Shown piece by piece: positions 1 to 60,209 of a stretch of 60,209 nt of DNA. Below the pieces are notes generated by a model. It worked only from the letters and a program-made list of their open reading frames with translations, did not search any database and had not been told where the DNA came from. Position 1 is the first letter of the stretch. The number at the start of each line of letters is the position of its first letter. The translations under genes were made by a program, and so were the position numbers. The DNA is taken from contig JACNLC010000037.1 of assembly GCA_014381725.1 (NCBI GenBank), positions 1-60,209 on the forward strand. Direction: 5' to 3'. This stretch comes from Fidelibacterota bacterium (GTDB lineage Bacteria; Fidelibacterota; Marinisomatia; SCGC-AAA003-L08; JACNLC01).

Positions 1-408
1 TATTGTTTGGTAATTTACCTCTCTTAGGGTGTCCGATAAAATGTAGGAAGTGCAGCATTTATTCCCAATTTTAAACTGTATAGAAAAAGTGAACTATCTT
101 TTTCTATAAGGGCAGTTTTAAGAAGAGAATACACAAGTGTTTTCGAAATATCAGTTGGGTTTACAGTATTTAAAGCCCTAGAGAATTATTTGTTAAATCG
201 TGAAATATTATTGAGTAATAGTTGGAGTTTATTTCTGCTCATCGGCACGCTTCAATATATTGTATTGAGGACTATCAAAAAACACACTAAACTTCTAAGT
301 AAAAGATAGAATATTTAAGTCTCGTCTAAATTAGTTCTTTGTAGTTTCACTTAAACTGTAATAACTTAAAGTATTACTTTAGGTATACAATCCGTAAATT
401 TGGACAAA
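1..408. other. Left edge, no confident gene; possible degraded 3' end of a gene
   Basis: The first 400 bases hold no complete gene. Two open stretches on plus are visible. Frame 3 runs from the window edge to a TAA at 72-74 and reads LFGNLPLLGCPIKC and so on. Frame 1 is open from 40 to a TAG at 307-309, about 89 codons, with a hydrophobic segment near its end (SWSLFLLIGTLQYIVL) and a basic tail. The second frame has no ATG or GTG near its beginning, so it is not an independent gene as it stands. The two frames could be one protein broken by an indel near base 40-70, but I do not recognise the family. The remaining bases, 310-408, are the merR leader. Confidence 0.3.
367..386. repeat. 20-bp palindrome-containing repeat, copy 1 (merR leader)
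   Basis: TAAAGTATTACTTTAGGTAT occurs here, 22 bases before the merR start codon, and again exactly at 34336-34355. Its first 15 bases are a perfect inverted repeat, TAAAGTA and TACTTTA around a central T. The placement and symmetry suit a regulator binding site; that role is inference. Confidence 0.5.
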
Positions 409-804
409 ATGGAAACCAAAAAATTATATTACTCAATTGGCGAAGTCAGTAAAATGGCTGAGTTAAAACAATATGTTCTCAGGTATTGGGAAACTGAGTT
501 TTCAATGTTGCATCCTAGTAAGAATCGTGCAGGAAATAGAATATATCGAGAAAAAGATATTAATCTTATTAAAGAAATCAAGCATCTTTTGTATGATAAA
601 AAGTTCACGATAGAAGGAGCACGCCAATATTTTAAAAGTAAATCAAGAGATGAAGATGGGATTGCTAAAAGTGATTCAAGTAGTTCTCTAGACTCAATTA
701 CTCAAATAAATGCATCATCAGTTGATATAAAAACTCTCAGAGATTTAAAAACCGGTCTTGATGATTTGCTACATTTAATTCAAAATTATAAGAAAACAAG
801 TTAG
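409..804 (+). CDS. MerR-family transcriptional regulator
   Basis: A short DNA-binding regulator of about 131 residues. The N-terminal winged helix-turn-helix is typical of MerR proteins: YSIGEVSKM, then the LRYWETEF recognition segment, the wing around NRAGNRIYR, and the second helix pair ending in TIEGARQYF. The remaining C-terminal half is short and Ser-rich, has no Cys or obvious ligand-binding domain, and ends in a probable dimerisation helix. An open frame exists from a TTG at 400, but the ATG at 409 places the usual short N-terminus before YSIGEV and is preferred. It heads a plus-strand series with a Lys-rich protein 20 bases downstream. The palindrome at 367-386 in its leader could be a self-regulatory operator, but MerR operators normally have longer spacing between half-sites. 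Inducer and targets are unknown. Confidence 0.85.
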   Translation: METKKLYYSIGEVSKMAELKQYVLRYWETEFSMLHPSKNRAGNRIYREKDINLIKEIKHLLYDKKFTIEGARQYFKSKSRDEDGIAKSDSSSSLDSITQINASSVDIKTLRDLKTGLDDLLHLIQNYKKTS

Positions 805-824
805 AATAGAGGTAATAATAAAAA

Positions 825-1097
825 ATGAATAAGAAGACATATATAGTTAAAAAGAAGCATAGAAAAAATCAAAAGAGGGTAAAAACTCTCAAAAAACAAT
901 CAATTGAAATGGGAATCAAAAAGAAAGTGACTCCTAAAAAACCTACAGCAACTAAAAAGGTAGATTCAAAAACAACTCCTAAAAAAACTGCTGTAAAGAA
1001 AACTACAGTAAAAAAGAAGGCTACAACTAAACCAAAAACAAAAGCACCAGCAAAAAGAACTGCTACTGCCAAAAAAACCAAAACTATCAGCAAGTAG
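825..1097 (+). CDS. Lysine-rich histone H1-like DNA-binding protein
   Basis: A 90-residue, extremely basic protein made mostly of Lys, Thr, Ala and Pro with almost no acidic residues. Repeats of the TPKK type (VTPKKPT, TTPKKTA) and Lys-Thr runs resemble the DNA-binding tail of eukaryotic histone H1 and the bacterial H1-like proteins of Chlamydia and relatives. The N-terminal 30 residues (KKKHRKNQKRVKTLKK) are basic without the Ala-Pro repeats. The ATG at 825 is preceded by GAGG about a dozen bases upstream. It follows merR by 20 bases, so the two may be co-transcribed. Low complexity makes the call depend on composition. The antisense frame is open only because Lys codons read backwards as Phe and Leu. 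Role as a nucleoid or RNA-binding protein is inferred. Confidence 0.7.
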   Translation: MNKKTYIVKKKHRKNQKRVKTLKKQSIEMGIKKKVTPKKPTATKKVDSKTTPKKTAVKKTTVKKKATTKPKTKAPAKRTATAKKTKTISK

Positions 1098-1123
1098 TTC
1101 TTGTTTGAGGATAACTACATTCT

Positions 1124-1795
1124 GTGAAACCGATTCTAGTTATTCCAGCGTACAATGTTAATTCATTAGATGAACTAGTAAACAGGATACTAGATTATTA
1201 TTCTGAAGATATTATCATAGTAGATGATGGATCAAATCCTTGTTTATCGCTTGACAATTTAGATAACAATAACAAAATAACTCTTCTCACAAATTACAAA
1301 AACATGGGGAAGGGTTATTCGTTAAAGAAAGCACTATCCTATATTTCAAGTCGTAATTATACACACGCGATTACTTTAGATGCCGATTTCCAGCACGATC
1401 CAAAACATCTTTTACAGTTTATAAATGTAGATGAAGATATAGATATTATAATTGGTATGAGAAGTTTTACTTCTGAAATGCCAATACATAGACGATTATC
1501 TAATTATTTAACTTCGAAAATAATTTCCATTAGATGCAAAAGAATCATTTACGACTCTCAATCTGGCTATCGTCGATATAAATTGTCTTCGATATTAGAC
1601 AATTCTTATAATGAAGATGGATTTCAGTTTGAAACTGAAATCCTGATTAAAATCCTATCGAAGAAACATCATTCTATAGATTACATTCCAATTGAAACTA
1701 TTTATGGTTCAGAGTCCAGCTCAATAAGAAATATTAGAGATACACTTAAATTCATTAAACTAATTCTAAGGAGTCTATTTTGGCGGATAAATTGA
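1124..1795 (+). CDS. Family 2 glycosyltransferase, dolichyl-phosphate-mannose-synthase-like
   Basis: A compact GT-A glycosyltransferase of 223 residues. It begins LVIPAYN, followed by IIIVDDGSN, the nucleotide-binding aspartates, and ITLDADFQHDP, which carries the DxD-type metal site. The FQFETEILIK segment and the overall length match DPM1/GtrB-like transferases that move a sugar from a nucleotide donor to a polyprenyl phosphate carrier. No C-terminal membrane domain is visible, so it probably acts at the inner face of the membrane. The start is a GTG at 1124 with GAGG upstream, since no earlier ATG fits. Its 3' end overlaps the next gene by 16 bases, which suggests translational coupling. 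Sugar and acceptor cannot be read from sequence. Confidence 0.85.
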   Translation: MKPILVIPAYNVNSLDELVNRILDYYSEDIIIVDDGSNPCLSLDNLDNNNKITLLTNYKNMGKGYSLKKALSYISSRNYTHAITLDADFQHDPKHLLQFINVDEDIDIIIGMRSFTSEMPIHRRLSNYLTSKIISIRCKRIIYDSQSGYRRYKLSSILDNSYNEDGFQFETEILIKILSKKHHSIDYIPIETIYGSESSSIRNIRDTLKFIKLILRSLFWRIN

Positions 1796-2274
1796 TTTCA
1801 TTTTTACAAGAAGCAATTTCTAGCAACGAACTAATTGTTTTTTTTATGTCGATGTTGCCAATCACAGAACTTCGAGCTACAATCCCTTGGGGATTAACTT
1901 ATGGTGAAATGACATGGATGCAAGCAGGAATAATTGCTGTTTTAGGGAATTTTATAATCACAATTCCAATTCTGTTTTATATTGACACAATATCGAATTA
2001 TTTTAGGAAATGGGAGAGAGGTGATAGGTTTTTCCTATGGCTATTTAATCGAACTCGTAGAAAAGGGAAAGTAATAGAACGAATTGAATTTTGGGGATTA
2101 GTCGTATTTGTTGGAATCCCTCTACCAATTACAGGTGCATGGACTGGAGCATTAGCCGCATTTCTATTCGGATTGCCAATTAAGCGATCATTATTTGCTA
2201 TTTTATTAGGATTGATAGTGAGTGCAACAATTGTAACAATAGCAACAATAAGTGGAATTTGGTTTGTTAATTAA
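1780..2274 (+). CDS. Small multidrug export family membrane protein
   Basis: A 164-residue polytopic membrane protein. LPITELRATIPWGL near the N-terminus and the IPLPITGAWTGALAAFLFG loop are characteristic of the putative small multidrug export family (Sm_multidrug_ex). Hydrophobic segments lie around residues 15-35, 45-70, 105-130 and 135-160. The start is a TTG at 1780, supported by a good AAGGAG at 1768-1773 with six bases between. It overlaps the end of the glycosyltransferase gene, so the pair is probably one transcription unit. Family members are named for a weak drug-resistance association and their true substrate is unsettled. The gene converges on the tRNA genes just downstream. Confidence 0.75.
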   Translation: MADKLISFLQEAISSNELIVFFMSMLPITELRATIPWGLTYGEMTWMQAGIIAVLGNFIITIPILFYIDTISNYFRKWERGDRFFLWLFNRTRRKGKVIERIEFWGLVVFVGIPLPITGAWTGALAAFLFGLPIKRSLFAILLGLIVSATIVTIATISGIWFVN

Positions 2275-2280
2275 TAAATG

Positions 2281-2354
2281 TCGGAACGAGAGGATTTGAA
2301 CCTCCGACCCCCTGAACCCCATTCAGGTGCGCTTCCGGACTGCGCCACGTTCCG
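2281..2354 (-). tRNA. tRNA-Pro (anticodon GGG)
   Basis: The minus strand folds into a complete 74-base cloverleaf. The acceptor stem pairs CGGAACG with CGTTCCG, with A as discriminator. The anticodon stem CCTGA/TCAGG encloses ATGGGGT, giving anticodon GGG for CCC/CCU. The T-arm contains GGAGG TTCAAAT CCTCT. The 3' CCA is not encoded. Confidence 0.95.
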
Positions 2355-2369
2355 TTAGAAATTTGAATA

Positions 2370-2448
<79 letters not shown>

Positions 2449-2604
2449 ATATTCAGTATTCAAACAACGCCATAAAATTAGAAAGAAAGTGATGACTGAA
2501 AAAAGTGGATTGACTAAAATTATTAAAATCAAACTATAGAAATTATAACTGATTAGCAATAAATTTTGCACAGTTTAAATATCAAAATATTATTAGGTAG
2601 AGCA

Positions 2605-5010
2605 ATGATTAATTATTCATTTCAAGAAATCGAAGAAAAATGGCAAAATATTTGGGAAGAAAACAAAGCTGGACAACCAGATTTTAGCAAAATAGAGAAA
2701 AAATTCTATAATCTGACAATGTTTAGCTATCCGTCAGGAGATAAGCTACATGTTGGCCATTGGTATAATTATGGACCGGCAGATACATATGCTCGTTATA
2801 TGAAAATGCGTGGGTATAATGTATTTCAGCCACAGGGATTTGATGCATTTGGATTACCAGCAGAAAACTATGCGATTAAACACGGTGTACATCCTGCGGT
2901 AAGTACTGCTAAAAATATTGAGACTATGCGCAAACAATTACGAAAAATCGGTGCAATGTACGATTGGAGCAACGAAATCAATACTAGTTCACCTGATTAT
3001 TATAAATGGACTCAATGGTTATTTCTTAAACTATACGAAAAGGGCTTAGCTTATCAGAAAAAAGCTCCAGTAAATTGGTGTCCTAGTTGTGTTACTGTGC
3101 TTGCTAACGAACAAGTAAAGGAAGAGAAATGCGAGCGGTGTGGAACAGAGGTTACAAAAAAAGATTTAAAGCAGTGGTTTTTCAAAATAACCGATTACGC
3201 TGAAGAGCTTCTACAAAAATTAGATGAATTAGATTGGCCAGATAGAACAAAACATATGCAACGACACTGGATTGGGAAAAGTGTAGGAGCAAGCATTAAA
3301 TTCAAAGTAAAAGACCACAATAAAAATATTGATGTTTTCACAACTCGCTCTGATACAATCTTTGGCGCGACTTATATGGTTTTAGCTCCAGAACACGAAT
3401 TTGTTCAAGAAATTACAACAGAAAAGTATAAAAGTGATGTTAATTCCTATATTCTAGTATCCAAATCCAAAACCGAAATAGAGCGAACTTCAACTGATCG
3501 TGAGAAAACTGGAGTTTTTACTGGTGCTTATGCAATAAATCCATTAAACCAAAAAGAAATTCCAATTTGGATTGGTGATTATGTAGTTTCTTCTTATGGG
3601 ACTGGTGCGATTATGGCAGTTCCTTCAGGAGATGAACGAGATTTTGAATTTGCCACTAAATTTAATCTACCAATCCTTGAAGTAGTTTCTCCAGATGGTA
3701 AACTATACGGAAACGAAAAATGCTTTTCAGAATATGGAATTTCTGTTAATTCAGGCGAATATTCAGGAAAACAGTCAAAAGATGTAATTAAACTCGTAGA
3801 TAAGAAATTGTCAGAGTTGGAAATTGGAGGAAGTAAAATTCAATACAAATTACACGATTGGTTGATAAGCAGACAGAGATATTGGGGAGCACCGATTCCT
3901 GTAGTTTATTGTAACAAATGCGGTACTGTTCCAGTTCCTGTAAAAGAATTACCTGTCAAGCTTCCAGAAGATATAGAACTTTCTGAAACTTATGGAGAGG
4001 ATGTATCACCATTAGCAAAACATAGAGAATTTATGGATACTGATTGTCCAAATTGTGGCGCAAATGCTAAACGGGACCCTGATACAATGGATACTTTTGT
4101 GTGTTCATCCTGGTATTTTCTTCGTTATCCAAACGCAAATTTCAATGATGGCGCATTTGATGAGGAATTATTGAATTGGCTTCCAGTAGATCAATACATC
4201 GGAGGTGCTGAACATGCAACTATGCACTTATTGTACGCTCGATTTGTAACAAAAGCTCTCAGAGATGCTGGATATCTGAATTTTGATGAACCCTTCAGAA
4301 GTTTGTATCATCAAGGTACAATTACCAAAGATGGTGCTAAAATGTCCAAATCACGAGGAAATACAGTCGCGCCAGACGAATTTATAGAGAAATATGGTTC
4401 TGATACATTCCGAGCTTATTTGATGTTTATGGGACCATTTGATGAAGGTGGTGACTGGAATGATAAAGGTATAACTGGCATTTATAGATTTTTGAATAAA
4501 GTATGGAGATTAACTCAGTTACCAATATCAGAAGAAAAGCCTTCAAGCTCAGATATACAGATATTACATTATACAATTAAAGAAGTAACAAATGACCTAT
4601 CAAATAAGAAATTCAACACTGCTATTAGTAGGTTAATGGAATTTGTCAACCATCACTCAAGTAAAAAGAAAATCGATAAAGCTTCAAGAGATACTTTAAT
4701 ACAGTTAACTGCACCGATTGCACCGCATTTATCTGAAGAATTATGGAGTATTGCTGGATATAATAAATCAGTATTTGATACACAATGGCCCGGGTTCGAT
4801 TCAAAACTCATTGAAAAATCCACATTGAAAATTGCTATACAAGTAAATGGTAAGTTGAGGGATGACATTGAAGTAGATAAGTCAATTTCAAAAGAAGATC
4901 TACTACAATTAGCAAAATCTACAGAAAAAATAAAAGGTTACTTAGCAGAGAAGAACATCATTAAAGAAATTGTAGTGCCAGGCAGATTAATAAATATTGT
5001 ATTGAAGTAG
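2605..5010 (+). CDS. leuS: Leucyl-tRNA synthetase
   Basis: Charges tRNA-Leu with leucine. This is a class I synthetase of 801 residues, in the normal range for the bacterial enzyme. The HIGH motif appears as HVGHW near residue 49, followed by GFDAFGLPAENYAIKHG. KMSKSRGN lies near residue 579. The CP1 editing domain lies between, with TTRSDTIFGATYMVLAPEH and the GTGAIMAVPSGDERD editing-site segment. Zinc-type Cys pairs are present (CPSC with CERCG, and CNKCG with CPNCG). A further in-frame TTG lies upstream at 2566, but the ATG at 2605 with AGG about seven bases before it gives the conserved MINYSFQEIEEKWQ start. It stands alone between the tRNA genes and cutA. Confidence 0.97.
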   Translation: MINYSFQEIEEKWQNIWEENKAGQPDFSKIEKKFYNLTMFSYPSGDKLHVGHWYNYGPADTYARYMKMRGYNVFQPQGFDAFGLPAENYAIKHGVHPAVSTAKNIETMRKQLRKIGAMYDWSNEINTSSPDYYKWTQWLFLKLYEKGLAYQKKAPVNWCPSCVTVLANEQVKEEKCERCGTEVTKKDLKQWFFKITDYAEELLQKLDELDWPDRTKHMQRHWIGKSVGASIKFKVKDHNKNIDVFTTRSDTIFGATYMVLAPEHEFVQEITTEKYKSDVNSYILVSKSKTEIERTSTDREKTGVFTGAYAINPLNQKEIPIWIGDYVVSSYGTGAIMAVPSGDERDFEFATKFNLPILEVVSPDGKLYGNEKCFSEYGISVNSGEYSGKQSKDVIKLVDKKLSELEIGGSKIQYKLHDWLISRQRYWGAPIPVVYCNKCGTVPVPVKELPVKLPEDIELSETYGEDVSPLAKHREFMDTDCPNCGANAKRDPDTMDTFVCSSWYFLRYPNANFNDGAFDEELLNWLPVDQYIGGAEHATMHLLYARFVTKALRDAGYLNFDEPFRSLYHQGTITKDGAKMSKSRGNTVAPDEFIEKYGSDTFRAYLMFMGPFDEGGDWNDKGITGIYRFLNKVWRLTQLPISEEKPSSSDIQILHYTIKEVTNDLSNKKFNTAISRLMEFVNHHSSKKKIDKASRDTLIQLTAPIAPHLSEELWSIAGYNKSVFDTQWPGFDSKLIEKSTLKIAIQVNGKLRDDIEVDKSISKEDLLQLAKSTEKIKGYLAEKNIIKEIVVPGRLINIVLK

Positions 5011-5113
5011 CAGGTAAGGATTGATATATCCCACTTTACATAATACATATTATCGGTATAGCGTAGTGAGTGATCTGTAGAGTGTGTATATGTTGTGATA
5101 AATTGCCTAACCT

Positions 5114-5422
5114 TTACTGACTATTTTCATTAAACCACTTTAAGAACTTTGGGTTTAGAATTAAAGTATCAATTTCTATCAGTTCAGGTGTATCGTAGTT
5201 ATGTTCTTTTAAAACGATTCTGCAGACTTCTTTTAGCAAATCTTCTTTGCATTTAATTATCATTATATATTCAGATTCTTCGACAATTTTATTGTCCCAA
5301 GAATATATTGACTGACAATTATTAAGAATCTGTACGCAAGGAGATAATTTATTTTCTACCAATAATCTAGCAATTCTCTTTGCTTCTTCGTTTGAATCTA
5401 TTGAAGTCAAAATAATTTTCAT
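5114..5422 (-). CDS. cutA: CutA-like divalent cation tolerance protein
   Basis: A 102-residue ferredoxin-like alpha/beta protein of the CutA1 family, which forms very stable trimers and was linked to copper tolerance; its biochemical role remains unclear. Family features are ILTSIDSNEEAKRIARLLVE at the start, LSPCVQILNNCQSIYSWDNKI in the middle, and HNYDTPELIEI near the end. An in-frame ATG lies 45 bases further upstream, but the ATG at 5422 has an AAAGGGA ribosome site about eight bases before it and gives the normal family N-terminus. It is divergent from the symporter gene, sharing about 140 bases of leader. Confidence 0.9.
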   Translation of the reverse strand: MKIILTSIDSNEEAKRIARLLVENKLSPCVQILNNCQSIYSWDNKIVEESEYIMIIKCKEDLLKEVCRIVLKEHNYDTPELIEIDTLILNPKFLKWFNENSQ

Positions 5423-5559
5423 ATCTAATCCCTTTAAATGAAGTAAAATTATCCTTAAATTCATCACTAATTTAATTGGTGTAATTTAACATTGTTTAAT
5501 TGAAGTGAAACCAATACTACTTACTTACTTTACATAATGTATTTCAGTTGGAGAAAAAT

Positions 5560-7032
5560 ATGCGTATTAATTCAAACAAATTGTTATTAGGCATTTTAAT
5601 CGGAATTCTTTTGGGATTCTTGTCCGGTGGTTTTTATCCTGAATTTGGGAAAGCTATATATTTCATTGGAGAATTATTCATCAAAGCTCTGCTGATGCTT
5701 GTTGTCCCTCTTGTAATGACTTCAATTATAGTTGGGATTACTGGACTCGGTGACATTAGAAAATTGGGACAAATTGGTCGCAAAACCGTTATTTACTATA
5801 TGTCAACTACAGCTTTATCCGTTATTGTTGGAATATTTCTCGTTAATCTTGTTAACCCTGGATTCATTTCTTCTGAACAGGATAGAATTGCATTTCGTGG
5901 TGGTGAAACCAAGAATAATGTTGAGTACTCAATTTCTAACAATAATTTGTTATTATCTAAGGGGAAGTTTGAAAATGTATATGATAATAACTTCTCAATA
6001 ATATTGACAGATCAAGACAGTATTTATGGAGAGATTAAAACTAATTCCACTGAATATTCTGTAAATATACTAAAATGGCTCGATAAAAACGGTTCAACCA
6101 CAACACCGAATAAAATTGGTAAAGGCTATATTGTAGATTTAAGAGTTAATGACAGAATAAAAAACAAAGAATCAAGCATTACAGCAGTTTTAAAGAATGT
6201 CTTTACAGGTCTAATTCCTAAAAACTTGTTTAAAGCAATGGTTGATAACGATGTTCTCCCTCTAATAATGTTTTCATTACTTTTTGGAGCAATGTTAACA
6301 ACTCTAGGTCCCAACGGACAAGTAGTTGTTTCTTTTTTTAGAGGTGTTAATGAAGTTATAATGAAAATTATTCATCTATTGATGTTAGTTGCCCCAATTG
6401 GAATTGGGGCATTAATTGCCGGGAGATTAGGTAATGCAGGTGGTTTTAGTGATTTTATCCCAGAATTAGTTCGTTTGAGCAAATATGCATCTACCGTAAT
6501 TATTGGATTACTAATTCATGGGATGCTTACTCTCCCCCTCATTCTACTATTTTTCGGCAAACGAAATGTTTGGCGATTTACTGCCAATATGGCCTCTTCG
6601 TTAACGACTGCTTTTTCTACTGCATCAAGCTCGGCGACACTTCCTGTTACAATGCAATGTGCTGTAGAAAAAAATAAAGTATCCAAACGAACAGCAAGTT
6701 TTGTTTTACCTCTTGGTGCAACAATAAATATGGATGGAACTGCATTATATGAAGCAGTCGCAGCAATATTTATTGCACAAATTTATGGAATTGATTTGAC
6801 TTCAGCTCAAATGGTTGTGATTTTCCTAACTGCAACTCTTGCTGCGATTGGCGCAGCAGGTATTCCCGAAGCTGGACTAGTTACAATGGTAATTGTTTTG
6901 CAAGCGGTAAATCTTCCAATTGAAGGAATATCTTTAATATTGATTATTGATTGGTTTTTAGATAGATGTAGAACTACTATAAATGTTTGGGGTGACGCAG
7001 TTGGTTCAGCTGTAATTGATCGGCAAAATTAG
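5560..7032 (+). CDS. Sodium/acidic amino acid (dicarboxylate) symporter, DAACS family
   Basis: A 490-residue secondary transporter that should couple Na+ entry to uptake of glutamate, aspartate or a related dicarboxylate. Seen directly: [13 protein letters not shown], the serine-rich HP1 loop; [13 protein letters not shown], the NMDGT sodium and substrate site; and [15 protein letters not shown] in the last transmembrane helix. In that last motif the Arg that binds the substrate side-chain carboxylate in GltPh and EAATs is present, and the DRxRTTxNVxGD pattern is closer to animal EAATs than to GltPh. A polar insert of about 80 residues (about 100-180) sits between early membrane helices, where EAATs also carry an insertion. 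ATG 5560 has GGAGA seven bases upstream; a TTG at 5548 is less likely. Confidence 0.92.
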
Positions 7033-7089
7033 TTAGATTTCTTTCAATAAAGATGGCTATTCCACAAAAGTAACGACTTTTAAAACTTT

Positions 7090-7569
7090 CTAAAACCTGT
7101 CGTCTCCTTTGATGGATTTGAATCTTTTTGCTTTATATTGTAACCAACCGATTTTGCAATCTTCTATTTTTTCAAATTCATTTACATAAGGTTTAATGTC
7201 GATCAGTGGAGTCCCATCTACTATATCCAAACTTCTGATAAACAATTTATTATCTTCTATTTTGTCTAGTTTTACAAGAGACAATCCAATTGAATTTGGG
7301 CGAGATGGTGCTCTGGTTGAAAATACTCCTCTTTCACAATCATCTAAAAATGGAATGACTTTCAATTTGTGTTTTTTCGACAGATGAAAATGATAAATCA
7401 AATATAAATGACTGAAACCAGAAAGGTCTTGCAAACCATCTGCAAATTCTGAAAACACCTCTACACAGCCGGGATTCTTTTTGTCTGTCAAAGGCTGAAT
7501 CGGTGTTCCCTTTGGAGTTTTAGAAGATGAATGAATAATTCCAATTGGTTTATAAATTATATTTTCCAC
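7090..7569 (-). CDS. trmO: TrmO-like tRNA (t6A37) N6-methyltransferase
   Basis: A 159-residue protein of the TsaA/TrmO family, which uses S-adenosylmethionine to methylate N6-threonylcarbamoyl-adenosine-37 in certain tRNAs. Diagnostic segments are YKPIGIIHS at the N-terminus, LSGFSHLYLIYHFH, FSTRAPSRPNSIGLSLV, which matches the family TRxPxRPNPIGLS, and VDGTPLIDIKPYV. The frame is open to a TTG at 7593, but the GTG at 7569 is preceded by AAGGGG seven bases upstream and gives the usual N-terminus, so it is preferred. It lies 11 bases downstream of the aldehyde dehydrogenase gene and is probably co-transcribed with it. Confidence 0.88.
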   Translation of the reverse strand: MENIIYKPIGIIHSSSKTPKGTPIQPLTDKKNPGCVEVFSEFADGLQDLSGFSHLYLIYHFHLSKKHKLKVIPFLDDCERGVFSTRAPSRPNSIGLSLVKLDKIEDNKLFIRSLDIVDGTPLIDIKPYVNEFEKIEDCKIGWLQYKAKRFKSIKGDDRF

Positions 7570-7580
7570 GAAGTATCCCC

Positions 7581-8939
7581 TTACTTTATCCAAATAGTTT
7601 TGATGTTTGCAAATTCTTTTATTCCATAATGAGAAAGCTCTCTCCCGTAACCTGATTTTTTAACTCCTCCAAATGGTAATCTAGGGTCAGACTTTACTAT
7701 TCCATTGATGAATACAGAACCACTTTCTATATTTCTAGCTAATAGTTCCGCATTTTCTAAATTGCTAGTCCACAAGCTAGCCCCTAAGCCGAACTCAGAA
7801 TCGTTAGCTACATCTATTGCTTCTTCGATATTTTTAACTGGGATAATAGCTAGTACTGGGCCGAATGTTTCCTCGTCATAAACTGGCATTCCTTTTTGAA
7901 CATTGGTTAAAATGGTCGGAGGATAGAAATTACCAGAAAACTGATGTAATTTGCCATCAGTCAATAACTTTGCACCTTGCTCAACTGAACAGCTGACTTG
8001 TTTATGTATTTCTTCAACAAATTCAATTTTGGCTAGTGGTCCAATTTGCGTAGTTTCATCTAGTGGGTTTCCCATTTTCAGAGATTTAACTTTTTGAACT
8101 AGTTTTTCGGTAAATTCTTCTATACGAGATTCAACTACGATAAATCGTTTTGCAGAGATACAGCTCTGCCCAGCATTCATAAATCGAGAAGTTATTGCAA
8201 CATCAACACACTCATCAATATCTGCATCATCCAAAATGATAAAAGGATCAGAGCCACCCAATTCAAGAACAGTTTTCTTAATTGATTTTCCAGTTATTTC
8301 TGCGACACTACTTCCAGCAAATTCACTACCGGTAAGCGTTACAGCCGTAATTCGTTTGTCAACAATTATATTTTTTACAAATTTTGATGGAATAAGTAAA
8401 GTTCTAAATGTGTTTTTCGGGAATCCAGACTCCTGAAATATTTTCTCAATAGCCATTGCACACCCTGATACATTTGATGCGTGTTTGAGCAAAGCTGTAT
8501 TTCCTGTCATTATTGTAGGAGCTAAAAAGCGAAATACCTGCCAAAATGGAAAATTCCAGGGCATTATCGCAAGAACCACACCAATTGGATCATATACAAT
8601 ATAACTTTTACTTGCATCTGTTTCGATAAATTCATTTTGTAGAAAACTCTCAGTATTTTCTGCATAATAATCACAAACCCAAGCACATTTTTCAACTTCA
8701 GCACGAGATTCAAAAATAGGTTTTCCCATTTCAAGTGTAATGAGTTTTGAATACTCTTCTATTTTGTTACGAAGTTTGATTGCTACTTGATGCATTAAAT
8801 TAGAGCGTTCAGAAAATGAAGTTTGTCTCCATTGATAAAACTCTTTGTGTACTTCATTTGTGATTATATCAATTTGCTCGAAAGAATATTCTGTGTATTC
8901 TTTCATAACTTCATTTGTTGCAGGATTTATTGACTTCAT
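7581..8939 (-). CDS. NAD(P)-dependent aldehyde dehydrogenase, succinate-semialdehyde dehydrogenase type
   Basis: A 452-residue aldehyde dehydrogenase that oxidises an aldehyde to a carboxylate with NAD(P)+. MPWNFPFWQVFRFLAP, TLTGSEFAGSSVAE and VLELGGSDPFIILDDAD supply the cofactor site and catalytic Glu, and NAGQSCISAKRF contains the catalytic Cys. The short length and the INPATNEVMKEY start fit the Sad/GabD subgroup, which converts succinate semialdehyde to succinate, but substrate specificity within this family is often wrong by annotation. A GGTGGAG ribosome site precedes the ATG. No GABA transaminase is nearby, so pathway placement is uncertain. Confidence 0.88.
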   Translation of the reverse strand: MKSINPATNEVMKEYTEYSFEQIDIITNEVHKEFYQWRQTSFSERSNLMHQVAIKLRNKIEEYSKLITLEMGKPIFESRAEVEKCAWVCDYYAENTESFLQNEFIETDASKSYIVYDPIGVVLAIMPWNFPFWQVFRFLAPTIMTGNTALLKHASNVSGCAMAIEKIFQESGFPKNTFRTLLIPSKFVKNIIVDKRITAVTLTGSEFAGSSVAEITGKSIKKTVLELGGSDPFIILDDADIDECVDVAITSRFMNAGQSCISAKRFIVVESRIEEFTEKLVQKVKSLKMGNPLDETTQIGPLAKIEFVEEIHKQVSCSVEQGAKLLTDGKLHQFSGNFYPPTILTNVQKGMPVYDEETFGPVLAIIPVKNIEEAIDVANDSEFGLGASLWTSNLENAELLARNIESGSVFINGIVKSDPRLPFGGVKKSGYGRELSHYGIKEFANIKTIWIK

Positions 8940-9023
8940 CAGATTACTCCACCTATTTTATTTTAAATTTAAGAGAAGTCTGCATAATAATGGAAACTGT
9001 TAATTATATCTATGATGTAAAAA

Positions 9024-9054
9024 AAAGGGCAAATTAAATAAATTTGCCCTTTTG
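9024..9054 (-). terminator. Rho-independent terminator after groEL
   Basis: A perfect 13-bp inverted repeat, AAAAGGGCAAATT with AATTTGCCCTTTT, around a five-base loop. On minus it is followed by a run of T (the A run at 9020-9027 on plus), directly after the groEL stop. The near-symmetric sequence may also stop transcripts reading the other way. Confidence 0.9.
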
Positions 9055-9075
9055 TATATATTTGGAGAATGGTGT

Positions 9076-10728
9076 TTAGTACATACCACCCATTCCTCCC
9101 ATACCACCCATGCCACCCATATCACCACCAGGCATTGCAGGAGCATTTTCTTTTTCAGGTTTGTCTGATATTACAGCTTCAGTAGTTAACATTAATCCAG
9201 AAACACTAGATGCATTTTCTACAGCAGTTCGTGTTACTAAAGTTGGGTCAATAATACCAGCTTTAATCATATCAGTATATTGTTCGCTTTGAGCATCAAA
9301 ACCATAATTATCCTTGCCATCCATAATTTTAGCAATTATCACTGGTGCTTCAAGCCCAGAATTAGTTATGATTTGTCTAGCTGGTGCTTCAAGAGCTTTT
9401 TTAACAATTTCCATACCAAGAATTATGTCAGTTTCTTTTGTAGCTTTAGTATCAATCTTTTTACTTGCTCTGAGTAAAGCAACACCGCCACCAGGAACAA
9501 TACCTTCCTGAACTGCGGCTCTAGTTGCGTGTAAAGCATCTTCTACTCGAGCTTTCTTCTCTTTCATTTCAACTTCTGTGGACGCACCAATATTTAAAAC
9601 GGCAACTCCACCAGACAATTTTGCTAATCGTTCTTGAAGTTTTTCTTTATCGTAATCGGAAGAACTTTTTTCAATTTGAACTTTGATTTCACTTACTCTG
9701 GCCATTATTGCATCACCTTCACCAGCACCTTCAACAATTGTTGTGTTGTCTTTGTCAATAGTAACAGTTCGCCCCTGACCAAGATAATCAATAGTTGCAT
9801 TTTCAAGTTTGTAACCTTGTTCTTCAGAAATTACTGTTCCACCTGTTAAAACTGCAATGTCTTGCAACATTTCTTTTCTTCTGTCACCAAATCCAGGAGC
9901 TTTTACTGCGGCAACTTTTAATGTACCACGAATCTTATTTACTACTAGAGTTGCTAAAGCTTCACCTTCTATATCTTCAGCAATAATCATTAGCGCTTTA
10001 CCAGTTTGAGATACTTTTTCCAATATCGGAAGAAGGTCTTTCATTGTGCTGATTTTCTTATCAAAAATAAGAATGTAAGGATTTTCAAACAGAGTTTCCA
10101 TTGCTTCTGCGTTAGTAACAAAATATGGAGAGAGATAACCTCTATCAAACTGCATTCCTTCAACAGTTTCGAGGAAAGTATCCATTCCTTTAGCTTCTTC
10201 AACTGTGATTACACCTTCGTTACCAACTTTTTCCATTGCGTCTGCAATCAGATTACCAATTGAGCTATCGCTGTTAGCTGATATTGTTCCAACTTGAGCA
10301 ATTTCTTCTTTATTAGAAATTTCTTTACTGATTCCCCTAAGATAATCAGTAACTTGCCCAGCTGCTAAATCAATACCTCGTTTAAGATCCATTGGATTTG
10401 CACCAGCAGTTACATTTTTCAATCCTTCATCAATAATTGCTTGTGCTAGCACTGTAGCTGTAGTGGTTCCGTCACCTGCAACATCAGAAGTTTTTGATGC
10501 AACTTCTTTAATCATTTGAGCACCCATATTTTCTACAGGATTCTCAAGTTCAATTTCTTTTGCAACAGTTACACCGTCTTTAGTTACAGTTGGTGCTCCA
10601 AATTTCTTATCAATAATCACATTACGACCTTTTGGTCCTAAAGTTACTTTTACCGCGTTTGCTAACTGGTCAACACCAGATTTTAGCATAGTGCGAGCTT
10701 CTATATTATAATCAATGATTTTAGCCAT
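9076..10728 (-). CDS. groEL: Chaperonin GroEL (Hsp60)
   Basis: The large chaperonin subunit that forms the double-ring folding chamber. The protein is 550 residues and contains all expected signatures: [20 protein letters not shown] near the N-terminus, the [14 protein letters not shown]-site loop, [16 protein letters not shown], and [14 protein letters not shown]. The C-terminus is a GGM repeat ending in GGMY, the flexible tail found in most GroELs. It follows groES by 18 bases with an AAGGAAA ribosome site, so the two are one operon closed by the terminator at 9024-9054. No dnaJ, grpE or hrcA gene is nearby. Confidence 0.98.
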
Positions 10729-10746
10729 TATTGTAATTTTCCTTTC

Positions 10747-11031
10747 TTATAAAATTGCAAAAATATCACTTTCACGCATAATGAGAAAAGTTCCCCCATC
10801 AATTGTAATTTCAGTTCCTGAGTATTTTCCGTATAACACTGAGTCACCCACTTTTACTTGCAAGTCAATCTTTGCACCTGCATCACTAGTTTTGCCTGGA
10901 CCTACTGCAACTATCTTACCTTGTTGAGGTTTTTCTTTTGCAGTATCCGGTAGAATGATACCACCAGCTGTCTTTTCTTCTGCTTCTGCAGACTGCACAA
11001 CTACTCTATCTTCTAAAGGTTTTAATTTCAT
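10747..11031 (-). CDS. groES: Co-chaperonin GroES
   Basis: A 94-residue co-chaperonin that caps the GroEL ring. [12 protein letters not shown] at the N-terminus, the mobile loop [19 protein letters not shown], which carries the GroEL-binding GGIILP, and [15 protein letters not shown] are all present. AAAGGAAAA lies just before the ATG. It is the first gene of the groES-groEL operon. The 148-base leader has no recognisable CIRCE element but carries a TGGCAY-N5-TTGTTA element also found before dnaK. Confidence 0.98.
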
Positions 11032-11088
11032 TTGTTTTTCCTTTCATAAAATTGATTAATTTTCAAAGTTAATTTGACGACTGACTAA

Positions 11089-11105
11089 TAACAAACTTAA
11101 TGCCA
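11089..11105 (-). promoter_or_regulatory. Candidate promoter element before groES, shared with dnaK
   Basis: The minus strand reads TGGCAT-N5-TTGTTA, about 60 bases before the groES ATG. The same TGGCAY-N5-TTGTTA arrangement stands about 50 bases before dnaK. The spacing GG-N10-G(T) resembles a sigma-54 site, though a true -12 element normally has GC. The resemblance is seen in sequence; promoter function is inferred. Confidence 0.4.
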
Positions 11106-11179
11106 CGAAATATCCTCTGCCTAAATGACAGAAGTAAAAATTAGTTTCTAGCAGGGAGGATTTTTAAATTCTTTTTTCT

Positions 11180-11617
11180 CTACTCACCTGTGCTTCCAAA
11201 TCCACCTGAACCTCTACTAGTTTCAGATAGAGTTTCAACAAGTTCATAGGATATTGGAGAGCTGTCTGAAGCAACCAATTGGAATAATCGCTGCCCCTTT
11301 TTGGCAGTGTAAGATTCAGATTTAACATTGTCGCACATTGCCATAATTTCTCCACGATATCCTCCGTCAATAAGTCCTATAGAATTCGACATTCTCAGTG
11401 GTGTTTTTGAAATACTCGATCGTGGAAATAAATAATATGCTTTATTATCCTCTGGTTCGCAGATGATACCTAGTTTTAGAGGTTTTGTTTCACCTGGTTT
11501 ATAAATAACATCTTCTAAAACATATAAATCTAATCCAGCATCTCCGTTGTGAAAATGACCGTGATTTTCGTAATATTCTTTTGCTGTTTCGTTAATCGCT
11601 TGTATGTATAATTTCAT
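11180..11617 (-). CDS. dut: dUTP diphosphatase (trimeric dUTPase)
   Basis: Hydrolyses dUTP to dUMP and pyrophosphate, keeping uracil out of DNA and supplying dUMP for thymidylate synthesis. The 145-residue protein shows the five trimeric-dUTPase motifs: GDAGLDLY (1), PRSSISKTPLRM (2), IGLIDGGYRGEIMA with the catalytic Asp (3), KKGQRLFQLV (4) and RGSGGFGSTGE (5), the C-terminal P-loop-like arm. Motif 1 and the His-rich stretch before it are slightly unusual. It lies downstream of yifB on the same strand, separated by about 120 bases. Confidence 0.92.
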   Translation of the reverse strand: MKLYIQAINETAKEYYENHGHFHNGDAGLDLYVLEDVIYKPGETKPLKLGIICEPEDNKAYYLFPRSSISKTPLRMSNSIGLIDGGYRGEIMAMCDNVKSESYTAKKGQRLFQLVASDSSPISYELVETLSETSRGSGGFGSTGE

Positions 11618-11735
11618 TTAATCTCTCTATTATTTGTTATTTAGAATTTGAAGGTAGAAAGTTTGTCCATTATTCTCAAATCATTTTCTACTATCTACAA
11701 AACTATAATATTCTCTCTATTATTAGCTCATTAAT

Positions 11736-13277
11736 TTATTTCTGCCAGATATCTCTATCCAAGCTACGATATTGAATTGCTTCACTAAGATGAATAGGAG
11801 TAATCTCCGATTTACCATCCATATCTGCAATTGTCCTTGATACTTTCAAAATTCTATCATAAGCTCGTGCTGATAATCCTAAATGATCCATAGCTTGCTT
11901 AATTAGTGCTTTTCCTTGCTCATCAATCTGACAGTATTTCTCAATCCCTTTCTTCTCCATATTTGCGTTAGAGTGAATATTAGCAGATTTAGTAAATCTT
12001 TTTGTTTGAACTTCACGGGTTTGTTGAACTCGTTCTCTGATAATTGCAGAATTTTCACTCTTTTCCTTTTTTGATAACTCCTCAAATGGAACTGCAGGAA
12101 CATCTATGTGAATGTCAATCCTATCCAACAATGGTCCCGATATTCGGCTTAAATACTTTTGAATTGACATTCCTGCACAAGTGCAATCATTTCGTGAATC
12201 AGTAAAAAATCCACAAGGGCAAGGATTCATCGCTGCCACAAGCATAAAATTCGACGGGTAAGTCAACGATATTTTTGCACGAGAAATTGTTACTTCTCCA
12301 TTTTCCAAAGGTTGACGCATCACCTCCAAAGCACTCTTTTTAAATTCTGGAAGTTCGTCTAAAAACAATACTCCATTATGAGCCAAACTCACTTCACCTG
12401 GTTTTGGTACTGGTCCTCCACCAACTAAACCAATATCACTAATCGTATGATGTGGATTTCTAAATGGACGGGTAGATGCAATTCCGTGTTCAGTATTTAT
12501 TAGTCCGGTTACAGAATGAATTTTGGTTGTTTCTAAAGCTTCATCAACTGTCATTTTAGGCAAGATAGTCGGTAATCTTTTAGCTAACATAGATTTACCA
12601 CTTCCTGGAGGTCCAATGAGCAAAATATTATGGCCACCTGCTGCAGAAACTTCTAGGGCTCGTTTGACTTGCTCTTGCCCTTTTACATCAGAGAAATCTT
12701 GAGTATAATCTTGCAATCCTGCTATTGATGATAAATCTACTTGAGCTACTTGTTTAATTTCCTTTTCATCGTTTAAAATATCTGCAACTTCTTTTAGAGT
12801 TTTTGCTCCGGCAATTCTAATTCCATCAACAAATGAAGCTTCCTTTGTATTCTTTTCTGGTAGTAATATGGCTTTAATTCCATTTTTCTTTGCATTAAGA
12901 CAAATTGGGAATACTCCTTTAATAGGTCGAAGAGCTCCATCCAAGCTCAATTCTCCAACTAACATAATTTTATCAAGATATTTTTCGTTTATATATCCGA
13001 GAGCCGATAAAATTCCTATAGCAATTGGTAAATCGAATGCTGAACCTTCTTTGCGGATATCTGCAGGGGCAAGGTTGATAGTAATTCGTTTGTTTGGAAT
13101 GCGAAATCCTGAGTTTTTCATTGCTGCCAGAACTCGCTCTTTACTTTCCTTGACGGCTCCTTCTGGTAAGCCAACTGTAAAAAATCTAGCTGGATAACAA
13201 TTTTCTAAATGGGCTTCTACTGTAACTGTATAGGCGTCAACTCCAAGAACTGCACTCGATAAAACTTTGGCGAACAT
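11736..13277 (-). CDS. YifB/ComM-family Mg-chelatase-like AAA+ ATPase
   Basis: A 513-residue AAA+ protein. The N-terminal Lon-protease-like fold appears as VLSSAVLGVDAYTVTVEAHL and VGLPEGAVKESKERV. The AAA+ module follows, with Walker A GPPGSGKSMLAKRLP, Walker B VLFLDELPEF, and the C-terminal chelatase-type segment LSARAYDRILKVSRTIADM. A four-Cys cluster (CPCGFFTDSRNDCTC) is typical of the family. The best studied member, ComM, is a branch-migration helicase in natural transformation, but the gene is widespread in non-transformable bacteria, so a DNA recombination role is only likely. An AGAGG precedes the ATG. It is downstream of ispG by about 70 bases. Confidence 0.93.
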   Translation of the reverse strand: MFAKVLSSAVLGVDAYTVTVEAHLENCYPARFFTVGLPEGAVKESKERVLAAMKNSGFRIPNKRITINLAPADIRKEGSAFDLPIAIGILSALGYINEKYLDKIMLVGELSLDGALRPIKGVFPICLNAKKNGIKAILLPEKNTKEASFVDGIRIAGAKTLKEVADILNDEKEIKQVAQVDLSSIAGLQDYTQDFSDVKGQEQVKRALEVSAAGGHNILLIGPPGSGKSMLAKRLPTILPKMTVDEALETTKIHSVTGLINTEHGIASTRPFRNPHHTISDIGLVGGGPVPKPGEVSLAHNGVLFLDELPEFKKSALEVMRQPLENGEVTISRAKISLTYPSNFMLVAAMNPCPCGFFTDSRNDCTCAGMSIQKYLSRISGPLLDRIDIHIDVPAVPFEELSKKEKSENSAIIRERVQQTREVQTKRFTKSANIHSNANMEKKGIEKYCQIDEQGKALIKQAMDHLGLSARAYDRILKVSRTIADMDGKSEITPIHLSEAIQYRSLDRDIWQK

Positions 13278-13347
13278 AAGTTTCCTCTCTTTTAGTGATT
13301 TGTACCGAATCGAAAATTACAACATATTTATTTACAAAATTAGATGA

Positions 13348-15183
13348 TTATTGTGCATCAACCCATTTCCCATCTGAACGGATAAGTTCAATTAACGAAT
13401 CTACAGCATTTGCTTCTGCAATATTTTTCTTAACGACAATTTGTCCACGATACAAAGATACCTTGCCAACACCCACTCCAACATAACCATAATCTGCATC
13501 TGCCATTTCGCCAGGTCCGTTGACTATACATCCCATAATTCCGATTTTGAGACCTTTTAAATGCGATGTTCTATTACGAATTTTCTCTGCAGTATTTTGA
13601 ATATCAAATAATGTTCGCCCACAAGACGGGCAAGAGATATACTCTGTTTTTGTAATTCGTTTTCGTGTTGCTTGTAAAATTCCAAAAGCAGTATTAATTG
13701 TTCTTCGGTTTGATGGAGTAACCCAAATTCCATCGCCTATATTGTCAATTAACAAACTCCCGAAATCTATTGAAGTCTGAATCGGCAATTGTTCTTTGTC
13801 CAAATTATGATAATCTTTTTTAAGGATGATTGGTAAATTTATGTTATCTTCGTAAAAACAATTCATTAGTTCTTTAATTTCAGAAGTATTTTTTGATTCA
13901 TTTAAATCAATTACTAAAACTGTAGTTTTTGAAGATTGTAAAATATTTGTATCAATTTCTTTAGGAGTAGTTAAAACAAATTTAATGAAATCCTTCTTAG
14001 AGTTGTCCTTGAATTGTCTCCAATTCATTAAGGGATAACTACTATCTTTTAATTCTGAATTTCTCCAATAATCAAAATCAAAAAGTATCTTTAAATCTCT
14101 TGGATATTTTGAGAACGGTTCTCTGCTTCCTAGATATACCAAATCAGCTGAAATTTCATTATGTGTGAAATTATCGCTTTCATTTTGATATTCGTATCCA
14201 ATTTGATAAAGCCCAGATAAATTTAATTTTGCATTACTGAAATCCGCAAAAACAACAGGAGGATTATTGCCACCAATATTTAGGATAGCTTCGGAATTTG
14301 CGAGAACATCCTCTACTTTTCTATAAATAAGCTTGGATGGTTGAGAATATTTGATAATCTCTCGAGCCACTGGAATTTCAAACTCTGGTTCTTCTGTGAG
14401 AGAAACTCGGATAGTATCACCAATCCCTTCACTCAACAAAGTACCAATTCCAATAGCAGACTTAATTCGCCCATCCTCTCCCTCGCCGGCTTCAGTAACT
14501 CCAAGATGAATTGGATAATCCATATTTCTATGTTTCATCACTTTAACAAGCAAACGATTTGCATCTATCATAACTTTGGGATTACTTGCTTTCATAGAAA
14601 GTACAATATCGTGGTAATTTAGCTTTCTGCAAATATCAACAAACTCCATTGCAGCTTCAACCATACCTTTAGGTGTATCACCATAACGAGTCAATATTCT
14701 GCCTGATAAAGAACCGTGATTAACTCCAATCCTCATTGCAGTATTGTGTTTTTTGCATATCTCAACTAACGGAGAGAATCTCTCAAATATCAGGTTTAAC
14801 TCAGATTTATATTCTGTATCAGATAATATTTTATTGTTTTTATTTTTATCTGAGAAGTTACCAGGATTAATTCTAACCTTTTCAACAATCTGTGCAGCAA
14901 TTTCAGCAGCTTTTGGAGTGTAATGAATATCTGCAATAAGTGGAGTTACATAACCAAAGCGAGAAAGTTCTTCCTTTATATCAGTAAGATTTTCTGCTTC
15001 TCTCAAACTTGGGGTTGTTATGCGGACATATTCGCATCCTGCATCAATCATTCGGATGCTCTGCTTAACTGTTGCAGAGGTATCCATTGTGTCGGTTGTT
15101 GTCATCGACTGAATACGAATGGGATTTTCGCCACCAAGTGGAACACCTCCGATGTTTACAACTCTAGTATTTCGTCTTCTCAA
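13348..15183 (-). CDS. ispG: 4-hydroxy-3-methylbut-2-enyl diphosphate synthase, long form
   Basis: Catalyses the reductive ring opening of MEcPP in the MEP isoprenoid pathway. The TIM-barrel part begins RRRNTRVVNIGGVPLGG and QSMTTTDTMD, and includes VRINPGNF and GVNHGSLS. The C-terminal iron-sulfur domain has CPSCGRTLF and GIMGCIVNGPGE, giving the three Cys and one Glu cluster ligands. At 611 residues it is the long form with an inserted domain (about residues 275-520) seen in Bacteroidetes, Chlamydiae and plants, rather than the roughly 370-residue Escherichia coli form. The start is a TTG at 15183: the frame meets TAA three codons upstream and the conserved N-terminus follows at once. It begins six bases after the lipoprotein stop, which implies coupling. 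Confidence 0.95.
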   Translation of the reverse strand: MRRRNTRVVNIGGVPLGGENPIRIQSMTTTDTMDTSATVKQSIRMIDAGCEYVRITTPSLREAENLTDIKEELSRFGYVTPLIADIHYTPKAAEIAAQIVEKVRINPGNFSDKNKNNKILSDTEYKSELNLIFERFSPLVEICKKHNTAMRIGVNHGSLSGRILTRYGDTPKGMVEAAMEFVDICRKLNYHDIVLSMKASNPKVMIDANRLLVKVMKHRNMDYPIHLGVTEAGEGEDGRIKSAIGIGTLLSEGIGDTIRVSLTEEPEFEIPVAREIIKYSQPSKLIYRKVEDVLANSEAILNIGGNNPPVVFADFSNAKLNLSGLYQIGYEYQNESDNFTHNEISADLVYLGSREPFSKYPRDLKILFDFDYWRNSELKDSSYPLMNWRQFKDNSKKDFIKFVLTTPKEIDTNILQSSKTTVLVIDLNESKNTSEIKELMNCFYEDNINLPIILKKDYHNLDKEQLPIQTSIDFGSLLIDNIGDGIWVTPSNRRTINTAFGILQATRKRITKTEYISCPSCGRTLFDIQNTAEKIRNRTSHLKGLKIGIMGCIVNGPGEMADADYGYVGVGVGKVSLYRGQIVVKKNIAEANAVDSLIELIRSDGKWVDAQ

Positions 15184-15189
15184 ATTATT

Positions 15190-15894
15190 TTACCACTCAT
15201 TGAAAGCATCAAGGCATTCATAAATATTTACCTGTTCTTCACATTCGGGAGGTAAATCTATAATATTAGTTATTTCCGACCAAGCCGATTCTATTTCATC
15301 AGTTCTTACAAAAGTCTGCGCCCGTAGGAGATAAATATTATCTACATTGATTCTCTCATCGTGTGCAAAATTGTAATTTGGACTGATTATTAACAATTCC
15401 TCTGAACCGGTTAACAACGAATCTGAGTAAGCAATAGATTCCTCAAGTAGAGTAGAATCATTTGGATTGTTATAATAACTAACTTCTGCTTTTATAGAGA
15501 AGTAACTTAAAATTACAATTTGTCCAAACAAAGCATCATAATATATTGAACTAGCTACATCATCGGTAAACTCTGAAACAGCATTTTTAAAATTGGCCTC
15601 TGCATCAATTCTGTAGTCTTCTCGCAAATTATATTGTGAATATCCAGGTGAATTATTAGCGTGATATACATTTGACCATCCCATTCCCAAATGAGCTTCT
15701 GTTACATTTTCTGAGTTATTGTTTTCAAACAAATCTATGGCTTCTGAAAAGAAACCTTTGGACTCTTCATAATTCCCTTGCTCAAATTCATACCAACCGG
15801 AGTTAATGTAAAATCTATAATTGATATCTTCTTGTTCAGAAAAATAATCACAAGAAACTGAAAGTAAAGATACTATAATTATAAATAATCTCAT
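15190..15894 (-). CDS. TPR-repeat lipoprotein
   Basis: A 234-residue predicted lipoprotein. The short signal MRLFIIIVSLLSVSC ends in a lipobox with Cys at about residue 15, followed by an acidic stretch. The body contains TPR-like helices: SGWYEFEQGNYEESKGFFSEAI and a later LRAQTFVRTDEIESAWSEI. I see no enzymatic motif. The start codon overlaps the stop of the giant repeat gene in an ATGA arrangement and it is closely followed by ispG. It may help export or anchoring of the upstream surface protein, but that is only suggested by position. Confidence 0.8.
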   Translation of the reverse strand: MRLFIIIVSLLSVSCDYFSEQEDINYRFYINSGWYEFEQGNYEESKGFFSEAIDLFENNNSENVTEAHLGMGWSNVYHANNSPGYSQYNLREDYRIDAEANFKNAVSEFTDDVASSIYYDALFGQIVILSYFSIKAEVSYYNNPNDSTLLEESIAYSDSLLTGSEELLIISPNYNFAHDERINVDNIYLLRAQTFVRTDEIESAWSEITNIIDLPPECEEQVNIYECLDAFNEW

Positions 15895-18800
15895 TTCAAC
15901 ACCATTATTTTTTCTGTTTGAGTAAAATCAGCAGTATTCAACTTCACAAAGTATAAACCTGAACTTATCGGAATATTCTCGTTTTGATAAAAATTCCAGT
16001 TAACTTCGTGATACCCTTGAGATTGAATATTGTCAAATAAAGTTACAACTTCTCTTCCTAAAATATCAAATACTTGAATTGTAATATTCGATTTTTCCGG
16101 TAAAGAATATCTAATAACAGTTGAACCATTTGCTGGATTTGGATACACTGAAATCAAAGAATATTCATCTGGTATCGGTTCTGTGATGGATTCGTCTAGA
16201 AATACTGCAAAAGAACCTAATTTGCAAATTTGCGCAGTAATCGTACCAGACTCATATCTGGAGTTAACTCTCTCCCACTTATTGTTAATAAATTCCATAA
16301 TTTGAAATTTCCAAGTTTGTATATCTGTAGATAAATAATCTTCTGGAATTTCAAAAGTTAACGAAACAGAATTATTAAACTCAGTTTTTACTGGAGAAAT
16401 AGTTACAGTAGGTATTATCTGGTAATTTTCGGATTTGTCCAATGAATTTTGAATTTCCTTTTCGACAACTAAAATACCAGTTTCGGAATCTAATGAACCT
16501 GCTGGAATTGCTATTTTAGCAGTGCCTGATGGGGAGATAACTTTCTCAAAATATCTAGGTAAAACTAATTTATAATAAACAGAGTCTTGTGTTCTCCCAT
16601 AATTCTGAACTCTATCTCTTCCCTGAAAAATAAGGGTAGTTAGTCCTGTATCAATAAAAGAACTTGCAATATGATAAATATTCTCAGCTGTTCCTTCCAA
16701 AGCATAATATTGTGGATAGTTAGCAGTATTAACCCAAATTTCAATCTTTTCATCTAAATTATCGTGGATAACCATTTCTTCAGAAGATTCAACATATAAA
16801 TCAAAATACTCGGATATAAGCTCATTTTGGTGGATATAAAATTCCCCCTTTGGAAGAACTAAATCTAACAGAATTTCGTTAGTTGTGTTGCTAAATTTAA
16901 TTGGATCATTTCCAAAAACATCATTTTCAAAGTTTTGACAAAGAACTCTCCAATAATATTGTGTATTGCCTGATAAATCTAGGACAATCGTTGTATCATT
17001 AGGATTAAAATCACTTCCAAGATAAGCTATCAAACTATCAGACAAATCTACTGACCAAAATGCATAAGTTGAGTCAGACAATATCTCTGTATTACAAACT
17101 TCATTAGCGTTAAGATGATTGTTACAAAATTCAGATGAATCGAATAATTCATCAGGAATAGTATCTTTTAATACAATTGTAAAATCACTAGTGTTATTGA
17201 CCAATTCTAATCGATAGTTCAAGTTGAATTGTTTATCATTATTCAAACCTGCGTCAGTATCAATATCATAACTTCTCTCCCAAATAAACAGGAATTTCTC
17301 AGGTTCTTGTTCTGTCTGCGGTTCATCTTTAACTGGGAGTCTATATACAAAATTAGCTTGAAGAGAATCATAAAAGAAAACAGTAGAATCGAGAGGGTAT
17401 TCTTGCAGATTTGATAATAACTGAAATTCTATTGGAATGTCATTGACTTGCTGAACCTCTATAAAGAATGTTTGTGTATATACAGCATTAGAATCATCAG
17501 TACAATTTACAGTGATACTATCAATTCCGTTCCAATCTGCTAATAACGAATCGATTACAAAACTATCATTTTCAGGAGTAAACCATAAATGCATTGGGTT
17601 TGTAGTATAGTGAAAATCCCAAACTAAACTATCCAAAGAAAATGGATTAGAATTTAAAATTGTGTCTGCATCAATATCATAATAATCTATAAAGACATTC
17701 GCTGAAGTTGTATCTTCTAAAATATTATCTCCATTATCATCAAAAGTAATCGAATTTATAAAGGGTGCATCATTTATTTGATTCACTATTAGTGTAAATA
17801 CATCAGTAGTGGAATCTATACCATCATTTGCTGTAATTGTAAATTCTTGAATGCCGTTTCCATTTTCTATCGGATGAATTTCAACTTCACCAGATGTTGA
17901 GTCAAAAGTAATCTCTGCAAATTGAACAGACAATGGCTCTATAGCAAAAATAATAATCTCATCAATTTCATTTTGGGGAATATCAATAGATTCAACTTCT
18001 ACTTTTCGGAAATCCTCGAAGTCTTCATTAACAGTAATATCTCCACTCAAAGAAAATGTAGGTGGATCGTTGACAGAAATGACTGAAAAATAAATTGTTG
18101 CTAGTTCGCTAGGTTGAGGATCATATTCGCCATTGCTGTTACCATCATCAACTACATAAAAGGTTAACGAGTCATCTCCAAAGAAATTAGGATTTGGGTT
18201 AAAGATAATCTCAGGTGTAGTTCCTGACAAATAACCATTCACAGTACTATCTTGAATAAAATAAGTTAAATAATCAAGTTCGACTGGATCTTCTCCTGTT
18301 AATAGAATACTTAGTATAACATCTTCTTCTGTTTCAAATTCAGCAGAAATTGCTATTGGGGAATCGTTTACAGAATAAACCATTATCTCACCCTGTGCGA
18401 TATTTGAATTTTCATTGCCGTCAAATGCTCGATATGTAAAACTATCACTACCAAAATAATTATTATTGGGGATATAAGAATTTCCAATAATCTGCCCGTT
18501 TTGCGGATGATCAACAACATAGTATTCTAAGTTGTCGTTTTCTACATCATTTCCAGAATAATGGATTTCAATTGAAATATCCTCATTAGTTTCTATTAGT
18601 AAATCAGTTACTACTGGAGCATCATTAATAGCAACAATCGTAATTAATACTTCAGTAATTTCCGAATACATATTACCATCAAATGCTTGATAAGTAAAAT
18701 AATCTTCACCATTGTAATTTTCATTAGAAGTATAAGAAAAAGTACCGTCAGCTTGAAATTCAATATTACCATTTTGAGTTTCAGAAACAATTACTGCAGA

Positions 18801-20357
18801 TAAATATTGCATATCTGGATCAGAGTCATTATTCAAAACACCAATTTCAACTAAGTTAACAATCAATTCTACATCCTCATCTGTTTCGTAGAAATCTGAT
18901 ACAGATTCAGGAGGATCGTTAACGGAAAATACAGTAATAACACATTGAGCGATATTAGAATAATCTGACCCGTCAAATGCTCGATATGTAAAACTATCCA
19001 TTCCATTAAAGTTCTCATTCGGTAAATAGGAATTTTCAATAATTTGACCGTTTTGAGCATAATCTACAATATAATACTCTAATTCATCGTTTTCTATATC
19101 ACTTCCTAAAAAAGGGATTTCAATTGAAATATCCTCATTAGTTTCTATTAGTAAATCAGTTACTACTGGAGCATCATTTACAGAATTGATAGTAATTATG
19201 ACTCCTGTCGCTTCGGAATACAAACCACCATCAAATGCTAGATATGTGAATGAATCTTCACCATTGTAATTTTGATTAGGAGCATAACTAAATGACCCAT
19301 CACTAAACAGTTCCAATTGGCCATTTAGTGTGCTTTCTACTAGTTCAGCTGAAAGGTTATCACCATCTCCATCATAATCATTAATTAAAACTCCTGGAGA
19401 ACCCTCGCTTATTGCTTCATCCTCCATAACAAAGTAAGAATCAGTAATTGCCATAGGTGGATCATCTACTGAAGAAATAGTAATGTTGACTTCTACAATA
19501 TTAGATTGATCTTGGCCATCTGACACATAATAACTAAAATGATCATTGCCAAAATAATTTGAATTTGGATTGTAGGTAAATGATCCGTTCTCGTTGACAT
19601 TAAGTGTACCGTAATTTGTTGAAATTTCTAATTGAATAGATAATACATCATTTTCGATATCATAGTCATTTTCCAATAAACCTGGTGTATCAACTTGCAA
19701 TTCTTCGTCTTCATTTATTATATAATCTTCACCAACAGCAATTGGTATATCATTAATTGAAACAACACTTATATTTATTGTGCCTATATTTGAATATTCT
19801 ACCCCATCCCAAGCACGATAGTCAAATGAATCTTCTCCATAATAATTATTATTTGGTGTATAAATACCATCTTGAAAAGTTCCATATTGAGGAGAAGATG
19901 TTATTTCAAAAGTCAAAGGATCATTTTCAAAATCTGAACCTGTTAGTGTAATTTCAACAAAAGAATCCTCATCTACACTATAAATATCATCAATTACTTG
20001 TGGAGCATCATTTACTGGATTAATTGTAATTGTAACTGTTGCAGTATCAGATTCTGTACTATCAAATGTTCTATAGGTGAAAGTATCTATCCCATTTATA
20101 TTTTCGTAAGGAATATATGTAAATGCACCATTTTCTTCTAGATTTAGAGTCCCTAAAGTTGCAGATTGTACTAGTAATGCTATAAGTGGATTATCACCAG
20201 AGTCGTTTTCCAAAACTCCAGGAGTTTCAACCTGTAGTATTTCATCTTCTAAAACAGAATAAAAATCATCATTAGCTACTGGAGTTTCTTGTGCAAGCAA
20301 CCATCCAGTAAAATTGATAACTAAAATCAGTATGATATATTTCGGAATTAATCTCAT
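15891..20357 (-). CDS. Giant cadherin-like repeat surface protein with type IX sorting domain
   Basis: A 1,488-residue exported protein of unknown target. A signal peptide runs from MRLIPKYIILILVINF to LLAQ. About nine or ten tandem Ig/cadherin-like repeats of 90-100 residues follow (roughly 25-960), each with NDAP-type starts, an EDE or NED turn, a GTF or NGQ strand and FTYRAFDG, the pattern of bacterial cadherin-like (Big_9/VCBS) domains, many of which bind calcium. A mixed beta region comes next, then a ZU5-like segment (GTAKIAIPAGSLDS, about 1275-1390), then a C-terminal sorting domain (VYPNPANGS, DILGREVVTL, GLYFVKL, KIMVLK). ATG at 20357 is chosen over one at 20378 because it directly starts the signal peptide. 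Probably an adhesin or matrix protein. The DNA shows a 552-bp internal duplication. Confidence 0.9.
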   Translation of the reverse strand: MRLIPKYIILILVINFTGWLLAQETPVANDDFYSVLEDEILQVETPGVLENDSGDNPLIALLVQSATLGTLNLEENGAFTYIPYENINGIDTFTYRTFDSTESDTATVTITINPVNDAPQVIDDIYSVDEDSFVEITLTGSDFENDPLTFEITSSPQYGTFQDGIYTPNNNYYGEDSFDYRAWDGVEYSNIGTINISVVSINDIPIAVGEDYIINEDEELQVDTPGLLENDYDIENDVLSIQLEISTNYGTLNVNENGSFTYNPNSNYFGNDHFSYYVSDGQDQSNIVEVNITISSVDDPPMAITDSYFVMEDEAISEGSPGVLINDYDGDGDNLSAELVESTLNGQLELFSDGSFSYAPNQNYNGEDSFTYLAFDGGLYSEATGVIITINSVNDAPVVTDLLIETNEDISIEIPFLGSDIENDELEYYIVDYAQNGQIIENSYLPNENFNGMDSFTYRAFDGSDYSNIAQCVITVFSVNDPPESVSDFYETDEDVELIVNLVEIGVLNNDSDPDMQYLSAVIVSETQNGNIEFQADGTFSYTSNENYNGEDYFTYQAFDGNMYSEITEVLITIVAINDAPVVTDLLIETNEDISIEIHYSGNDVENDNLEYYVVDHPQNGQIIGNSYIPNNNYFGSDSFTYRAFDGNENSNIAQGEIMVYSVNDSPIAISAEFETEEDVILSILLTGEDPVELDYLTYFIQDSTVNGYLSGTTPEIIFNPNPNFFGDDSLTFYVVDDGNSNGEYDPQPSELATIYFSVISVNDPPTFSLSGDITVNEDFEDFRKVEVESIDIPQNEIDEIIIFAIEPLSVQFAEITFDSTSGEVEIHPIENGNGIQEFTITANDGIDSTTDVFTLIVNQINDAPFINSITFDDNGDNILEDTTSANVFIDYYDIDADTILNSNPFSLDSLVWDFHYTTNPMHLWFTPENDSFVIDSLLADWNGIDSITVNCTDDSNAVYTQTFFIEVQQVNDIPIEFQLLSNLQEYPLDSTVFFYDSLQANFVYRLPVKDEPQTEQEPEKFLFIWERSYDIDTDAGLNNDKQFNLNYRLELVNNTSDFTIVLKDTIPDELFDSSEFCNNHLNANEVCNTEILSDSTYAFWSVDLSDSLIAYLGSDFNPNDTTIVLDLSGNTQYYWRVLCQNFENDVFGNDPIKFSNTTNEILLDLVLPKGEFYIHQNELISEYFDLYVESSEEMVIHDNLDEKIEIWVNTANYPQYYALEGTAENIYHIASSFIDTGLTTLIFQGRDRVQNYGRTQDSVYYKLVLPRYFEKVISPSGTAKIAIPAGSLDSETGILVVEKEIQNSLDKSENYQIIPTVTISPVKTEFNNSVSLTFEIPEDYLSTDIQTWKFQIMEFINNKWERVNSRYESGTITAQICKLGSFAVFLDESITEPIPDEYSLISVYPNPANGSTVIRYSLPEKSNITIQVFDILGREVVTLFDNIQSQGYHEVNWNFYQNENIPISSGLYFVKLNTADFTQTEKIMVLK
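18563..18626. repeat. 64-bp exact repeat inside giant gene, copy 1
   Basis: Identical over 64 bases to 19115-19178, offset by 552 bp. Other exact matches with the same offset (18418-18446 with 18970-18998, and the block starting 18701 with that starting 19253) show that it is part of a longer two-domain duplication. Confidence 0.95.
19115..19178. repeat. 64-bp exact repeat inside giant gene, copy 2
   Basis: Second copy of the 64-bp identity described at 18563-18626. It encodes the start of a repeat domain (PVVTDLLIETNEDISIEI) that is identical in the two protein copies. Confidence 0.95.
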
Positions 20358-20444
20358 TTCACTATGATAAATATGCACATATTTTAGTCAATAATCAAAA
20401 CAACAATCACATTATTTCTGGATTAATATTCTGTAAATTATACA

Positions 20445-21005
20445 CTATTTTAGCTTACTAACATCTTTAACATTATTATATGCTCTAGAGATTTCATATC
20501 CAACTACTCCAGTTGCAACTGAGACATTCAAGCTCTGTTTAACTCCGTGCATTGGGATTTCAACTGAAAAGTCTGATAATTTAATTAACTCATCAGATAC
20601 TCCAGTTACTTCGTTCCCAACAATAAAACAAATTGGGAAATCCCATTTAGTTTCATAGATTGAATTCGATTTACTTGTTTGTTCTAATGCAACCAATTGA
20701 ACACCATTATTTTTTAGTTTTTGAGCAATCTCAATCGGATTTTCGTAATGCTCCCAAGGTACTGATTCTTCGGAACCTAATGCAACTTTGTGTAAATCAT
20801 CTCTTGGAGGATATGCTGTATAGCCTGACAAATACACCATTTCTGCACCAAATCCATCTGCTGAACGAAAAATTGAACCGACATTATGTACTGATCTAAC
20901 ATTCTCAACTAATATCGAAACTGGAACTCGAGGTATGAACTTAAGTTCTCCCAAAGTTGGTCTTGCCGCCTTTAGTTCATCATTTGTTCTTTTTATAGTT
21001 TTCAT
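20445..21005 (-). CDS. SpoU/TrmH-family RNA 2'-O-methyltransferase
   Basis: A 186-residue SPOUT methyltransferase that should transfer a methyl group from S-adenosylmethionine to a ribose 2'-hydroxyl in tRNA or rRNA. The three SpoU motifs are clear: ENVRSVHNVGSIFRSADGFG (1, with the conserved Asn and Arg), CFIVGNEVTGVSDEL (2), and IPMHGVKQSLNVSVATGVVGYE (3), which build the trefoil knot and cofactor site. No N-terminal extension of the RlmB type is present, so it is a minimal enzyme of TrmH or TrmL size. Target nucleotide is unknown. An AAAGG lies before the ATG. It is divergent from the M61 peptidase. Confidence 0.92.
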   Translation of the reverse strand: MKTIKRTNDELKAARPTLGELKFIPRVPVSILVENVRSVHNVGSIFRSADGFGAEMVYLSGYTAYPPRDDLHKVALGSEESVPWEHYENPIEIAQKLKNNGVQLVALEQTSKSNSIYETKWDFPICFIVGNEVTGVSDELIKLSDFSVEIPMHGVKQSLNVSVATGVVGYEISRAYNNVKDVSKLK

Positions 21006-21137
21006 TTTCAGTACCTTTTTGTTTCGGATTGAGTAAAATATTACGCAAATTTTAGTAGTATATTTTACAGGTATTTTGTCTATTACAGAAAATACTGTTT
21101 ATGGATATTAGTAAATTATTAACTTAAAAGAAAATTT

Positions 21138-22886
21138 ATGAAAAAAATCGACATTCATTATCATCTATTAATGGAAAAACCACATACACATTTATTTACT
21201 GTGCAAATTAGTTTAACTGGTTTATCTGAATCTTATCAAATTTTTTCTATGCCAGTATGGACGCCCGGTTCGTATTTAGTCAGAGATTTCTGCAAAAATG
21301 TGCAAAATGTATCTGCATACTCCAAAAACAAATCTCTAAATGTTACTAAATTAAACAAAAACACTTGGCGAGTTGAAACCAATAATAATAAGAAAATCAC
21401 ATTAAAATATCAAGTATATGCTTTTGATTTGACTGTTAGAACAAGTTTTCTCGATATTGATCACGCAATGATTAATGGTGCTAGTGTTTTCATGTGTCCA
21501 AATGGTTTTGAGCATAATAGAGGAATGCTTACCCTCGAACCATATTTTGAATGGAGCAAAGTAACTACAGAACTTACTCCCGATAAAGGAGATAAACACA
21601 GATTTCAAATTGAAAATTATGATCAATTAGTGGATACGCCAATCGAACTTGGAAATCAAATTATTGAATCATTCAAAGCTTCCGGAATAAATCACGATTA
21701 TGCGATAATTGGAAAAGGAAATCCCGACTATAAAACAATCTTAGATGATTCAATAAAAATACTTGAAGAAGCTCATAAAATATTCAGAGATATTCCTTAT
21801 GATCATTATACTTTTTTTCTATATCTAACCGACAATGCTTACGGAGGATTGGAGCATAAGAATTGTTGTTCTCTCATTTATGACAGATGGAAGTTTACTA
21901 AACGAGAAGATTACATCAAATTTATGGGTTTGGTTTCACACGAATATTTTCATGTTTACAATGTAAAACGAATTCGTCCCAAAGAACTAGGTCCATTTGA
22001 TTATAGCAAAGAAAACTATACCAATCTACTTTGGATTGCTGAAGGAATGACAGCGTATTATGATAATCTTCTTCTTAGAAGGTCGTCAGTTATAAACACT
22101 GAAGAATATCTCAAATTACTTGCTGACGATATTCAAAGATATGAAGCGATACCAGGTAGATATGTTCAATCTGTCTCTGAATCTTCATTTGATGCGTGGA
22201 TTAAATTATATCAAAGCAATGAGAATACTATCAATTCTACAATTTCATATTATCTAAAAGGAAGTTTGATTGCTCTTGGGTTGGATTTTTCAATACGGAA
22301 ACACACAACAAATACTAAGTCTTTAGATGATGTTTATAAAATATTATGGGACAATTACAAAAAAACAAATAACGGTTTCTCGGAAGACGATTTCATAAAT
22401 ATTTGTGAACAAGTAGCCGGATGTTCATTAGAAAATATCTGGACTATCGTTCATTCAAAAGAAGAATTTGATATTGATAAAATCCTATCATCAGCAGGCT
22501 TGATTACTTTGAGAGAATACAAAGACAAAAAAGATGTTAACAAGTCTACGATCGGTATAATATTTGATGAAGATAAATTAATCATAAAACAGATTTCTGC
22601 ACAATCTCCAGCTTATTTAGGTGGTTTGAATGTTAAAGATGAAATGATTGCTGTAAACGATATTCGTTTAACTCCAAAAAATGTTAAAGAACGAATTTCA
22701 TCACTATCAATTGAATCGGAATCTAATTTTACCGTAAATCGTGATGGATTATTGAGAAATATTCAAATCTCCCCAATAAAGTTACCGAAGAATAAATATT
22801 CAATAGTTCCCATGAAAAATGCTGATAAACTACAAAAGTCAATCTATGAAAATTGGTTAAACGAATCGTGGAATAATGGAAAATAA
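21138..22886 (+). CDS. M61-family peptidase with PDZ domain (glycyl aminopeptidase-like)
   Basis: A 582-residue zinc peptidase. The metal site is SHEYFHVYNVKRIRP near residue 270 with the third ligand Glu in LLWIAEGMTAYYD, the gluzincin arrangement. The N-terminal beta domain contains FSMPVWTPGSYLVRDF, which is typical of M61 proteins. The C-terminal part has a PDZ-like domain, SAQSPAYLGGLNVKDEMIAVND. The characterised relative is a glycyl aminopeptidase, but substrates of most members are unknown. No signal peptide is evident, so a cytoplasmic location is likely. It overlaps the start of the thiamine pyrophosphokinase gene by 11 bases. Confidence 0.92.
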   Translation: MKKIDIHYHLLMEKPHTHLFTVQISLTGLSESYQIFSMPVWTPGSYLVRDFCKNVQNVSAYSKNKSLNVTKLNKNTWRVETNNNKKITLKYQVYAFDLTVRTSFLDIDHAMINGASVFMCPNGFEHNRGMLTLEPYFEWSKVTTELTPDKGDKHRFQIENYDQLVDTPIELGNQIIESFKASGINHDYAIIGKGNPDYKTILDDSIKILEEAHKIFRDIPYDHYTFFLYLTDNAYGGLEHKNCCSLIYDRWKFTKREDYIKFMGLVSHEYFHVYNVKRIRPKELGPFDYSKENYTNLLWIAEGMTAYYDNLLLRRSSVINTEEYLKLLADDIQRYEAIPGRYVQSVSESSFDAWIKLYQSNENTINSTISYYLKGSLIALGLDFSIRKHTTNTKSLDDVYKILWDNYKKTNNGFSEDDFINICEQVAGCSLENIWTIVHSKEEFDIDKILSSAGLITLREYKDKKDVNKSTIGIIFDEDKLIIKQISAQSPAYLGGLNVKDEMIAVNDIRLTPKNVKERISSLSIESESNFTVNRDGLLRNIQISPIKLPKNKYSIVPMKNADKLQKSIYENWLNESWNNGK

Positions 22887-23520
22887 TAAACTAAGCAATT
22901 CAGTTATAATTTTAGCTAATGGAGAATTCCCAAATCATCCAATCCCATTTAAACTGCTTGAAGAAACACAACTAATTATCTGTTGCGATGGAGCTGTAGA
23001 TAAATTGTTAAAACTCGACAAAACTCCGGATTTTATTATCGGTGATATGGATTCAATCTCTAGAGTTACTAAAGAAATGTTTGAAAACAAAATTATAGAA
23101 ATCAATCGTCAGACAGATAACGACTTGAGCAAAGCCATTAAATGGTCAGTTGAAAATGGTGTTAAAGAAATAACAATCCTTGGGGCTACAGGAATTCGCG
23201 AAGACCATACATTAGGAAATCTTTCACTAATTCAAAATCTGAAGTACAGAATAAAAATTCAAATTGTAACTAATTTTGGAATATTTACTTTAGTCCAAAA
23301 TAACCAAACTTTTGAGAGTTTTGTTGGACAGCAAGTATCAATTATCGCAGATAATCCAACTATCAAAATAACTTCAAGAAATCTAAAATACCCATTGAAT
23401 GATACTAAACTAAAACATTTACATTTAGGAACTCTTAACGAATCAATCTCTGACAATTTTGCAATAGAAATTTCTCAGGGAAATATTCTAGTTTTTCAAT
23501 CGTTTATTGATTGTGACTAA
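22876..23520 (+). CDS. thiN: Thiamine pyrophosphokinase
   Basis: Converts thiamine and ATP to thiamine diphosphate and AMP. In this 214-residue protein the catalytic domain has IICCDGAVDKLL, PDFIIGDMDSI, the QTDNDLSKAIKW segment with the acidic metal site, and ILGATGIREDHTLGNL. The C-terminal beta domain includes the LKHLHLGTLNES thiamine-binding region. It is coupled to the M61 gene through an 11-base overlap. Its stop overlaps the stop of the convergent CoA-transferase beta gene within CTAA. No TPP riboswitch is visible and no other thiamine gene is nearby. Confidence 0.92.
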   Translation: MENNKLSNSVIILANGEFPNHPIPFKLLEETQLIICCDGAVDKLLKLDKTPDFIIGDMDSISRVTKEMFENKIIEINRQTDNDLSKAIKWSVENGVKEITILGATGIREDHTLGNLSLIQNLKYRIKIQIVTNFGIFTLVQNNQTFESFVGQQVSIIADNPTIKITSRNLKYPLNDTKLKHLHLGTLNESISDNFAIEISQGNILVFQSFIDCD

Positions 23521-24287
23521 ATGTAATATCTGTCTTTATCCACATCGTCTCTTAAAATACGCAATTCTTCTTGAGTTGGTGGAGTATTCTCCCCTATCTC
23601 ATCAGGAATTATAATCTTAAATCCAGTATTTTCAACTACATCATCAACAGTTACACCAGGATTTAGAGCGAGTAATTTCATCCATTTTGTTTCTTCATCA
23701 AACCCAAAAGTGCATAGTGAAGTTACAACTCTGTATGGTCCAGTGTTAGGTGCTAATCCAGCTTTTTCTCTAGCATTTGGTCCAGATAAATAACCCGGAG
23801 TTGTGATAAAATCTACTTTTGGAATAAATCTTCTTTTATCGTGTTGCATAATAATGATTGTTTTCCAACATGTAGATCCAACATCATTTGCTCCGCCTGA
23901 ACCCGGTAGCCTAACTTTCGGATTATCGTGGTCATCTCCAATTATTGTAGAGTTCAAATTACCATACATGTCAATTTGTGCACCACCCAAAAAACCGTAT
24001 TCTACAAAACCTCGTTGAGCAGTTTCCATAATATCACAAATTCCTGCGGCAGCGAGTCCTTTGTTAAATGTCCTCATATCACCAACTGCTAAGGGAAGCT
24101 TTTCTAATTGAGCTCCCATCCCACCAAACTCAAATATTGAGATTAAGTTTGGTGCGTGCATTTTTTGAGCAAGAGATGCCGCCAACATCGGAATTCCTGT
24201 ACCAATGAAACAAGTTGCATTATCTTCCATTAGTCGCGCACTAATAGAAATTAACAATTCTGAAGGATTATATTTTGTCTCACTCAT
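23517..24287 (-). CDS. CoA-transferase family I, beta subunit
   Basis: The beta subunit (256 residues) of a two-subunit acyl-CoA transferase. FIGTGIPMLAASLAQK near the start, ISIFEFGGMGAQ with the Glu expected to form the thioester with CoA, FLGGAQIDMYGNLNST, and RLPGSGGANDVG match the glutaconate CoA-transferase/IpdB group. Start and the alpha stop overlap as TAATG, so translation is coupled and the two chains form one enzyme. The group includes glutaconate, 3-oxoacid and steroid-ring-opening enzymes, so the acyl substrate is not settled. Confidence 0.88.
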   Translation of the reverse strand: MSETKYNPSELLISISARLMEDNATCFIGTGIPMLAASLAQKMHAPNLISIFEFGGMGAQLEKLPLAVGDMRTFNKGLAAAGICDIMETAQRGFVEYGFLGGAQIDMYGNLNSTIIGDDHDNPKVRLPGSGGANDVGSTCWKTIIIMQHDKRRFIPKVDFITTPGYLSGPNAREKAGLAPNTGPYRVVTSLCTFGFDEETKWMKLLALNPGVTVDDVVENTGFKIIIPDEIGENTPPTQEELRILRDDVDKDRYYI

Positions 24288-25258
24288 TACTTATTCCTCT
24301 CAATTTTCAAAGATTTGAGTTTGTCTTTTCCTACTAAATCCAAATATTCATCGTGACTTTCTACATTGTAAATCCACTTATCTAAATATGCTTTTGTTTT
24401 ATCAACATCTTTTGAGTCTGAATAATAAGATTTTATATGTTCTTCATCTCGTTCGTATTCATAAGTCATTTCACCTGGATGTGAGCCAAATGGTGCTTCT
24501 ACAACAGCATCAACAAGATAATATGGGATTATCGTTTTTTCTGGATTGGATCTGATAACATCCTCATCAACAATTTCTTCAGCTGAAATAATCAGTCGTT
24601 TGGATGCTCTTGCCATTTCCTCTGCAAAACCTGATATTCCATCAATCTGAGCATTACCAAATTTATCTGCACGGGAAACATGAATTATTCCAACATCTAG
24701 GATAAGTGCAGGAAGCAATCCAACGGTATCGCCAGTAAACGGGCATTCCACAGCTTTGGCTGAACTGTATTTAAATGTATCAGTTCCAAGCATTACTTTT
24801 GTTGGGATGAACGGAACACCCATAGCAGTTGCTTTAAATCTCCAAGACAGTGCCGCATTTGACCATTCAACGATATTTTCGACATATCCGCCTTCAACAG
24901 CTCTACGAAGATTTGATGACAATCCGTAAACTTCTAAGCCAATGTAGGTCCAATCTAATTCCTTAACTGAATTTGATGCTGCGAGTAAATCTGACTCAAA
25001 AACTCCCTGTCCGGCACATCTAAGTCTTTTGTAACCTTGCCTAATAATTTCTCGAGTTAAAGACATTGGTGCACGAACGGTTCCGTAAAGCTCAATTCCC
25101 AAATAATCACCATCCTTTAGAAACTTACTTATGGCTTCAGATTCTGACATTATTTTATCGATTAACTCTTTCGATTTATTTTCACGATTCCATTGTCTAA
25201 AAGCATCTAAATCAGGTTTTTGTATTAGCTCTTTTTGCCCTTCAGCAACAATTTTCAT
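24287..25258 (-). CDS. CoA-transferase family I, alpha subunit
   Basis: The alpha subunit (323 residues) that pairs with the beta chain encoded next. Typical segments are SKFLKDGDYLGIELYG at the N-terminus, RCAGQGVFESDLL, and VGIIHVSRADKFGNAQIDG, followed by ASKRLIISAEEIV. It is longer than the classical 3-oxoacid alpha subunit and most like the GctA/IpdA group. An in-frame ATG at 25270 is possible, but ATG 25258 has GAGGG five bases upstream and is preferred. It follows an ABC ATPase gene by a few bases on the same strand; no beta-oxidation or amino-acid-fermentation genes are adjacent. Confidence 0.87.
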   Translation of the reverse strand: MKIVAEGQKELIQKPDLDAFRQWNRENKSKELIDKIMSESEAISKFLKDGDYLGIELYGTVRAPMSLTREIIRQGYKRLRCAGQGVFESDLLAASNSVKELDWTYIGLEVYGLSSNLRRAVEGGYVENIVEWSNAALSWRFKATAMGVPFIPTKVMLGTDTFKYSSAKAVECPFTGDTVGLLPALILDVGIIHVSRADKFGNAQIDGISGFAEEMARASKRLIISAEEIVDEDVIRSNPEKTIIPYYLVDAVVEAPFGSHPGEMTYEYERDEEHIKSYYSDSKDVDKTKAYLDKWIYNVESHDEYLDLVGKDKLKSLKIERNK

Positions 25259-25285
25259 ATCTACCCTCATTTATTGTTTTAACTT

Positions 25286-26017
25286 TTACTTTGTTTTTTT
25301 TTCAGTTTTAGCAGATTGCTTTCTACCCCGAGACTTCTGTGGTCTTTTCTTTGTAGAGGATCTCACACTAGAAATTCTACCGTTATTCATTGTTACAAAA
25401 ACCGAAGTTGTCTTTTTAAGCATCTCAGGATTAAGAGTTGATACAATTATTGTAACTCCGTCGTAATTACTTTTTCTATACAAAATTCTAAGTAAAATAT
25501 TCATTGAATCAGAAGATAAATGTTGTTCAATTTCATCGATTATCAGAATTTTAGTATCTGCTGCAATTTGTGCCGCTAAAATAACCCACCTAAATTGCCC
25601 TGGTGTAAGCGATTTCATTTTTATATCCAATAATTTTTCGATTTCCATTTTTGTTGTGATGTTTTTTAGCCGTTTCTCTACATATTTTTTTCCGTGAGAA
25701 TATTTTCCAATTGTTTTCTCGATGTAACTTTTTACAGTTCCTCTAGGAGGTTTAGTCTCTTGAGGAACAATAGCAATATTATCCAAGAGTTCTTTTTTTG
25801 ATAATTTCTTTGTGTTTTGACCGTCAAATCTGATATCCCCAGAATTGTATTTCATTTCACGAGACATTAGTTTGAGTAGTGCAGTTTTCCCTGAACATGG
25901 AGCTCCTGATATAGTATAAACAGTTCCTCTATGAACTTCAAAATTTTTGATTTCAAGAATCTTTTTTCCGCTTTTTTGTGATATTACATTTTTAATTTCA
26001 AATAGTGGTATTTGCAT
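25286..26017 (-). CDS. ABC-type ATPase with divergent motifs and basic C-terminal tail
   Basis: A 243-residue ABC nucleotide-binding protein. Walker A is SGAPCSGKTALL, the Q-loop region IVPQET, the signature a divergent LTPGQ, and Walker B ILIIDEIEQ. At the position of the H-loop His (usual ATHD) the sequence reads VSTLNPE, so the His is missing. The last 25 residues are Arg/Lys/Ser-rich (KKRPQKSRGRKQSAKTEKK) without membrane character. No permease gene is adjacent; the gene lies 27 bases upstream of the CoA-transferase pair. It could serve an unlinked transporter or act on RNA, DNA or a membrane complex as a soluble ABC protein. ABC fold is certain; role is not known. Confidence 0.8.
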   Translation of the reverse strand: MQIPLFEIKNVISQKSGKKILEIKNFEVHRGTVYTISGAPCSGKTALLKLMSREMKYNSGDIRFDGQNTKKLSKKELLDNIAIVPQETKPPRGTVKSYIEKTIGKYSHGKKYVEKRLKNITTKMEIEKLLDIKMKSLTPGQFRWVILAAQIAADTKILIIDEIEQHLSSDSMNILLRILYRKSNYDGVTIIVSTLNPEMLKKTTSVFVTMNNGRISSVRSSTKKRPQKSRGRKQSAKTEKKTK

Positions 26018-26194
26018 AGCTTAACCTTTCTTTAGTGTATTTATAAAATTTAACAGAACATTATTCATATTAAATCTCTTTTACCTTTTCGTGGTATCTC
26101 AAAGGATTCAAGTAGTGTTTTAAATAATGTTCCACTCTTATCTATGTTTGTTGTTTATATGATAATGAAAATCTAGTAAATAATGAAATTACTT

Positions 26195-26860
26195 TCACAT
26201 TTCACTCCAATCATTCTTTTTCAAGTGAAAATCACAGTGTTCTCGTAAAACACAATCCTTGCAATTTGGATTATCTACAAAACAAATTTCTCTTGCAAAT
26301 CTCTTCAAATTACGGAATAGAAAATAATCTCGACCAATGGGGATATAAGAATTTATCAAATCAAATGTCTCGTTCAAAGATAAACCTCTTTGAACAATTC
26401 CCATCCGTGCAATAGTTCTCTGAATCTCTGTATCAACCGGAAAAATATCTCTCTCTAATGTTTCACATAACATCACAGAAATCGAGTTAATCTCAATCAT
26501 GTCTATCGAAGTGAGTTCATTGATAATATTCTCAGAAGACCATTCAGATAACTTTTGTAGCGAATATTCACCAAAAGTCTGTTTTGCCCAATGCAATACA
26601 CCAATTAGTGTTTGTATCTTATGATCATAGAATTTTACAGATTGTATAGTATTTTTGATTTCTTGAATGGACGATTGAGCAACTTTATCCCAAGTTTGAT
26701 ATTTTGATAATAAAACAACACTTGCTTTATTCTGATCAATAAGATCGGATAAAACTGTGTTAATTAAACTTTCCAAAGGATCAATCTTAGGATAAAGCAC
26801 ACTCCACCCTTCTCCTTCGAAAAAGGTAGTAAAATACGCTATTTTATCTTGTCGAACCAT
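26195..26860 (-). CDS. Endonuclease III-like HhH-GPD DNA glycosylase, catalytic Lys replaced
   Basis: A 221-residue HhH-GPD-fold protein. The C-terminal [4Fe-4S] loop is the canonical C-x6-C-x2-C-x5-C (Cys193, 200, 203, 209). The catalytic Asp is present as Asp143 in PVDTEI. Exactly 18 residues before it, where Escherichia coli Nth has Lys120, this protein has Asn125, and the LPGVGRKTA hairpin is replaced by TSIDMIEINSI. Nth is a glycosylase/AP-lyase that uses the Lys, while relatives such as MutY and the thymine-mismatch enzyme Mig have other residues there and act as monofunctional glycosylases. It may therefore be a glycosylase with changed specificity or a degenerate one. It lies downstream of trxB on minus. 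Confidence 0.8.
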   Translation of the reverse strand: MVRQDKIAYFTTFFEGEGWSVLYPKIDPLESLINTVLSDLIDQNKASVVLLSKYQTWDKVAQSSIQEIKNTIQSVKFYDHKIQTLIGVLHWAKQTFGEYSLQKLSEWSSENIINELTSIDMIEINSISVMLCETLERDIFPVDTEIQRTIARMGIVQRGLSLNETFDLINSYIPIGRDYFLFRNLKRFAREICFVDNPNCKDCVLREHCDFHLKKNDWSEM

Positions 26861-26913
26861 TTTCGTCCATTCTTCATCGGACGAAAAGCCATAAGGATTT
26901 GAATCGCTTTATG

Positions 26914-27846
26914 TTAGGATTCTAATGACTCCAAATATCGTTCTGCATCAAGTGCCGCCATACATCCAGAACCTGCGGCTGTTACCGCCTGTTTATAAAC
27001 TGTATCTTGTATATCTCCTGAGGCAAAAACACCTTCCACTGAAGTTTTTGATGAATCCGGTTGAGTTTTAACATATCCCATATCATCTAATTTGATTTGG
27101 TTAGTAAACAAATCTGAATTTGGTTTATGCCCAATCGCAATAAAAACACCATCGCATTCAACTGTAGAAATCTCACCACTTTTAGTATTTTTAAGTTTTA
27201 CTCCTGTGAGACCTACGCCTTTTGATTCACCAACAAATTCATCGATAACTGAATTCCATAACACATCGATTTTTGGATGTTTCATTACACGATCTTGCAT
27301 AATTTTAGACCCACGCAATTCATCTCTTCGATGCACAATACTAACACTGGAAGCAAATCTAGTAAGGTAAACAGCTTCTTCTAATGCTGTATCGCCTCCA
27401 CCTACAACTAAGACTTTTTTGTCTTTGTAAAAGAATCCGTCGCAAGTTGCACACGCAGAAACTCCGAATCCCATTAATTTGGATTCAGATTCCATTCCGA
27501 GCAATCTAGCTGATGCTCCAGTAGCAATTATTACAGATTGAGTTTTATATTCTTCTCCACCTGCCCATACTTTAAATGGTTTTTGTGAAATATCTACTTT
27601 TTCAACATTTGCAAAATGAGTTTCTGCACCAAATTTCTGTGCTTGCTTCCTCAATAAGTCCATTAATTCCGGACCAGTAACTCCTTCGGGGAAACCGGGA
27701 AAGTTTTCAACATCAGTTGTGATGGTTAATTGACCACCCGGCTGTAATCCTTCAAACACCAAAGGTTCAAGATTTGCTCTCGCAGTATAAATCGCAGATG
27801 TTAATCCTGCAGGTCCAGAACCAATGATAATGACTTTTCGTTCCAT
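26914..27846 (-). CDS. trxB: Thioredoxin reductase (NADPH)
   Basis: Reduces thioredoxin using NADPH through FAD and a redox-active disulfide. The 310-residue protein has the FAD-binding IIGSGPAGLTSAIYTARA at the N-terminus, the active-site CATCDG, the second dinucleotide motif VVGGGDTALEEAVYL, and the C-terminal FAD segment GVFASGDIQDTVYKQAVTAAGSG. AAGGA precedes the ATG. It follows trxA by 18 bases in one operon. Confidence 0.97.
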   Translation of the reverse strand: MERKVIIIGSGPAGLTSAIYTARANLEPLVFEGLQPGGQLTITTDVENFPGFPEGVTGPELMDLLRKQAQKFGAETHFANVEKVDISQKPFKVWAGGEEYKTQSVIIATGASARLLGMESESKLMGFGVSACATCDGFFYKDKKVLVVGGGDTALEEAVYLTRFASSVSIVHRRDELRGSKIMQDRVMKHPKIDVLWNSVIDEFVGESKGVGLTGVKLKNTKSGEISTVECDGVFIAIGHKPNSDLFTNQIKLDDMGYVKTQPDSSKTSVEGVFASGDIQDTVYKQAVTAAGSGCMAALDAERYLESLES

Positions 27847-27864
27847 ATTAATTCCTTGTCTTTA

Positions 27865-28191
27865 TTACAATAGTCTATCTATAATGGAAGTGATTTCTTC
27901 CTTAGAAACTGCTCCAATTAGCTGTTCCTCTACTTTACCATTTGAAAAAATTAAAAGACTAGGAATACTTCTAATACTATACTTTGCTGCAATAGTAGGA
28001 TGATGATCTACATTAACCTTACCGACAACTGCTTTCCCATCATATTCTTCTGCAATTGAATCAACTGTCGGTCCAAGTGCAATACACGGACCGCACCACT
28101 CTGCCCAAAAGTCAACCAATGCTGGTTTATCTGAATTTAGGATTTCAATTTCAAAATTATCATCAGTCAATGTTTTCGTAAAATCTCCCAT
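27865..28191 (-). CDS. trxA: Thioredoxin
   Basis: A 108-residue thioredoxin, the general cytosolic disulfide reductase. FWAEWCGPC carries the CGPC active site, with Asp in the ALVDFW strand and the cis-Pro region RSIPSLLIFSNGK. A good AGGAG lies upstream of the ATG. It is the first gene of the trxA-trxB pair, and its substrates probably include ribonucleotide reductase and peroxiredoxins encoded elsewhere. Confidence 0.97.
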   Translation of the reverse strand: MGDFTKTLTDDNFEIEILNSDKPALVDFWAEWCGPCIALGPTVDSIAEEYDGKAVVGKVNVDHHPTIAAKYSIRSIPSLLIFSNGKVEEQLIGAVSKEEITSIIDRLL

Positions 28192-28542
28192 TATTTCTCC
28201 TTTTATTCGGGTTGAATTATCATTTACAGCAATTAAACAACCCTCTAATTTATTTCAAATAGCTAATTCTATCCGATTACTTTTTACAGATATCATTATT
28301 TATTTTTTGATGAGTAAAATAATGAAAGGTTACAATTATTCGCGACAATTACCCAGAACCCAGCTAATACTTTTACATTTCAACTGCAGTAAGGTGCTTG
28401 GAGCAAATAACATTTAGCTTTTTCAAATCAAAAAATAATAACATTTGAGTTAAAAAAAGGGTGTGAAATTTCACACCCTTTATCATCTGCATAAATACTT
28501 CATCAACATCAAACTAATGAAGTACTAATTATATTACTCAAA
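28192..28542. other. Intergenic region between trxA and the 177-residue gene
   Basis: This holds the trxA leader (with AAAGGAG just before trxA) and, near 28456-28481, the terminator of the next gene. A 35-codon plus-strand frame at 28310-28417 has no ribosome site and no recognisable product. I see no riboswitch or RNA gene. Confidence 0.6.
28456..28481 (-). terminator. Rho-independent terminator after the 177-residue gene
   Basis: AAAGGGTGTGAAA is followed immediately by its exact reverse complement, a 26-base perfect palindrome, with a T run on minus (the A run at 28452-28458). It lies about 60 bases past the stop at 28543. Confidence 0.85.
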
Positions 28543-29076
28543 CTACATTAGGAATACAGCAGCTTCTCCGTTAATCTCAATAGTGCCCTCTACATCAGAT
28601 GTTGCAGTAATGTAATAACTTTTTGGCCCTGTCTTAGTGACTTCACTTATTTTAATTTTATGAACAATATCAGATTTTTTTGTAACAAGTTTTGGCATTT
28701 CAATATTTAAAGAAGTTGGCCATATTTTTAATTTTTCCGGACCTAAAGGATTATATTTTAGGCCCAACCTATGACACATATACACATACAACATCTTCTG
28801 TAAATGAACTAGCGCCGTCACAAATATCAAATGGTTTGGACTCTTCGCCATTAGAGTAAAATATTTTCTATCGAATACAGCTTCAATTCCATCCTCCAAA
28901 ATTCGATACTCTTTTATAAACAATGTTTCTTCAACTTGCATCCCAGGCATCACATTAAACGAAATATGGTTTTTCGTGTTTTCTTTATAAACATGTATTG
29001 GTGATCCATCTTGTTTAGTTTTTACAAAACTGTTTTGTGATACATCATTAAATATAGCTTGTCTATTGCTACTCAT
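28543..29076 (-). CDS. Uncharacterised protein, possible hotdog-fold (FabZ-like)
   Basis: A 177-residue protein I cannot assign firmly. It has no signal peptide or membrane segment. The segment AKSPNHLIFVTALVHLQKML recalls the SPNHFxxxPxVxxxQ helix of FabZ-type hotdog dehydratases and thioesterases, where the His is catalytic. The C-terminal third (IVHKIKISEVTK to VEGTIEINGEAAVFLM) alternates beta strands as in those folds. The FabZ match is weak and the usual PxxPG after the His is absent. It is the last gene of a three-gene minus-strand cluster with a membrane methyltransferase and a ribbon-helix-helix protein, and has its own terminator. AAGGAAA precedes the ATG. Confidence 0.6.
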   Translation of the reverse strand: MSSNRQAIFNDVSQNSFVKTKQDGSPIHVYKENTKNHISFNVMPGMQVEETLFIKEYRILEDGIEAVFDRKYFTLMAKSPNHLIFVTALVHLQKMLYVYMCHRLGLKYNPLGPEKLKIWPTSLNIEMPKLVTKKSDIVHKIKISEVTKTGPKSYYITATSDVEGTIEINGEAAVFLM

Positions 29077-29094
29077 AGTTCATGTTTCCTTAAT

Positions 29095-29823
29095 TTATTT
29101 GTGGGTATGTCTTGGAATAGGAAAAAACATATTAGTATGTTTGATATATTCAATATATTTCGGGAATTGTGTTTTTAAAACACTTTCCTCTTTAATCGCT
29201 GAGAAAAGATAGTAAATGCTCAACACTCCAACATTAAACAAAATCCAGTAAGATCCAGTTGATAAAAACATTCCTAACAATAATACTACATTTGCGAAAT
29301 ATATTGGATGCCTTGCGTATTTATACAGTCCCTCCTGAACGATATCTGCTGGTACAAAAGAATCAAAACAAGGACTATAATGTACTCCAAGAGTAATTTT
29401 TGAAGAAACAAACATCATTAATCCTAATACTGCAATACTTAAGCCGAAGTACAACAAGAATATATTATTGTGAAATTCAAAAAACACTCTTTCATTAGTG
29501 ATGTATGAGCCAATACTTACAATGATAGTAGAAAATTGAATGTATCTATATACGAACTTAAAACTACTCGGAGATTTAATTTTCTTTTTCTTGTTTCTGG
29601 CATAAACCCGATTTTTATGATTATAAAATACCGCTGAAGTTGTTGCCATTATAATTACAAAGCAAATAGCAATTAAGGTATCCATATGTAAATCGGGTAT
29701 TGCTGACAATATTCCCGCATAACCAGAATTGATTATATCCATCAATTCTCCCGCTATAAGAATTGTACTTAATATAACTAACGATAATACAATTCTTCTC
29801 TTTTTTGTTTTCTTTCTATTCAT
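29095..29823 (-). CDS. Integral-membrane methyltransferase, ICMT/PEMT-like
   Basis: A 242-residue membrane protein with about five to six hydrophobic segments (around residues 10-25, 45-60, 90-110, 120-140, 175-205). The C-terminal half has the ICMT/PEMT signature: GVHYSPCF, GLYKYARHPIYFANV with the His-Pro of the cofactor site, and the EE and FPKYIEYI pattern. Relatives methylate isoprenyl-cysteine, phospholipid head groups or other membrane substrates using S-adenosylmethionine. The bacterial substrate here is unknown. A strong AGGAGG lies before the ATG. It is 18 bases upstream of the possible hotdog gene, so the two are probably co-expressed. Confidence 0.82.
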   Translation of the reverse strand: MNRKKTKKRRIVLSLVILSTILIAGELMDIINSGYAGILSAIPDLHMDTLIAICFVIIMATTSAVFYNHKNRVYARNKKKKIKSPSSFKFVYRYIQFSTIIVSIGSYITNERVFFEFHNNIFLLYFGLSIAVLGLMMFVSSKITLGVHYSPCFDSFVPADIVQEGLYKYARHPIYFANVVLLLGMFLSTGSYWILFNVGVLSIYYLFSAIKEESVLKTQFPKYIEYIKHTNMFFPIPRHTHK

Positions 29824-29848
29824 GATATCCTCCTACCCTTTGAATTTT

Positions 29849-30037
29849 TCAATCAATTTTTGTTCGTTCGGAATTTTCTATCAATCCTCGTTCAACTAGC
29901 CAATCCTCAAAAATCTTTAATATTTGATTATTCATATTTCGATAACCTTCACTAGCAAGATTCCTTAATATTTTCCAGACCCTGTCTGGCAATCTTACCG
30001 AACTTACACTGTAATCTGTTTCTTTCTTCCGTGCCAT
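29849..30037 (-). CDS. Arc-like ribbon-helix-helix protein
   Basis: A 62-residue protein. The beta strand SVSSVRLPDRVW is followed by two helices, ILRNLASEGYR and MNNQILKIFEDWLVERG, the Arc/CopG/MetJ layout, so it should dimerise and bind DNA through paired strands. The frame is open to an ATG at 30094, but the ATG at 30037 gives the normal short N-terminus (MARKKETDYS). It is the first gene of the minus-strand cluster that includes the membrane methyltransferase. No toxin gene follows in the usual sense, so an antitoxin role is not supported; local regulation is more likely. Confidence 0.72.
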   Translation of the reverse strand: MARKKETDYSVSSVRLPDRVWKILRNLASEGYRNMNNQILKIFEDWLVERGLIENSERTKID

Positions 30038-30219
30038 ATATTTTATGCTAACTATAATTAACTTATTATAACTTCCTGCAACTATATTAAACATATTGTA
30101 ACATATAATGCAAACATTATTTAGTATTTGTTTTGTGTAATTAAGTTTATCGACGAGTTTTGCAGAACAACCACAAATAAACTTTGCATTGTATTTAGGT
30201 GAGTTGATTAAGTTTTGCT

Positions 30220-31833
30220 ATGATTTTTGAGGTAAATAATCAAATTCTTACGGAATTATTACTTTTGGTGCTGTATACTGAAATGCACTTTAGATTTAGG
30301 ATTCCATTTTCTCGTTACTTTAAAAATGAACCTGAAATACTTGCAGATATTCCATTTAGAATTGATCAAAATGAAAATATTCCAATCTTACTTTTGATTA
30401 AAGATTCGGACAAACACCCTTTGTACCTAGATCGCATCGAAATCTCAATTCTAAAAAATGATTCTATAATATATAAAAATGAAATTGAATTTAATTTAAT
30501 AATATCTCAACTTTGGTGGTTCAAAACTATTTACATTCCACGAGGGAATATGAATAATAATGTTGATATAACCGTAGAATATTATTATAAAATCAATGGG
30601 AAGAATTGCAATTGCATAAATCATAATCTCAATCTACTCTCCCCTACTCCACTCAAAGTATATTTATCTGAAGGTTCTTATCCAAAATGCTCAACCGTAC
30701 AGTGGGTAGATTTACATTACCATAGCAATTTTACTGAAGATATGGTTGAATTTGGTGCTCCACTAGAGTCTGTATTGAACACAGCAAAATCAATGGGTAT
30801 TCATTCAATTGCTTGCACTGACCATTCTTATGATTTAGACGATAAAATTGGATCTTGGGTAGAAGCAGATCCACAACTTGAAAAATGGGAAATATTACTT
30901 AAGGATGTTTCAAAGCTAAATAATGAGCGAAAATTCGCTCCATTTATTATTCAAGGAGAAGAACTTTCACTTCACAATGCAAAAAAACGTAACGTCCACT
31001 TACTCGTACTTAACAACAAAGTATTCTTGTCTGGACAAGGAGATAGCGCGGAAATACCTTTTAATTTCAAAAGTGAGTATAATTCTAAGACCCTAAAAAA
31101 TAAATTAGAATTAAATTCTCTTTGTATCGCTGCACATCCTCTTGCTCCAGTTCCTTTCAAGCAATGGTTGTTAGTTAAGCGAGGTAAATGGGAGATCGAG
31201 GACCTAACCAAAGATTACATTGTAGGTATGCAAATATTAAATGGAAGTATAGATATTGGATTTAGAAGAGGTATGCAAAAGTGGACTTCGTTGCTTTTAC
31301 TTGGTTACAAAAAATATATCTACGCTGGTAATGATGCACATGGGAACTTTAATATATTTCGCCAAATAAGCACTCCGATGCTGTCACTTAAAGAAAAGGA
31401 TGAGCAAGTATTTGGAGAATGCCGTACCGGATATTTTCCAAATGAAAAGCACAATGTAGATTCTGCAATTGAAACATTAAGAAATGGAAATTGTTTTATT
31501 ACAAATGGTCCTTATCTAAAAATTAACTTTATTTCTAATGATCAAATATTTCCTATGGGCTCTGAGGTAATAGCAGAAAAAGGAATTCTAGAAATTATCT
31601 CTAAATCATCAGAAGAATTTGGTAAGATTACTAAGTTGCTAATTTTTAAAGGAATTATCGGTAATAGATCTGAAATGTTGATTTATAAAAAAGCACCAAA
31701 TACATTGAATTTTCAAAATAATATATCTATAGAAATAAATGATTATTCATATTTGAGAGCAGAAATTGAGTCGGTTAATTATAGAGGACAACGAGTTGCA
31801 CTAACTAATCCGATTTGGATAAAACCAAAATAA
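30220..31833 (+). CDS. PHP-domain phosphoesterase-like protein
   Basis: A 537-residue protein with a PHP (polymerase and histidinol phosphatase) metal-hydrolase domain in the middle. Metal ligands are visible: DLHYHSNFT (HxH), IACTDHSYD, the Glu in IQGEELS, the His in AAHPLAP and NDAHG. An N-terminal beta-rich region (about 1-155) and a C-terminal beta-rich region (about 430-537) flank it; the family often has such extra domains. Substrate is unknown and no signal peptide is evident. It is divergent from the ribbon-helix-helix gene and shares the 180-base intergenic region with it. The start at 30220 has only a weak ribosome site. Confidence 0.78.
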   Translation: MIFEVNNQILTELLLLVLYTEMHFRFRIPFSRYFKNEPEILADIPFRIDQNENIPILLLIKDSDKHPLYLDRIEISILKNDSIIYKNEIEFNLIISQLWWFKTIYIPRGNMNNNVDITVEYYYKINGKNCNCINHNLNLLSPTPLKVYLSEGSYPKCSTVQWVDLHYHSNFTEDMVEFGAPLESVLNTAKSMGIHSIACTDHSYDLDDKIGSWVEADPQLEKWEILLKDVSKLNNERKFAPFIIQGEELSLHNAKKRNVHLLVLNNKVFLSGQGDSAEIPFNFKSEYNSKTLKNKLELNSLCIAAHPLAPVPFKQWLLVKRGKWEIEDLTKDYIVGMQILNGSIDIGFRRGMQKWTSLLLLGYKKYIYAGNDAHGNFNIFRQISTPMLSLKEKDEQVFGECRTGYFPNEKHNVDSAIETLRNGNCFITNGPYLKINFISNDQIFPMGSEVIAEKGILEIISKSSEEFGKITKLLIFKGIIGNRSEMLIYKKAPNTLNFQNNISIEINDYSYLRAEIESVNYRGQRVALTNPIWIKPK

Positions 31834-31857
31834 CCACCACAATGCCATTTGAATTAA

Positions 31858-32463
31858 CTACAAAGAGCTGATGTCACCCTTACCCACTCTTAGAACGACT
31901 ATTTCATTTCCTGTTAAATCTAAAACCGTTGATGGATCTGAATAACTGATACCTTCAGAAAATACCAATGGGATAGTGTGGTTAAAGTTTTCCTCTATAA
32001 TGTTAGGGTCAGAAAATTCTATTTCATCCTTCGTTGAAAAGGTTGTTGAAATTATCGGTTCACCAAATTCTTCGACTATTGTTATAGCAAAAGTATTATC
32101 TGGAATTCGAATACCAACTGTTTTCTGTTTGGTTTGCAGTAATTTTGGGACCTGGTTTTTGGCAGGTAAAATAAATGTGAAAGGTCCTGGAGTCAAATAC
32201 TTCATTATTTTATAAGCAAAATTGGATGTATTTGCGTATTCTGAAATTTGAGAAAAATCGTGGCAAATGAAACTAAGTGGTTTCTTTTTATTCATTCCTT
32301 TAATTCGATATATTTTCTCAATGGCATTTTTGTTATGAATATCGCAACCGAGACCATAAAGTGTATCAGTTGGATAAACAATCAATTCACCATTTTTCAA
32401 AGCATCTGTTGCCATTTTTATGTGCCTTGGATTAGGAGTTTCTGAGTGTACCTGAATTAACAT
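31858..32463 (-). CDS. YciO/Sua5/YrdC-family protein (threonylcarbamoyl-AMP synthase-like)
   Basis: A 201-residue protein of the YrdC fold. GELIVYPTDTLYGLGCDI contains the conserved P-T-D-T-x-Y-G nucleotide-binding loop. KKPLSFICHDFSQI, TPGPFTFILPA and TVGIRIPDN follow the family, and the C-terminus ends SDPSTVLDLTGNEIVVLRVGKG. The true TsaC enzyme makes threonylcarbamoyl-AMP for t6A37 in tRNA. The length and the KKxPLSFIC segment fit the YciO branch better, whose activity is weaker or different. A second Sua5 gene could exist outside this window. Confidence 0.87.
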   Translation of the reverse strand: MLIQVHSETPNPRHIKMATDALKNGELIVYPTDTLYGLGCDIHNKNAIEKIYRIKGMNKKKPLSFICHDFSQISEYANTSNFAYKIMKYLTPGPFTFILPAKNQVPKLLQTKQKTVGIRIPDNTFAITIVEEFGEPIISTTFSTKDEIEFSDPNIIEENFNHTIPLVFSEGISYSDPSTVLDLTGNEIVVLRVGKGDISSL

Positions 32464-32557
32464 AGTAGATTACTTTTTATCATTTTCCTTCTCTGCCTAC
32501 AATGAATTTAATTAGATTCTTACTATTCAAACAATGATAGAATATTCTGCTGGGTAA

Positions 32558-33463
32558 TCAAAATTTCTCAATTAACTTCTCTACAGTATTTTTGTCAGAG
32601 TCAAATTCTTCTTCAGTTGGTAAATGTTTTGCGTATTTACATAAATCAGCTCGATCTAGCAAACGATATGTTTCAATTAGGCATTCTTCATCTATTTTAC
32701 ATTCTTTAAGAAATATTTTGAATTCTGAAGTAGTCATCTCGAGTGATTTTATAAAATAAATAGATCCAACATATTCTCTGAAAATATCTGATAATTCTAT
32801 GAAATATGCTTCAGTTGATTCAGGCGTAATTGGAAATGGGGTCGTTACATTTTGTAACCTTCTTTTACATCGAGTTATTGCAGATTCAAGAGGTGGTTGA
32901 TATTTTTTTATTTTTTCTAGTGTTTTCTGCCTTCTCTTCCACAAATATATAATAATTACTATGCTCAATATTAAAATACAAATGTAAACCAGTATTAAAT
33001 CTGTTCCAAGTTTTACATTCTGCATTTCTTTTATTGTTCTGATAGTTGAAGAAGTATCACTCAATACTGAAGAAATAACTATCTTTTGTGGTTTTGTATA
33101 GACTTCTTTAACAATTTCACCGTCTTTGATTATTTGAACAGGAATTTCAGGAACAACAACCTCCCCTACTTCCCAAAATGAAAACACATATTTAACAGAA
33201 TTGTTAAATAGTATTTTATCCAACAAAATTGCATTATCGTTTTCGAACTGAATTTCAGGATAGTTTGCTCCATGGTTATTTGATACTTTAACATCAATTT
33301 GAAAAAAAACGCTATCTCCAATTTTTATATTATCTGGAAAGATATTTGTACTTATTTCAATTTTTGCGAATGAAATGCTAAAAAATAAAACTATTATGGA
33401 TATTCTCTTCAAAGTAGTAAAGCAATACAATTGAAAAGTGCTAATGATAATGTTGGTTTTCAC
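32558..33463 (-). CDS. BatD-like membrane protein of a MoxR-DUF58 operon
   Basis: A 301-residue envelope protein. A signal sequence (LKRISIIVLFFSISFA) is followed by a beta-rich periplasmic domain, one transmembrane helix at about 160-180 (LILVYICILILSIVIIIYLW), and a charged cytoplasmic helical tail that includes FIELSDIFREYVG. This layout is that of BatD/DUF4381-type proteins of the MoxR operon. The start is a GTG at 33463 overlapping the DUF58 stop as GTGA. The usual BatA and BatB von Willebrand factor A genes are absent here: the next gene is the YciO-like protein. Function in aerotolerance or maturation of a complex is inherited from relatives, not shown. Confidence 0.72.
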   Translation of the reverse strand: MKTNIIISTFQLYCFTTLKRISIIVLFFSISFAKIEISTNIFPDNIKIGDSVFFQIDVKVSNNHGANYPEIQFENDNAILLDKILFNNSVKYVFSFWEVGEVVVPEIPVQIIKDGEIVKEVYTKPQKIVISSVLSDTSSTIRTIKEMQNVKLGTDLILVYICILILSIVIIIYLWKRRQKTLEKIKKYQPPLESAITRCKRRLQNVTTPFPITPESTEAYFIELSDIFREYVGSIYFIKSLEMTTSEFKIFLKECKIDEECLIETYRLLDRADLCKYAKHLPTEEEFDSDKNTVEKLIEKF

Positions 33464-34335
33464 TTTCTTGAGGTTCGCTTGTTAAAAAAATCAACTAAAG
33501 GTTCTACATAACTACGATTAGTTTGTATCGGAATAAAATCAATTTGATGTTTCTTAAAGAAAGATGATTGATTATTTAGTTTTGATTTGATTTGTAATTG
33601 CATCTTGTTTCGTAATTTATCAGAAGAAGTGTCTATCCAATGATATGTTTGGCTTTCAACATCGTGAATTTTGGTTAAGCCTACATTTGGAATATTTTTT
33701 TCGGCATTATCTGTTAAGCGAATACAAACTAGATCGTGTTTTTGATTGATAAGTTGTAGCGGTTTTTTGTAATATTCGTCAATAAAATCTGAAATAAGAA
33801 AAACAACTGATCTTCTTTTTAACATTTTAAGCGTATATTCAATAGCAAGCGGAATGTCGGTTTTTCTGTCTTCAGCTTCGTAATATATTAATTCTCGAAT
33901 TATTTTAAAAACATGAGATTTTCCTTTTTTAGGAGGAACATATTTTTCAATTTGATCTGAAAAAAGTAACAATCCTACTTTATCATTATTTTTGATTGCA
34001 CTAAAACTTAATATTGAAGCAATCTCAACCATAACATCACTTTTGAGGAAGTCGCCAGTTCCAAAATAGCCTGAAGCACTCACATCAACCATTAACATTA
34101 CAGTCAATTCTCGTTCTTCGTCAAACTTTTTTATAAAAGGTTTGCCCATCCGAGCTGTAACATTCCAATCAATGTTTCTAACATCATCTCCTGGCTGATA
34201 TTCGCGAACTTCTGCAAATTCCATACCCATCCCTTTGAAAGCAGAATGATATTCACCACCAAATATGTTGTTTACCAAACGGCGCGTCTTAATTTCTATA
34301 AGTTTAACCTTTTTCAGTATGTCAACAGGTAACAT
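33460..34335 (-). CDS. DUF58-family protein
   Basis: A 291-residue cytoplasmic protein with the DUF58 signature YQPGDDVRNIDWNVTARMGK, followed by a von Willebrand factor A-like domain starting MVDVSASG, which contains the DxSxS metal-site motif. DUF58 proteins sit downstream of MoxR ATPases and are thought to work with them on protein complex assembly or metal insertion. There is no good ribosome site: the ATG is placed directly after the 20-bp palindrome that fills the moxR-DUF58 gap. It overlaps the BatD-like gene by four bases. Confidence 0.9.
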   Translation of the reverse strand: MLPVDILKKVKLIEIKTRRLVNNIFGGEYHSAFKGMGMEFAEVREYQPGDDVRNIDWNVTARMGKPFIKKFDEERELTVMLMVDVSASGYFGTGDFLKSDVMVEIASILSFSAIKNNDKVGLLLFSDQIEKYVPPKKGKSHVFKIIRELIYYEAEDRKTDIPLAIEYTLKMLKRRSVVFLISDFIDEYYKKPLQLINQKHDLVCIRLTDNAEKNIPNVGLTKIHDVESQTYHWIDTSSDKLRNKMQLQIKSKLNNQSSFFKKHQIDFIPIQTNRSYVEPLVDFFNKRTSRK

Positions 34336-34355
34336 TAAAGTATTACTTTAGGTAT
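34336..34355. repeat. 20-bp palindrome-containing repeat, copy 2 (moxR-DUF58 junction)
   Basis: Exactly the same 20 bases as at 367-386, TAAAGTATTACTTTAGGTAT. Here they fill the whole gap between the moxR stop and the DUF58 start codon. The inverted repeat could be an operator or an RNA hairpin; function is inferred. Confidence 0.5.
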
Positions 34356-35351
34356 TTATGGAGTTGGTACTGATTCGAATATTCTAGTGATAATATCATC
34401 AGTTGAAACATCTTCAGCTTCTGCTTCGTAAGTAAGTAATATCCGATGTCGCAAGATAGCTCGACCAACTTTTCGGATGTCCTCAGGAATAACATACCCT
34501 CGATGTTCCATGAATGCTTGAGATTTAGAAGCAACAGCTAAATATATTGTTGCTCTTGGAGACGCCCCAAAGTCTATAAGTCCAGACAAATCACTTAATC
34601 CAAAATTTTTGGGCTCTCTAGTTGCTAACACTAAAGAAACAATGTATTTTTGGATATTTTCAGCCATATGTATTTGATCAACAATTTTACGAGCTTGTAA
34701 AATATCTTGAGTGTGAACTACAGGTTTGACTTCTTGGATTTCAGTAATTGTCCCCATTTTCTTTAAAATTGATAATTCTTCTTCTTCAGTTGGATAATCA
34801 ACCAGTACTTTGAATAAGAATCTATCAATCTGTGCTTCTGGCAACGGATATGTTCCTTCTTGCTCAATTGGATTTTGAGTAGCCATCACTAAAAACGGTT
34901 CGTCTAATTTGTAAGTATCATTTCCTATAGTTACTTGTCTCTCCTGCATTGCTTCTAGCAAAGCACTCTGCACTTTTGCAGGTGATCTATTTATCTCGTC
35001 AGCTAGGATAATATTTGAAAATATTGGTCCTTTCTTAATTTCAAAACTAGCATCTTTTGGATTATATATTAAAGTACCTAAAATATCAGCAGGTAATAAA
35101 TCTGGTGTAAACTGAATCCGATGAAATTTAGTGTCAATTGAATCTGCTAATGTTTTGACAGTAAGTGTTTTTGCAAGACCAGGTAATCCTTCCAAAAACA
35201 CATGTCCGTTTGACAAAACTGCAATTATCATTTTATCAACTAAATCCTCTTGTCCAACAATTATAGCCGATATTTGAGATTTCAGTACATCAATAAATTT
35301 AGATTTCTCTTTAATAGTTTCATTAAGAACGGTTAAATCAAATGTTTCCAT
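34356..35351 (-). CDS. MoxR-family AAA+ ATPase
   Basis: A 331-residue AAA+ chaperone-like ATPase. Walker A is GLPGLAKTLT, Walker B IILADEINRSPAK, and the sensor region ATQNPIEQEGTYPLPEAQIDRFLF is the typical MoxR motif. The C-terminal lid has GLIDFGASPRATIYLAVASK. It heads a set with DUF58 and BatD-like genes, the standard MoxR operon core, and probably uses ATP to remodel partner proteins or membrane complexes. AGGATAATTA lies before the ATG. Confidence 0.95.
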   Translation of the reverse strand: METFDLTVLNETIKEKSKFIDVLKSQISAIIVGQEDLVDKMIIAVLSNGHVFLEGLPGLAKTLTVKTLADSIDTKFHRIQFTPDLLPADILGTLIYNPKDASFEIKKGPIFSNIILADEINRSPAKVQSALLEAMQERQVTIGNDTYKLDEPFLVMATQNPIEQEGTYPLPEAQIDRFLFKVLVDYPTEEEELSILKKMGTITEIQEVKPVVHTQDILQARKIVDQIHMAENIQKYIVSLVLATREPKNFGLSDLSGLIDFGASPRATIYLAVASKSQAFMEHRGYVIPEDIRKVGRAILRHRILLTYEAEAEDVSTDDIITRIFESVPTP

Positions 35352-35374
35352 TAATTATCCTATGATTATAATAT

Positions 35375-35848
35375 CTATGAATTAAGCCTTTTTATCTCAG
35401 CAAGAGCTTCTTTTAGACTTTCTAATTCATACTCAACTGATAACACTAATTCATGTTCCGGATAATTTTTGAGAAAATTATTATAATATTCTTCAGCATC
35501 AGAATAAGCGTGCAAATTATTGGCGTAAACATAACCTATCATAAACATTGCTTTTGCTGAAAGCGTTGATTCCTCGAAATTATTGAGTACAAGTTGAAAT
35601 TCTTCAATAGAAATTTCATAATCTTTAACATCATTTAGGTAAATATCACCAATCATAAATTGAGATTCAGGTGCTTTTGGATGTTCCGGGTAGTTGTCAA
35701 TAATCAGTTTTAGCTCAGTAATGCATTCAGTTATTTTTTGTTCATCTCTGAATTTTTTTGCTGATTCCCAATGATTCAACGGATCACTTGTTGGTTTACA
35801 TGCAATCATTAAAACCAGTAGTACGATTGTTGTTAAAGTTATCTTCAT
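35375..35848 (-). CDS. TPR lipoprotein, YbgF/BamD-like
   Basis: A 157-residue predicted lipoprotein. The signal ITLTTIVLLVLMIAC ends in a lipobox. Two or three TPR units follow, including ELKLIIDNYPEHPKAPESQFMIGDIYL and SAKAMFMIGYVYA, the layout seen in BamD and in CpoB/YbgF. It is shorter than BamD. ATG 35848 is chosen over 35884 because it begins the signal peptide and has GGAGA about six bases upstream. It lies between tamA and moxR on minus and may help outer-membrane assembly, but that is positional inference. Confidence 0.8.
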   Translation of the reverse strand: MKITLTTIVLLVLMIACKPTSDPLNHWESAKKFRDEQKITECITELKLIIDNYPEHPKAPESQFMIGDIYLNDVKDYEISIEEFQLVLNNFEESTLSAKAMFMIGYVYANNLHAYSDAEEYYNNFLKNYPEHELVLSVEYELESLKEALAEIKRLNS

Positions 35849-35920
35849 TACTTCTCCATTTTCTTTATTAAATATTAAGTTCAAGTTTACGCATATTTAC
35901 TAATTTATATTACAAACATT

Positions 35921-37687
35921 TTAAAACATATATAACACATCAAACAGAATTGTTGGTTTAGTATTTTTAGCTTCAGGATAAGCAACATCAACTCTTACTG
36001 GTCCTAATGGAGTTGAAATTGTAATACCAGCGCCAACATCCCAAGCTAGTCTTGCTTCTAGAATTTCTCTATAATCTGACATTAATTGCCCAGCATCTAC
36101 AAAAAGTTCTCCACCAATTTTCCAGAATATAGGAAATCGAATTTCAGAATTAAATAAAACTCTAAGGTTTCCTCCATTTGAATTAAAATCTTCAGTTGTT
36201 TTCCATCCTCTAAGAGATGTAGAGCCACCAAGATAGAATTTATCATAGAATTGAAGCGACTCAACATTAACTTCTTCTAAAAAACCTATTTTAAAACGAT
36301 AAGATAGGATAATTGGTGATAGATAGTCAAAATATTGTTTAAACTCGGCGTCAAATTTGTAATGTTGCAATTTGGAAAATTCTATTGTACTCCCGATAGT
36401 AGAAGTTGTCATAAAGTATATACCATTTTGAGGATACAGAAAATTTTCAATATCTTCATATATATATGTGAACTTTAAGGAGCTCCTATCTTCAATCTCA
36501 TAGTTGTTAATATTATCTACATCTGATTTAATGTACTGAAAATTCAAATTTGTTAAAAAACGATAATTTTCTCCACGTACATAAAACAATGAGGTTTCCA
36601 GCCCTTGTGTAATCTTTGAATAATTATCGTAGGTTTCGTCATAAAAGTATTTAATCCTAAGTGGAATTCTAAAACCCAGCGTCCATGGCGCTCGCCACAC
36701 AACTGAAAATTCTTTCTGAGGTAAAGTGAAATCTTCATCTAATTTCACACCAATACCACCTTTAAATTCTAATCTACCTGTTGTATTAAATAGATTACCT
36801 GTAGTCCATCTATATTTTCCATTAAAGGTTGACATTGGCGGGGCACCCTCGCCCATCGGAGATTCTTCTTGATCAAATCCAATTCGACCTTCAATTGTTC
36901 GATTATTGTATTCACGAATCTTAATATCAATATCAACAAAATCTTCAAAGTTGTTTACAATTTTAGGAATCATCTCAACAGAGCTAAAAACTCCTGATGA
37001 AAATATTCTCTTTTGAGATTCTTTAATCGCTACTGAATTATATATATCTTGATAGGAAAAAAGTAATTCTCTCATTACGAACATTTTAGGAAGTTTTTCC
37101 AAACCAAAAATAGTAATATTGTTTATTTTATAAGTTATACCTTCAGAGATATTAATCCTCAGAATAACTTTATTATCAATAATTTCTATTTCTTCAACAA
37201 TTGATATCTTAATCTTACCAAGAACTAAATATCTTTCTTTTAACACAATTAATTGACTTCTAATTTTAACTGGATTGTAAAATTCATTAATGTTATGATC
37301 TAATATAGTTTGAATTTTCTGATCAGAAAATAATTTGTTACCAACTATATCAATATTTTGAAGTTTATAGCGTATCCCTTCGTTTATGTGAAATGTAATA
37401 TTATAATTGTTTTCATCTAATTGATCTGTAATATTATGTACTTGTGCGTCGAGATATCCTTTGGAAAGATAATATGTTTTTAACGCTAACTCATCCACTT
37501 TTATCAATTTTGGATTATATTTTGTTTTATTGAATAATTGACGAGATACAGATTTGGTTACTAATACAAGTTCTTTTGATGGAATAGAGTAGTTTCCATC
37601 GAATTCTACATTATTTATGTATCTATTATTTGCAGTAAAAGCAATACCAAAATAAAGAAATAATAATAAATACCTAAAATAGTACAT
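35921..37687 (-). CDS. Omp85-family outer membrane protein, TamA-like
   Basis: A 588-residue outer-membrane barrel of the Omp85 superfamily. After a signal peptide, POTRA-like domains occupy about residues 20-260 (YINNVEFDGNYSIPSKELV, LQNIDIVGNKLFSDQKIQ, INNITIFGLEKLPKMFV). The C-terminal barrel contains the lid-lock-like FYLGGSTSLRGW and ends in LGPVRVDVAYPEAK and a terminal Phe. The start overlaps the tamB stop in TAATG. Next to tamB it is best seen as the TamA partner rather than BamA, which would be an essential separate gene. Confidence 0.88.
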   Translation of the reverse strand: MYYFRYLLLFLYFGIAFTANNRYINNVEFDGNYSIPSKELVLVTKSVSRQLFNKTKYNPKLIKVDELALKTYYLSKGYLDAQVHNITDQLDENNYNITFHINEGIRYKLQNIDIVGNKLFSDQKIQTILDHNINEFYNPVKIRSQLIVLKERYLVLGKIKISIVEEIEIIDNKVILRINISEGITYKINNITIFGLEKLPKMFVMRELLFSYQDIYNSVAIKESQKRIFSSGVFSSVEMIPKIVNNFEDFVDIDIKIREYNNRTIEGRIGFDQEESPMGEGAPPMSTFNGKYRWTTGNLFNTTGRLEFKGGIGVKLDEDFTLPQKEFSVVWRAPWTLGFRIPLRIKYFYDETYDNYSKITQGLETSLFYVRGENYRFLTNLNFQYIKSDVDNINNYEIEDRSSLKFTYIYEDIENFLYPQNGIYFMTTSTIGSTIEFSKLQHYKFDAEFKQYFDYLSPIILSYRFKIGFLEEVNVESLQFYDKFYLGGSTSLRGWKTTEDFNSNGGNLRVLFNSEIRFPIFWKIGGELFVDAGQLMSDYREILEARLAWDVGAGITISTPLGPVRVDVAYPEAKNTKPTILFDVLYMF

Positions 37688-40600
37688 TAATACCGATATT
37701 TAATTTTATAATTTAGGTGTAAGTATCTATCCTCATCTATCCGACCAATAATTGACATGTTTCTATTTAATCTATATCCTAATTCGTACTCGAAAGTATT
37801 TTCCTCGTTATTAACTCCACTCTTAATATTAACATAGGTCTTGTTAGACAGATTCTTGCCAATGTATAAACTTAGACTTGAATCATCGTACCCACTCATT
37901 AACGACCCACTGCTATGTACTTGAAATTTATCAATAATAGTATACTTTGTAATGTTCCTCTCAAATTCATTCTCAAGATAATTTGAAACAAAATTCCCTG
38001 CTTTATTTATCGCAATCTCATTTTCATCAGATGGTGAATTTCTAAACAACAATAATTCGATGATATCATTCTGCGAGTAACCATGTTCAGATTCTAAAAT
38101 TAAATTAGGATTATCCAACTCACCTAATAAAACAATATCGACACCTTCACCAGCTACATTCGTACTCGCGTGCAAATCTAATTTTGGTATTGCAGTAGTA
38201 GGATCTAAAATAATTGTACCTTCTGTCTGACTATACTCATTACCATTAAAGAAAAAAGTGCCATCAATTACATTCAAATTACCTGAATAACGAAACTTCT
38301 CATTCCCTACAGCTGTGATATTCATATCACCTTCTAATACTAAATCTAAATAGTCATTTTCTATTTTTACAATATTTTCCAAAGGAACATGAATGTTATA
38401 AACTATGGTTTTTTTGGGATTAATTTTGCGCAGTTTATTATTATCTCCTTTAGCAAATTCTGATGTAACAGTAAAATTATATGGATGAGGAGTAAATTCC
38501 CCAGTAATTTTTATAGTATCTTTGCCAGTTATAGTAAAATTTGCATCTCCAACACCTTCAAAACCATCAGCAGGAGTTGATAAATACAAATTGTTTGCTG
38601 TCAATAATAGAGAGTAGTCCGGTTGGAAAAAGTTTTCTAAACTCATACTTCCTTTAATGGTAATATTTGGTTCTTCTTGCTTATCTGTTTCCTTCGTGAA
38701 GAATCTTTTGATTTTATTAACGATACTATTCTCATTTTGAACATCGTACGATGTTGCAGTAAAGTTTTCCAATATAAGACGGTTATTATTAATAAATGCA
38801 ATACCATTTAAGCTATGAAATGAATTTTCTAAAGGCATAAGACTTATAGAACCATCACGAACTATTACTTGACCGTTTCGAATTGGATTTTTCAATGTAC
38901 CAGTAATTGATAATTGATAAGAATAATTACCATTTGCAGAGTCTATAATAGCCATATATGGAAGTAAAAATTCAAATTCTTTCGATTTACCTGTAATCAT
39001 AATATCCATTGGATAATGCTTTATATGCTCTATGTCTGTTGAAATTAACCCTAAATTCACTGGCAAATATCCTGAACATGTATACTTTCCAGTATCCGTA
39101 AGAAGTTTAATTCCCTTCATATATAGTTGTTTATTCTCATAAACAATGGATCCTGAAATTGATTTCCCGTTAATTTTGTCAAACACTGGTTTATTGATAT
39201 TGAGGTCCATCCTAAACAACGGATTTGAAGCAGGACCTTGCATTCTAAATTCACCACTAATCAAACCCTCAGTATTATGAGACCAAGGAAAATATCTATT
39301 TAGAGAAACTAAATCAAAATTATCAAAACTTCCATTAAGTTTCAAAGAATCAGTTTCAGAAAATATCGATGCAGAATCTTTTCCACTTATTGTTAACCAA
39401 CCAGATAAAGAAATTTCGCCAAGTTGATTGTTAACTGAAAACTCACTAAACAACAATCTATTATTCCGATATGAAAATTTACCTAACATTTTAGAAAATT
39501 CAATGTCATCAAAAACACCATTTCTTATTTCAACATTAGATAGAATTATTGGATATTTTTCCCACATTGAGATGTGAAACTCTCCTTTTGCAATTCCTTG
39601 AAGGCGTTGGTCGTTTCCTAATATTGTGTTGACTTCTGAGAGATTTAAATTTTCAGTATTAAACCAAAATCGGTATTTCTTACTGTCTATAATATCTCCA
39701 GTTGCAATAGCAGACCCATCACCAATTTTGAATAGCGATTTTTTCAACACAAATTTATTGTCGAGTTTTGTGAAATGAATATCATCTGAAGAAAAGTTTA
39801 CACCTCTAAAGTTTCCAGTTAGAGAATCAACATAAAACTCATTATAATTATCAAACAGAACACCTTGTAAGGCAAAATACTCGTCATTTGCGTTCCAAAT
39901 ATTCAAATCAGATATAGTGATGTTTCCATCATCTAACGACAAAAATACATCAGCAGTATCAAAATCCAAATCATAAATTTGTAAACCGGTAAAATCTGAT
40001 TGTATAAAACCCGAATTTGTAGAGTCAATTGAAATATCAAACTTTATATTTGATTCTTTAATAAATAATTTATCAGCAATTGATGTCGAATCTAGACTAA
40101 CTAAACCATCAATAAAACAGTTTTCTTTTATCTTGGATAACTTAATATCAGATATTCCACTTAGACGAATTTGCGGTGCGTTTTCGTAATACTCAGAAAT
40201 ATCCAAATTCCTATGTGTAAACAATCCTGAAATTGACATATTATTCTCTTCGGTGTCAATGGAAATTGAGGATATATTACCACTCAAGTTATTTCCATCG
40301 AAAATTACATTTTCTGTTGATTCTAATTTTCCCCCTCCATAAAGGAATTTTCCAGAAATAGAATTTACAGCAAAATCATTATAGTAGGAATTTTCTAAAT
40401 CAGTTTGAATATTCAAGTGTTCTAATTTAGTATCACCATGAACTGAAATATCACCGTTTAATTGTAGTAGCACAGAGTCATTTTTATATTCTATATTTGT
40501 TGCGTGTGTACTTATTTGCCAGTTTCTTTTAGTAATATTGTAGTTTCCAACAAACTCTAGTTTCTCTACTGAATTTTTCAATGTTCCTCTATCAATCTTT

Positions 40601-41484
40601 ACAGCTGAAGTATCTAGTAAAATTGAGAAAGATAACTCGTCATAAGATTTATTGTGGAAATTACATTTGCTATCTATTGATGCTCTAATAGTTTGACTTT
40701 CTGTAATTCCATCAACTTTAATTTCAATATCTGAAATTTCAACATTATCATCATTAGTGATGTCTAAACTGTAATCATTAATTGTAGCAAGTAAGTCAAA
40801 ATCGTATAACTCGTTTATATTCAAATTACCAGAAATATCTCCAGATAATTCATCGATTGAAAGTTGAATTGCATCAAAATGAAGAAAATTATCATCGAGT
40901 GAGATTTTACCTCGCTTGAGCTTCACATTATCTGTGATTCTGTTAGATTTTAAGGATATCTCGTCTAATCCGATAGATAATACATCAGAAATATCTACAT
41001 CACATATAGCATCAATATTGATTGAATCTTTTTGAAAAACTAATAGAATATTATCTAGAGTTAACTGGTCAATAGAAGTAGAAAAAGGAATTTCATTAGT
41101 TCGAGAAATAATACTAATATTTTCAAGATATGTATCTAACAACAAATATCCATTTTGTATTGTAATATCGTTAAATTGCAAATTACCATAAATAAGTTTT
41201 AGAAGCTCTATGTCAATCGAAATATTGCTTATATAGCTAATCCTGGTATCTTTTTTAGATAATTCAACATCTTGTAATACAAAACCACTAAAGAAGTTTC
41301 CTTCAAATCCATTAATTTTGATTGATATATCTGTAGAACTAGAAATTAGGTTGACAATACGATTTTGAATATCTTTAACAAATAATGCTGGTTTAAATAA
41401 AAATAGACCTCCCCCAATCAAAACAATAATTAGGGTGAGTAAAATAATACTCCCAAACCATCTCTTTATCTTTTTATTTGCCAT
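37687..41484 (-). CDS. TamB-like translocation and assembly module protein
   Basis: A 1,265-residue protein with an N-terminal signal anchor (IILLTLIIVLIGGGLFLF) and a very long beta-rich body, the layout of TamB/AsmA-like inter-membrane proteins that form a hydrophobic groove spanning the periplasm. The C-terminal region has the DUF490/TamB segment (GTIILDPTTAIPKLDLHAST, VLLGELDNPNLIL, IIELLLFRNSPS) and ends in a barrel-like YKIKYRY. It is directly upstream of tamA with a one-base overlap. TamAB relatives assist insertion of some outer-membrane proteins and lipid transport. Confidence 0.92.
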   Translation of the reverse strand: MANKKIKRWFGSIILLTLIIVLIGGGLFLFKPALFVKDIQNRIVNLISSSTDISIKINGFEGNFFSGFVLQDVELSKKDTRISYISNISIDIELLKLIYGNLQFNDITIQNGYLLLDTYLENISIISRTNEIPFSTSIDQLTLDNILLVFQKDSINIDAICDVDISDVLSIGLDEISLKSNRITDNVKLKRGKISLDDNFLHFDAIQLSIDELSGDISGNLNINELYDFDLLATINDYSLDITNDDNVEISDIEIKVDGITESQTIRASIDSKCNFHNKSYDELSFSILLDTSAVKIDRGTLKNSVEKLEFVGNYNITKRNWQISTHATNIEYKNDSVLLQLNGDISVHGDTKLEHLNIQTDLENSYYNDFAVNSISGKFLYGGGKLESTENVIFDGNNLSGNISSISIDTEENNMSISGLFTHRNLDISEYYENAPQIRLSGISDIKLSKIKENCFIDGLVSLDSTSIADKLFIKESNIKFDISIDSTNSGFIQSDFTGLQIYDLDFDTADVFLSLDDGNITISDLNIWNANDEYFALQGVLFDNYNEFYVDSLTGNFRGVNFSSDDIHFTKLDNKFVLKKSLFKIGDGSAIATGDIIDSKKYRFWFNTENLNLSEVNTILGNDQRLQGIAKGEFHISMWEKYPIILSNVEIRNGVFDDIEFSKMLGKFSYRNNRLLFSEFSVNNQLGEISLSGWLTISGKDSASIFSETDSLKLNGSFDNFDLVSLNRYFPWSHNTEGLISGEFRMQGPASNPLFRMDLNINKPVFDKINGKSISGSIVYENKQLYMKGIKLLTDTGKYTCSGYLPVNLGLISTDIEHIKHYPMDIMITGKSKEFEFLLPYMAIIDSANGNYSYQLSITGTLKNPIRNGQVIVRDGSISLMPLENSFHSLNGIAFINNNRLILENFTATSYDVQNENSIVNKIKRFFTKETDKQEEPNITIKGSMSLENFFQPDYSLLLTANNLYLSTPADGFEGVGDANFTITGKDTIKITGEFTPHPYNFTVTSEFAKGDNNKLRKINPKKTIVYNIHVPLENIVKIENDYLDLVLEGDMNITAVGNEKFRYSGNLNVIDGTFFFNGNEYSQTEGTIILDPTTAIPKLDLHASTNVAGEGVDIVLLGELDNPNLILESEHGYSQNDIIELLLFRNSPSDENEIAINKAGNFVSNYLENEFERNITKYTIIDKFQVHSSGSLMSGYDDSSLSLYIGKNLSNKTYVNIKSGVNNEENTFEYELGYRLNRNMSIIGRIDEDRYLHLNYKIKYRY

Positions 41485-41524
41485 TGTTATTATATAAAAA
41501 ATTACAACAAGTTTGTTTCATAAA

Positions 41525-41558
41525 AAAAGGGCGGACAATAATATTATCCACCCCTTTT
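41525..41558 (-). terminator. Imperfect terminator after dnaK
   Basis: AAAAGGGCGGACAAT pairs with ATTATCCACCCCTTTT with two internal mismatches, and is followed on minus by a T run (A run 41522-41528). It lies 20 bases after the dnaK stop. Confidence 0.7.
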
Positions 41559-41576
41559 CAATATTAGTGTCTTCTC

Positions 41577-43478
41577 TTACTTGTCATCCACTACTTCAAA
41601 ATCTGCATCTTCAACATTGTCACCTTCAGATTTTGTTGAACCCTGAGGAGTAGCTTCTTGCTGTTGAGCTGCTTCTTCTTGTGTCTGTTGATACATTTTC
41701 TCACTGACTTTGTTCCACGCCTTGTTTAATTCATCCATTTTATCTTTTATTGTTGGAATGTCAGTATTATTATTTGCTTCTTTTAATTTTTCCACAGCAT
41801 CTTGAATAGGATTTTTATCATCATCAGATAATTTGTCACCTAGTTCTTCCATTTGTTTTTCAGTCTGATAAACAAGCTGATCAGCTTGATTATGAGTTTC
41901 AACTTCTTCTCTTTTTGATTTATCTTCAGCTTCGTGTTCTTTAGCATCATTTTTCATCTTTTCAATTTCATTTTCAGAAAGACCGCTTGAAGCTTCAATT
42001 CTGATACTTTGTTCCTTGCTAGTTGCTTTATCTTTTGCTGAAACATTTAGTATTCCATTTGCATCAATATCAAAAGATACTTCAATTTGAGGTATTCCTC
42101 TTGGTGCAGATGGAATTCCATCTAGATGGAATCTACCAAGCGATTTGTTGTGCAATGCCATATCTCGCTCACCTTGAAGAATGTGAACCTCAACTGAAGT
42201 CTGACTATCTGCAGCTGTTGAAAATACTTGACTTTTCTTTGAAGGGATTGTCGTATTTGCTTCAATCAATCGTGTAAACACACCGCCAAGTGTTTCTATT
42301 CCAAGTGATAACGGAGTTACATCTAATAATAGAATATCTTCGACATCTCCTGCTAAAACACCACCTTGAATTGCGGCTCCTATTGCTACAACTTCATCAG
42401 GATTTACACCTTTATTAGGTTCTTTACCAAAAATATTTTTAACAACTTCTTGAACTTTTGGAATTCTAGTAGACCCACCAACTAAAATAATTTCGTCAAT
42501 ATCGGATGCTTTTAATTTGGCATCTTTCAACGCTGTAATACACGGTTTCTTTGTTCTTTCAATCAAATTATCAACTAGAGATTCAAATTTAGCTCTACTT
42601 AAACTGATGTTCAAATGCTTTGGCCCATCTTTATCTGCTGTTATAAATGGTAAATTAACATCTGTTTGCTTTGAAGAAGATAATTCACATTTTGCTTTTT
42701 CTGCAGCCTCTTTTAATCGTTGAAGAGCCATCGGATCTTTGCGTAAATCGATACTATCCGATTTCTTAAATTCATCTGCTAACCAATTCATCAGGGCTTG
42801 ATCTAAATCATCACCTCCCAAATGTGTATCACCATTGGTTGATTTAACTTCAAATACTCCATCACCTAATTCTAGTATTGAAACATCAAATGTTCCACCA
42901 CCAAAATCAAAAACAGCAATTTTTTCATCTTTCTTCTTATCTAATCCGTATGACAATGCGGCAGCCGTGGGTTCGTTAATGATTCTTCGAACATTTAATC
43001 CAGCAATTTTACCTGAATCTTTTGTAGCTTGCCGTTGACTATCGTTAAAATATGCAGGAACTGTAATCACAGCATCGGTTACTTTTTCACCCAGATACTC
43101 TTCAGCTGTTTGTTTGAGTTTTTGAAGAACCATTGCACTAATTTCTGGTGGTTTGTATTCCTTGTTCTCAATTTTAAACATTACCTCACCATTTTTACCT
43201 TTAATAATTTTGTAAGGCACTTCTTCAATTTCTGTTCCAACTTCATTGTACATTCTACCAACAAACCTCTTCGTCGAAAATACTGTATTTTCTGGATTTG
43301 TTACCGCTTGTCTTTTTGCAGGTTGGCCGATTAGTCTATCCGCATCTTTCGTAAAAGCAACTACGGATGGAGTTGTTCTTCCACCTTCAGCATTTTGAAT
43401 TACTGTTGGACTTCCACCTTCCATCACAGAAACACAAGAGTTTGTAGTTCCTAAATCAATTCCAATTATTTTTCCCAT
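41577..43478 (-). CDS. dnaK: Chaperone DnaK (Hsp70)
   Basis: A 633-residue Hsp70. The ATPase domain has [40 protein letters not shown] and [13 protein letters not shown]. The substrate-binding domain contains [14 protein letters not shown]. The C-terminus is a Gln/Ala-rich linker ending in [10 protein letters not shown], the acidic tail. GGAGAAATT precedes the ATG. Neither dnaJ nor grpE lies beside it, so the chaperone set is dispersed. A TGGCAC-N5-TTGTTA element in the leader matches one before groES. Confidence 0.98.
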
Positions 43479-43524
43479 AATTTCTCCATTTTATTAAATT
43501 ATTAATTATTTTCTGATTTAACCG

Positions 43525-43541
43525 TAACAAGAAATGTGCCA
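43525..43541 (-). promoter_or_regulatory. Candidate promoter element before dnaK, shared with groES
   Basis: On minus, TGGCAC-N5-TTGTTA lies about 50 bases before the dnaK ATG, and the same layout lies before groES. The GG-N10-GT spacing resembles sigma-54, but the -12 GC is GT here. Function is inferred from its occurrence at both heat-shock loci. Confidence 0.4.
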
Positions 43542-43587
43542 CAGAATTAATGTGCGCCATAATGACAGTTGGTGGAAGATTTAAATA

Positions 43588-44922
43588 TTATCTGTTTATA
43601 AGATCGGATAGCAGAACAACATCTACGATATTGATAATGGAATCTTGATTTAGGTCACTTGCACAAAATTCATATTCATTCGGAATTGAGTCACTTTCCA
43701 AAATAAAATCTATAATTTGTACAATATCATAAACATCAAATGTATCATCTTGGTTTAGGTCTCCGATTACACATTCAAAATATTGATTGTAAATTGCATC
43801 CCAAAGTTGAGTATTATTGCCATCATAACCTAATGCCCACATTCCAATTCCAGATAATTCCTTTACATCAGCATATTGATATTTGATTGAAAGGGTTAAG
43901 CTGTCGTCATACCAACATTGTCTCCAATTTGTATCTTGATATACAAACCAAGAGGATGAAGTTGATTCATTAAAAAGCGATTCAACACCCAACATATTTT
44001 GGATATTAGCATAAGTTCGAGCAGTAGCAGATCCGGTTGTTTGTGAATAGATCGAATTATCCATTACTGGCCAATCATATCCATAATAAGGCAATCCTAA
44101 AATTATTTTATCACTTTGATAATTTGTTTCGTCCAAATAGTCAACAACTGTATAGTCTAAGTCATAGTAAAATCCACCTAAAGGACTTACAGGCCCTGCA
44201 GTTGGTCCGCTCGACCAATGATAATCATAACCCATTATAAATAGTCCATCAGTTATTTGAGCAAGGTAGTTAAAATCCCAAGCGTTTGACCAATCAATAG
44301 CAGGGGTTGCCATTGTAACGATTGAACCTGGAATATTCTCATGAAAAGTATTTACTAATTCTAACATAAATACATTTAGACTATCCCGCATACTTGAAGG
44401 AAGTAATTCGAAATCTATATCCACACCATCACCACCAACTTCTGAAACTGCAGATAATAGATTTTGTATAGCATTTGTTCGGTTTTGAGGATTTCCAAGC
44501 AGATTCTCTAAAGATGAACTACCAAACAAGGTAGCACATAATTTGACTTTTACATTTCTATCATGTGCAAACTCGACTAAATCTGAAGACAACCAATTAT
44601 GATAATTTGTAATATTACCATAAGAATCCAATTCAGCTGAAAAGTAATTAATTTGAGACAATAAATCATATCGTAAACTGGGATATTCTGAGTACATCCA
44701 ATAGGGTAAATATCCGACGATTTCTCGGCTTAATACTGTTTGATATCTTTCTGGAGTTTTGATATTTTTAGCATCTAAATCTATTTTCTCAAAATCAATA
44801 ATTGTGTTTTTATTTTGTAGTAATTCTCTAATGTGAATTGATAAATGCTCTTGCGGTATTAGTAATGAGAATACAGAAACAAAAGTTACAAACCAATTTA
44901 ATATTGTTTTATCAAATTTCAT
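43588..44922 (-). CDS. Secreted GH18-family protein with dockerin repeats
   Basis: A 444-residue exported glycoside-hydrolase-18 protein. After the signal sequence (WFVTFVSVFSLLIP), the TIM-barrel domain has EIVGYLPYWM, the catalytic GGDGVDIDFE (DxxDxDxE with the acid Glu), FIMGYDYHWSSG and GIGMWALGYDG. The C-terminus is a dockerin-like pair of calcium loops, GDLNQDDTFDVYD and SDLNQDSIINIVD. GH18 members cleave chitin, peptidoglycan or other GlcNAc polymers; the sequence resembles spore-type YaaH-like enzymes as much as chitinases. No cohesin is visible, so the dockerin may be a surface tag as in other FCB-group bacteria. It is coupled to the ggt stop as TAATG. Confidence 0.88.
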   Translation of the reverse strand: MKFDKTILNWFVTFVSVFSLLIPQEHLSIHIRELLQNKNTIIDFEKIDLDAKNIKTPERYQTVLSREIVGYLPYWMYSEYPSLRYDLLSQINYFSAELDSYGNITNYHNWLSSDLVEFAHDRNVKVKLCATLFGSSSLENLLGNPQNRTNAIQNLLSAVSEVGGDGVDIDFELLPSSMRDSLNVFMLELVNTFHENIPGSIVTMATPAIDWSNAWDFNYLAQITDGLFIMGYDYHWSSGPTAGPVSPLGGFYYDLDYTVVDYLDETNYQSDKIILGLPYYGYDWPVMDNSIYSQTTGSATARTYANIQNMLGVESLFNESTSSSWFVYQDTNWRQCWYDDSLTLSIKYQYADVKELSGIGMWALGYDGNNTQLWDAIYNQYFECVIGDLNQDDTFDVYDIVQIIDFILESDSIPNEYEFCASDLNQDSIINIVDVVLLSDLINR

Positions 44923-46607
44923 TAGTAAGCTTGAGCATTAGCTCCTCTTCTGCTATCTCCGCTACCCATTACCAATTTTCTTTCTGAATCGTAGTAAATA
45001 CAATTTGCTTCTGCTGTACCTCGCATCATATCGATAGTATAACTCCTTGATGAAAGTAAATTGATTGTCTCTTGAGAAAATCCTGCAGATTCTACAAAAA
45101 GCAAATCAGGTAACCACTGATGATGAAACCGAGGTGTTTCAACAGCTTCATCTATATTCATTTCAAAATCTATAACATTTGAAATAATTTGAGCTACTGT
45201 TGTTATAATTTTTGATCCACCTGCTGCACCTACAACCATCAATAATTCTCCATTAAGATTTTCTACAATTGTGGGAGTCATTGAACTTAACATCCTTTTA
45301 TTGGGTTGAATTGAATTTGCTTGATCACCAATCAATCCATAAGTGTTTGGTTGCCCAGGTTTTGATGAAAAATCATCCATTTCATTGTTCAGCAAAAATC
45401 CAGCTCCATCAACTGTTATACCTGAGCCGTACCAACCATTAAGAGTAACAGTAGTACTTACTGCATTCCCCCATTTATCAACAATTGAATAATGTGTAGT
45501 TTCGTCAGATTCTTTAATTATTATAGGGAACTCACCATAACCAATTTCCGAACTATTGGTAGATAAAAGTGTATCAACAGATGTCCATCGAAAATCTGCA
45601 TATGTTTGAGAAATCAAAGTGTCTTGTGAAATTTGAACAAATTTAGGATCACCTAAGAAATATGAGCGATCTGCAAAAGCTCGTTTTTCTGCTTCAACTA
45701 CAAAGTGAATATGTTGAGCGCTATGGAATGGAAACTCTCCAAATTCAACATTTTCAAGTTGATTTAAGATTTGTGCTAAAGCAATTCCACCGGATGAAAC
45801 TGGTGGCATAGAATAAACAGTATAACCTCTATAATCAAACTCTATGGGACTTCGTTCTATAACTGAATAATTTAGCAAATCTTCTGGAGAAATTAAACCG
45901 TCTGTTCTTTTCATGCAATCAAGTATCATTGTGGCAGTTTTGCCTTCGTAAAATTCTCTAAATCCTTTTTTAGAAATCCGCTTCAAAGTTTTCGCTAAAT
46001 CAGGTTGTTTGAAAATATCTCCAAGTTTCCAATCATTCTCGTTTAGAAAAATGTTTCTTGAAATTTCGTCTAAAGCTAAGTAACTCTTGTATCCATTTAA
46101 TGTTAGAACATTCAGATAATCTAATGGAAATCCACTTTTTGCTAATTTTATTGAGGGAGAAACAAGTTCTTTCCATTTTTTACTTCCGTAATTCTCGTGG
46201 ACATAACCAAATCCTGCTACAGATCCTGGAACACCACTTGCCCAAGAAGTCATCCAACTTTTTCCGGGAATAACATTTAAGCTATCATCCAAGAACATAT
46301 CACGATAAGCAAGAGCAGGAGCAGTTTCTCTGAAATCTATAGTAGTAACTGTTCCATCAGCAAATCGGATAACCATAAATCCTCCGCCACCCAAGTTTCC
46401 TGCTCCCGGATGTGTAACTGAAAGAGCAAATCCCACTGCAATTGCAGCATCGATTGCAGTTCCACCATCTTTCAAAATCTCAATACCAACTTCTGTAGCA
46501 TATTGACTTGTAGAAGATACAGCTCCATTCCTGCCGATAGCATCTGGATATTTACTAAAAAGTAAACTAGTAATAACTATAATTATTGTGCTAAATATTT
46601 TCATCAT
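44922..46607 (-). CDS. ggt: Gamma-glutamyltransferase, exported
   Basis: A 561-residue secreted N-terminal nucleophile hydrolase that cleaves gamma-glutamyl bonds such as in glutathione. It has a signal peptide, HPGAGNLGGGGFMVIRF, and FRETAP with the substrate-binding Arg. The autoprocessing site is DETTHYS, with Thr370 as the expected new N-terminal nucleophile. VDGAGFLLNNEMDDF and the GSGDSRRGANAQAY tail complete the small subunit. GAGAG precedes the start. It is transcribed before and overlaps the GH18 gene. It may supply glutamate and cysteinylglycine from extracellular glutathione. Confidence 0.93.
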   Translation of the reverse strand: MMKIFSTIIIVITSLLFSKYPDAIGRNGAVSSTSQYATEVGIEILKDGGTAIDAAIAVGFALSVTHPGAGNLGGGGFMVIRFADGTVTTIDFRETAPALAYRDMFLDDSLNVIPGKSWMTSWASGVPGSVAGFGYVHENYGSKKWKELVSPSIKLAKSGFPLDYLNVLTLNGYKSYLALDEISRNIFLNENDWKLGDIFKQPDLAKTLKRISKKGFREFYEGKTATMILDCMKRTDGLISPEDLLNYSVIERSPIEFDYRGYTVYSMPPVSSGGIALAQILNQLENVEFGEFPFHSAQHIHFVVEAEKRAFADRSYFLGDPKFVQISQDTLISQTYADFRWTSVDTLLSTNSSEIGYGEFPIIIKESDETTHYSIVDKWGNAVSTTVTLNGWYGSGITVDGAGFLLNNEMDDFSSKPGQPNTYGLIGDQANSIQPNKRMLSSMTPTIVENLNGELLMVVGAAGGSKIITTVAQIISNVIDFEMNIDEAVETPRFHHQWLPDLLFVESAGFSQETINLLSSRSYTIDMMRGTAEANCIYYDSERKLVMGSGDSRRGANAQAY

Positions 46608-46687
46608 TCTCTCTAACTTAGAATATTACTATTGATTACAATATGGGATATTATCCCTTTTAGAGCAATTAATCAAAATTGAATTAC

Positions 46688-47758
46688 TTACACATTGAAA
46701 CGAATACTCATTACATCTCCATCTTGAACAATATAATCCTTCCCCTCTAAACGAAACCTACCTTTTTCTTTGAGTATTTTCTCGCTTTCAGTTTCAAGTA
46801 TGTCTTTATAATGAAAGCATTCAGCTCGTATAAACCCGCGCGATAAATCGGTGTGGATAGTTCCAGCAGATTCTTGAGCAGTACTTCCTTTTCTGATAGT
46901 CCAAGCTCTCACTTCATCTTTCCCAACGGTGAAAAAACTGATATATCCTAAAACATCATAAGAAAGTGTTGTTAAACGGTTAGTAGCCGATTCAGAAATT
47001 CCCATATCTTCCATAAACATTGATACACTATCTTTATCATCAAGTTGACATAATTCCATTTCGAATTTACCAGCAAATTCAATTGTAGGATGATTCTCTT
47101 CAAGTACAGTAATTATTTCTTTTGATTTTCCATAATTATCTTCATCAGAATTTAAAATTATCATCATTTGTTTCATTGTCAAGAACTGATATCCTCGAAT
47201 TAATTTTTCTTCGTCTTTTGTTAAATCAAGATGTCTTAAAGGTGTTTCAGAATTTAACTGATTCAAAAGTTTGTTAAATATATTTTGTTCGATAAGTAAT
47301 TCGTTTGTCTTTTTCCCTCTTTGGATAGTGTGATTAATTCGATCAAGTTTACTTTCGACTTGTATCAAATCTGATAACAAAAGTTCATTGATAATCGTTT
47401 CTACATCTGAAATTGGATTTTGAGAATTCCCCATTGAGTCCTCGAAATTACGAATAACAAACGCAAGAACATTTGTATTTTTGATCAACGGGACAGCTGT
47501 ACCAGAGAATAACTCTCCATTTTTTTCTTCTGTTGACAAACCAACAAAATCAATCATTTCTATATTAGCATAAGTTGTTTTTTGGGGTTGATAAATTTTA
47601 GATAATTTATCAACTCTTTCATCTCCTACTTTAACTTGAGATTGATTTGGTTCAACCTTTGTGTTTGCGTAAGCAGTTACTTCACTCTCTGAATTTGTGA
47701 GTGCGTTAAAGATTGTTGTTTTACCTGAGTTTGGAAGTCCAATTAGACCGATTTTCAT
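46688..47758 (-). CDS. YchF-like Obg-family NTPase
   Basis: A 356-residue P-loop NTPase of the YchF type. The Walker A is LPNSGKTTIFNAL, the switch region MIDFVGLS, and the C-terminal TGS domain begins in KDEVRAWTIRKGSTAQ and includes IHTDLSRGFIRAE and GDVMSIRF. Canonical YchF has LPNVGKST and DIAGL at these positions, so this is a divergent YchF or a paralogue. YchF prefers ATP and interacts with ribosomes and stress pathways. GAGGAAATAA precedes the ATG. Confidence 0.88.
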   Translation of the reverse strand: MKIGLIGLPNSGKTTIFNALTNSESEVTAYANTKVEPNQSQVKVGDERVDKLSKIYQPQKTTYANIEMIDFVGLSTEEKNGELFSGTAVPLIKNTNVLAFVIRNFEDSMGNSQNPISDVETIINELLLSDLIQVESKLDRINHTIQRGKKTNELLIEQNIFNKLLNQLNSETPLRHLDLTKDEEKLIRGYQFLTMKQMMIILNSDEDNYGKSKEIITVLEENHPTIEFAGKFEMELCQLDDKDSVSMFMEDMGISESATNRLTTLSYDVLGYISFFTVGKDEVRAWTIRKGSTAQESAGTIHTDLSRGFIRAECFHYKDILETESEKILKEKGRFRLEGKDYIVQDGDVMSIRFNV

Positions 47759-47866
47759 TTATTTCCTCAATTGTATAAATTTAACAAAAATATCGATGGG
47801 AATTTTAGATTGATAATGGTGAACTAAAAAAGGAAATTAAAATTAATGCTTATCAATACTAAACAT

Positions 47867-50800
47867 TCAAGCATCATACAACGGACAAACTAAGTCTCTA
47901 TAATCGCAATATTGACAATGATTTCCTTTACAAGGATCAAACTCTCCTTTTCTAATTGAGTGTGCTATTTCTTCGATTTTCTGTCTAAATAGTGTTAGTT
48001 CTTCATCATTAAATTGTACTGTTACTGCTGGATTTTCGTGTCTTAAAAATAATTGTGTGAGTTCTTCTGGTAGTTCACCAAGAGATTTTCCGTTTTTACT
48101 CTCGGTTTTTTCTTTTTGAGCATACATCGCGTAAATCGCCATTTGCATATCTTTTTTCAATTCTCTTTCTGACTTCTGATATTTAGAAGTTTTGTAATCA
48201 ATTATTTTGATTGCTCCTGAATCGTCCACATCAATTCTATCGCATTTACCAGAAACATCGCAGTTTGATAATGGAAATGAAAACAGTTTCTCGCTAGAAA
48301 ATAAATCTACTTTATTATTTTTCAAATAATCAAAATAATTATCAATCATAGCTTTTGCATCATGTCTATTCTGTTCTTCTTCTTGTTCAAATACATAACC
48401 TCCTGACTCCCAATTCTCATCCAACAATCTGTATAAATCATCTTTTTGAGTGTAACCCTCATTATGGAATATTTCGAGCACTTTATGGACTACATTTCCA
48501 AGTTGAAAATATGGTTTTTGAGATTGACCTGGGATATTATCTATCTCACTAAATTTATATTGCAATGGACAGGTATCATATTTTCTAATCCGTGTCGCAG
48601 ATAATCTCAATTTTTTAGTTGGTAAACTATCAACAGTTCCAATTTTTAGTTTTCCTTCAATTTCTGCTTTAAATGGATTATTATTCCAAACGGGATCTAT
48701 CCCATTTTCTAAAGATTTTAGATTACTTATTGCATCAACGATTTGCTTTGCTATTTCATAATGTTCTAAAGATGTTTCAATGATTAAACGATTTTGAAAT
48801 TCGGCTATAATATCTTCATAAATGTTAGATACACTTTCTCCCATTTTTAATAACTCCTTGTCAACTATTTCTGAGTTTACTTTTTTAACAAAAACTGATT
48901 GCCTTTTTTCAGGTGCTGTTAAATACAATCCCTTTTCAGCTCGAGTAACTGCTACATAAAATATTCTTCGTTCTTCTTCGTAATGAAGTTCTTTGTCAGT
49001 TCTTTCGCCTGCATCCCATTTTCTCCAAGAAACAGGTAAATGATCTGAAGTTTGAGCAGTTTTTGGATATAGTGGAAATCCACCAGATCCCAAATAGGGA
49101 ATAAACACATACGGAAATTCTTTACCTTTGGCCTTGTGGACAGTCATTATTTGAACTGAATTTTTAGTATTACTGAATTGTTCCATATCCAATATTTCTT
49201 CGTTTACATCTAGCATCACATCAAGAAATCGAACAAACATATCCAAAACAGAATGAGAATATCCAATACTAAAATCCTCAACAATTCTCTGTAGTTGGAT
49301 TATACACTGTATATTTTTTACATACTGGATATCTTTGTGGTTGTAATCTCTTAGAATTCTGCTGAATTTCAAAATTTCTCTAAATACAGTTGTGATATTC
49401 CACCCTTTAGATATTTGTTTAAGATGAACTAATTCATCTACAAAGTTTCCTACTTCAACTGGAATGTTAATCTTAGTTTTTGCACACCAATCTAGTAAAG
49501 AATTTTGTTCTTTATACATTTTATATTGTTTTGTAATTTCGGCAGATGTTTCCTTAGAAAACTGCTTTTGCAAAATTCTAACTAATGACAAAGAAGACAA
49601 TCCTGTATCGGTAATAATGTTGAAATAAGCCAATATATCTTTTACATATTTTTGATTATACAATTTGTCAAAATGATAATCAGTAGAAATACGATTTAGT
49701 AATAGTTGATAGGCAATTTTAGAACATTTAGTATGCGTTCTGCACAAAACTGCAATTTTTCCTGGTGATACACCATCCGACAACAACTCCTTAATTTTGT
49801 CTATAACAAAATGTTCCTGTTCCTCTGGTGTACCAATACCCAGAAGTGGCTTTATTCCAGAAGGATATTCAGAGAACAAATCTCCTTTTTCCATTCTTTC
49901 GGGATTTTCAGAAATTATGGAATTTGCAAATTTTAATACTTCAGGAATTGATCTGTAATTTTGCAGTAAATCGGTTCTTTGATATTTTTTATGAGAAGAA
50001 TATGTACTATCAAAATTGTGTACATTTTGGATATTAGCTCCACGAAACGAATAAATACATTGGTCGTCATCTCCAACAACAGTAATGCTATTTTGTGGTT
50101 CAGCAATTTTCTGGATAATACGACTTAATGCAAAATTATTATCTTGAAATTCATCAATAATAATATGTTCAAAACGATTTTGAAGAATTTCTAAAACATC
50201 TTTATCTTTGTTCAATAGTTCCCAAAGATTGGAGATCATATCACCAAAATCAATCTGATTATTTTCTCTTTTCCATTGTTGATATAATGGAAATACATCT
50301 ACTGCATCAGCTAATTTGTAAATTCGATTGATTTCTTTGTCATCTTCAATGTTAGAGATTTCATTCAGACTTTCTTCTTTCAGTTTTTGTAGATCTTTAA
50401 TCCCTAATAAATCATCTCTAAATCTATCAAATACAGTTTTGAAGTATTTTATAGCGTTTATTGGATCTCTTCTTAAATCTGCACTTCTAAGAGTGTCTAA
50501 ATCGTCAAACTTCTCTCGTAATAAAAAGTAAATATCAGAATCGTTCATCACTCTTGGAGATGTGGAATATCCAAGTTTGTCAGTAAATTCTTCTGTTACA
50601 GATTGTGCAAATGAATGAAAATTAGAAGCACATATTTTCTGACCATCAGGACCAATTTCATCTTCGAGTTTATTTTTTAGATGCTCTGCCGCTTTCACTG
50701 TAAATGTTAGTGCAAGAATCTTCTCTGGCTTTGCCCCAATGTCACGGATGAGATGCGCCATCCTACCAACAATAGTTGTAGTCTTCCCCGTTCCAGCACC

Positions 50801-50875
50801 AGCAATCATCAACAAAGGTGCAGGTGGATGATTGATAGCTTCTAATTGTTTTGCGTTGTAATTTGGTTTACTCAT
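47867..50875 (-). CDS. UvrD/Rep-type helicase fused to a PD-(D/E)XK iron-sulfur nuclease
   Basis: A 1,002-residue single-chain helicase-nuclease. The N-terminal superfamily 1A helicase has Walker A IAGAGTGKTTT, Walker B IIIDEFQDNN, GDDDQCIYSFRGA, LLQNYRS, and motifs V and VI MTVHKAKGKEF and VAVTRAEKGLYL. The C-terminal nuclease has the PD-(D/E)XK core GKCDRID and IKIIDYKTSK, and a probable [4Fe-4S] staple of a Cys in YDTCPLQYKF with Cys987-x2-Cys990-x5-Cys997, the AddB/AdnAB pattern. It should resect double-strand breaks. No second AddAB/RecBCD/AdnAB subunit lies nearby, so it may act alone or with an unlinked partner. Confidence 0.9.
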   Translation of the reverse strand: MSKPNYNAKQLEAINHPPAPLLMIAGAGTGKTTTIVGRMAHLIRDIGAKPEKILALTFTVKAAEHLKNKLEDEIGPDGQKICASNFHSFAQSVTEEFTDKLGYSTSPRVMNDSDIYFLLREKFDDLDTLRSADLRRDPINAIKYFKTVFDRFRDDLLGIKDLQKLKEESLNEISNIEDDKEINRIYKLADAVDVFPLYQQWKRENNQIDFGDMISNLWELLNKDKDVLEILQNRFEHIIIDEFQDNNFALSRIIQKIAEPQNSITVVGDDDQCIYSFRGANIQNVHNFDSTYSSHKKYQRTDLLQNYRSIPEVLKFANSIISENPERMEKGDLFSEYPSGIKPLLGIGTPEEQEHFVIDKIKELLSDGVSPGKIAVLCRTHTKCSKIAYQLLLNRISTDYHFDKLYNQKYVKDILAYFNIITDTGLSSLSLVRILQKQFSKETSAEITKQYKMYKEQNSLLDWCAKTKINIPVEVGNFVDELVHLKQISKGWNITTVFREILKFSRILRDYNHKDIQYVKNIQCIIQLQRIVEDFSIGYSHSVLDMFVRFLDVMLDVNEEILDMEQFSNTKNSVQIMTVHKAKGKEFPYVFIPYLGSGGFPLYPKTAQTSDHLPVSWRKWDAGERTDKELHYEEERRIFYVAVTRAEKGLYLTAPEKRQSVFVKKVNSEIVDKELLKMGESVSNIYEDIIAEFQNRLIIETSLEHYEIAKQIVDAISNLKSLENGIDPVWNNNPFKAEIEGKLKIGTVDSLPTKKLRLSATRIRKYDTCPLQYKFSEIDNIPGQSQKPYFQLGNVVHKVLEIFHNEGYTQKDDLYRLLDENWESGGYVFEQEEEQNRHDAKAMIDNYFDYLKNNKVDLFSSEKLFSFPLSNCDVSGKCDRIDVDDSGAIKIIDYKTSKYQKSERELKKDMQMAIYAMYAQKEKTESKNGKSLGELPEELTQLFLRHENPAVTVQFNDEELTLFRQKIEEIAHSIRKGEFDPCKGNHCQYCDYRDLVCPLYDA

Positions 50876-50968
50876 AGATAAAACGCGTTACTTATGAATT
50901 ATAACTGATGATTTATAAAATATACTAACTTAAATAATCCTCCAATTATTTCTCTAATTGGATGTACT

Positions 50969-51418
50969 TCAAGAAGCATTAGGCACAACTAAAACTGGAC
51001 ATTCAGAATGTCTAACAACATATTCAGCTGTTGTACCTAAAATAAATTCTGATAAACTAGGTTTTCCGTTTGTGCCAATTACGATTAAATCTGCATTAAT
51101 AGATTTAGCTGTTTCTATAATTGAAGAAGAAGATTTACCTTCCTTTAGCAAAAAAGCCACTTCAATATCTTCTGCGTGTAACTTATGAATAAGAGTTTTC
51201 ATATCTTCTCGTGCAGAAAGGGCGATTTCCTTAAATTTATCCTGCATTTTTTCTACACTAACACGAAGCATTTCCATCTCGTCCTTATTCATAAATTCTT
51301 CATGAACATTTAATAATGTAATTTTAGAATTAAATTGATGTGCCATTTGTACTGCTTTTTTTACTGCCATTTCTGCTCGTGGACTTAAATCCGTCGGGCA
51401 AAGTATATTATTAAACAT
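50969..51418 (-). CDS. uspA: Universal stress protein, ATP-binding type
   Basis: A 149-residue UspA-family protein. ILCPTDLSPRAEMAVKKA starts the fold, and the ATP-binding motif G-x2-G-x9-G(T) is present in VIGTNGKPSLSEFILGTTAEYV, followed by the strand CPVLVV. A strong AGGAGG precedes the ATG, and it begins 11 bases after the nhaD stop, so it is probably co-transcribed with the antiporter. A regulatory role for that transporter is possible, by analogy with TeaD and TeaABC, but not shown. Confidence 0.93.
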   Translation of the reverse strand: MFNNILCPTDLSPRAEMAVKKAVQMAHQFNSKITLLNVHEEFMNKDEMEMLRVSVEKMQDKFKEIALSAREDMKTLIHKLHAEDIEVAFLLKEGKSSSSIIETAKSINADLIVIGTNGKPSLSEFILGTTAEYVVRHSECPVLVVPNAS

Positions 51419-51429
51419 TTGTGAACCTC

Positions 51430-52842
51430 CTAAAAGAATATCAAACTAACTACAACAAATATCGGGATTAAAATAGCAACCGACCAAGCCATATATCCAA
51501 AGAAACTTGGCATTTTTATATCATTTTCTTCAGATATTGATTTTACCATAAAATTCGGTGCATTTCCAATATAAGTATTTGCACCCATAAAAACAGCTCC
51601 CATAGAAATAGCAAGCAATGTAGAACTCAATGTCGTCATCAGAGTTTCTGCATTTCCGCCGGCTGTATTAAAGAAAACTAGATAAGTTGGTGCATTGTCC
51701 AAGAAGCTAGAGAGTATGCCAGTTAACCAAAAATACATCATATCAATCGGATTTCCATTTCCATCTGTAACTGCTCCAACAACGCTTTTCAACGCTCCGT
51801 GAGTTCCTGCTTTCAGAATAGCAATCGCCGGGATGATGGTTATAAATATCCCTGCAAATAATTTAGCAACCTCTAAAATCGGAAACCAAGTATATCCGTT
51901 AGCTTTTCGGATTTCTAATTTTGTAATCTTCCAACTCAAAACTGTTAAACAAAGAAGCAATAAATCTCTTAAAATATTTTGTAATTCGAGATGAATTCCC
52001 ATTATAGAATATCCAAATTGCGGGTGCCAAAAACCACTCATCAAAACCGATGCAACTACACCAATGAGTAGAACGAAATTTATACTTCCTTCTATTCCAA
52101 ATTTTTCTCCGTTAGTATTATCAGGATAATTTGTTTCTTTTTTGTAGTAGAATGAGTCCAATACAAAAAATACAACCAACAAAATTGCTACTGTAAATAA
52201 CATCGGGACCAACATCGCTTTGGTTGTCCAAAAGAAATTGACTCCGTGCAAAAATCCTAGAAATAATGGAGGGTCTCCAAGTGGAGTTAATGAACCTCCG
52301 ATGTTTGCTACCAAAAATATGAAAAAGATGACTACATGCACATTGTGTTTACGCCATTTATTAGCACGAATTAATGGTCTAATAAGTAACATCGCTGCTC
52401 CGGTTGTACCCATCCACGATGCTAAAGCAGTACCAATTATCAAAATAATCAAATTGACTTTTGGAGAACCAACAAGTGAACCTTTTAATCTAATCCCACC
52501 CGAAACTGTAAAAAGTGCTAAAAGTAAAATGATGAAAGGGACATATTCGAGTAACATCACATGCAAAAATTCATAAGCAGTATCGTGTGAACCTTTCCAC
52601 ATCCAAAATGGAATAAGAAACATCAAAGCCCAAAATGCAGATATCTTACCAAAATTATGATGCCAAAATTGTGGAGCTAATAATGGTAATACCGCGATAG
52701 ATAATAAAATTCCCACAAACGGTATTATGCTGAAAAGAGGTAATTCATTGCCAAGATGATGTTCTCCTCCACTCGAAGCGAACATAAAACTTGGTAGCAT
52801 AATTACCATTAGTGGAATTAGTTTTAAAATATTTTTTCTCAT
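51430..52842 (-). CDS. nhaD: NhaD-type Na+/H+ antiporter
   Basis: A 470-residue polytopic transporter of the NhaD/ArsB ion-transporter superfamily, with about 12-13 hydrophobic segments. The N-terminus carries a His-rich loop (SSGGEHHLG). Conserved segments include TTGAAMLLIRPLI, NIGGSLTPLGDPPLFLGFLHG, SFLDNAPTYLVFF, and MGANTYIGNAPNFMVKSI, which are typical of NhaD. It should expel sodium in exchange for protons. AAGGA precedes the ATG. It is followed by uspA on minus and divergent from nqrM. Confidence 0.93.
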   Translation of the reverse strand: MRKNILKLIPLMVIMLPSFMFASSGGEHHLGNELPLFSIIPFVGILLSIAVLPLLAPQFWHHNFGKISAFWALMFLIPFWMWKGSHDTAYEFLHVMLLEYVPFIILLLALFTVSGGIRLKGSLVGSPKVNLIILIIGTALASWMGTTGAAMLLIRPLIRANKWRKHNVHVVIFFIFLVANIGGSLTPLGDPPLFLGFLHGVNFFWTTKAMLVPMLFTVAILLVVFFVLDSFYYKKETNYPDNTNGEKFGIEGSINFVLLIGVVASVLMSGFWHPQFGYSIMGIHLELQNILRDLLLLCLTVLSWKITKLEIRKANGYTWFPILEVAKLFAGIFITIIPAIAILKAGTHGALKSVVGAVTDGNGNPIDMMYFWLTGILSSFLDNAPTYLVFFNTAGGNAETLMTTLSSTLLAISMGAVFMGANTYIGNAPNFMVKSISEENDIKMPSFFGYMAWSVAILIPIFVVVSLIFF

Positions 52843-52895
52843 TTTTATTTGTCCTTACTTTTGTTTACTTATTTATTTATAAATTTATACACATT

Positions 52896-53066
52896 ATGAT
52901 AACAGTATTATTAACACTTGGCGTAGTAGGATTGGCAATTTTGTTGTTGAGCATTGGTACTTTAGTGTCAAATAAACAACTGAATACTTCTTGCAGTAAT
53001 ACAGGTGCTGATTGCTCCTGTAAATCCGATGAAACCAAAAAATGTGAAAATAAGCTCAATACTTGA
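52896..53066 (+). CDS. nqrM: NqrM-like Na+-NQR maturation protein
   Basis: A 56-residue protein: one N-terminal transmembrane helix (VLLTLGVVGLAILLLSIGTLV) then a Cys-rich tail, C-x6-C-x-C-x7-C. NqrM of other bacteria, also a short membrane protein with four Cys and a central C-x-C, delivers iron to the Fe centre between NqrD and NqrE. Here it lies between nhaD and the NQR operon, on the opposite strand from both. ATG 52896 is chosen because it starts the helix; the frame is open to 52812 but the extension overlaps nhaD. Spacing of Cys differs from Vibrio NqrM, so identity is by features and location. Confidence 0.72.
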   Translation: MITVLLTLGVVGLAILLLSIGTLVSNKQLNTSCSNTGADCSCKSDETKKCENKLNT

Positions 53067-53105
53067 CGCTGGATATTGGGTTCTTGGTACTTTATTTTGA
53101 AACAT

Positions 53106-54173
53106 TTATTTTTTCAAGAATTTACCGAATCCAGAACTTTGGAAGATACTAAAACTATCCTCTTCATCAAGTTCTACAATTGAGCATTCAGTATTCTCTA
53201 GTGACTCAATAAATTTCATTCCTTTTTCTTTTCCCATTACCATAAGTGCTGTTGCGTAAGCATCTGCTGTTATACAATCATCTGATAAAATCGTTACACT
53301 AACCACATTATTTTCTACCGGATATCCAGTTTTGGGGTCAATTGTATGAGAATATCTTTTTCCATCAAATTCAAAGAAATTGCGGTAATCACCAGAAGTT
53401 GCCATTGCTTTTGTATTAAAATGCACAACATCCAATATTTTCTGATTAGGTAAATGTTCACTCGATGGATACTCAATCCCAATCCGCCATTGTTCTTCAT
53501 TTGCATTTTCTCCAGTACACCGGACTTCTCCTCCAATTTCCACCATTACATTTTTATAAAACAATGACTGTAATAAATCTACAACAGAATCAACGCCATA
53601 TCCTTTAGCGATTGCACTTAAATCCACTTCTAGATTTGGTTCAGATTTTACGATTTCATTATTTCCCAATATTTGCAATTTATCTGAACCAATTTCAGAT
53701 AACAAGCTAGATATTCTATCATCTTTAGGTGGAATTAACCGTGCTCGCTGATTTCCAAATCCCCACAACTTTACCAACGGATGAACAGTTACATCAAAAG
53801 CTCCATCGGTTAAATTATAGATTTCTAAACTCTTTTGCAAAACTTGATAAAAACCACTTGAGACTTTTATATCTTTCTTCGATTTCATTTTATTGAATCG
53901 AGATATTTCACTCGTTGGAATATAGGTGGACATCTGCTGATTTATAACATCAAGAACTGAATCTACTTTTGCTTGAACTTCTTCAATTTGATTTTCTGAC
54001 AAAGAAACTCCAGATAGACGAATGGAATAAGTAGTTCCCATTGTTTTACCAATAATAACTGTTTCTTCTGGAATGGACTTACACACAAAAAACATTAATA
54101 ATCCAATAAGAAGAAAGCCCATCTGTAGCAATCGAACCTTAGACAAATTTAATTGGATCAAATTAAATTTCAT
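53106..54173 (-). CDS. apbE: ApbE flavin transferase, membrane-anchored
   Basis: A 355-residue FMN transferase that attaches FMN covalently to Thr of NqrB and NqrC. TMGTTYSIRLSG, IAKGYGVDSVVDLL, VMVEIGGEVRCTG and the C-terminal KRYSHTIDPKTGYPVENN and ITADAYATALMVMG are family motifs. An N-terminal hydrophobic stretch ending in LMFFVC suggests a lipoprotein or membrane anchor, as in other ApbE proteins. The start overlaps the nqrF stop as TAATG. It is the last gene of the NQR operon, which fits its role. Confidence 0.95.
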   Translation of the reverse strand: MKFNLIQLNLSKVRLLQMGFLLIGLLMFFVCKSIPEETVIIGKTMGTTYSIRLSGVSLSENQIEEVQAKVDSVLDVINQQMSTYIPTSEISRFNKMKSKKDIKVSSGFYQVLQKSLEIYNLTDGAFDVTVHPLVKLWGFGNQRARLIPPKDDRISSLLSEIGSDKLQILGNNEIVKSEPNLEVDLSAIAKGYGVDSVVDLLQSLFYKNVMVEIGGEVRCTGENANEEQWRIGIEYPSSEHLPNQKILDVVHFNTKAMATSGDYRNFFEFDGKRYSHTIDPKTGYPVENNVVSVTILSDDCITADAYATALMVMGKEKGMKFIESLENTECSIVELDEEDSFSIFQSSGFGKFLKK

Positions 54174-55396
54174 TAGAACTTATCGTACATTACCATTTCT
54201 TGCTCAACACCCAAATTATAGAGCATATTGTCCACTGCATCAATCATTAATGGTGGCCCGCACATATAATATTCTATTTCTGTAGGATCGTCGTGGTCTT
54301 TGAGCGCATTCTCATAAAGAACGCTGTGGATAAATCCAGTTGGACCTTCCCAGTTATCTTCTTTCATCGGTTCAGATAAAGCAACATTGTAATTGAAATT
54401 CGAGAATTCTTTTTCCAAAGCCAAAAACTCATCGTGGTAGAACATTTCTCTCAATGAACGAGCTCCATACCAAAACGAAATTTTACGCGTGGATTTAGCT
54501 GTTTTCAACAAATGGAAAATATGAGAACGCATTGGAGCCATTCCAGCCCCACCACCGATGAATACCATTTCTCTGTCAGTATCTTTTGTGAAAAATTCAC
54601 CATAAGGACCAGAAACCATCACTTTATCTCCAGGTTTTAAATTGAAGATATATGTTGAGCAAATTCCAGGAGGTGCTTCATTCCACAGTTTTGGTGGTGG
54701 TGTTGCAATACGAACATTTAGCATAACAATATTACCTTCTGCTGGATGGTTCGCCATTGAATAAGCTCGGAAAATCGGTTCATCATTTTTATGATGTAAA
54801 TCCCATAAATTGAATTTATCCCAATCCTCTCGATATTCATTTTCAATTATCATATCATTGAATGAAATGTCGTAAGTAGGAACATCAATTTGTATATATC
54901 CACCTGCTTTAAAATCGAGATTTTCACCTTTTGGGAGCTCAAGCACTAACTCTTTGATAAAAGTAGCGACATTATAATTTGACCGCACCGTGCATTCCCA
55001 TTTTTTGATATTGAAGATCTCTTCTGGAATATGGATATCCATATCCTCACGCACTTTAACTTGGCAAGCAAGTCGCCAATCCTCTTTAGCTTCAGTTCGA
55101 GAAATATGGCCCAGTTCTGTAGGTAATATTTTCCCTCCACCAGATAAAACCTTGCAAGTACACATTCCACAAGTTCCTCCGCCACCGCAAGCTGATGGTA
55201 AAAATATTTTCTCGCTGGTGAGAGCAGTAAGAAGATTTCCTCCAGGTTTGACAATTGGAGATTTATCTTCATCTTTATTGATTAGAATTTTCACATCGCC
55301 TTGAGGTAACAGTTTTTTTTCAGCAAAACTTAAAACAGTTACCAATAAAACAATCACAAAAACAAAAACAACTACACTAGCAACAGTAATAATCAT
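54173..55396 (-). CDS. nqrF: Na+-NQR subunit F
   Basis: The NADH-oxidising subunit, 407 residues. It has an N-terminal transmembrane helix, a [2Fe-2S] ferredoxin domain with Cys70, 76, 79 and 111 ([13 protein letters not shown]), then FAD-binding [12 protein letters not shown] and the NADH domain ([33 protein letters not shown]). Electrons pass from NADH through FAD and the cluster to the other subunits. Confidence 0.97.
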
Positions 55397-55408
55397 AAAA
55401 ACTCTTTC

Positions 55409-56035
55409 TTATAAATTTATTCCGGAAAAAGACATATACGCCATTGAAATTAACCCTGTCAAAATCATTGCGATTCCAAGCCCTTTAAGACCATTTGGCA
55501 CATTGGAATATTTCAATTTGTATCGTATTGCAGCCATTGTGATGATAGCTAAGAAAAATCCAAATCCAGCACTTACACCAAATACAACTGATTCACCCAA
55601 ATTGTAATCTCGCTCAACCATAAATAATGATGAACCCAAAATTGCACAGTTTACAGCAATCAACGGAAGAAATATTCCTAAAGCTTGATATAATGTAGGA
55701 CTAAATTTATCCAATACCATTTCAACAAGTTGGACCATAGCAGCAATCGTAGCAATAAATGTGATAAAAGTTAGAAAACTCAAATCAATGTTCTGTAGCG
55801 ATTCGATATTTGACCAGCTTAACGCACCGGGTTCAAGTAAATATTTTCGAATCATCCAATTAGCAGGAACAGTAATTCCGTTAACAAATATAACTGCCAA
55901 TCCAAGTCCGAATGATGTTTCCACTTTTTTTGAAATTGCCAAAAATGAACACATCCCCAAAAATGAAGATAGCAGAATATTCTGTATAAATATTGATTCT
56001 GTAGCTATACTTAAATAATGTGATAAAAATTCCAT
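55409..56035 (-). CDS. nqrE: Na+-NQR subunit E
   Basis: A 208-residue membrane subunit with about six helices. [30 protein letters not shown] carries the Cys that, with one in NqrD, helps bind the intramembrane iron centre. [17 protein letters not shown] is the second conserved half. It starts shortly after the nqrD stop. Confidence 0.97.
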
Positions 56036-56037
56036 TT

Positions 56038-56655
56038 CTATTCCTCCGTATATCCAGTTATAGTTCGCTGAACCCAGATAATTAATCCCAAAACAATGAA
56101 CGCTCCCGGAGCCAATAACATCAATCCCATATTCTCATAACCAGCGTTATACGCGGCTTGAGGAATAACATTAAATCCTAAAAAGGTACCGCTACCTAAG
56201 ATTTCTCTAAACATAGCAACTAAAATCAAAATCACGCCATATCCGAAGGAATTACCTAGTCCGTCAAGTGCTGAATCTTTAACTCCGTTTTGAGTTGCAA
56301 ATGCTTCTGCTCTTCCCATAACAATACAGTTTGTGATAATCAGTCCGACAAAAACTGATAATTGTTTACTTATATCAAATAAATAAGCTTTCAGAATTTG
56401 GTCTGCTAAAATCACTAAAGATGCGATGACCGTAAGAAATACGATTATTCTGACTTTTGTAGGAATAAGATTTCTCAACAATGATATGATAATGTTGGAG
56501 AACACTAACACAAAAGTAAGAGCAGCCGTCATTACTAAAGCTGTATCTACTTTTACCGTTACCGCCAATGCAGAACAAATTCCCAAAACCTGCTTGGTAA
56601 TTGGATTATCTGTAATTAACGGGTCGGAAAATACTTTTAAATTTTTACTTGCCAT
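56038..56655 (-). CDS. nqrD: Na+-NQR subunit D
   Basis: A 205-residue membrane subunit, homologous to NqrE and Rnf[27 protein letters not shown] contains the Cys expected to help bind the intramembrane iron, and [16 protein letters not shown] is the second conserved Cys segment. AAAGGATAGA lies before the ATG. It is three bases after nqrC. Confidence 0.97.
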
Positions 56656-56658
56656 ATT

Positions 56659-57300
56659 CTATCCTTTAAGAAAGTTGATATATTTTTGTAAATCTTCTAA
56701 AATAAACTCGTTAAGTCCTTGAGTAGTCAAAGTTGCACCACTAATTCCATCCACCTCATGCGGATTTGGTTTTTGTAGTTGTCCTTTAGCAATCTTAACT
56801 GAAACTAGTTTGCCTTCCTCAAAAATCGTTTTTCCTTTGAAATTCGAAGTAAACCAATCTTTGTCGATTTCTCCACCTAAACCGGGAGTCTCTCCGTGTT
56901 CGTAAAATGTGATTCCCTTAATTGTATTCAAATCGGGTTCCAAAGCCAAAAATCCATTTACAGTTGACCATAAACCCTTACCGGAAATTGGAAGAATATA
57001 ACCTTTTGGTAACTCTCCATTTCCAAAAATGAATACTTGTAATTGAGTTTTATCACTAGTTTCAACACCTTCTTTGGTTACAAATTTTTCAGTGATATTC
57101 TTGTTGAACAAATCTTCAACTTCAGTAGATTTCATCTTTTTGTCAAAAATACCAACTGCTTTTAGAATATTCTTTTTTGTATCAATTTCACGATTGAAAT
57201 CTTGTTTATCTTTTAATCCTGTTGATGCAAGAGATAAAAGTAGTGCCGCAATTCCTGTTAAAATAATAATAAATTTATAAGTGTAAGCATTACTGTGCAT
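56659..57300 (-). CDS. nqrC: Na+-NQR subunit C
   Basis: A 213-residue subunit with one N-terminal transmembrane helix and a periplasmic FMN domain. The flavinylation motif DGISGATLT (Asp184 to Thr190) is the ApbE target. The frame is open to 57348, but the ATG at 57300 has a strong AAGGAGG about ten bases upstream and gives the usual start MHSNAYTYKF; it overlaps the end of nqrB by 11 bases. Confidence 0.97.
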   Translation of the reverse strand: MHSNAYTYKFIIILTGIAALLLSLASTGLKDKQDFNREIDTKKNILKAVGIFDKKMKSTEVEDLFNKNITEKFVTKEGVETSDKTQLQVFIFGNGELPKGYILPISGKGLWSTVNGFLALEPDLNTIKGITFYEHGETPGLGGEIDKDWFTSNFKGKTIFEEGKLVSVKIAKGQLQKPNPHEVDGISGATLTTQGLNEFILEDLQKYINFLKG

Positions 57301-58411
57301 AGCGTTTTTGCCTCCTTTTGATGTGTCCACGGAGCACATAATAATCAATCAGCGGTGCAAATGCGTTTCCAAGCAGAATCGCCAACATCATTCCTTCTGG
57401 AAATGCAGGATTAAGCGAACGGATGATGACAGTAAGTGCTCCAATCATAATACCATAAATCCATCTTCCAGCGTTAGTTTGCGATGCAGAAACTGGGTCA
57501 GTAGCCATAAACACCATACCGAATGCAAATCCACCAATCACCAGATGAGTTTGCGGAGTTAAAGCAAGCATCGGATTGCTACTTGCAGATGCCATTAGGT
57601 TTGTGAGATACGCAAACCCTACCATTCCTGTCAGAATTCCAAAAATGATTCTCCAATTTGCTATTTTGGTTATTATCAGAAATAATCCTGAGAAAAGAAT
57701 TATTAAAGTTGAGGTTTCACCAATTGAACCAGGAATAAATCCATAAAACATATCTAACCAAGTGTGCGAAGTTGCACTTCCCGTAGCATAAGTTGCGAGT
57801 GGAGTTGCTTTTGTTACTCCGTCAACTACCCAAACCGTGTCTCCAGAAATCGCTCCGGGATATGCAAAAAATAGAAATGCTCTTGTAACTAATGCAGGAT
57901 TGAATATATTGTAACCAGTTCCACCAAATATTTCCTTACCGATGACAACTCCAAAACTTGTTGCAACTGCAACCATCCATAGTGGAATAGTTGGTGGAAC
58001 AATTAAAGGAATTAACAAACCCGTAACAAAAAATCCTTCATTGACTTCGTGCTTCCTAACGGTTGCAAACAGAACTTCCCAAAATCCTCCGCTTAGATAC
58101 GATACTAATAGAATAGGTAAAAAGACTTTAGCACCAGCTAAGATGTTTGCCAAGATAGAACGAGTTACATCATCTTGATAGCCGATATTGAACATCCCAA
58201 ATATTGCTATCGGAATTAACGCAACAACAACCATATACATAGCTCGTTTAAGGTCAATGGAATCACGAATATGTGGAGCATTATCAGTAACTTTGTCCGA
58301 AGTATATAAAAGAGTATCTGACATTTCAAAAAGTGCAGAGAATTTTTCTAACTTTCCACCCTCTTGAAAATTAGGTTCAATTTTATCTAAAAATTTTCGC
58401 AAAAACTTCAT
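57290..58411 (-). CDS. nqrB: Na+-NQR subunit B
   Basis: The 373-residue main membrane subunit that carries a covalent FMN and riboflavin and forms the sodium path. The flavinylation motif is VDGVTKATPLA (Asp, then Thr six residues on). FFAYPGAISGDTVW precedes it, and HLVIGGFAFGMVFMATDPVS is the conserved C-terminal segment. A GGAGG precedes the ATG, and it is seven bases from nqrA. Confidence 0.97.
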   Translation of the reverse strand: MKFLRKFLDKIEPNFQEGGKLEKFSALFEMSDTLLYTSDKVTDNAPHIRDSIDLKRAMYMVVVALIPIAIFGMFNIGYQDDVTRSILANILAGAKVFLPILLVSYLSGGFWEVLFATVRKHEVNEGFFVTGLLIPLIVPPTIPLWMVAVATSFGVVIGKEIFGGTGYNIFNPALVTRAFLFFAYPGAISGDTVWVVDGVTKATPLATYATGSATSHTWLDMFYGFIPGSIGETSTLIILFSGLFLIITKIANWRIIFGILTGMVGFAYLTNLMASASSNPMLALTPQTHLVIGGFAFGMVFMATDPVSASQTNAGRWIYGIMIGALTVIIRSLNPAFPEGMMLAILLGNAFAPLIDYYVLRGHIKRRQKRYAQ

Positions 58412-58417
58412 CTGCGG

Positions 58418-59770
58418 TTATCCCTCCTTCTCTACCAATTCCAGACCTTGCTGGATGATTTCTGTAATTTCTAACTTAGATGGACAAGAAAAAGCACAAA
58501 GTGCAAAATCTTCCTCATCGCATTCATAAATTCCTAATTTTTCCATCTCGTCGATATCTTGAGCCAAAATACTTTTTACTAGAAATGTAGGCAAAATATC
58601 CATTGGTAAAACTGATTCCCAACTACCAAACGGAACAATTGCTCTCTCTCCACCATTTTGATTTGTATCTAAACTAAATTCTTTTTTCCCAAGAAGTTTT
58701 GACAAGAATGAATTTGAGAGAGAATATCTGTTTAATCCTGGTAACGCCCAACCCATAAATAGTCTTTTTCGTCCTTCAGGAATAATTGTAACTAAATTGT
58801 CATAAAAACCAACTGCACTATCGATGGTAGTTTTTCTTCCTGTTAACACATCACCAGTGATAATTCTAACATCTTCATTGAGAGGATTATCCTTTAATAA
58901 ATCACTGATAACTGCTCCGCGTCTCGTTTTAAGATAATGCTGTTTTTCTACTCCATCTCCAGCTATTGCTACCAATTTAGTTGTTGGATACTTTCCAGTC
59001 AAAAATAATTCTCCGATTGCCTTAACATCCTGCGGAGAAATCGTCCACACTACATCTCCCTGTTTTATTGGGTCAATATGATGTATTTGGATTCCTACAT
59101 TTCCAGCAGGATGTGGTCCTGTAATTGTATGCAATTCTACATTCTTTGCTTTAGTAAACAGATCAAAATCAGATTTTTTATCATTAACAAGATTTACCAC
59201 ACTTGATGTCAGTTTCGAGAGAATATTAAGACCTGACTGAAATCCTTCACTATTTTCGGAAAGTAGAAATTCCTGATTCGGAGCCAAAGGGGCTGTTGCA
59301 TAAGTTGATACAAAAATTGATTTAGGAGTTAATTCTGGATTGGCAATTTTTGAGAAAGGTCGTTGTCGAATGACAGTCCATAATCCAGAACTTAGCAATT
59401 GTTCTTTAATCTCGGTTGAATTTAATCCTGTGATTAAAGACTCATCATATTTCTTGAATGATTCTGCACTTTCCTTTTTATTCAAATTGATGACAATTTC
59501 TTCAATTCGTCGTCTTTCTCCAAACTTGATATCGGAAACTGTGCCACCACCAGGAGATGTAAATTTAACCGATGGTTGCAATTTATCGAAAAATAACGGA
59601 GTTCCGATTTTAACTTCATCGCCAACTTTGACTAATAATTTTGGTTTAATTCCCTTATAGTCAAGCGGAATTATTGTTAGTCGAGTCAACTGAATTGTAT
59701 TGTGGACAACCTGTTCAGGATGACCTGCAATCCTTATATTGTGACCCTTTTTAATTTTAATATGTGCCAT
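58418..59770 (-). CDS. nqrA: Na+-NQR subunit A
   Basis: The 450-residue cytoplasmic subunit of the sodium-pumping NADH:quinone oxidoreductase. It begins HIKIKKGHNIRIAGHPEQ and has GVPLFFD-type GTPLFFDKLQ, TSPGGGTVSDIKFGERR, and ITGPHPAGNVGIQIHHIDPI, with a C-terminal CDEEDFALCAFSCPSK Cys-rich segment. It is the first gene of nqrABCDEF-apbE. NqrA may take part in ubiquinone binding. The promoter should lie in 59771-59975, but no single motif is convincing. Confidence 0.97.
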   Translation of the reverse strand: MAHIKIKKGHNIRIAGHPEQVVHNTIQLTRLTIIPLDYKGIKPKLLVKVGDEVKIGTPLFFDKLQPSVKFTSPGGGTVSDIKFGERRRIEEIVINLNKKESAESFKKYDESLITGLNSTEIKEQLLSSGLWTVIRQRPFSKIANPELTPKSIFVSTYATAPLAPNQEFLLSENSEGFQSGLNILSKLTSSVVNLVNDKKSDFDLFTKAKNVELHTITGPHPAGNVGIQIHHIDPIKQGDVVWTISPQDVKAIGELFLTGKYPTTKLVAIAGDGVEKQHYLKTRRGAVISDLLKDNPLNEDVRIITGDVLTGRKTTIDSAVGFYDNLVTIIPEGRKRLFMGWALPGLNRYSLSNSFLSKLLGKKEFSLDTNQNGGERAIVPFGSWESVLPMDILPTFLVKSILAQDIDEMEKLGIYECDEEDFALCAFSCPSKLEITEIIQQGLELVEKEG

Positions 59771-60082
59771 ATTTTATCTTTTTTAGTGAATTTTAATTTT
59801 TGCTTTAGCTATATAGATAATCTTGCAAATAATAACAGCAGTAAATTTATTAACTTTATCACTTATTATAAGAATGTTTTTTTTGTAAAATAAAGATGAC
59901 TAGACTATTTAATTGTAATTGAAAATAATTCACTTATTTCATCTGCAACATCTTTCTTAGAGCCCGTTTGATTTATTAAAAAATAAGGGCAAGTTTGCAC
60001 TCGCCCTTACGATTAGTTTAAAACTTCACAACTAAGTTACGAACTTGCTTTATTTCGTCGGTTCGTTGTTGATTTTATTCTA
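59771..60082. other. Leader of nqrA and 3' region of the sorting-domain gene
   Basis: Between the nqrA start and the stop of the partial gene lie the nqrA leader and a terminator at 59984-60009. A 31-codon minus-strand frame (60000-59905, GTG start) reads protein-like (KKDVADEISELF) but overlaps the terminator and has no ribosome site. Nothing else is recognisable. Confidence 0.5.
59984..60009 (-). terminator. Terminator after the sorting-domain gene
   Basis: TAAGGGC-A-AGT pairs with ACT-C-GCCCTTA around TTGC, with one mismatch. On minus a T run follows (the A run just below 59984). It lies about 75 bases after the stop at 60083. Confidence 0.8.
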
Positions 60083-60209
60083 TTACTTCAACAACAACAC
60101 TTTTTGTGTTCCAACATAATCACCAGCAGCCATTCTAACAAAATATAATCCGCTGGGTTGATTATCTGCATCCCAAGTTATTTGATGATAACCAGCTTCC
60201 TGCATACTG
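60083..60209 (-). CDS. 3' end of a protein with a type IX secretion sorting domain (partial)
   Basis: Only the last 41 codons are inside the window. They read QEAGYHQITWDADNQPSG, then LYFVRMAAGDYVGTQKVLLLK and stop, the end of a Por/type A C-terminal sorting domain that directs a protein through the type IX system to the surface. The stop is TAA at 60083-60085. The catalytic or structural part is beyond the right edge. It agrees with the same ending on the giant protein at 15891-20357. Confidence 0.85.
   Translation of the reverse strand, partial: SMQEAGYHQITWDADNQPSGLYFVRMAAGDYVGTQKVLLLK

Follow-up and report, generated by a model that had tools for sequence, protein, structure and literature searches.

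Promoters of the -24/-12 type are bound by the sigma-54 holoenzyme as a closed complex, and they require an AAA+ activator, whose hexamer opens the complex with ATP. The C at -12 is near-invariant in sigma-54 promoters, and the activators mostly act from -80 to -150, with close-range activation known for FleQ. The activator PspF has its AAA+ domain near the N-terminus and a Fis-type helix-turn-helix (HTH) at the C-terminus. A chaperonin operon under this type of control is groESL3 of Bradyrhizobium japonicum, which depends on NifA and sigma-54.

For Flavobacterium psychrophilum, a 5'-end mapping study describes starts with a -24/-12 motif (SM4) before groES-groEL, lon, dnaK, grpE-dnaJ, htpG and clpB, together with three possible sigma-54 activators, none of which it assigns (PMC9723704). 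A matrix study from 2025 found a chaperone cluster enriched among the predicted sigma-54 targets of Bacteroidota and Planctomycetota (PMC12316311); its statement on the sigma-54 dependence of groES in B. thetaiotaomicron cites a Blattabacterium genome paper and is not relied on here. A classic CIRCE is missing from P. gingivalis, in which RprY was found to bind the promoters of groES, dnaK and clpB (PMC3646045). A search of the open-licence literature for Marinimicrobia in connection with RpoN or a heat-shock sigma factor returned nothing relevant, which is weak evidence of absence.

In the present work, we examine two copies of the motif TGGCAY-N5-TTGTTA in a window of 60,209 bases (the whole stretch of DNA that was analysed, contig C58 of a 2.18 Mb genome that is 98% complete), and compare them with relatives from one order of Candidatus Neomarinimicrobiota, comprising the families f1 to f5. 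We will argue, with a probability of roughly 80%, that both copies belong to variant sigma-54-type promoters of a proteostasis regulon, which a candidate orphan AAA+ activator would drive.

The groES copy, TGGCATTAAGTTTGTTA, lies on the minus strand at 11105-11089, and the dnaK copy, TGGCACATTTCTTGTTA, on the minus strand at 43541-43525, exactly where a sequence-only reading of the window had placed them. The distance of about 50-60 bases to the start codon given there is roughly right, as the 3' end of the motif is 57 nt from the ATG of groES and 46 nt from that of dnaK. The two loci had also been named as heat-shock loci, and the identities of their genes are confirmed by NCBIfam: groES (10747-11031, minus strand), the first gene of groESL, encodes a co-chaperonin of 94 aa with a GroES match, while groEL (9076-10728, minus strand; 550 aa) and dnaK (41577-43478, minus strand; 633 aa) give equivalog matches. 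Directly upstream of dnaK, 43588-44922 (minus strand) encodes a 444-aa protein with C-terminal dockerin-like DLNQD repeats, and in several relatives other genes are found in this place. Elsewhere in the window, 15891-20378 (minus strand) encodes a 1495-aa protein with tandem-95/VCBS-type repeats and a T9SS type A sorting tail.

The exact motif occurs twice in the window, before groES and dnaK, compared to 0.02 occurrences expected from the shuffle mean, and none of 100 shuffles contained two exact matches. With two mismatches allowed, on the other hand, there are 21 matches against 13 expected. This is barely an enrichment, and the case therefore depends on the exact sequence and its position.

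Comparison of groES and dnaK leaders shows that both copies are part of a larger element, in which a dyad of the type TGNC-N5-GNCA is followed, after 12-16 nt, by GGCAY-N5-TTG. The groES dyad in the window, TGTCATTTAGGCA (11118-11130, minus strand), is conserved in 24 groES leaders of the order and is proposed to be an activator-binding site (UAS); the same role is proposed for the dnaK dyad, TGTCATTATGGCG (43555-43567, minus strand), which keeps 5/6 key positions. The gap between dyad and promoter is 13 or 14 nt in 43 of 52 elements, and the dyad has its centre near -46, ca 20 bp ahead of where the -24 box begins its GG. Among the 24 groES leaders, the dyad is kept at 6/6 positions in 21, at 5/6 in two and at 3/6 in one. 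The element stands before groES in four of the five families, and before dnaK in all readable leaders of the order. When 50 elements are aligned, three positions of the dyad (its first G and its two C) never change, nor do GG, TTG and the A of CAY, and the C of the GGCA box is kept in 49, while the spacer and the flanks vary. Two short blocks that resemble protein sites, in surroundings that show no conservation, point to a promoter and a regulator site. Absence of the element from the leaders of groES and dnaK orthologues had been named beforehand as the result that would speak against the motif, and the opposite was found. The motif is real but had been under-read, in that the dyad next to it was overlooked, as were the likely activator and the further members of the regulon.

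In the groES leaders of one genus, g6 (L026-L030, from G006, G033, G034, G031 and G011), there is a second dyad, of the CRP/FNR type (e.g. ttgtgagcaatatcacaa), just upstream of the groES dyad. This suggests a possible added layer of control at groES.

Two stringent patterns were used for genome scans. The first, CAAANNNNATGCCN{9,18}TGNCNNNNNGNCA, gave 23 matches in 40 genomes, 19 of them before groES, three before dnaK and one apparently by chance (G012). The second, ACAANNNNNRTGCCN{9,18}TGNCNNNNNGNCA, gave 28 matches in 41 genomes, all at groES (18) or dnaK (10); for the match in G040, the identity of groES was confirmed. Reversed patterns, used as controls for both scans in the same 40-41 genomes, gave no match. 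A sequence-only profile of dyad and promoter (R1) was also run over 41 genomes; its 37 training elements come mostly from other genomes but include both window copies, and its E-values are rough. With its own copies in the training set, the window gives values of 1.5e-8 and 4e-6 for these and 0.15 for the next-best place. The top ranks over the 41 genomes are again groES and dnaK, and outside the training set six genomes have high scorers in front of lon (L333, L334, L335, L336, L338; weaker at L343 and L345), with further ones before htpG (L337) and before hsp20 (L344). A check of gene identity with Pfam covered one lon, one htpG and one hsp20. Matches with E above ca 0.005 were treated as chance, since the cases looked at were mostly intragenic or had no sensible downstream gene. 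Second groES- or DnaK-like matches are present in G009, G043, G049, G053 and G057.

These scans bear on the simplest alternative, namely that the motif is a coincidence or is conserved through the leader RNA or a coding overlap. TTGT runs do arise in AT-rich genomes, and the two-mismatch count given above would be in line with such an origin, but the exact double match is absent from the shuffles and the genome-wide matches are confined to proteostasis genes. Both results contradict coincidence, and chance is ruled out for the window. An origin in RNA or coding constraint is disfavoured by the lack of conservation in the DNA that separates and flanks the boxes. We thus consider this alternative to be exceedingly improbable.

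We now turn to the identity of the promoter. The spacing had been described as GG-N10-GT, sigma-54-like with T in place of C, and a variant sigma-54 promoter was one of three readings offered. It is this one that is supported, by the invariant GG and TTG, by the presence of rpoN, by the layout in Bacteroidales and by the F. psychrophilum starts. In the groES promoter, TGGCAT-N5-TTGTTA (11089-11105, minus strand), the GG falls at -25/-24 and the G at -13, followed by T for C at -12; the dnaK promoter reads TGGCAC-N5-TTGTTA (43525-43541, minus strand). The GG at -25/-24 in a TGGCAC-like box and the A of that box are invariant in 50 elements, and so is the G at -13, at the right spacing. The GC at -13/-12 was not found as a rule, position -12 being T in 36, A in 13 and C in three of 52 elements, which is why we call the element a variant and not an ordinary sigma-54 promoter. 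One might speculate that, for want of this C, the closed complex could be weaker or looser. From sigma-54 geometry, transcription is predicted to start near 11079 for groES and near 43515 for dnaK. In a single case from another genome (L351, G001:C81), TGGCATAATTCTTGT, again with T at -12, is located 65 nt upstream of a type IV pilin-like gene and has no dyad (E 0.016). Type IV pilin is a classical sigma-54 target, and T at -12 may, judging from this case, be general for the sigma-54 promoters of the phylum.

Another option considered was that the promoter is not of the sigma-54 type, but a Bacteroidota-type primary-sigma promoter with the -7 box TAnnTTTG and an upstream class-II activator site. 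The groES copy in the window indeed contains TAAGTTTG, an exact TAnnTTTG, and this box is documented for F. psychrophilum (PMC9723704). However, TAnnTTTG does not fit the dnaK copy or most relatives, and the groES copy was rejected as such a promoter on these grounds. The distance from GGCAY to TTG is, moreover, fixed and invariant, Bacteroidales show TTTGC in the same layout, and the mapped F. psychrophilum starts at the same genes carry the -24/-12 motif (PMC9723704). A primary-sigma promoter is thus very unlikely.

The sequence-only reading had pointed to rpoN and its enhancer-binding proteins as the genes to look for, and both were found. The genome has one complete rpoN (contig C64), with an intact RpoN box (ARRTVSKYRE) and all three Pfam domains (AID, CBD, DBD). 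Read by eye, this gene (L031, G000:C64) adjoins an hslV/hslU-like pair and an lptB-like ABC ATPase gene. The DNA-binding domain of RpoN was matched in 30 of 40 relatives and missed in ten, including eight of the 22 f3 genomes (72-93% complete). These misses are a weak point of the sigma-54 reading, as some of the rpoN-negative f3 genomes have both the element and the activator. Assembly gaps are the likely cause, though from the completeness values fewer misses would be expected.

Exactly one strong Sigma54_activat match was found in 20 of the 22 f3 genomes (in one of them with an extra fragment), the remaining two genomes being 65% and 79% complete. The 13 f3 activators that were read out form one orthologous family of ca 400 aa, with the AAA+ domain from residue ~13, a Fis-type HTH, and no receiver or sensor domain. 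The copy in the genome of the window has 411 aa, is located on contig C17 next to lptE, matches PF00158 (E 3e-69) and HTH_8 (E 3e-11), and carries a GAFTGA-type loop in the form GSFTGA. The solved chain in the PDB that is closest to the activator by sequence is ZraR. The family extends to proteins from Bacteroidota, Ignavibacteriota and Chlorobiota, and in the tree its members cluster together (99/98 support), while the receiver-type activators from the same phylum fall outside. Zixibacteria loci that were first taken as relatives turned out to be receiver-type regulators outside the family. The linker of ca 100 aa contains a helix of the type (E/D)RELxxxxLFxxKxDxxxLK, which is looser in Bacteroidales, and the recognition-helix region ISERTLYRKI is common from Neomarinimicrobiota to Bacteroidota. 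In the three Bacteroidota loci where groEL is within reach, the gene order is activator-lptE-TPR-secG-groES-groEL (preceded by miaB in L192), with a -24/-12 box directly before groES. On the basis of co-occurrence, single-activator genomes and gene neighbourhood, the lptE-adjacent AAA+ protein is likely to be the activator that acts at the dyad.

It is important to consider also the case where the -24/-12 element is a sigma-54 promoter while the dyad is the operator of another regulator, either a heat-shock repressor that replaces HrcA or an OmpR-type protein such as RprY. The dyad is located just upstream of the -24 box, nearer than the usual enhancer, and the response regulator RprY of P. 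gingivalis, which has a repressing role, binds promoter fragments of groES, dnaK and clpB (PMC3646045). At groES, furthermore, it is genomes without HrcA that have the dyad. Each of the 11 f4 genomes has HrcA, which was detected neither in the 29 others nor in the genome of the window. In six readable f4 groES leaders, CIRCE is present with 0-3 mismatches out of 18, compared to 7-8 in six non-f4 leaders, and the dyad-promoter element was not found in these six f4 leaders. HrcA/CIRCE and the element are mutually exclusive at groES. The readable f4 dnaK leaders, on the other hand, retain the element (that of G028 is masked by N), which means that control of groESL has been swapped within the order and that of dnaK has not changed. 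For the window, the claimed lack of CIRCE is borne out, with no match at up to three mismatches over its whole length, and since the genome has no hrcA either, a CIRCE system is ruled out there. What speaks against a separate operator is that HrcA and the dyad coexist in f4, each at a gene of its own, and that ISERTLYRKI and the dyad are both unchanged from Neomarinimicrobiota to Bacteroidota. As sigma-54 needs an activator, and f3 keeps one, a dyad beside all the promoters is most simply its site. We therefore prefer the dyad as the site of the AAA+ activator, and consider another regulator there to be unlikely.

Genomes of other phyla were reached via activator-carrying loci and are therefore not a random sample. 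In Bacteroidales, the groES leaders contain TGACAAATTGTCA, followed after about 11 nt by TGGCACACACTTTGC (L249, L250 and like cases), which gives a dyad and TGGCAC-N5-TTTGC, with a canonical -12 box and a like spacing. No clear match to the element was found in a few Bacteroidota groES leaders (L241, L244). At dnaK, the boxes of Bacteroidales read TGACAAAATG(T/G)C or are of the TGGCACAATNATAGA type, and C at -12 is missing from most of them; over the Bacteroidota relatives, the -12 base is mostly C at groES and mostly A or T at dnaK. Five Ignavibacteria-type genomes carry TGGCAY-N5-TTG(T/A) before the hsp20 of an hsp20-dnaK operon. Ignavibacteria have the activator, but a search upstream of their dnaK and hsp20 found no dyad at the standard spacing, which counts against assigning the dyad to this activator.

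In the mechanism that we propose, the RpoN holoenzyme would bind GGCAY...TTG and wait there as a closed complex, which the orphan 411-aa AAA+ protein, bound to the dyad TGNC-N5-GNCA, would remodel with ATP. Each promoter would have a single activator site, centred ca 20 bp upstream of the -24 GG. One proximal dyad near -46 is unusual for such activators, compared to the usual -80 to -150, and this is a point against the proposal. The targets would be groESL, dnaK and lon throughout the order, together with htpG and hsp20 in some genomes, and heat would be the signal. Since receiver and sensor domains are both missing from the activator, we infer control by a partner protein or by amount: the stress signal could reach it via another protein, as with PspA on PspF (perhaps a titrated chaperone), or via the amount of the activator itself.

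A broader reading, which we find plausible but give somewhat less than an even chance, is that these promoters belong to an ancient heat-shock system of Bacteroidota, Ignavibacteriota and Neomarinimicrobiota. A sensor-less AAA+ activator, the sole sigma-54 activator in the small-genome marine Neomarinimicrobiota, would read folding stress directly, perhaps by chaperone titration on the linker helix, and, by way of enhancers close to promoters with a drifted -12 box, would drive groESL, dnaK, lon, htpG and hsp20. If this is true, sigma-54 would there in effect be a dedicated heat-shock sigma factor.

The present results name a candidate activator family and its DNA site, where the Flavobacterium mapping leaves the activator open (PMC9723704). 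We found sigma-54 control of chaperones described only in Bacteroidota and, by prediction, in Planctomycetota. Within one order, HrcA/CIRCE and a sigma-54-type switch replace each other at groESL, and the results suggest a reason for a small-genome lineage to retain rpoN with a single activator. For annotation, it is important to note that matrices demanding GC at -13/-12 would miss these promoters.

Among known activators, the candidate resembles PspF of E. coli, in that the AAA+ domain starts within the first ca 15 residues, there is no N-terminal regulatory domain, and a Fis-type HTH is located at the C-terminus; it differs in the ca 100-aa linker with a conserved helix between the AAA+ lid and the HTH, and in its targets. 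The groESL3 operon is likewise a groESL operon under sigma-54 and an activator, but it is a symbiosis-linked paralogue, whereas here the only groESL found in the genome is concerned, within a general proteostasis set. HrcA/CIRCE, known from Bacillus and many phyla, also controls groESL in f4 and, judging by CIRCE at groES, in Ignavibacteria, Chlorobi and Zixibacteria; it is, however, a repressor system with the site TTAGCACTC-N9-GAGTGCTAA, and neither the window nor the families f1, f2, f3 and f5 have it. In the 2025 study, GroEL, GroES, DnaK, GrpE and IbpA are likewise enriched among sigma-54 targets, but these are matrix-based predictions, Marinimicrobia are unmentioned, and promoters without the -12 C would score poorly in a canonical matrix (PMC12316311). 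With the SM4 system of F. psychrophilum there are in common the targets groESL, dnaK, lon and htpG, the -24/-12 promoters and one sigma-54 per genome; the differences are the phylum, the lack of the -12 C in most Neomarinimicrobiota promoters, and the additional targets grpE-dnaJ and clpB in F. psychrophilum, for which no mention of an enhancer site was found (PMC9723704). The kind of control is thus known in Bacteroidota; its occurrence in this phylum seems to be new, as do the enhancer and the candidate activator.
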